The notes under the pieces are model-generated. The model worked only from the letters and a program-made list of their open reading frames with translations. It searched no databases and was not told the DNA's origin. Made by a program: the position numbers and the translations under genes. A stretch of 20,178 bases of DNA from the NCBI GenBank assembly GCA_900543485.1, contig UQRM01000037.1, positions 1-20,178 on the forward strand, written 5' to 3'. Positions 1 to 20,178 of the stretch are shown here, piece after piece. Position 1 is the stretch's first letter. Each line of letters opens with the position of its first letter. This stretch comes from an uncultured Eubacterium sp. (lineage in GTDB: Bacteria > Bacillota > Clostridia > Peptostreptococcales > Anaerovoracaceae).

Positions 1-74
1 TTTTATATGTCTGCACATAAATATTGCTTTCTTTCGCCTCTTCGCTGCTTGTAATATAATCCTGTGCTGTTCCG

Positions 75-1388
75 GTGGCAGGCGTTACATTTTACATATA
101 TACCAGGCTACAGCCGGGCACCAGGTTCATATCCAGGAGGGTCCGGGAGCTGGTGGAGGAAGAGAGGCCGTTTTTGCTTCCAGACAGGGCCATGATGGAA
201 AAGGTCTATGAGACGTCAAAGCCGGAGGCAGGTCTTTTCAGATATATCCATGATAAAGGAAAATATCCGGCCTATGGCAACGCCAGCATCAAGTATTTTC
301 CTCTGGGAGAGGATAAATTCAAGGAGATGATCTATCAATTGGAGAGGGCCAGGGATTTCATATTCCTGGAGTATTTTATCGTGGAACGGGGGCATATGTG
401 GAACACTATCCTGGACATCCTGGTCAGAAAGGCCAGAGAAGGTGTCGAAGTCAGGTTTATGTACGACGGCACATGTACGCTGTCCCTGCTTCCGAAGAAC
501 TATAACAGGAGGATGGAAGCGCTGGGCATAAAGTGCAAGATATTTTCTCCTATGATGCCGTTTCTGGCCACACACCAGAATAACAGGGATCACAGAAAGA
601 TACTGGTGATAGATGGTCACACGGCCTTTACGGGCGGGGTGAACCTGGCGGACGAATATATCAATGAGAAAGTACGCTTCGGTCACTGGAAGGACACGGC
701 TATCATGGTCAAGGGCAAAGCAGTCAATAACTTCACGCTGATGTTTTTGCAAATGTGGAACATCGAGGAGAAGCGTAAGGAAAATTACGGGAGATATATG
801 TACACCGGCGAAGAACGTTACGACGCTTCCATGAGGAACGGCGGATATGTGGTGCCTTACGGTGACAGCCCTTTTGATGGTGAGAACGTAGGTGAGAACG
901 TATATCTGGATATACTCAACACGGCTAATGAATACGTCCATATCATGACGCCTTATCTGATACTGGATGAGGAGCTGCTCAATGCCATCACCTTTGCCGC
1001 CCAGCGGGGAGTAGACGTGAAGATAATACTGCCACATATCCCTGATAAAAAATATGCGTACTGGCTGGCCAGGACTCACTATAAGGAGCTGATAACGGAA
1101 GGCGTCCGGCTTTATGAGTATACACCGGGCTTCATCCACGCCAAGGTCTTTACCAGTGATGATGAAAAGGCTGTCGTCGGGACCATAAATCTGGATTTCA
1201 GAAGTTTGTACCTGCATTTCGAGTGCGCGGCATATATATGGAAAAATCCGGTCATAGGCGATATCGAGAATGACTTCCAGATGACTCTGGAAAAATGTCA
1301 GAAGGTGACTATGGAGAACTGTAATCAATATAATATCATATACAGGATAATCGGCAGGGCGCTGAGGCTCATCGCTCCCCTCATGTAG
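75..1388 (+). CDS. cls: Cardiolipin synthase (PLD superfamily), N-terminal membrane anchor missing or disrupted
   Basis: This enzyme condenses two phosphatidylglycerols, or a related phosphatidyl donor, into cardiolipin at the cytoplasmic membrane. Both phospholipase D HxK(x)4D motifs are visible: HRKILVID from about residue 173 and HAKVFTSD from about residue 355, each followed by the usual GG/GT-x-N stretch (TGGVN, VGTINLD). The C-terminus is a short amphipathic helix, as usual. Bacterial relatives are about 480-510 residues with two N-terminal membrane segments; only about 437 residues are open here. The open frame begins with the tail of the second hydrophobic segment (PVAGVTFYIYTRLQPGTR). 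In the same frame there are TAA codons at 57-59 and 18-20, and the GTG at 75 has no Shine-Dalgarno. Either the gene is 5'-truncated or frameshifted, or it starts internally, for example at the double ATG at 192/195. The family call is very sure, the start is not. It lies about 60 bases upstream of the amidohydrolase and may share its transcript. Confidence 0.85.
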   Translation: MAGVTFYIYTRLQPGTRFISRRVRELVEEERPFLLPDRAMMEKVYETSKPEAGLFRYIHDKGKYPAYGNASIKYFPLGEDKFKEMIYQLERARDFIFLEYFIVERGHMWNTILDILVRKAREGVEVRFMYDGTCTLSLLPKNYNRRMEALGIKCKIFSPMMPFLATHQNNRDHRKILVIDGHTAFTGGVNLADEYINEKVRFGHWKDTAIMVKGKAVNNFTLMFLQMWNIEEKRKENYGRYMYTGEERYDASMRNGGYVVPYGDSPFDGENVGENVYLDILNTANEYVHIMTPYLILDEELLNAITFAAQRGVDVKIILPHIPDKKYAYWLARTHYKELITEGVRLYEYTPGFIHAKVFTSDDEKAVVGTINLDFRSLYLHFECAAYIWKNPVIGDIENDFQMTLEKCQKVTMENCNQYNIIYRIIGRALRLIAPLM

Positions 1389-1448
1389 GCGAAAGGGAAA
1401 GATCGGTCTCAGTCAGGCGGCGGATACAAAAGGAAAGAGGAGGAAGAT

Positions 1449-2738
1449 ATGCTCTTTAAGGATATAACCATATTGAATGAGGATATGGAGATAGAAGAAC
1501 ACAGGTATGTATCGATAACGGGAGATCATATATCATATATCGGGAATGAACCTCCCGCAGAGAGCCATGACAGGGAGATAGACGGCCGGGGCCGCCTGCT
1601 GATGAGCGGTTTCTTCAACGCTCACGCTCATTCTCCTATGACGCTGATGCGTGGGTACGGTGAAAACATGGCGCTGCAGGACTGGCTTACGAAGAAGATA
1701 TTCCCTTTTGAGGATAAACTGTATCCGCAGGCAGTATATTGGGCTACCATGCTGGCTATGGCTGAGTCGCTGAAGTTTGGCATAGTTTCCAGCAGCGACA
1801 TGTATTATTTCTGCGAGGATATGGCGAAGGCCGTTATCGACAGCGGGGCAAAGGACAATATTTCCAGGTCTGTGGTCAATCCTGCGGGCATTCGGCCTGA
1901 AAGTCTGGAAAGCTTCCGGGAAATGAAGGATTTTTACCGTGAATTTCATGGCGCTGCAGAGGGAAGGATAAAAGTGGATATGAGCCTTCACGCCGAATAT
2001 ACGTCGGATCTTGCGACTGCCGAGGCATTGGCGGATCATGCCCGCTCTCTGGGAGATGTCAACATGCAGGTCCATGTGTCGGAGACGGCGACGGAGCACC
2101 GGGAATGTCTGGAACGCCATGGACTTACTCCGGCGGCCTATCTGGAAAAGGCCGGTATATTCGACGTGCCGACAGTGGCGGCTCACTGCGTGTGGTCCAC
2201 GGAGGAGGATCTGGACATATTCAGAAAGAAAGGCGTTACTGTGGCTGCCAATCCTGTCAGCAATATGAAACTGGCCAGCGGTATATGCGATGTGAAGAAG
2301 GTGCTGGAAAAAGGCGTCGATCTGGCCATCGGCACCGACAGTGTGGCCAGCAACAACAGCCTTGATTTTATCGAGGAGATAAAGACGATGATGATAGGCT
2401 GTAAGGTCGCGACAGGAGATCCTACGGCTGTATCGGCCAAAGACGCGTTGAGAGCGGCCACCGCGGGGGGAGCGAAAGCACAGGGCCGGTATGACAGCGG
2501 GTCGCTGAAAGAGGGATATAAGGCAGATGTGATAATGTTGGATATTTCAGGAGCGAATATGCATCCTGTTCACAGTCTCATCAACAATCTGGTATATTCT
2601 AGTTCAGGAAGCGATGTGGTGATGACCTTGGTGGACGGTAAAGTCCTCTGGGAAAAAGGGGAGTACACCACCATAGACATCGAGAAGACCATATACCAGG
2701 TCGAGAAGGCGACCGAAAATATACTTGAAAGGCTTTGA
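1449..2738 (+). CDS. Amidohydrolase, probable MTA/SAH deaminase-like (mtaD-like) nucleoside deaminase
   Basis: This is a metal-dependent TIM-barrel hydrolase of the TrzA/AtzA/MtaD group (COG0402). Enzymes closest in sequence deaminate 5'-methylthioadenosine or S-adenosylhomocysteine in the cytoplasm. The expected metal ligands are present: HAH at residues 59/61, the His of VHVSE at about 209, the His of AAHC at about 246, and the Asp of GTDS at about 297. The segment PMTLMRG...LQDWLTKKIFPFE and the run NPVSNMKLASG...GTDSVASNN are typical of the MTA/SAH branch. At 429 residues it has the family's normal length. GAGGAGG at 1437-1443 sits five bases before the ATG and fixes the start. Its stop is two bases before the next gene's ATG, so the two are surely co-transcribed. 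The exact substrate cannot be read from the sequence; other nucleoside or guanine deaminases of the same superfamily are possible. Confidence 0.85.
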   Translation: MLFKDITILNEDMEIEEHRYVSITGDHISYIGNEPPAESHDREIDGRGRLLMSGFFNAHAHSPMTLMRGYGENMALQDWLTKKIFPFEDKLYPQAVYWATMLAMAESLKFGIVSSSDMYYFCEDMAKAVIDSGAKDNISRSVVNPAGIRPESLESFREMKDFYREFHGAAEGRIKVDMSLHAEYTSDLATAEALADHARSLGDVNMQVHVSETATEHRECLERHGLTPAAYLEKAGIFDVPTVAAHCVWSTEEDLDIFRKKGVTVAANPVSNMKLASGICDVKKVLEKGVDLAIGTDSVASNNSLDFIEEIKTMMIGCKVATGDPTAVSAKDALRAATAGGAKAQGRYDSGSLKEGYKADVIMLDISGANMHPVHSLINNLVYSSSGSDVVMTLVDGKVLWEKGEYTTIDIEKTIYQVEKATENILERL

Positions 2739-2740
2739 TC

Positions 2741-4369
2741 ATGGGTAAAAAATCACTGTTAAAAGGCGCGGCGGTCATGGCTGCCGCGGGTATCATCGTT
2801 AAACTGCTGGGAGCTGTGTTCAGGATACCGCTGGCCAATATGATAGGATCCATAGGGATGGCTAATTATTCTCCGGCATATTCGCTGTACAGTTTTCTCC
2901 TGGTGTTCGCTACGGCAGGCTTGCCCGTAGCCATTTCCAAGATGGTTTCGGAGAGGTATGCCGTAGGCCAGTTCAGGGAAGCGGAGCGTGTGTTCAGGCT
3001 TTCCAGGACGCTGATGATGATAATCGGCATCATAGGGTTCATCGTGCTGTTCTTCTGCAATGAGCTGATAGCGGAGCTGATAAACCTGCCAGGCTCGGCT
3101 CTTTCCATGAGGGCGACGGCCATAGCCTTGCTCCTGGTCCCGATAATGTCGTCATACAGAGGATATTTCCAGGGGATGCAGGAGATGAGGCCGACGGCTA
3201 TATCGGAGGTTGCGGAACAGCTCTTCAGGGTGGTTTTCGGACTTCTTCTGGCTCATCTGATGCTGAGCAGTCAGTTCGAGATGCTGGGATATACAGCTGA
3301 GCAGCGAGGAGCGGCAGGAGGCTGCTTCGGAGCCAGCGCAGGCTCCATAGGAGGCCTGGCTGTCATGCTCATCGTCTACATGGTGTCCAGAAGGAAGATA
3401 AAGCTGAGGATAAAGAGAGACAGGACCCGGGAGCACGAGTCTTCCAAAACCATTCTGAAAAAGATAGCGGCAATAGCTATTCCAATAACTATCGGAGCGG
3501 CCATAATGCCTATCGTCAACCTGATAGACGCGGGTATCGTGCAGACCAGACTTCTGTCCTCGGGGTGGGACGCGACCGCTGCCGAGAGCCTTTACGGACA
3601 GCTGACGGGTTTCGCGTCGCCGGTGATACAGTTCCCGCAGGTGTTCATGACGGCCATAGTGATGAGTCTTGTGCCTATGGTCTCGGCCGCACACAGACTG
3701 GGGAACAGAAAGGAGCTGCATGAACATATATCGCTGGGCATGCGGACGACTACCATCATAGCTTTCCCGGCAGCAGTGGGGATGTTCGTGCTGGCTGAGC
3801 CTATACTGACGCTTCTCTATTCATCTCAGAAAGCAAGCGCGATCGGGGCGGCGCCGTGTCTTCAGATTTATTCGATAGGATTCGTATTTCTGGCTATAAT
3901 AACTACTATGACAGGCGCGCTGCAGGGGATAGGAAAGCAGCATCTGCCTGTGATAAACCTGTGCATCGGAGTGGCGGCCAAGTTTATCGTCACATGGACG
4001 CTTACGGCAGTCCCGTTCATCAATGTGAAGGGAGCGGCCATCGGTTCGGCAACGGCATATCTGATAGCTATGATACTGGATATCATCGTTATCAGAAAGT
4101 ACAGCGGCGTCAGATTCCCGGTGGGGCTTACGGTCATCAAGCCGTTGGTATCAGCTCTGGTGATGGGTGCTGTTGTGATATTGGTATATATGGGCCTCGA
4201 CAGTCTCCTGGGAAGCAGCGGTACAGCTACGCTGATAGCTATATTCATCGGCGTGGTCGTATACGGTCTGATGGTTCTCAGGACGAAAACCATCAGAAGA
4301 GAGGAGCTGATGGATATCTCTTTCGGAAGAAAGATAGTATCCATATGCGACAAACTGAGATTATGGTAA
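2741..4369 (+). CDS. SpoVB/YabM/MurJ-like oligosaccharide flippase (MOP superfamily)
   Basis: This is a polytopic membrane protein of the polysaccharide-transport (PST) branch of the MOP/MATE superfamily, to which SpoVB, YtgP and YabM of Bacillus belong. Members flip lipid-linked cell-wall or cortex precursors across the membrane. The start KKSLLKGAAVMAAAGIIVK, followed by GAVFRIPLANMIG, is the classic N-terminus. Roughly fourteen hydrophobic segments run along about 542 residues, the normal length. The motif SYRGYFQGMQEMRPTAISEVAEQLFR around residue 145 is diagnostic of the SpoVB group. I chose ATG 2741, with AAAGG eight bases upstream, over a TTG at 2735 that overlaps the amidohydrolase stop. 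HU and RqcP follow downstream, as in the yabM-yabN-yabO region of Bacillus, which favours a YabM-type role. Which precursor it moves, and whether it is sporulation-specific, cannot be told here. Confidence 0.88.
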   Translation: MGKKSLLKGAAVMAAAGIIVKLLGAVFRIPLANMIGSIGMANYSPAYSLYSFLLVFATAGLPVAISKMVSERYAVGQFREAERVFRLSRTLMMIIGIIGFIVLFFCNELIAELINLPGSALSMRATAIALLLVPIMSSYRGYFQGMQEMRPTAISEVAEQLFRVVFGLLLAHLMLSSQFEMLGYTAEQRGAAGGCFGASAGSIGGLAVMLIVYMVSRRKIKLRIKRDRTREHESSKTILKKIAAIAIPITIGAAIMPIVNLIDAGIVQTRLLSSGWDATAAESLYGQLTGFASPVIQFPQVFMTAIVMSLVPMVSAAHRLGNRKELHEHISLGMRTTTIIAFPAAVGMFVLAEPILTLLYSSQKASAIGAAPCLQIYSIGFVFLAIITTMTGALQGIGKQHLPVINLCIGVAAKFIVTWTLTAVPFINVKGAAIGSATAYLIAMILDIIVIRKYSGVRFPVGLTVIKPLVSALVMGAVVILVYMGLDSLLGSSGTATLIAIFIGVVVYGLMVLRTKTIRREELMDISFGRKIVSICDKLRLW

Positions 4370-4425
4370 GCGTGTGAAAACGTTGATATTTACACAAAAA
4401 ACAGCGGTCTTTGACCTAAAACAGC

Positions 4426-4454
4426 TTGACAAACAACTTGAAAGATGGGAAAAT
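4426..4454 (+). promoter_or_regulatory. Sigma-A-type promoter of the HU gene
   Basis: A perfect -35 TTGACA (4426-4431) is followed after 17 bases by GAAAAT (4449-4454), which matches four of six -10 positions. Transcription would begin near 4461, giving a leader of about 90 bases before the HU start codon. A second TTGAC-like box (4411-4416) lies 15 bases upstream but has no partner -10. Confidence 0.6.
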
Positions 4455-4500
4455 AGTGCATAGGCAAAGTGCAATGGTAGTGATGCCGGGTGTCAAATGG

Positions 4501-4517
4501 GTATTTGGCGCAAATAC
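4501..4517 (+). other. Hairpin in the HU mRNA leader
   Basis: GTATTTG and CAAATAC form a perfect 7-bp stem with the loop GCG. The hairpin ends 17 bases before the Shine-Dalgarno AAGGAGG at 4535-4541. The T-rich stretch after it is interrupted and too far away for a simple terminator. It may stabilise the mRNA or modulate translation; its function is unknown. Confidence 0.4.
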
Positions 4518-4549
4518 ATGAGGTTATTATTTTTAAGGAGGATTTATTG

Positions 4550-4828
4550 ATGAATAAAGCGGAATTAGTAGCTGCAGTTGCAGAAAAGACTGGATTTACA
4601 AAGAAAGACGCCGAATTGGCTGTTAATGCTTTCGTTTCAAGCGTAGAAAACTCTCTGGTAAAGGGCGAGAAGGTACAGCTCATAGGATTCGGAACCTTCG
4701 AGGTTCGTCAGAGAAAAGCAAGACAGGGAAGAAATCCTAGAAAACCGGGAGAAGTCATCAAGATCGCTGCTTCAAAAGCTCCTGTATTCAAGGCTGGCAA
4801 GGCTCTGAAGGATGCTGTGAACAAATAA
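4550..4828 (+). CDS. hup: HU family DNA-binding protein
   Basis: HU is a small basic nucleoid protein that bends DNA as a dimer. The 92-residue product shows the whole family pattern: helical N-terminus [20 protein letters not shown], the [13 protein letters not shown] strand region at about residues 46-58, the DNA-grasping arm with the RNPRKPGE turn containing the intercalating proline, and the closing helix [22 protein letters not shown] lies eight bases before the ATG, which is the only sensible start. It has its own promoter (4426-4454) and terminator (4858-4888), so it is probably transcribed mainly as a single gene at high level. Codon use is less ATA-rich than in neighbours, consistent with high expression. 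HU next to RqcP is a common Clostridia arrangement. Confidence 0.97.
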
Positions 4829-4857
4829 GCGGCGGACAACGATAAAGAATGGAAAAC

Positions 4858-4888
4858 AAAGGGTAACTCGTTTACCCTTTTCTTTTTT
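4858..4888 (+). terminator. Rho-independent terminator of the HU gene
   Basis: AAAGGGTAA (4858-4866) pairs perfectly with TTACCCTTT (4872-4880) around a five-base loop, and TCTTTTTT follows directly. It lies 29 bases after the HU stop and 35 bases before the rqcP start, so rqcP must rely on readthrough or an unseen promoter. Confidence 0.85.
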
Positions 4889-4923
4889 AGCGGAGGACGA
4901 TGAAGAGCGGGAGAGGAGGATAT

Positions 4924-5166
4924 ATGAGGATAGATAAATTCCTGAAGAACTCCCGGATAATCAAGCGGCGTACCGTCGCCAAGGAAGCGTGCGAACAAGG
5001 CAGGATAACGGTGAACGGGAAGATCGCCAAACCGGGGAATGAGGTGGACACGGGCGACGAGATATATATAAGCTTCGGGAACGGGAGCCTTCGGGTCAGG
5101 GTATTGGAATTGAAGGATCCGTGCCGGAAGGAAGACGCGGCGTCCATGTATGAAGTTATAGAATAA
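4924..5166 (+). CDS. rqcP: RqcP (YabO), S4-domain ribosome quality-control protein
   Basis: RqcP binds stalled 50S subunits with RqcH and tRNA and assists the addition of C-terminal alanine tails to nascent chains. The 80-residue product is a single S4 RNA-binding domain: MRIDKFLKNSRIIKRRTVAKEA at the N-terminus, then QGRITVNGKIAKPGNEVDTGDEI, and a C-terminal tail LELKDPCRKEDAASMYEVIE that matches Bacillus YabO closely. AGGAGG at 4914-4919 supports ATG 4924; an ATG at 4900 would add eight residues with no family match. It follows HU, as in many Clostridia, but the usual downstream yabP, yabQ and divIC are absent and a thioesterase gene comes next. An Hsp15-type heat-shock name is sometimes given to such proteins, but the short length fits RqcP. 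Confidence 0.9.
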   Translation: MRIDKFLKNSRIIKRRTVAKEACEQGRITVNGKIAKPGNEVDTGDEIYISFGNGSLRVRVLELKDPCRKEDAASMYEVIE

Positions 5167-5239
5167 GCAGGGCCTCTTTGTCAGAGTCATCGATGACATC
5201 CGGCAGGAGGCTCTTATCATGTAGGAAACAGAGGTATTT

Positions 5240-5686
5240 ATGGTGAAGAAGACGAGAAAAGAGATAGAGGCGCGAATGAGCGCTATTTCAGAGGAAATAG
5301 AAAACAACCCTAAGGAAAACATGAATACGCTGCTGGCACCGGAGCTGTATGGCTTCGATGAGGAGCGTATGACAGCGGAGATCGGATTCAGACGGTATGG
5401 ATGGGAAACCAATGAAAGAGGAGAGATACATGGCGGGGCCATATCGGCCATGTTCGATACGGCCATGGGGATGACAGTGCTGGCTTTTTCCGATTCGGAA
5501 AACATCTCTACGGCGGATCTGAGTGTCAGCTTCATAAGGCCGTTTCTGGGAGAATCATATCTGTTCAAAACAGAGATAGTCCATCCGGGGAGAACGATAG
5601 TAAGGGTGAGAGCTATTGCCTACGACGAAAAAAGCGGCAAACCGCTGGCTTCGGCTACCGCTAATTTTTTCCGTTTGGACAGGTGA
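5240..5686 (+). CDS. PaaI-family hotdog-fold thioesterase
   Basis: The product is a hotdog-fold acyl-CoA thioesterase of 148 residues. The signature GEIHGGAISAMFDTAMG is clear, with HGG at residues 64-66 and the likely catalytic Asp at 73, as in PaaI and YdiI-type enzymes. The second half carries the expected strand patterns STADLSVSFIRPF and GRTIVRVRAIAYDEKSGKPLASATANFF. The first 35 or so residues form a charged helix (KKTRKEIEARMSAISEEIE) before the domain. GAGG five bases before the ATG is a modest ribosome binding site. The gene lies 73 bases after rqcP and converges with the lipoprotein gene, whose stop is only nine bases away. The natural acyl-CoA substrate is unknown; PaaI relatives act on aryl- or hydroxylated acyl-CoAs. 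Confidence 0.85.
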   Translation: MVKKTRKEIEARMSAISEEIENNPKENMNTLLAPELYGFDEERMTAEIGFRRYGWETNERGEIHGGAISAMFDTAMGMTVLAFSDSENISTADLSVSFIRPFLGESYLFKTEIVHPGRTIVRVRAIAYDEKSGKPLASATANFFRLDR

Positions 5687-5695
5687 GGGACATCA

Positions 5696-7081
5696 TCATG
5701 GATTCAGGCTGTCGATGAAATTCAGTATATTGGTCAGCGCCGCATCCATGTGGTTGATATTGCACTGATATGAGATGATATTCAGGTCATCGGCTTTTGA
5801 TGAAAAGATACCGCATTCGCTGCTCTTCACGGTGGAGTCGATGATGGATTCCTCGGAGCCGAGGGCATCGGTGAGGAATGGTCCGGCGCCGTTTTTACTG
5901 TCAGAGCTCCATGTCATGAATGGATCTGTCGCTGAATAGGATATGTTGCACAGTCCCGATGTGGTGAGAAATTCCTGTGACATCTCATCCATGACGCTGC
6001 TGTCTGTGCTCCTGGATACCATGGTGAGGGTGAAAGCTCCGCCCGATGTAGTGACAGATGATATACCTGCGGCGGCAATGATGTCGCCGCTATTTTCATC
6101 CTGACGATATATGCCTGTCTGGAGGGTGTACATCAGGCTTATGATGTTATCGCTGCTCTGACTGCTCATCACTGTTTCCGGCATAGTCGTTTCCGTAAGA
6201 GTATATACGAAATTGTCGTTGAGGTTCTCGAACCTGTCCTTCATGTTGTTGTAGGATGAATTGAACCTTCTGGTAAAACTGTCTACATCGTTGCTGTCCA
6301 CGATGACCACAGCAGTTGCGGAGGTAGGCGTGTATCCATCGGCAGATTCACACTCGAATGAAGCCAGGTTGAAAAGCTGACCGGAGCTTTTTTCCGTAGC
6401 AAGAAGACTCCCTATGGTCTCGACAGGGTTCGGATAGCGCTGGTCGAAATCGAAAGGGTCGTGATAGCCGGATATGGACATGGTTATGGCAAAGGCATGA
6501 GAATATGCCGGCTCGGCCGTTTCCACAGGAGTAGTCATAGTGCTGGTCATCTCGTAGGCTCCGGAGGTCACCAGGCTCACATCGTTGTTGAAATCCAGGT
6601 TTATGAAATTGTCGCACTGATAGTATTTTGAATCGACGGAAGATGCTCCGATAAGCTGACCGTCGTCTATCTCGGTTATTATCAGTGTGATGTCGCCGTG
6701 CTCCTCAGGCCCCAAAAGCGATGTAAGGGCTATGGCGAGGGGCTGCATGGAATTGTTGAAATCGTTGGTCCTGACAGGGCACTGGAGGACTGTGGACTGG
6801 CTGCTTTCACAGCCGGCCGTGGCAGGGTTGGTCAGTACCATGTAGTGATCCTGATTTTCCGCAACGTCCATTTCGTTCTTATTGGCCCATGATTTGAGGT
6901 ACTCCGTAACCAGGGAGAATTGTCCCGATTCGCCGGAAAATGTGGAACTAAGCTCATCGTATGTAGTCTCGGCGGCGGCGTTCAGCTCGCTGTCCCTTGA
7001 CATTTCTTCCAGAGAGCAGCTGCTCAAAACCATGGTGAATATCAGTATAAGTGGTGTTATCAGTAGCAAATATCTCTTCAT
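5696..7081 (-). CDS. Lipoprotein related to M20 dipeptidase PepD, metal site apparently lost
   Basis: The N-terminus is a lipoprotein signal: MKRYLLL, a hydrophobic core, then lipobox LSSC with Cys22. The protein would be anchored on the outer face of the membrane. The rest, about 440 residues, follows the PepD (Xaa-His dipeptidase, M20) pattern end to end: SLVTEYLKSWANKNEMDV, NPATAGCESSQSTVLQ (compare KPATPGYENAPTVILQ), a central dimerisation-like part, and SSECGIFSSKADDLNIISY (compare GLECGIFSEKLPGLDMISF). The metal ligands are mostly changed. The HxD of LQGHLD reads P102-x-R104, the bridging Asp aligns with Asn110, and the Glu pair of DEE reads D139-D140; D163 in NLD is kept. I infer a non-catalytic, perhaps ligand-binding, protein. 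It has seven Cys besides Cys22. AAGGAGA lies nine bases before the ATG. It is divergent from the GNAT gene. Family relation is inferred by eye. Confidence 0.75.
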   Translation of the reverse strand: MKRYLLLITPLILIFTMVLSSCSLEEMSRDSELNAAAETTYDELSSTFSGESGQFSLVTEYLKSWANKNEMDVAENQDHYMVLTNPATAGCESSQSTVLQCPVRTNDFNNSMQPLAIALTSLLGPEEHGDITLIITEIDDGQLIGASSVDSKYYQCDNFINLDFNNDVSLVTSGAYEMTSTMTTPVETAEPAYSHAFAITMSISGYHDPFDFDQRYPNPVETIGSLLATEKSSGQLFNLASFECESADGYTPTSATAVVIVDSNDVDSFTRRFNSSYNNMKDRFENLNDNFVYTLTETTMPETVMSSQSSDNIISLMYTLQTGIYRQDENSGDIIAAAGISSVTTSGGAFTLTMVSRSTDSSVMDEMSQEFLTTSGLCNISYSATDPFMTWSSDSKNGAGPFLTDALGSEESIIDSTVKSSECGIFSSKADDLNIISYQCNINHMDAALTNILNFIDSLNP

Positions 7082-7095
7082 GCCGATATTTCTCC

Positions 7096-7124
7096 TTGTC
7101 TGTTATTATCATTTTTTATATAAT
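7096..7124 (+). promoter_or_regulatory. Promoter of the GNAT gene in a shared divergent region
   Basis: TTGTCT (7096-7101) and TATAAT (7119-7124) are 17 bases apart, placing the start of transcription near 7131. The -35 overlaps the Shine-Dalgarno of the divergent lipoprotein gene (7091-7097 on the plus strand). The minus-strand promoter must lie in the AT-rich stretch 7105-7160; I see several TATTAT/TATAAA-like boxes there but no convincing -35. Confidence 0.55.
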
Positions 7125-7203
7125 AATATAATAACACATGCGGAAAATAAATTGTAGAGATTGTATGAATCTTTATCGAAACGGGAATTATTAAGGAGAA
7201 GAT

Positions 7204-7737
7204 ATGGAGACTCAGAGATTTCTCATAAGGGAGCCGGAGTTCGGCGATTACGAATATTTCGTCAGATGGGAAAATGACCCGATGGTCACGAAGTATCTCA
7301 CATATGATGAGGAGAGAAGCTACGAAGAAGTGGTGACTGAAGCCATATACAATAAATTCAGCAAGGACAGGATGGATTTCACTATCGTCGAGCGGGAAAC
7401 GTACAGACCGGTAGGAAGGGTGTTTGTTTCCAGGGTCGACACTCAGAGCGACAGCCTGGACATCACCAAGTTTTATATAGGTGAGACGGAGCTGTGGGGA
7501 CAGGGGATCGCCAGGGAGATAATCAATGAGCTGCTGGAATATTTCTTCACGTTCCTCCATATGGAGAGGGTGACTATAGACCACTATGTGGGAAACAAGA
7601 GGGCCCATACGCTGTACGAGAGCATCGGCTTCAGACAGGAGGGGACAGGTCGTCATGCCACTAAGAAAAATGGCCAGTATTACGATCTGGTATTCATGTC
7701 CATACTCCGTTCGGAGTTTTTCGGAGAGAAGGACTGA
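7204..7737 (+). CDS. GNAT family N-acetyltransferase (RimJ/RimL-like)
   Basis: This 177-residue protein is a GCN5-related acetyltransferase that would transfer an acetyl group from acetyl-CoA to an amine. The acetyl-CoA pyrophosphate-binding loop reads LWGQGIAREI, around residues 97-106. The end of the fold is typical: RVTIDHYVGNKRAHTLYESIGFRQEGTGRHATKKNGQYYDLVFMSIL. The N-terminus (TQRFLIREPEFGDYEYFVRWENDP) matches RimJ/RimL and spermidine-type acetyltransferases. AAGGAG at 7193-7198 lies five bases before the ATG. It has its own promoter and is followed by a terminator-like hairpin, so it is probably monocistronic. The substrate is unknown: small molecule, ribosomal protein or antibiotic are all open. 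Confidence 0.88.
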   Translation: METQRFLIREPEFGDYEYFVRWENDPMVTKYLTYDEERSYEEVVTEAIYNKFSKDRMDFTIVERETYRPVGRVFVSRVDTQSDSLDITKFYIGETELWGQGIAREIINELLEYFFTFLHMERVTIDHYVGNKRAHTLYESIGFRQEGTGRHATKKNGQYYDLVFMSILRSEFFGEKD

Positions 7738-7801
7738 CCGGAAGACCTGTGATCAGGCACATGCGCCTAAAGGAGACCTAAAACTATATTATGTAAATAT
7801 A

Positions 7802-7830
7802 AGAGCCTTCGGAAAATCCGGAGGCTCTTT
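7802..7830 (+). terminator. Terminator-like hairpin after the GNAT gene
   Basis: AGAGCCTTCGGA (7802-7813) pairs with TCCGGAGGCTCT (7817-7828), 12 bp with one G-T wobble and a three-base AAA loop. The T run is short (TTT, then CG), so termination may be incomplete. Confidence 0.6.
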
Positions 7831-7912
7831 CGATGCAACAGCTTTCGCATGGAAGGGGAAAAAGCGAAAAATGACAGAGGAAAAAAGTACAATAAAATAC
7901 ATTGCTTTAGTA

Positions 7913-7940
7913 TTGACTGTGTCTGCATTTTGTGTATAAT
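7913..7940 (+). promoter_or_regulatory. Sigma-A promoter of nrdDG
   Basis: TTGACT (7913-7918) and a perfect TATAAT (7935-7940) are separated by 16 bases. Transcription would begin near 7947, leaving a leader of about 50 bases that contains the candidate NrdR box. Confidence 0.75.
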
Positions 7941-7961
7941 TTAATCTTGTAAATCAAAAGA

Positions 7962-7977
7962 TAACAATATGTAGTGG
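7962..7977 (+). promoter_or_regulatory. Candidate NrdR box upstream of nrdD
   Basis: The 16-base site has the core CAATATGTAG, which matches the NrdR consensus CwATATATwG at all but one position (G for A), and roughly 12 of 16 positions over the full palindrome as I remember it. A much weaker copy could sit 31 bases upstream (7931-7946), over the -10 box. NrdR boxes normally come as pairs about three helical turns apart near ribonucleotide reductase promoters. The first half-site is degenerate, so this is a hypothesis. Confidence 0.45.
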
Positions 7978-7996
7978 TCAGTTAGAGGTGAAGAGT

Positions 7997-10354
7997 ATGG
8001 AACAGATAAAACAGATAATAAAGCGTGACGGAAGAACGGTGGACTTCGATATCGATAAGATAGCGGACGCCATATATAAGGCGGCTCAGGTCCTGGGGGG
8101 AAAGGATTACGATATGGCCAGATACCTGGCCAGACAGGTAGAGGTGTATCTGCTGGAGATCTGCCACAACGAGATACCTACTGTAGAGCAGATACAGGAC
8201 GCGGTGGAGAAGGTACTTATAGAGAACGGACATGCGAGGACAGCCAAGGAGTATATCCTCTACAGGGCGGAGAGGACCAGAGTGAGAGATATGAACACCA
8301 GGCTCATGAAGATATATGAGGACCTGACGTTCAAGGAAGCAAAGGACAACGATACCAAGCGTGAAAACGCCAATATAGATGGCGATACGGCCATGGGGAC
8401 CATGCTCAAGTACGGTTCAGAGGGCGCGAAGCAGTTCTATGAGATGTTCGTGCTGAAACCGGAGCATGCCAAAGCTCACAGAGAGGGAGACATCCATATC
8501 CACGACATGGATTTCCTCACTCTGACTACCACATGTTGTCAGATAGATATAGAAAAGCTTTTCAAAGGCGGATTTTCTACCGGACACGGATTTCTCAGGG
8601 AGCCTAATGACATCCAGAGCTACGCGGCTCTGGCGTGTATAGCGATACAGTCCAATCAGAACGACCAGCACGGTGGTCAGAGCATACCTGATTTTGATTA
8701 TGGCATGGCCAACGGTGTCAAGAAGACGTACAGGAAGCTGTACTGGACAAATCTGGGGAAAATGCTCAACCTGCTTTTTGATATAGATGATGGTGTGGAA
8801 AAGACCAAGGATATCGGCGCCAGGATAATGGAGGAGCGCGATATTTATCCTATACTTGCTGACGACAACGGGTATAAGGACATAGAGCGAGAGTATCTGA
8901 AAGAGATAATAGATGAAAAGTTCATTGACAAGCTCCAGAAGAAGGCGACCAAGTATGCCAATGAAGAGGTGAGGAGAGCCACATATCAGGCCATGGAGGC
9001 ATTTGTCCACAACCTCAACACTATGCATTCCAGAGCCGGAGCGCAGATACCATTCTCGTCCATCAACTACGGTACCGATACGTCTCCTGAAGGAAGGATG
9101 ATAATCGAGAACATACTGCTGGCCACGGAGGCCGGTCTGGGGAACGGCGAGACTGCCATTTTCCCGATACATATATTCAAAATAAAGGATGGGATCAACT
9201 ACAACCCGGGCGAACCCAACTATGATATGTTCAAGCTGGCGTGCCGGGTCTCGGCCAAGAGGCTCTTCCCTAACTTTTCCTTCATAGACGCTCCGTTCAA
9301 TCTCCAGTATTATCATGAGGGTGATCCTAACACGGAGGTGGCATACATGGGATGCAGGACGAGAGTGATAGGTAACGTATATGATCCCAGCAGACAGGTA
9401 GTGGGAGGCAGAGGAAACCTCAGCTTCACGTCAGTCAATCTGCCGAGGATAGCCATCAAGGCTCATGGAGATGTGGACTGGTTTTTCGAGGAGCTGGAGA
9501 GGAAGGTGGATCTCTGCATAGACCAGCTGATGGAGCGATACAAGATACAGGCGTCCAAGAAGGTGAAGAACTATCCGTTCCTGATGGGCCAGGGGATATG
9601 GCTGGATTCTGATAAACTGAAGCCGGAGGATTCGGTGGCGGAGGTGCTGAAACACGGTACGCTGACTGTAGGATTCATAGGCCTGGCGGAGTGTCTCAAA
9701 GCATTGATAGGTGTTCATCACGGCGAAAGTCCGGAGGCTCAGGCGCTGGGGCTGGAGATAGTAGGTTTCATGAGACAGAAGATGGATGAACAGTCCAGGA
9801 AAACGGGTTTCAATTACACGTTGATAGCGACGCCGGCGGAAGGGCTTTCCGGAAGATTCGTCAGGATAGACAGAGAGAAATACGGAGTGATAGAAGGTGT
9901 CACTGACAGAGAATACTATACGAACTCTTTCCATATCCCTGTATATTTCAATATCAACGCCTTTGACAAGATAAAGCTGGAGGCTCCGTATCACGCGCTC
10001 ACCAACGCAGGCCATATAACGTACGTCGAGCTGGACGGCGATCCGTGCAAGAACCTGGACGCCTTCGAGCAGGTAGTAAGGTGTATGAAGGAGAGCGGAG
10101 TGGGCTACGGATCGATCAACCATCCTGTGGACAGAGACCCTGTCTGCGGTTACACGGGAATAATCGACAACGAGTGTCCGCATTGCCACAGGACTGAAGA
10201 TGACGGAGACCAGGGCTTTGAGAGGATAAGGCGTATCACCGGATATCTGGTAGGGACCATGGACAAGTGGAACGACGCCAAGACGGCGGAGGAAAAGGAC
10301 AGGGTAAAACACAGCGTCGAAAATCTCAGCACTGAAATGGAGACACTGCAATGA
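7997..10354 (+). CDS. nrdD: Anaerobic (class III) ribonucleoside-triphosphate reductase, catalytic subunit
   Basis: NrdD reduces ribonucleoside triphosphates to dNTPs under anaerobic conditions with a glycyl radical. The 785-residue protein opens with an ATP-cone allosteric domain (IKRDGRTVDFDIDKIADAIYKA, about residues 7-100). The catalytic barrel follows, containing YMGCRTRVIGN with the active-site cysteine. A C-terminal zinc region has C717, C727 and C730 (VCGYTG...NECPHC). The radical glycine is G749 in RRITGYLVG. GAGGTGA at 7985-7991 supports ATG 7997 rather than the GTG at 7988. The stop overlaps the nrdG start in ATGA, so the two are translationally coupled. A sigma-A promoter and a candidate NrdR box lie upstream. 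The arrangement fits an obligate or facultative anaerobe. Confidence 0.97.
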   Translation: MEQIKQIIKRDGRTVDFDIDKIADAIYKAAQVLGGKDYDMARYLARQVEVYLLEICHNEIPTVEQIQDAVEKVLIENGHARTAKEYILYRAERTRVRDMNTRLMKIYEDLTFKEAKDNDTKRENANIDGDTAMGTMLKYGSEGAKQFYEMFVLKPEHAKAHREGDIHIHDMDFLTLTTTCCQIDIEKLFKGGFSTGHGFLREPNDIQSYAALACIAIQSNQNDQHGGQSIPDFDYGMANGVKKTYRKLYWTNLGKMLNLLFDIDDGVEKTKDIGARIMEERDIYPILADDNGYKDIEREYLKEIIDEKFIDKLQKKATKYANEEVRRATYQAMEAFVHNLNTMHSRAGAQIPFSSINYGTDTSPEGRMIIENILLATEAGLGNGETAIFPIHIFKIKDGINYNPGEPNYDMFKLACRVSAKRLFPNFSFIDAPFNLQYYHEGDPNTEVAYMGCRTRVIGNVYDPSRQVVGGRGNLSFTSVNLPRIAIKAHGDVDWFFEELERKVDLCIDQLMERYKIQASKKVKNYPFLMGQGIWLDSDKLKPEDSVAEVLKHGTLTVGFIGLAECLKALIGVHHGESPEAQALGLEIVGFMRQKMDEQSRKTGFNYTLIATPAEGLSGRFVRIDREKYGVIEGVTDREYYTNSFHIPVYFNINAFDKIKLEAPYHALTNAGHITYVELDGDPCKNLDAFEQVVRCMKESGVGYGSINHPVDRDPVCGYTGIIDNECPHCHRTEDDGDQGFERIRRITGYLVGTMDKWNDAKTAEEKDRVKHSVENLSTEMETLQ

Positions 10355-10884
10355 GTGGCGGAGAGATCCTGAGACTGGCAGGGATCGTGAGAGAGTCTAT
10401 CGTGGATGGCCCGGGGATACGGTTCACTGTATTCTGTCAGGGCTGTCCCCACGGTTGTCCGGGATGTCACAATCCTGAGACTCACGATTTTAAGGGAGGC
10501 TCTGACTGTTCCGTAGACAGATTGATGGAGGAAATAGACAAGGATCCCATTCTGGCCGGAGTGACCTTTTCCGGCGGCGAACCCTTTTGCCAGGCAGAAG
10601 CCTTCGAGAACATGGGAAGGAAAGTGAAGGACAGAGGTCTTTCACTGACTGTGTTCAGCGGATTTACTTATGAAGAGCTGATGAAGATGGCCGAGAAGGA
10701 TATCCATGTCAAAGGGCTGCTGGAGCTGACGGATCTGCTGATAGACGGTCCTTTCGAGGAAAGTCTGCGCGATCTTACGCTTCAGTTCAGAGGAAGTTCC
10801 AATCAGCGGCTCATCGATATGAACCGTACCAGGGAGTCGGGCGATATCGTCATATGGGAACAGGACACAGGTGTCAGACATTGA
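10351..10884 (+). CDS. nrdG: Anaerobic ribonucleotide reductase activating protein
   Basis: NrdG is a radical SAM enzyme that installs the glycyl radical on NrdD. The iron-sulfur CX3CX2C motif is C32-PHG-C36-PG-C39, preceded by the family's GIVRESIVDGPGIRFTVFCQG. The SAM-binding VTFSGGEPF comes at about residues 68-76. At 177 residues it has a normal length. It overlaps the nrdD stop by four bases. No clear hairpin terminator follows; the next feature is the L28 promoter about 50 bases downstream, so some readthrough into rpmB is possible. Confidence 0.95.
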   Translation: MSGGEILRLAGIVRESIVDGPGIRFTVFCQGCPHGCPGCHNPETHDFKGGSDCSVDRLMEEIDKDPILAGVTFSGGEPFCQAEAFENMGRKVKDRGLSLTVFSGFTYEELMKMAEKDIHVKGLLELTDLLIDGPFEESLRDLTLQFRGSSNQRLIDMNRTRESGDIVIWEQDTGVRH

Positions 10885-10932
10885 AAATCAACGTGAAATC
10901 AACGCGAAACGTGAAAGCGGTCTAAAAAGTTC

Positions 10933-10961
10933 TTGTGTTTGTGTTTTTGCTGTGATATAAT
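10933..10961 (+). promoter_or_regulatory. Promoter of rpmB
   Basis: TTGTGT (10933-10938), a 17-base spacer and TATAAT (10956-10961) preceded by TGA, an extended -10. Transcription would begin near 10968, giving a leader of about 115 bases ahead of L28. Confidence 0.7.
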
Positions 10962-11033
10962 GTCATGTGTTCGAGTCCGAACTGAGGCTGAAATGGCCCG
11001 GGCGGCGCGAAAGAACAGATTTTTGTCGAGAGA

Positions 11034-11052
11034 AAAAGTTGAAAGAACTTTT
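11034..11052 (+). other. Hairpin in the rpmB leader
   Basis: AAAAGTT and AACTTTT form a perfect 7-bp stem around GAAAG. It ends 14 bases before the AAGGAGG of rpmB. No T run follows, so it is not an intrinsic terminator. It might affect L28 translation or mRNA stability. Confidence 0.35.
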
Positions 11053-11081
11053 GATACCGGATATACAAGGAGGTGCGCCAG

Positions 11082-11273
11082 ATGTCGAGAAAGTGCGAAA
11101 TTTGCGGAAAGGGACAGGTTTCCGGCAACAATGTATCACATTCCAACAGACACACTAGAAGAAAGTGGAATGCGAACATACAGAACGTGAAGATCGAAGA
11201 AAACGGAACGGTCAGAAAAGCCAAGGTATGTACGAGATGCCTCAGATCAGGCAAAGTAAACCGTGCCATCTAG
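11082..11273 (+). CDS. rpmB: 50S ribosomal protein L28, zinc-ribbon (C+) type
   Basis: L28 is a component of the large ribosomal subunit. The 63-residue product reads MSRKCEICGKGQVSGNNVSHSN, then RRKWNANIQNVK, and ends in VCTRCLRSGKVNRAI. Both CxxC pairs (CEIC and CTRC) are present, so this is the zinc-binding form, not a zinc-independent paralogue. AAGGAGG at 11067-11073 lies eight bases before ATG 11082; an in-frame ATG at 11073 lies inside that ribosome binding site and is rejected. It has its own promoter and a strong terminator. In many Firmicutes L28 is followed by Asp23/YloU, as here, but a small minus-strand gene sits between them. Confidence 0.97.
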   Translation: MSRKCEICGKGQVSGNNVSHSNRHTRRKWNANIQNVKIEENGTVRKAKVCTRCLRSGKVNRAI

Positions 11274-11283
11274 CTTAAAAGTC

Positions 11284-11313
11284 AACGCTCACTTATGTGG
11301 GCGTTATTTTTTT
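11284..11313 (+). terminator. Rho-independent terminator of rpmB
   Basis: AACGCTCAC (11284-11292) pairs with GTGGGCGTT (11297-11305) around TTAT, with one wobble, and a run of seven T follows at 11307-11313. Read on the minus strand the hairpin is followed by GACTTTT, so it may also stop the converging small gene. Confidence 0.9.
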
Positions 11314-11518
11314 AGCTTTTTCGCAACAATGCGATGCCGAAGACTATGAGGGCAACGCTCAGAAGCAGCACCCAGTATCTGAGCGGCAACACCAGCAGGA
11401 AAACGGTAAAGGCGCCCAGCAGCAGCATGGCGAGTCCTATCTTCCCGTCTTTGCCGCGACAGCCTCTTTTTTTTCTCTTCCTTTTCGGTACGCAGCACTT
11501 GTGATTTTGTCTGTTCAT
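11312..11518 (-). CDS. Small basic membrane protein, Cys-containing N-terminus, unknown function
   Basis: I do not recognise this 68-residue protein. Its N-terminal third is very basic and holds three cysteines (KCCVPKRKRKKRGCRGKDGK). Two hydrophobic segments follow (GLAMLLLGAFTVFLLVL and WVLLLSVALIVFGIALL) with a short turn PLRY between them, so it probably makes a membrane hairpin with the basic tail inside the cell. AGGGTGG lies five bases before ATG 11518; an in-frame GTG at 11527 overlaps that site. The stop codon falls in the T run of the rpmB terminator. It is divergent from the asp23 gene, with a 17-base palindrome in the shared intergenic region. It is plausible as a gene because of its composition and ribosome binding site. 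Confidence 0.6.
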   Translation of the reverse strand: MNRQNHKCCVPKRKRKKRGCRGKDGKIGLAMLLLGAFTVFLLVLPLRYWVLLLSVALIVFGIALLRKS

Positions 11519-11530
11519 ATCATCCACCCT

Positions 11531-11547
11531 GCTTCATGTTATGAAGC
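11531..11547. promoter_or_regulatory. Perfect palindrome between divergent genes
   Basis: GCTTCAT and ATGAAGC are exact inverted copies around GTT. The site lies just upstream of the minus-strand membrane-protein gene and 65 bases before the asp23 start, so it could be an operator or a leader hairpin. No regulator is assigned. Confidence 0.3.
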
Positions 11548-11612
11548 CGCTGTTCACATTGTGCATGTATTATTCGCGTCATTGTGATAAAATAACGACA
11601 GAGGAGGCTGTT

Positions 11613-12014
11613 ATGTTGAACATGGAGACAAAGCTGGGAGATATACGGTTTTCTCCCGGTATAATAGGCGTACTCGTCGCTGATTCTATCGAGCCTTTCA
11701 GCGGCAAAGCCGAGCTGCTGAACTACAGAGGCAGGTACCAGAGCGTCGCTTCGGGGCTGGCGTCGAGGATGAATCTCTGTGATGAAGACGCCGGCAGCGT
11801 GCGGGTGGAAGACACGGATGAGGGTGTGGATATCACGGTGTATATCACCGTCCGTTTTGGCGTCAGCATCAAAAAAATCACGGAGGGGATAATAGATAAT
11901 ATATATGAGAATGTGGAGAAAACCATGGGCCGGAAACCGGCCAAAGTGACGGTGATAGTCACAGGGACGGTGGCCAGGAATATCGTGAAGAGACATATAG
12001 AGGTGAGCAGATAG
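11613..12014 (+). CDS. Asp23/Gls24 family envelope stress protein (YloU-like)
   Basis: This is a cytoplasmic Asp23/Gls24-domain protein of 133 residues. The core VDITVYITVRFGVSIKKITEGIIDNIYENVEKTMGRKPAKVTVIVTG, about residues 73-119, is the family's signature. The N-terminal half is divergent, although the order (RFSPGIIGVLVADSIEPFSG...) fits the usual sequence of secondary structures. GAGGAGG lies five bases before ATG 11613, which fixes the start. I see no convincing promoter; a TGTGATAAAAT stretch near 11583-11593 could be part of one. Its stop codon is immediately followed by the recG ATG with no intervening base, so the two are coupled. In most Firmicutes YloU is followed by the fatty acid kinase FakA/YloV; that gene is missing here. 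Confidence 0.85.
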   Translation: MLNMETKLGDIRFSPGIIGVLVADSIEPFSGKAELLNYRGRYQSVASGLASRMNLCDEDAGSVRVEDTDEGVDITVYITVRFGVSIKKITEGIIDNIYENVEKTMGRKPAKVTVIVTGTVARNIVKRHIEVSR

Positions 12015-14054
12015 ATGGAGCTGAAGGATAAGGTGACTCAGCTGAAGGGAGTGGGTCCAAAGAAGGCGCAGGCTTTGGAAAAACTCAATATAAGGACATT
12101 GGAGGACATGGTGTTCTTCCTTCCGAGAGATTACGAAGACAGGAGGAACAGGCTCAGGATAGGGCAGCTGGCGGAAGATATGACCGGAGCCGTGGAAGCT
12201 CGTGTTACCATGATAGTCCCAGACGGATACAGGCGTGGCGGGAAGCAGCTGCTGCGGCTTCTGGTGAGCGACGATACAGGCTCCATGGAAGTGATATTTT
12301 TCAATGCCAGATATCTGAAAAACGTCTTCAAGCAAGGAGAATCATATCTCTTCTTCGGTAAAGTCTCGAGAAACTTCGGGAAGCTGCAGATGGTGCATCC
12401 GGAATTCGAGAAGGCTTCGGAAGCCGGAAGCGGTATCCTCGCAGTGTATCCTCTGACCAAAGGTATAAGCCAGCGGGAAATGAGAAACTGGCAGGAGGCT
12501 GTCAGGCCTCTGTATGAGAAAGCCGAAGATTTCCTCAGCGATGAGCTGAAGTCGGCCAACAGGCTGTGCAGTCTGCGGTACGCGCTGAAAAACGTCCATT
12601 TTCCTGAAGAGAAGCAGTCGCTGCTGGAAGCCAAGTACAGGCTTATATTCGACGAGCTCCTGGTATTGCAGACGGGAATGATGGCCGCGCGTGCCGCCGC
12701 TAAGGAGGGAAAGGATGGCATAGCTTTTTCCCGTGACGCGGACATATCTGAATACATAGATTCGCTGCCTTATAGTCTTACAGAGGCTCAGAGCCGGTGT
12801 GTCAGAGAAATAGAAGAGGATCTGGAAAGTGAAAAGGCCATGAACAGGCTGGTGCAGGGAGATGTGGGCTCCGGGAAGACGGCGGTAGCCGAGATTGCGT
12901 TGTATAAGGCTGTGAAAAGCGGATGGCAGGCGGTGCTTATGGCACCCACAGAGATATTGGCAAGACAGCATTTCGACGGGATAGGAAGCGCCTTCCGGGC
13001 GCATGGTATAAGAGTTGGGTTCCTGTCAAGCTCCGTCGGAGCTGCCGAAAAGAGGGAGACTCTGGAGAAGATAAAGACAGGGCAAGTCCAGGTGGTCATC
13101 GGCACTCACGCGGTGATACAGCCGGAGGTGGAGTTTGCGGCGCTGGGGCTGGTCATAACAGACGAGCAGCACAGGTTTGGGGTCAGACAGAGGGTAAAGC
13201 TCAGGGAAAAGGGCAGGAATCCCAACGTGCTGGTGATGACAGCGACGCCTATCCCAAGGACTCTGTCGGTAGTCCTTTACGGAGATATGGACGTGTCGGT
13301 GATAGACCAGCTCCCTCCTGGAAGACAGCCGGTGAGGACCAGGAGCATCGGGCAGGAGAAAAGGGATCTGTGTTACGATTTCGTGAAAAAACAGCTGGAG
13401 ATGGGGCGGCAGGCTTATGTGGTGACACCTCTAATAGAGGGATCCGAGTCTGTGGATGCCAGATCGGCGCTCCAGGTATCGGAGGAGCTGCGGAAGCGTT
13501 TCTCAGGATATCGTGTGTCGCTCATACATGGAGCAATGAAACAGGCGGAAAAGGATGAGATAATGGATGCGTTCCACCGTGGAAGCATCGATGTGCTGGT
13601 GGCCACAGTAGTCATAGAAGTGGGGATAAATGTCCCGAACGCCACCGTGATGGTAGTGGAGAACGCCGAGAGATTCGGCCTGGCTCAGCTCCATCAGCTT
13701 CGTGGCCGTGTAGGCAGAGGCAGGGAAAAGTCATACTGCTTCCTCATATTCGAGGGTCAGTCGGAAATCGCAAAAAAACGCGGTGAGATAATGGAATGCT
13801 CGTCGGATGGATTTTTCATCGCTGAAGAAGATCTGAAGCTGCGGGGGCCGGGCGAGATATTCGGTACCAGACAGCACGGACTCCCGGATCTGAACATAGC
13901 GGATCTTTCAAGGCATTTGAAAATAATGAATCATGCCAGAGGTGAAGCGAAGGTCATACTGGAAAAGGATCCGAAGCTGGAATCGGCGGAGAACAGCGGT
14001 CTGAAGCGGCGAATAACCAGGCTTTTCGGAGAGGATCTGAATCTTGATCTTTAG
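12015..14054 (+). CDS. recG: ATP-dependent DNA helicase RecG
   Basis: RecG reverses stalled replication forks and migrates Holliday junctions. The 679-residue protein has the usual layout. An N-terminal wedge/OB region begins with QLKGVGPKKAQALEKLNI and continues FFLPRDYEDRR. Walker A is GDVGSGKT at residues 282-289, and the DEQH box is at 383-386. It continues with TATPIPRTLSVVLYGDMDVSVIDQLPPGR, the motif VI-like QLHQLRGRVGRG, and the C-terminal GPGEIFGTRQHGLPDL. Length is normal. AGGTGA nine bases upstream serves as ribosome binding site, within the end of the asp23 gene. It is co-transcribed with that gene. No frameshift or missing motif is seen. Confidence 0.97.
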   Translation: MELKDKVTQLKGVGPKKAQALEKLNIRTLEDMVFFLPRDYEDRRNRLRIGQLAEDMTGAVEARVTMIVPDGYRRGGKQLLRLLVSDDTGSMEVIFFNARYLKNVFKQGESYLFFGKVSRNFGKLQMVHPEFEKASEAGSGILAVYPLTKGISQREMRNWQEAVRPLYEKAEDFLSDELKSANRLCSLRYALKNVHFPEEKQSLLEAKYRLIFDELLVLQTGMMAARAAAKEGKDGIAFSRDADISEYIDSLPYSLTEAQSRCVREIEEDLESEKAMNRLVQGDVGSGKTAVAEIALYKAVKSGWQAVLMAPTEILARQHFDGIGSAFRAHGIRVGFLSSSVGAAEKRETLEKIKTGQVQVVIGTHAVIQPEVEFAALGLVITDEQHRFGVRQRVKLREKGRNPNVLVMTATPIPRTLSVVLYGDMDVSVIDQLPPGRQPVRTRSIGQEKRDLCYDFVKKQLEMGRQAYVVTPLIEGSESVDARSALQVSEELRKRFSGYRVSLIHGAMKQAEKDEIMDAFHRGSIDVLVATVVIEVGINVPNATVMVVENAERFGLAQLHQLRGRVGRGREKSYCFLIFEGQSEIAKKRGEIMECSSDGFFIAEEDLKLRGPGEIFGTRQHGLPDLNIADLSRHLKIMNHARGEAKVILEKDPKLESAENSGLKRRITRLFGEDLNLDL

Positions 14055-14142
14055 CATGGGAAATGGCGGAAGCGCATGAAATAATTGCATGTAATACTTT
14101 TTTCACCCCGGGTTAAATTATTACTACAGGAGGTGAGAACAA

Positions 14143-14343
14143 ATGGCATTACAGAACAAGATGAATGTGAATGCGAAGCCCGCACTTAAGAACCTCAAGA
14201 CAGAGGTTGCCAATGAGCTGGGCATGGCCAATTATGAACAGGCGGACAAGGGAAACCTTACAGCCAGAGAAAATGGTTATGTCGGCGGCTATATGACTAA
14301 GAAGTTAGTCGAAATGGCTGAACAGCAGCTGGCCGGAAAATAA
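14143..14343 (+). CDS. Alpha/beta-type small acid-soluble spore protein (SASP)
   Basis: SASPs of this type coat and protect spore DNA and are degraded at germination. The 66-residue protein shows both conserved blocks: LKTEVANELGM, with the germination-protease site between E21 and V22, and GNLTARENGYVGGYMTKKLVEMAEQQL. AGGAGGTGA at 14128-14136 is a very strong ribosome binding site six bases from the ATG. A forespore sigma-G promoter is expected. The upstream 88 bases contain GCATG-like boxes, but none has correct spacing, so I do not assign one. A strong terminator follows at 14385-14417. Its presence implies sporulation capacity or recent descent from a spore former. Confidence 0.95.
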   Translation: MALQNKMNVNAKPALKNLKTEVANELGMANYEQADKGNLTARENGYVGGYMTKKLVEMAEQQLAGK

Positions 14344-14384
14344 GCGCGGCTCGAGACATTAAGAGAACAGACTAATGAGAAAGG

Positions 14385-14417
14385 GAGATATTTGCCTCAA
14401 TGTAAATATCTCTTTTT
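14385..14417 (+). terminator. Rho-independent terminator of the SASP gene
   Basis: GAGATATTT (14385-14393) and AAATATCTC (14404-14412) pair perfectly around a ten-base loop, and TTTTT follows at 14413-14417. Confidence 0.9.
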
Positions 14418-14426
14418 CAATTCCGG

Positions 14427-14455
14427 TGGATAAGGAAGGTGTTTGGTGGTAAAAT
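14427..14455 (+). promoter_or_regulatory. Possible promoter of rsmD
   Basis: TGGATA (14427-14432) is followed after 17 bases by TAAAAT (14450-14455), which is preceded by TGG as an extended -10. The boxes are imperfect, but the position, between the SASP terminator and rsmD, is where a promoter is needed. Confidence 0.4.
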
Positions 14456-14482
14456 GAAAAAAACGACATGCAGGAGGAAGAT

Positions 14483-15019
14483 ATGAGGGTAATAGCGGGA
14501 GATTACAAGGGGAGAAAATTACAGACACCGTCTGACTATTCCATAAGGCCGACTACTGACAAGGTCAAGGAGGCTCTGTTCAGCATACTGGCGGAAGAGA
14601 TATATGGCAGCAGGGTGCTGGATCTGTTCTCGGGGACGGGCAATCTGGGGATAGAGGCTCTCAGCAGGGGCGCCGACGAGTGTGTATTCGGAGATAACTC
14701 GCGGGAAAGCATAAGACTGATAAAGGAGAACATAGCCCATTGCGGAGCTGAAGACGGCGCGGTAGTGATGCCTGGAGATTTCAGAAAGCTGCTTATGAAT
14801 GTCCGGGGGACTTTCGATATAATATTGCTGGATCCTCCCTATGGCAAAGGGTTGATGGAGCCATGCTTCGAGTTGATACGTGAGAGAGGATTGCTGAGCG
14901 ACGGCGGCGTTATCGTGGCGGAACATCGAAAGGAGGAACGGTTCCCGGATGAGCTCCAGGGTTATCGTAAGGTAAAGGAACGAAAGTACGGGATAGTCAT
15001 GCTGTCAATATATTGTTGA
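14483..15019 (+). CDS. rsmD: 16S rRNA (guanine(966)-N(2))-methyltransferase
   Basis: RsmD methylates the exocyclic amine of G966 in 16S rRNA (E. coli numbering) using SAM. The 178-residue protein starts MRVIAGDYKGRKLQTP, has the RPTTDKVKEALFSIL block, the SAM-binding loop VLDLFSGTGNLGIEALSRGA near residues 45-65, and the catalytic DPPY at residues 117-120. AGGAGG lies five bases before ATG 14483; an upstream ATG at 14468 would place the ribosome binding site inside the gene and is rejected. It is followed by coaD, a pairing seen across Firmicutes. Confidence 0.95.
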   Translation: MRVIAGDYKGRKLQTPSDYSIRPTTDKVKEALFSILAEEIYGSRVLDLFSGTGNLGIEALSRGADECVFGDNSRESIRLIKENIAHCGAEDGAVVMPGDFRKLLMNVRGTFDIILLDPPYGKGLMEPCFELIRERGLLSDGGVIVAEHRKEERFPDELQGYRKVKERKYGIVMLSIYC

Positions 15020-15044
15020 ACCGGGCTGGAATCCATGATATAAT
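15016..15044 (+). promoter_or_regulatory. Promoter of coaD, overlapping the rsmD stop codon
   Basis: TTGAAC (15016-15021), exactly 17 bases, then TATAAT (15039-15044) preceded by TGA (extended -10). The rsmD stop codon TGA (15017-15019) lies inside the -35. Transcription would begin near 15051, about 22 bases before the coaD start. Confidence 0.75.
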
Positions 15045-15072
15045 TAACAGTAATTTCTGGGAGGACTTACAT

Positions 15073-15561
15073 ATGAAGACAAAGGCATTGTATACCGGCT
15101 CGTTCGATCCGCTCACTAACGGGCATCTCAATATCATAGAGAGGGCGGCCAAGCTGTACGATGAACTTACAATAGGAATAATAGTCAACCCTTCCAAAAA
15201 ATGTGTTTTTTCTCTCGATGAGAGGAAGGATATGATAGAGGAATCGCTGAGACATCTGAAAAATGTCAGAGTCGATTGCTTTTCAGGACTTCTGGCCAGA
15301 TACGTCAACGCCAATGGCTTCAACGTCGTCGTTAGAGGCCTCAGGGCGACCATGGATTTTGAATACGAGATACAGATGGCGCAGATGAACGCCAGGCTGT
15401 TTGACGAAACCGTTGAAACCGTCTTTCTCATGACTGATCCCAAGTACTCTTTTATAAGCTCCAGCATGATAAAGGAGGTACATTCATTGGGAGGTTCTAT
15501 AGAAGGGCTGGTACCCGGTGAGATAATACGGAAGATGGATGAGTTGATTGGTGATAAATAG
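15073..15561 (+). CDS. coaD: Phosphopantetheine adenylyltransferase
   Basis: CoaD makes dephospho-CoA from 4'-phosphopantetheine and ATP, the penultimate step of coenzyme A synthesis. The 162-residue product starts with LYTGSFDPLTNGHLNIIERA; T15-N-G-H18 is the nucleotidyltransferase (H/T)xGH motif. It also has VVVRGLRATMDFEYEIQMAQMN, which lines the substrate pocket, and the ATP-binding FISSSMIKEV. GGGAGG lies eight bases before ATG 15073. It has its own promoter inside the end of rsmD. The next gene's ribosome binding site overlaps the coaD stop, so the two are co-transcribed. Confidence 0.96.
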   Translation: MKTKALYTGSFDPLTNGHLNIIERAAKLYDELTIGIIVNPSKKCVFSLDERKDMIEESLRHLKNVRVDCFSGLLARYVNANGFNVVVRGLRATMDFEYEIQMAQMNARLFDETVETVFLMTDPKYSFISSSMIKEVHSLGGSIEGLVPGEIIRKMDELIGDK

Positions 15562-15570
15562 GAGGATATT

Positions 15571-16140
15571 ATGAGAGTTTTGGAACTTTTGGAAGAAATC
15601 GAAGAAATAGTTGATACCGCGGCAGGATTTCCTCTTACGGGAAAGATCATGGTCGACTCCCAGGAACTGCTGGAGATAGTTCGAGAGATAAGGGCTGAGC
15701 TCCCGGATGAGATACAGCAGGCTCAGTGGATAAAGAACGAGAGAGAACGCATCATAGCTGAAGCAAGGACTCAGTATGAAGCGGTCATCGAAGACGCTCA
15801 GAAGCAGGCTGACGCTCTGGTTGAGAATAATGATATTACGGTAAAAGCCAAGATGCGGGCTGACGAGCTGATGAGAGTGACGGAGAACACTGCAAAGCAG
15901 CTTAAGATAGGCACCTACGATTATCTGGACAGCATTCTGTTCAGCTTCCAGGGGAAGATGGAGCATCTCAGCTCCATATATTTCGGCGAGATGTTCACCA
16001 GTATCGAGAAAGCCTTTGAGGATATAAACTCGGCGCTGGCCGCTAACAGAGACGAGCTGAAGGACATGGCTTACAGGACACAGATGGATGCGGAAGATAT
16101 CACCCAGCCGCCTGCCGAAGAGGAGGAAGGACAGGAATAA
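15571..16140 (+). CDS. Conserved coiled-coil protein of the coaD-ylbJ region (often labelled ATPase)
   Basis: This 189-residue soluble protein is rich in Glu, Lys, Gln and Ala. Heptad-like helical segments run from about residue 35 to 110 (EIVREIRAELPDEIQQAQWIKNERERIIAEAR...). The C-terminus is acidic with a proline turn (ITQPPAEEEEGQE). The opening MRVLELLEEIEEIVDTAAGFPLTGKIMVD matches a family I recall next to coaD in Clostridia, which databases call 'ATPase' or V-type ATPase subunit H-like, although no Walker motif is present. The stretch resembles the stalk-type helices of ATPase subunit E/H or DivIVA-like proteins. AGGAGG overlaps the coaD stop, five bases before the ATG, indicating tight co-expression. 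A terminator hairpin follows. Function is unknown. Confidence 0.8.
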   Translation: MRVLELLEEIEEIVDTAAGFPLTGKIMVDSQELLEIVREIRAELPDEIQQAQWIKNERERIIAEARTQYEAVIEDAQKQADALVENNDITVKAKMRADELMRVTENTAKQLKIGTYDYLDSILFSFQGKMEHLSSIYFGEMFTSIEKAFEDINSALAANRDELKDMAYRTQMDAEDITQPPAEEEEGQE

Positions 16141-16168
16141 CGACGAGAATCGATGAGGAATACACATA

Positions 16169-16209
16169 ATACCCGTGGTCGGTCAATATGATAGACCATG
16201 GGTATTTTT
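16169..16209 (+). terminator. Rho-independent terminator whose 3' arm contains the ylbJ start codon
   Basis: ATACCCGTGGTC (16169-16180) pairs with GACCATGGGTAT (16194-16205), 12 bp with one wobble, around a 13-base loop, and T residues run to 16209. It closes the coaD/coiled-coil transcript. The likely ylbJ ATG (16198-16200) lies inside the right arm. Confidence 0.8.
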
Positions 16210-17127
16210 AAATTTGGTAAAAAGCGTATATTGATAGCGGGGTCCGTGACGATGGCTTGTTGTGTCCTCATGGTGGCCTTCCCGTCCATCGCGCTGGCCT
16301 CCGCCAGGAGAGGAATATCGCTGTGGGCCAGCGATGTGCTGCCGGCGCTGCTCCCTTTTTTCATCTGCGCTAATTTTTTGCAGAATATCGGTATAATAAG
16401 GATGTTAAGATCAGGAGCTTTTCCCTTTGCCATGAGTGTGCTGTCAGGATATCCTATGGGCGCCAAGATCGTTGGCGATCTGCGGCGAGGAGGAGAGATA
16501 TCTCTGACGGAGGCCAAGCGGCTCATGAGCTTCTGCAGCACTTCAGGTCCGGCATTCATGGTAGGAGCAGTGGGAGCGGGTATGCTGGGATCGGGGACGC
16601 TGGGCGGGATAATCGCCGCCGCTCATTATATCGGAGCATTGGTCAACGGGATCCTGTACACGAGACTGCTGGGAAGAGAAAGCGGAGGACCTCCGGCGCC
16701 GATCAGTGACAGCAAACGTGGAGGAAGAGGGATGCAGGAATCTTTCACCGATGCCATATTGATGTCTTTCCGTTCTCTGGCCATCGTGCTGGCATATATA
16801 GTCCTGTTCATGTTCCTTACAGACCTGTTCCACATGAGCGGCCTCTTTTCCATGACAGATGATCAGGCCGTGCGGGCGCTCATAAAAGGGTTCTTTGAGA
16901 TGACAGTAGGCTGTGAGGCTGTGGCGGAGGGCATCTCTGTCACCAGCTCGGTCAAATGTGTCCTGTGTGCGTTCATATTGTCCTGGGGAGGGCTTTCGGT
17001 GATGGGGCAGTCTATGAGCATGCTTTCCGGTACAGGAGTGACGCTGGGGTACCTTATGGTGAGCAAGCTGACTCATGGGATCTTTGCGGCGGCTGCCGCT
17101 TTCCTTATCACGCTCTTTGTGTTATGA
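16198..17127 (+). CDS. ylbJ: Sporulation integral membrane protein YlbJ
   Basis: YlbJ is a multi-pass membrane protein needed for spore cortex or heat resistance in Bacillus and is made in the mother cell. The 309-residue product has about eight hydrophobic segments. The family stretch ASARRGISLWASDVLPALLPFFICANFLQNIG begins near residue 34, followed by SGYPMGAKIVGDL and FCSTSGPAFMVGAVGAGMLG. The ATG at 16198 is preceded by no ribosome binding site and sits in a terminator hairpin. Alternative starts (TTG 16231, GTG 16246, ATG 16252) would cut into or just before the first membrane helix and also lack good sites. The basic residues KKR before the helix favour 16198. The terminator implies a separate, probably sporulation-specific promoter that I could not locate. 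Next is tmcAL, seven bases downstream, as in Bacillus (ylbJ near ylbM). Confidence 0.88.
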   Translation: MGIFKFGKKRILIAGSVTMACCVLMVAFPSIALASARRGISLWASDVLPALLPFFICANFLQNIGIIRMLRSGAFPFAMSVLSGYPMGAKIVGDLRRGGEISLTEAKRLMSFCSTSGPAFMVGAVGAGMLGSGTLGGIIAAAHYIGALVNGILYTRLLGRESGGPPAPISDSKRGGRGMQESFTDAILMSFRSLAIVLAYIVLFMFLTDLFHMSGLFSMTDDQAVRALIKGFFEMTVGCEAVAEGISVTSSVKCVLCAFILSWGGLSVMGQSMSMLSGTGVTLGYLMVSKLTHGIFAAAAAFLITLFVL

Positions 17128-17134
17128 TTTCATT

Positions 17135-18340
17135 ATGAAAGTATTAGGAATAACTGCGGAATACAACCCGTTCCACAACGGGCACGGATATCATCTCAGA
17201 AGATCCGTGGAACAGACAGGGGCCGATCGCGTGGTGGTCGTCATGAGTGGCGATTTCACTCAGCGGGGAGAAGCGGCTGTCATGGACAAGTGGACCAGGA
17301 GCAGGCTGGCGGTGGAAAACGGAGCCGACCTGGTGCTGGAGCTGCCTTTTGTCTTCGCCTGCTCACGGGGAAGCATATTCGCTTCAGGCGCTGTGGATAT
17401 ATTGAAGGGTGCAGGTGTCACAGATATCGCTTTCGGGAGCGAGACGGGACAGCTGGAGCAGCTGGAGGAGCTGGTCACGGCGCTGGACCAGCGCAGCAGG
17501 GAGATAGATGAGCTGAGGGCATTGGAGATGAAAAGAGGCGACTCTTTCGTCAGGGCTTACCGTCAGGCCGTGGCCCGCGTGATCGGCGAAAAGACGGCGG
17601 CTCTTATGGACAAGCCTAACAACATACTGGCTATGGAGTATCTGAGGCGTATAAGATACTGGCGCGGACAAGGAACGACGATACAAGCTCATGCGGTCAG
17701 GCGTTTCGGTTCGGGATATGGAGATGTGAACAGAAAGGAGGGCTTTGCGGGAGCATCGGCTCTCAGGAAGATGATGATGGCCGGCGACAGGGAACTGGCG
17801 GCGGACTATGTCCCGGACAACGTGGTCTCGGATCTTTGGGCTGCCGAGGATCCTCGCAGGGCAGAGGAACGGGCCTTCCTGCTGCTGCAAAGCGAGCTGA
17901 TGAGGAACAGCGCGGGGCAGCTGGCTGAGATATACTGTATGGGAGAAGGACTGGAAAACAAAATGAAGAAGGAGATCGTCAGAGCCGGTTCTATGGAGGA
18001 GTTCGTATCGTCGATAGTATCCAGGAGGTACACGGAGGCGACTGTCAGAAGACTGGTGATCTACATCCTGATGGGAATGAAGGTGTACGAGCCGCCGAGG
18101 CAGATCTATGGAAGGGTGCTGGCGGCGGGAGAAAAGGGCAGAGCGCTGCTGTCGCAGCTGAAAAAGGACGGAGCGGTATCCATGCCTGTCATCACCAATA
18201 TAAATAAGGAGAGGGAGCTATGGAGCCCTGTGGCTGACACGCTGAAGTATGATCTGCTGGCTGCCGATATGTACAATGTGTTGAAGGGGCGGGATCTGTA
18301 TCAGTTCTCTGACAGGGTCATGGGCCCGGCCATGCTGTAA
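17135..18340 (+). CDS. tmcAL: tRNA(Met) cytidine acetate ligase (YlbM)
   Basis: TmcAL activates acetate with ATP as acetyl-AMP and transfers the acetyl group to the wobble cytidine of elongator tRNA-Met. The 402-residue protein begins MKVLGITAEYNPFHNGHGYHL, the nucleotidyltransferase HxGH-type site. It continues MSGDFTQRGEAAVMDKWTRSRLAVENGADLVLELPFVFACSRG and SFVRAYRQAV...KPNNILAMEYLRRI, all family hallmarks. It starts seven bases after the ylbJ stop without an obvious Shine-Dalgarno, so translation is probably coupled to ylbJ. Codons beyond the upstream open frame (17075-17134) belong to the overlapping ylbJ end and are excluded. It is followed by ackA, another acetate-using enzyme, which has its own promoter. 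Confidence 0.94.
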   Translation: MKVLGITAEYNPFHNGHGYHLRRSVEQTGADRVVVVMSGDFTQRGEAAVMDKWTRSRLAVENGADLVLELPFVFACSRGSIFASGAVDILKGAGVTDIAFGSETGQLEQLEELVTALDQRSREIDELRALEMKRGDSFVRAYRQAVARVIGEKTAALMDKPNNILAMEYLRRIRYWRGQGTTIQAHAVRRFGSGYGDVNRKEGFAGASALRKMMMAGDRELAADYVPDNVVSDLWAAEDPRRAEERAFLLLQSELMRNSAGQLAEIYCMGEGLENKMKKEIVRAGSMEEFVSSIVSRRYTEATVRRLVIYILMGMKVYEPPRQIYGRVLAAGEKGRALLSQLKKDGAVSMPVITNINKERELWSPVADTLKYDLLAADMYNVLKGRDLYQFSDRVMGPAML

Positions 18341-18383
18341 GGCCCGGACGGACAGCAAAAATTTTTGAAAATAGCTAAGGGTA

Positions 18384-18412
18384 TTGAAATACGGCCTTTT
18401 AAAGGGTATAAT
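18384..18412 (+). promoter_or_regulatory. Sigma-A promoter of ackA
   Basis: TTGAAA (18384-18389), a 17-base spacer and a perfect TATAAT (18407-18412). Transcription would begin near 18419, with a short leader of about 35 bases. Confidence 0.85.
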
Positions 18413-18452
18413 GATATAGTTGTTTTAGTAATTAAAAAATGGAGGAATAGAA

Positions 18453-19655
18453 ATGAAAGTTTTAGTAATCAACTGTGGTAGTTCTTCACTGAAATATCAG
18501 GTTCTGGATATGACCAACGAGGCTCTGCTGTGCAAGGGCCTGGTGGAGAGGATAGGTATCGAAGGTTCGGTCATCACCCACACGAAGATAGGGATGGACG
18601 AGAAGTTCCAGCTGATCGTTCCTATGGAGGATCACAAGGATGCTATTTCCCATGTCCTCATGGCTATCCAGGATGAGAACCACGGCGTTGTAAAGAATAT
18701 GAGCGAGATCGGAGCGGTAGGCCATCGTGTGGTACACGCGGGAGAAAAGTTCGCTCATTCAGTGCTCATCGACGATCTTGTGATCGAAGCGCTGGAAGAG
18801 TGTGTAGAGCTGGCTCCTCTTCACAATCCGCCTAATCTGCTGGGTATCGCGGCATGCAAGGAACTGATGCCGGACACACCGATGGTCGCTGTATTCGATA
18901 CGGCTTTCCATCAGACGATGCCTCCTGAATCATATATTTATGCGATCCCTTATGAGTACTATGAGAAGTATGGTATCAGAAGATACGGATTCCACGGAAC
19001 GAGCCATAAGTATGTCGCTGAAAGAGCGTCGGATATACTTAACGTGAACCTGGACGATCTGAAACTGATAACGTGCCATCTGGGTAACGGAGCGTCGGTA
19101 ACGGCTATAAAGAGAGGTAAGTGCATAGATACTTCAATGGGATTCACTCCGCTGGAGGGACTCGTAATGGGTACCAGAAGCGGAGATATCGACCCGGCTA
19201 TCGTGACATACATCAGGGAGAAGGAAGGCTTCGACCAGGGCGTTGTAAACGAGATCCTCAATAAAAAGTCCGGTGTACTGGGTATATCGGGAGTTTCAAG
19301 CGATTTCAGAGATCTGGAAGCTGCCGCCGAGGAAGGTAACGAAAGAGCTATGTTGGCCCTGAAAGTATTTGCTCATAAGGTAAGATTCTATATCGGAGCG
19401 TACATCGCCGAGATGAACGGTGTAGATGCTATCGTATTCACGGCCGGCGTAGGTGAGAACGATATCGCCATGAGGGATATAATCTGTAATGACCTGGGTA
19501 ATCTGGGAATCAAGCTGGATGTGGTGAAGAACAAGGTAAGAGGAAAGGAAATGATCATTTCCAGAGAGGATTCCAAGGTAGCCATCATCCTGATACCTAC
19601 CAATGAAGAGCTGATGATCGCAAGGGATACTTATAAGATCGTAACGGGCAGATAA
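18453..19655 (+). CDS. ackA: Acetate kinase
   Basis: Acetate kinase interconverts acetate plus ATP with acetyl phosphate plus ADP; in fermenters it runs toward ATP synthesis. The 400-residue protein carries every family block: [18 protein letters not shown] at the start, [35 protein letters not shown] with the catalytic Asp, [51 protein letters not shown], and FTAGVGEN near the end. GGAGG lies seven bases before the ATG. It has a strong promoter and is probably highly expressed. Phosphotransacetylase (pta), its usual partner, is not in this window, and the DUF177 gene normally between ackA and rpmF is absent. Confidence 0.97.
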
Positions 19656-19694
19656 GCGGGAGACGATTGTGTCCGCAGGTGGCGGAATGATGCC

Positions 19695-19720
19695 GGATGA
19701 TGCTTTTCGCATCTTTTCCG
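19695..19720 (+). terminator. Weak terminator-like hairpin after ackA
   Basis: GATGC (19699-19703) and GCATC (19709-19713) pair around TTTTC and are followed by TTTT; flanking CGGA and TCCG could extend the stem across a small internal loop. The stem is short, so termination efficiency is doubtful. Confidence 0.35.
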
Positions 19721-19750
19721 CGATATATTCGCCAGGCGGTAAAATAAGTA

Positions 19751-19780
19751 TTGACAAGGTATGCTAAAGGAAGGTATACT
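19751..19780 (+). promoter_or_regulatory. Sigma-A promoter of rpmF with an internal direct repeat
   Basis: A perfect TTGACA (19751-19756), an 18-base spacer and TATACT (19775-19780). Two ten-base copies, AAGGTATGCT (19756-19765) and AAGGTATACT (19771-19780), lie 15 bases apart, the second covering the -10. Transcription would begin near 19787, leaving a leader of about 75 bases. Confidence 0.75.
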
Positions 19781-19861
19781 TTAGAAGTTGCGAATTATTT
19801 GATAGACATTTATTCAAGTGCATTTATCATATAGATAACGGCGCAAAAGGAGGTGTAAAAC

Positions 19862-20047
19862 ATGGCAGTACCTAAGAGAAAAACTTCAAAGGCTAGAAGA
19901 GACAAGAGAAAATCGGCTAACATGAAGATGAAGGCACCGGGACTTTCCATCTGCCCGCAGTGTCACGAGCCAAAGCTTCCACACAGAGTTTGCCCTAACT
20001 GTAACTATTACGACGGCAGGAATGTTGTGGAATCCGCTGAAGCGTAA
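19862..20047 (+). CDS. rpmF: 50S ribosomal protein L32, zinc-ribbon (C+) type
   Basis: L32 is a small component of the large ribosomal subunit. The 61-residue product starts MAVPKRKTSKARRDKRKSANMKM and has a zinc ribbon of two CxxC pairs, CPQC and CPNC, separated by HEPKLPHRV. AAGGAGGTG at 19847-19855 lies six bases before the ATG. In related genomes the order is DUF177-rpmF-plsX; here rpmF has its own promoter, lacks the DUF177 gene upstream, and is closed by two hairpins, so it is probably monocistronic. Confidence 0.97.
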   Translation: MAVPKRKTSKARRDKRKSANMKMKAPGLSICPQCHEPKLPHRVCPNCNYYDGRNVVESAEA

Positions 20048-20080
20048 GGAACGCGTTACGGATTGTTATAGGAAGAATGA

Positions 20081-20105
20081 AGCGGTATCGCGTAGCGATA
20101 CCGCT
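20081..20105 (+). other. Perfect hairpin downstream of rpmF
   Basis: AGCGGTATCGC and GCGATACCGCT form an exact 11-bp stem around GTA. There is no T run, so by itself it is not an intrinsic terminator. It stands 13 bases before the terminator hairpin and may protect the 3' end of the transcript. Confidence 0.6.
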
Positions 20106-20118
20106 CAGACTGCTGACA

Positions 20119-20153
20119 AACCGTATCCCGTCATTTTTCGGGATACGGTTTTA
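20119..20153 (+). terminator. Terminator hairpin after rpmF
   Basis: AACCGTATCCCG (20119-20130) and CGGGATACGGTT (20139-20150) form a perfect 12-bp stem around an eight-base loop, followed by TT and then A-rich sequence, so it can act in both directions. Confidence 0.8.
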
Positions 20154-20178
20154 AAATAGCAAAAAACATAGAAAAACA

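Follow-up and report, generated by a model that had tools for sequence, protein, structure and literature searches.

A gene of an uncultured Eubacterium sp. that probably encodes a membrane-anchored pseudopeptidase derived from the dipeptidase PepD

Introduction

PepD, the aminoacyl-histidine dipeptidase of family M20C, is represented by the NCBIfam model TIGR01893 and by the structures 2qyv and 3mru. In a study of the Vibrio alginolyticus enzyme (PMC6271292), the zinc ligands are given as His80, Asp119, Glu150, Asp173 and His461, and the catalytic residues as Asp82 and Glu149. The same study describes dimerisation through the lid domain and reports that the replacement of Arg369, a residue thought to bind the carboxylate of the substrate, by Ala abolishes the hydrolysis of carnosine.

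Pseudoenzymes are already a known kind. Inactive metallopeptidase homologues acting in protein-protein interaction are treated as pseudopeptidases in a review (PMC11266112), in which neither PepD nor the term "MH clan" occurs and passages on M20 or lipoproteins are confined to the reference list. DipM, described in PMC10336132 as an inactive LytM endopeptidase homologue of the cell envelope, offers a likeness of another kind: its peptidase domain is catalytically dead, and it acts in the envelope through its binding to other enzymes.

Here, we analyse a stretch of 20,178 nucleotides (the window; contig UQRM01000037.1) from an uncultured Eubacterium sp. of the Anaerovoracaceae, in which a first-pass annotation made from the sequence alone had singled out a lipoprotein resembling PepD. 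We propose, with a probability of about 0.6, that this protein belongs to an undescribed clade of pseudopeptidases that arose from PepD and are anchored in the membrane. The computed support consists of a whole PepD fold, an export signal with a lipobox, the loss of the zinc site and of its loop throughout the close family, a mostly stable locus and purifying selection. The first-pass annotation knew of no described family with this combination, and none was found in the open-licence literature, which likewise yielded no description of an exported M20C pseudopeptidase.

Results

Domain architecture and relationship to PepD

The features of the locus are collected in Table 1, in which the domain limits were drawn by us from the alignment. 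The N-terminus of the 461-residue PepD-like lipoprotein reads MKRYLLLITPLILIFTMVLSSC.

Table 1. Features of the PepD-like lipoprotein gene and its surroundings in the window
Feature	Position	Strand	Basis or remark
PepD-like lipoprotein gene	5696..7081	-	461 aa, from the start codon at 7081 to the end of the stop codon at 5696
Signal peptide and lipobox, residues 1-22; Cys22 predicted lipidation site	7016..7081	-	sequence
N-terminal part of former catalytic domain, residues 29-185	6527..6997	-	alignment
Lid/dimerisation domain, residues 186-387, with R357 (= PepD Arg369)	5921..6526	-	alignment
C-terminal part of former catalytic domain, residues 388-461	5699..5920	-	alignment
Divergent intergenic region, 122 bases, lipoprotein gene / GNAT gene	7082..7203		ORF positions
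GNAT acetyltransferase, divergent conserved neighbour	7204..7737	+	Acetyltransf_3 E 4.1e-18
nrdD and nrdG, frequent neighbours	7988..10884	+	family matches
yloU (Asp23 family) and recG, anchors reaching the most distant relatives	11541..14054	+	family matches

The NCBIfam listing for the protein comprised two PepD models and BamJ. TIGR01893 matched with an E-value of 2.3e-31 and 109.1 bits, well below the curated cut-off of that model (343.75 bits), and the BamJ match (E 0.0042, residues 1-84), which lies far below its own cut-off, was judged to be an effect of the signal peptide. The Pfam search returned no family at E-values up to 1, and none of 56 family members matched the Pfam M20 models (Peptidase_M20 and M20_dimer) at E ≤ 0.01; the early-branching relative L094 matched Peptidase_M20 with an E-value of 4.8e-8. 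Comparison with the sequences of solved structures gave two matches only, both to Xaa-His dipeptidases, namely 3mru (3.7e-10) and 2qyv (3.6e-9), and structure comparison showed the two-domain fold of PepD to span residues ~30-461, with the catalytic and lid domains standing in the order found in PepD. A search of the protein database retrieved 104 homologues. A profile search with the lipoprotein family reached no canonical PepD, and the link to PepD is drawn from TIGR01893, the 3mru and 2qyv matches, the structure comparison and the distant relatives in the database. The earlier statement that the protein keeps the pattern of PepD along its length agrees with this fold and with the significant M20C/PepD profile match, which also disposes of the objection, raised beforehand, that an M20 match might be missing.

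In addition to the fold and the sequence profile, both proteins have in common residues such as H128, G145, N218, G323, R357, W391 and E422. The lipoprotein differs from PepD in having no zinc ligand set, HxD loop or catalytic Glu, in its predicted export with a lipobox, PepD being cytoplasmic, and in a lid that is more conserved than the catalytic domain.

Loss of the metal and catalytic site

The active site was read from an alignment in which 101 proteins from the loci were combined with 103 full-length relatives from the database (what was left of 111 proteins once 8 fragments shorter than 440 aa had been removed), and the labels canonical and non-canonical were defined by the active-site columns. 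At the zinc-ligand columns, the window protein has P102 (H80), N110 (D119), D140 (E150), D163 (D173) and a gap (His461), and at the catalytic columns it has R104 for Asp82 and D139 for Glu149, the assignment of R104 coming from a smaller alignment, since the larger one has a gap there. These alignments confirm what had been read from the letters alone, namely the change of HxD to P102-x-R104, of the bridging Asp to N110 and of the Glu pair to D139-D140. The accompanying claim that the metal site was lost also holds, apart from Asp163, which is the retained Asp173 ligand. W391 and E422 are kept in the window protein, whose His461 position is lost.

Ligands are lost across the lineage, a point that the first-pass annotation had marked for checking: of the 103 relatives, 74 have lost all five zinc ligands, 22 have one left and 7 have two, and no relative keeps more. 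In the 81 non-canonical loci, the corresponding numbers are 51 with none, 23 with one, 6 with two and 1 with three, and a full ligand set at shifted positions, which the same annotation had named as evidence against it, was sought in these loci and not found. The full set of seven metal and catalytic residues is present in 20/20 canonical PepDs and in a further 20/20. The H80 and D119 sites lie 8 residues apart in all 103 relatives versus 39-45 in 20 canonical PepDs; thus, the loop following HxD has been deleted. The His461 column is a gap in 103/103 relatives.

The remaining columns are mixed. In close relatives the H80 column holds S, A, T, Q, M, P, G, H, N, F or D, and among the 103 relatives the D119 column holds N in 47 and otherwise S, K, D and others, while the D173 column holds D in 11. 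The E149 column is D in 34/103, and the E150 column is D in 32/103 and E in 13/103. Moreover, an Asp stands two residues after the H80 site in 50/103 relatives, an acidic position that is partly kept and is not a metal ligand. Since a lone ligand or an acidic residue persists in some members, a different and weaker metal site is conceivable.

Export signal and its coupling to site loss

Residues 1-22 comprise a basic n-region, a hydrophobic core and a lipobox ending in Cys, in keeping with the pattern recognised for SPase II. C22 is invariant in 56 aligned homologues, and our own lipobox rule is satisfied by 102 of the 103 full-length relatives, which upholds the clear lipobox previously noticed at Cys22; the sole exception, P0049, has a start that falls late within the signal peptide. 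A lipobox is likewise found in 26/28 proteins of the distant set (P0115-P0142) and, by the same rule, in 65 of the 81 non-canonical loci, to which L021 adds one behind an over-long start. The remaining 15 loci have a hydrophobic N-terminus resembling a transmembrane anchor or signal. An apparent N-terminal transmembrane-like segment takes the place of the lipobox in L088, L089, L091, L095, L097, L098, L100, L107 and L110-L114.

A hydrophobic segment, defined as a mean Kyte-Doolittle value of at least 1.6 over 15 residues, was looked for in the first 70 residues, or in the first 120-150 where the ORF start was clearly too far upstream. It was found in 81/81 non-canonical loci versus 0/20 canonical ones, and the further 20 canonical PepDs reached a highest value of 1.31, giving 0/40 canonical PepDs in total, as befits the cytoplasmic location that had been stated for PepD itself. 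Thus, export and site loss are coupled without exception in these 121 locus proteins, which were drawn with a search profile that contains signal-peptide columns and so favours exported members, only part of the matches having been fetched. For this reason canonical PepDs were deliberately added; 20 stood among the fetched loci and 20 more were mostly picked for their long open frames.

Conservation of the lid domain

In close relatives, the mean column conservation of the lid (0.686) exceeds that of both parts of the former catalytic domain (0.616 and 0.542). The order is reversed in 20 canonical PepDs, with 0.499 for the lid versus 0.631 and 0.591; only the ratio between domains is meaningful here, because the canonical set has diverged further than the close lipoproteins. 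Relative constraint has shifted to the lid in the close family.

Genomic context

In the window, the GNAT gene, nrdD, nrdG, yloU and recG are situated on the upstream side of the lipoprotein gene and diverge from it. A divergent GNAT gene stands beside the lipoprotein gene in 22/22 close and 12/26 distant neighbourhoods, NrdD is nearby in 21/22 and 7/26, and RecG in 20/22 and 19/26, respectively. At least one anchor (GNAT, NrdD, YloU or RecG) occurs in 22/22 close and 22/26 distant neighbourhoods, that is, in 44/48. In L130-L133 no anchor gene was present in the stretches read (the contig of L133 has only 7.2 kb), and in L146 and L147 the anchors lie on the opposite side of the gene, on the same strand. 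The gene usually remains near one locus, and the recurrence of the anchors in 44/48 neighbourhoods favours vertical descent close to a single ancestral location. Downstream, the neighbours vary by subclade, with a thioesterase in 6/22 close neighbourhoods and an EPSP synthase in 12/29 neighbourhoods of another set. Since the annotated neighbours are metabolic or information genes of common kinds, many others being unannotated, the locus says little about function.

The lipoprotein and GNAT genes have their 122-base divergent region in common, which might mean shared regulation; a consensus scan places one promoter-like match on each strand of this region. A search of the window for RNA elements gave none at the gathering threshold. 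A fakA/yloV gene often sits between yloU and recG; in the window (11541-14054) recG directly follows yloU, with no fakA/yloV between them, and a reading of the 679-aa neighbour as FakA was rejected, as the family search shows RecG. Two minus-strand ORFs, at 7078-7656 and 4708-5568, were also dismissed as operon partners, because they run opposite to the genes for GNAT, HU, S4 and thioesterase and match no family above its cut-off. The ORF at 4390-4683 overlaps HU antisense.

Distribution and selection

Strong full-length members (E up to 1.1e-160) were found in 45/100 genomes related to that of L001, the latter included. In a 198-genome sample of a wider order, the best 30 matches (L005 and L073-L101), some of which repeat genes fetched before, are all ligand-poor and exported by the N-terminal signals described above. 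Most family rows in the protein database are nameless. The taxon labels of close relatives reach at best Bacillota, Firmicutes or Clostridiales bacterium. Three distant relatives are named more finely: P0127 (Clostridiales Family XIII bacterium PM5-7) and P0132 (Emergencia sp.) are from Anaerovoracaceae, and P0131 is from Anaerotruncus sp. 80.

A canonical PepD above the cut-off is present in 17/34 lipoprotein-bearing genomes (G001-G037 without G010, G011 and G013; a partial match just below the cut-off in G026 was left uncounted). The lipoprotein therefore does not replace the enzyme, since these 17 genomes hold both; the remaining 17 may be devoid of a canonical PepD or be incomplete assemblies.

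Nei-Gojobori dN/dS ratios were calculated for 14 pairs, 11 of lipoproteins (two saturated) and three of canonical PepDs (one saturated). In four lipoprotein pairs dS is below 1, and their ratios of 0.079, 0.088, 0.090 and 0.203 show purifying selection on the gene. Five lipoprotein pairs with dS of 1.77 to 2.90 gave 0.043-0.102, and the other two canonical pairs (dS above 1) gave 0.118 and 0.148.

Descent of the family

A quick tree of 105 rows was built with 10 of the 103 protein rows and without six near-duplicate rows. In this tree, 84 of the 85 exported rows stand on one side of a branch with an SH-aLRT of 99. The other, L127 (G265), groups on a starred branch with the canonical L123, L125 and L126, although it carries a lipobox and its ligands are lost. 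These three canonical PepDs form a subgroup of long proteins (530-545 aa), and L127 might represent a second, independent conversion.

Early-branching members retain the long loop and some site residues: N-x-D and GADSG in L094, GHIN in L093, and R-x-D and GADSA in L039. Their TIGR01893 scores are 334.9 bits for L094, just below the cut-off, 270.3 for L093 and 136.1 for L039. The three proteins look like survivors of a path from enzyme to pseudoenzyme.

Discussion

That a cytoplasmic zinc dipeptidase became an exported protein without catalytic function, as proposed in the first-pass annotation, is the best reading of the tree, the N-termini and the active-site columns taken together. The loss of activity, the lipidation and the location are predictions from sequence; the product is very probably an exported, non-catalytic protein with the PepD fold. 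There is about an even chance that its main role is lid-mediated binding, scaffolding or regulation. The lipoprotein would be lipidated at Cys22 and face outward, and it would neither bind two zinc ions nor hydrolyse peptides. It may pair through the lid domain, now its most constrained part, and act through a binding partner, either a protein of the envelope or a peptide, instead of catalysing a reaction, by analogy with DipM. DipM belongs to LytM, whereas the lipoprotein is derived from M20C and a cell-wall enzyme as its partner is not indicated. Gene retention and constraint do not identify the partner.

The loss of the catalytic site could also be expected of a decaying pseudogene or a chance ORF, but the chance of this is negligible given the low dN/dS of the four unsaturated pairs, the strong full-length matches in 45/100 related genomes, the anchor genes in 44/48 neighbourhoods and the lipobox in 102/103 relatives. 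An enzyme that remains active through an altered metal centre or without any metal would accord with the frequent acids at the E149 and E150 columns; it is nevertheless highly improbable, as no metal-ligand column is conserved in close relatives, the loop that carried ligands has been deleted and no relative has a residue at the His461 column. As to the number of origins, PepD might have been inactivated and exported several times independently rather than in one ancestral event, which is compatible with the proposed PepD-derived clade. The position of L127 among canonical enzymes favours repeated conversion, as does the lack of anchor genes in the stretches read around L093, L094, L127 and L117 (L130-L133). 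However, the L127 branch is long (1.69), the other exported rows stay together, and a constraint holding all exported rows in one group was not rejected in a 46-row tree (p-AU 0.274). L127 was consequently dropped as proof of a second origin, and we consider multiple origins rather unlikely.

A further alternative, which the first-pass annotation had suggested as well, assigns the lipoprotein to peptide binding or sensing, the old cleft holding di- or tripeptides or cell-wall peptides outside the membrane in the manner of a substrate-binding protein. The equivalent of Arg369 (R357) is kept in 100/103 close relatives, W391 and E422 match residues found in 20/20 canonical PepDs, and the column of the lid residue His219 is H in 41/103, all of which suits this possibility. 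However, Gly replaces Asn260, the partner residue of Arg369, in 88/103 relatives, and no transporter or sensor gene occurs among the annotated neighbours, many of those in other genomes being unannotated. Moreover, all 28 proteins of the distant set have N, Y, C or V in place of Arg369, so that a peptide-binding role would not be family-wide. Because of the Gly at the Asn260 column and the absence of the Arg from the distant set, a protein-binding or regulatory role is ranked first and peptide binding, which is possible but not the expected outcome, second. A bolder extension, which we put forward as speculative, is that a lineage of Clostridia made PepD into a fixed receptor or regulator of the outer face that recognises peptides in the former lid pocket and leaves them uncut, with the early-branching L093, L094, L039, L040, L117 and L119 still displaying steps of the conversion.

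The coupled change from a cytoplasmic enzyme to an exported, anchored and ligand-less protein can be traced across many genomes, with a clean two-state split in 121 proteins in addition to partly degraded intermediates. This provides a conserved putative surface protein of little-studied anaerobes that is open to functional work. Enzyme names persist on ligand-poor members of the family, such as "dipeptidase D" on P0127, "aminoacyl-histidine dipeptidase" on P0081 and "di/tripeptidase" on P0067; metabolic reconstructions would count such proteins as peptidases. P0127 and P0081 (the latter identical to L012) have 0/5 zinc ligands, and P0067 is among the 103 relatives, which have at most two.
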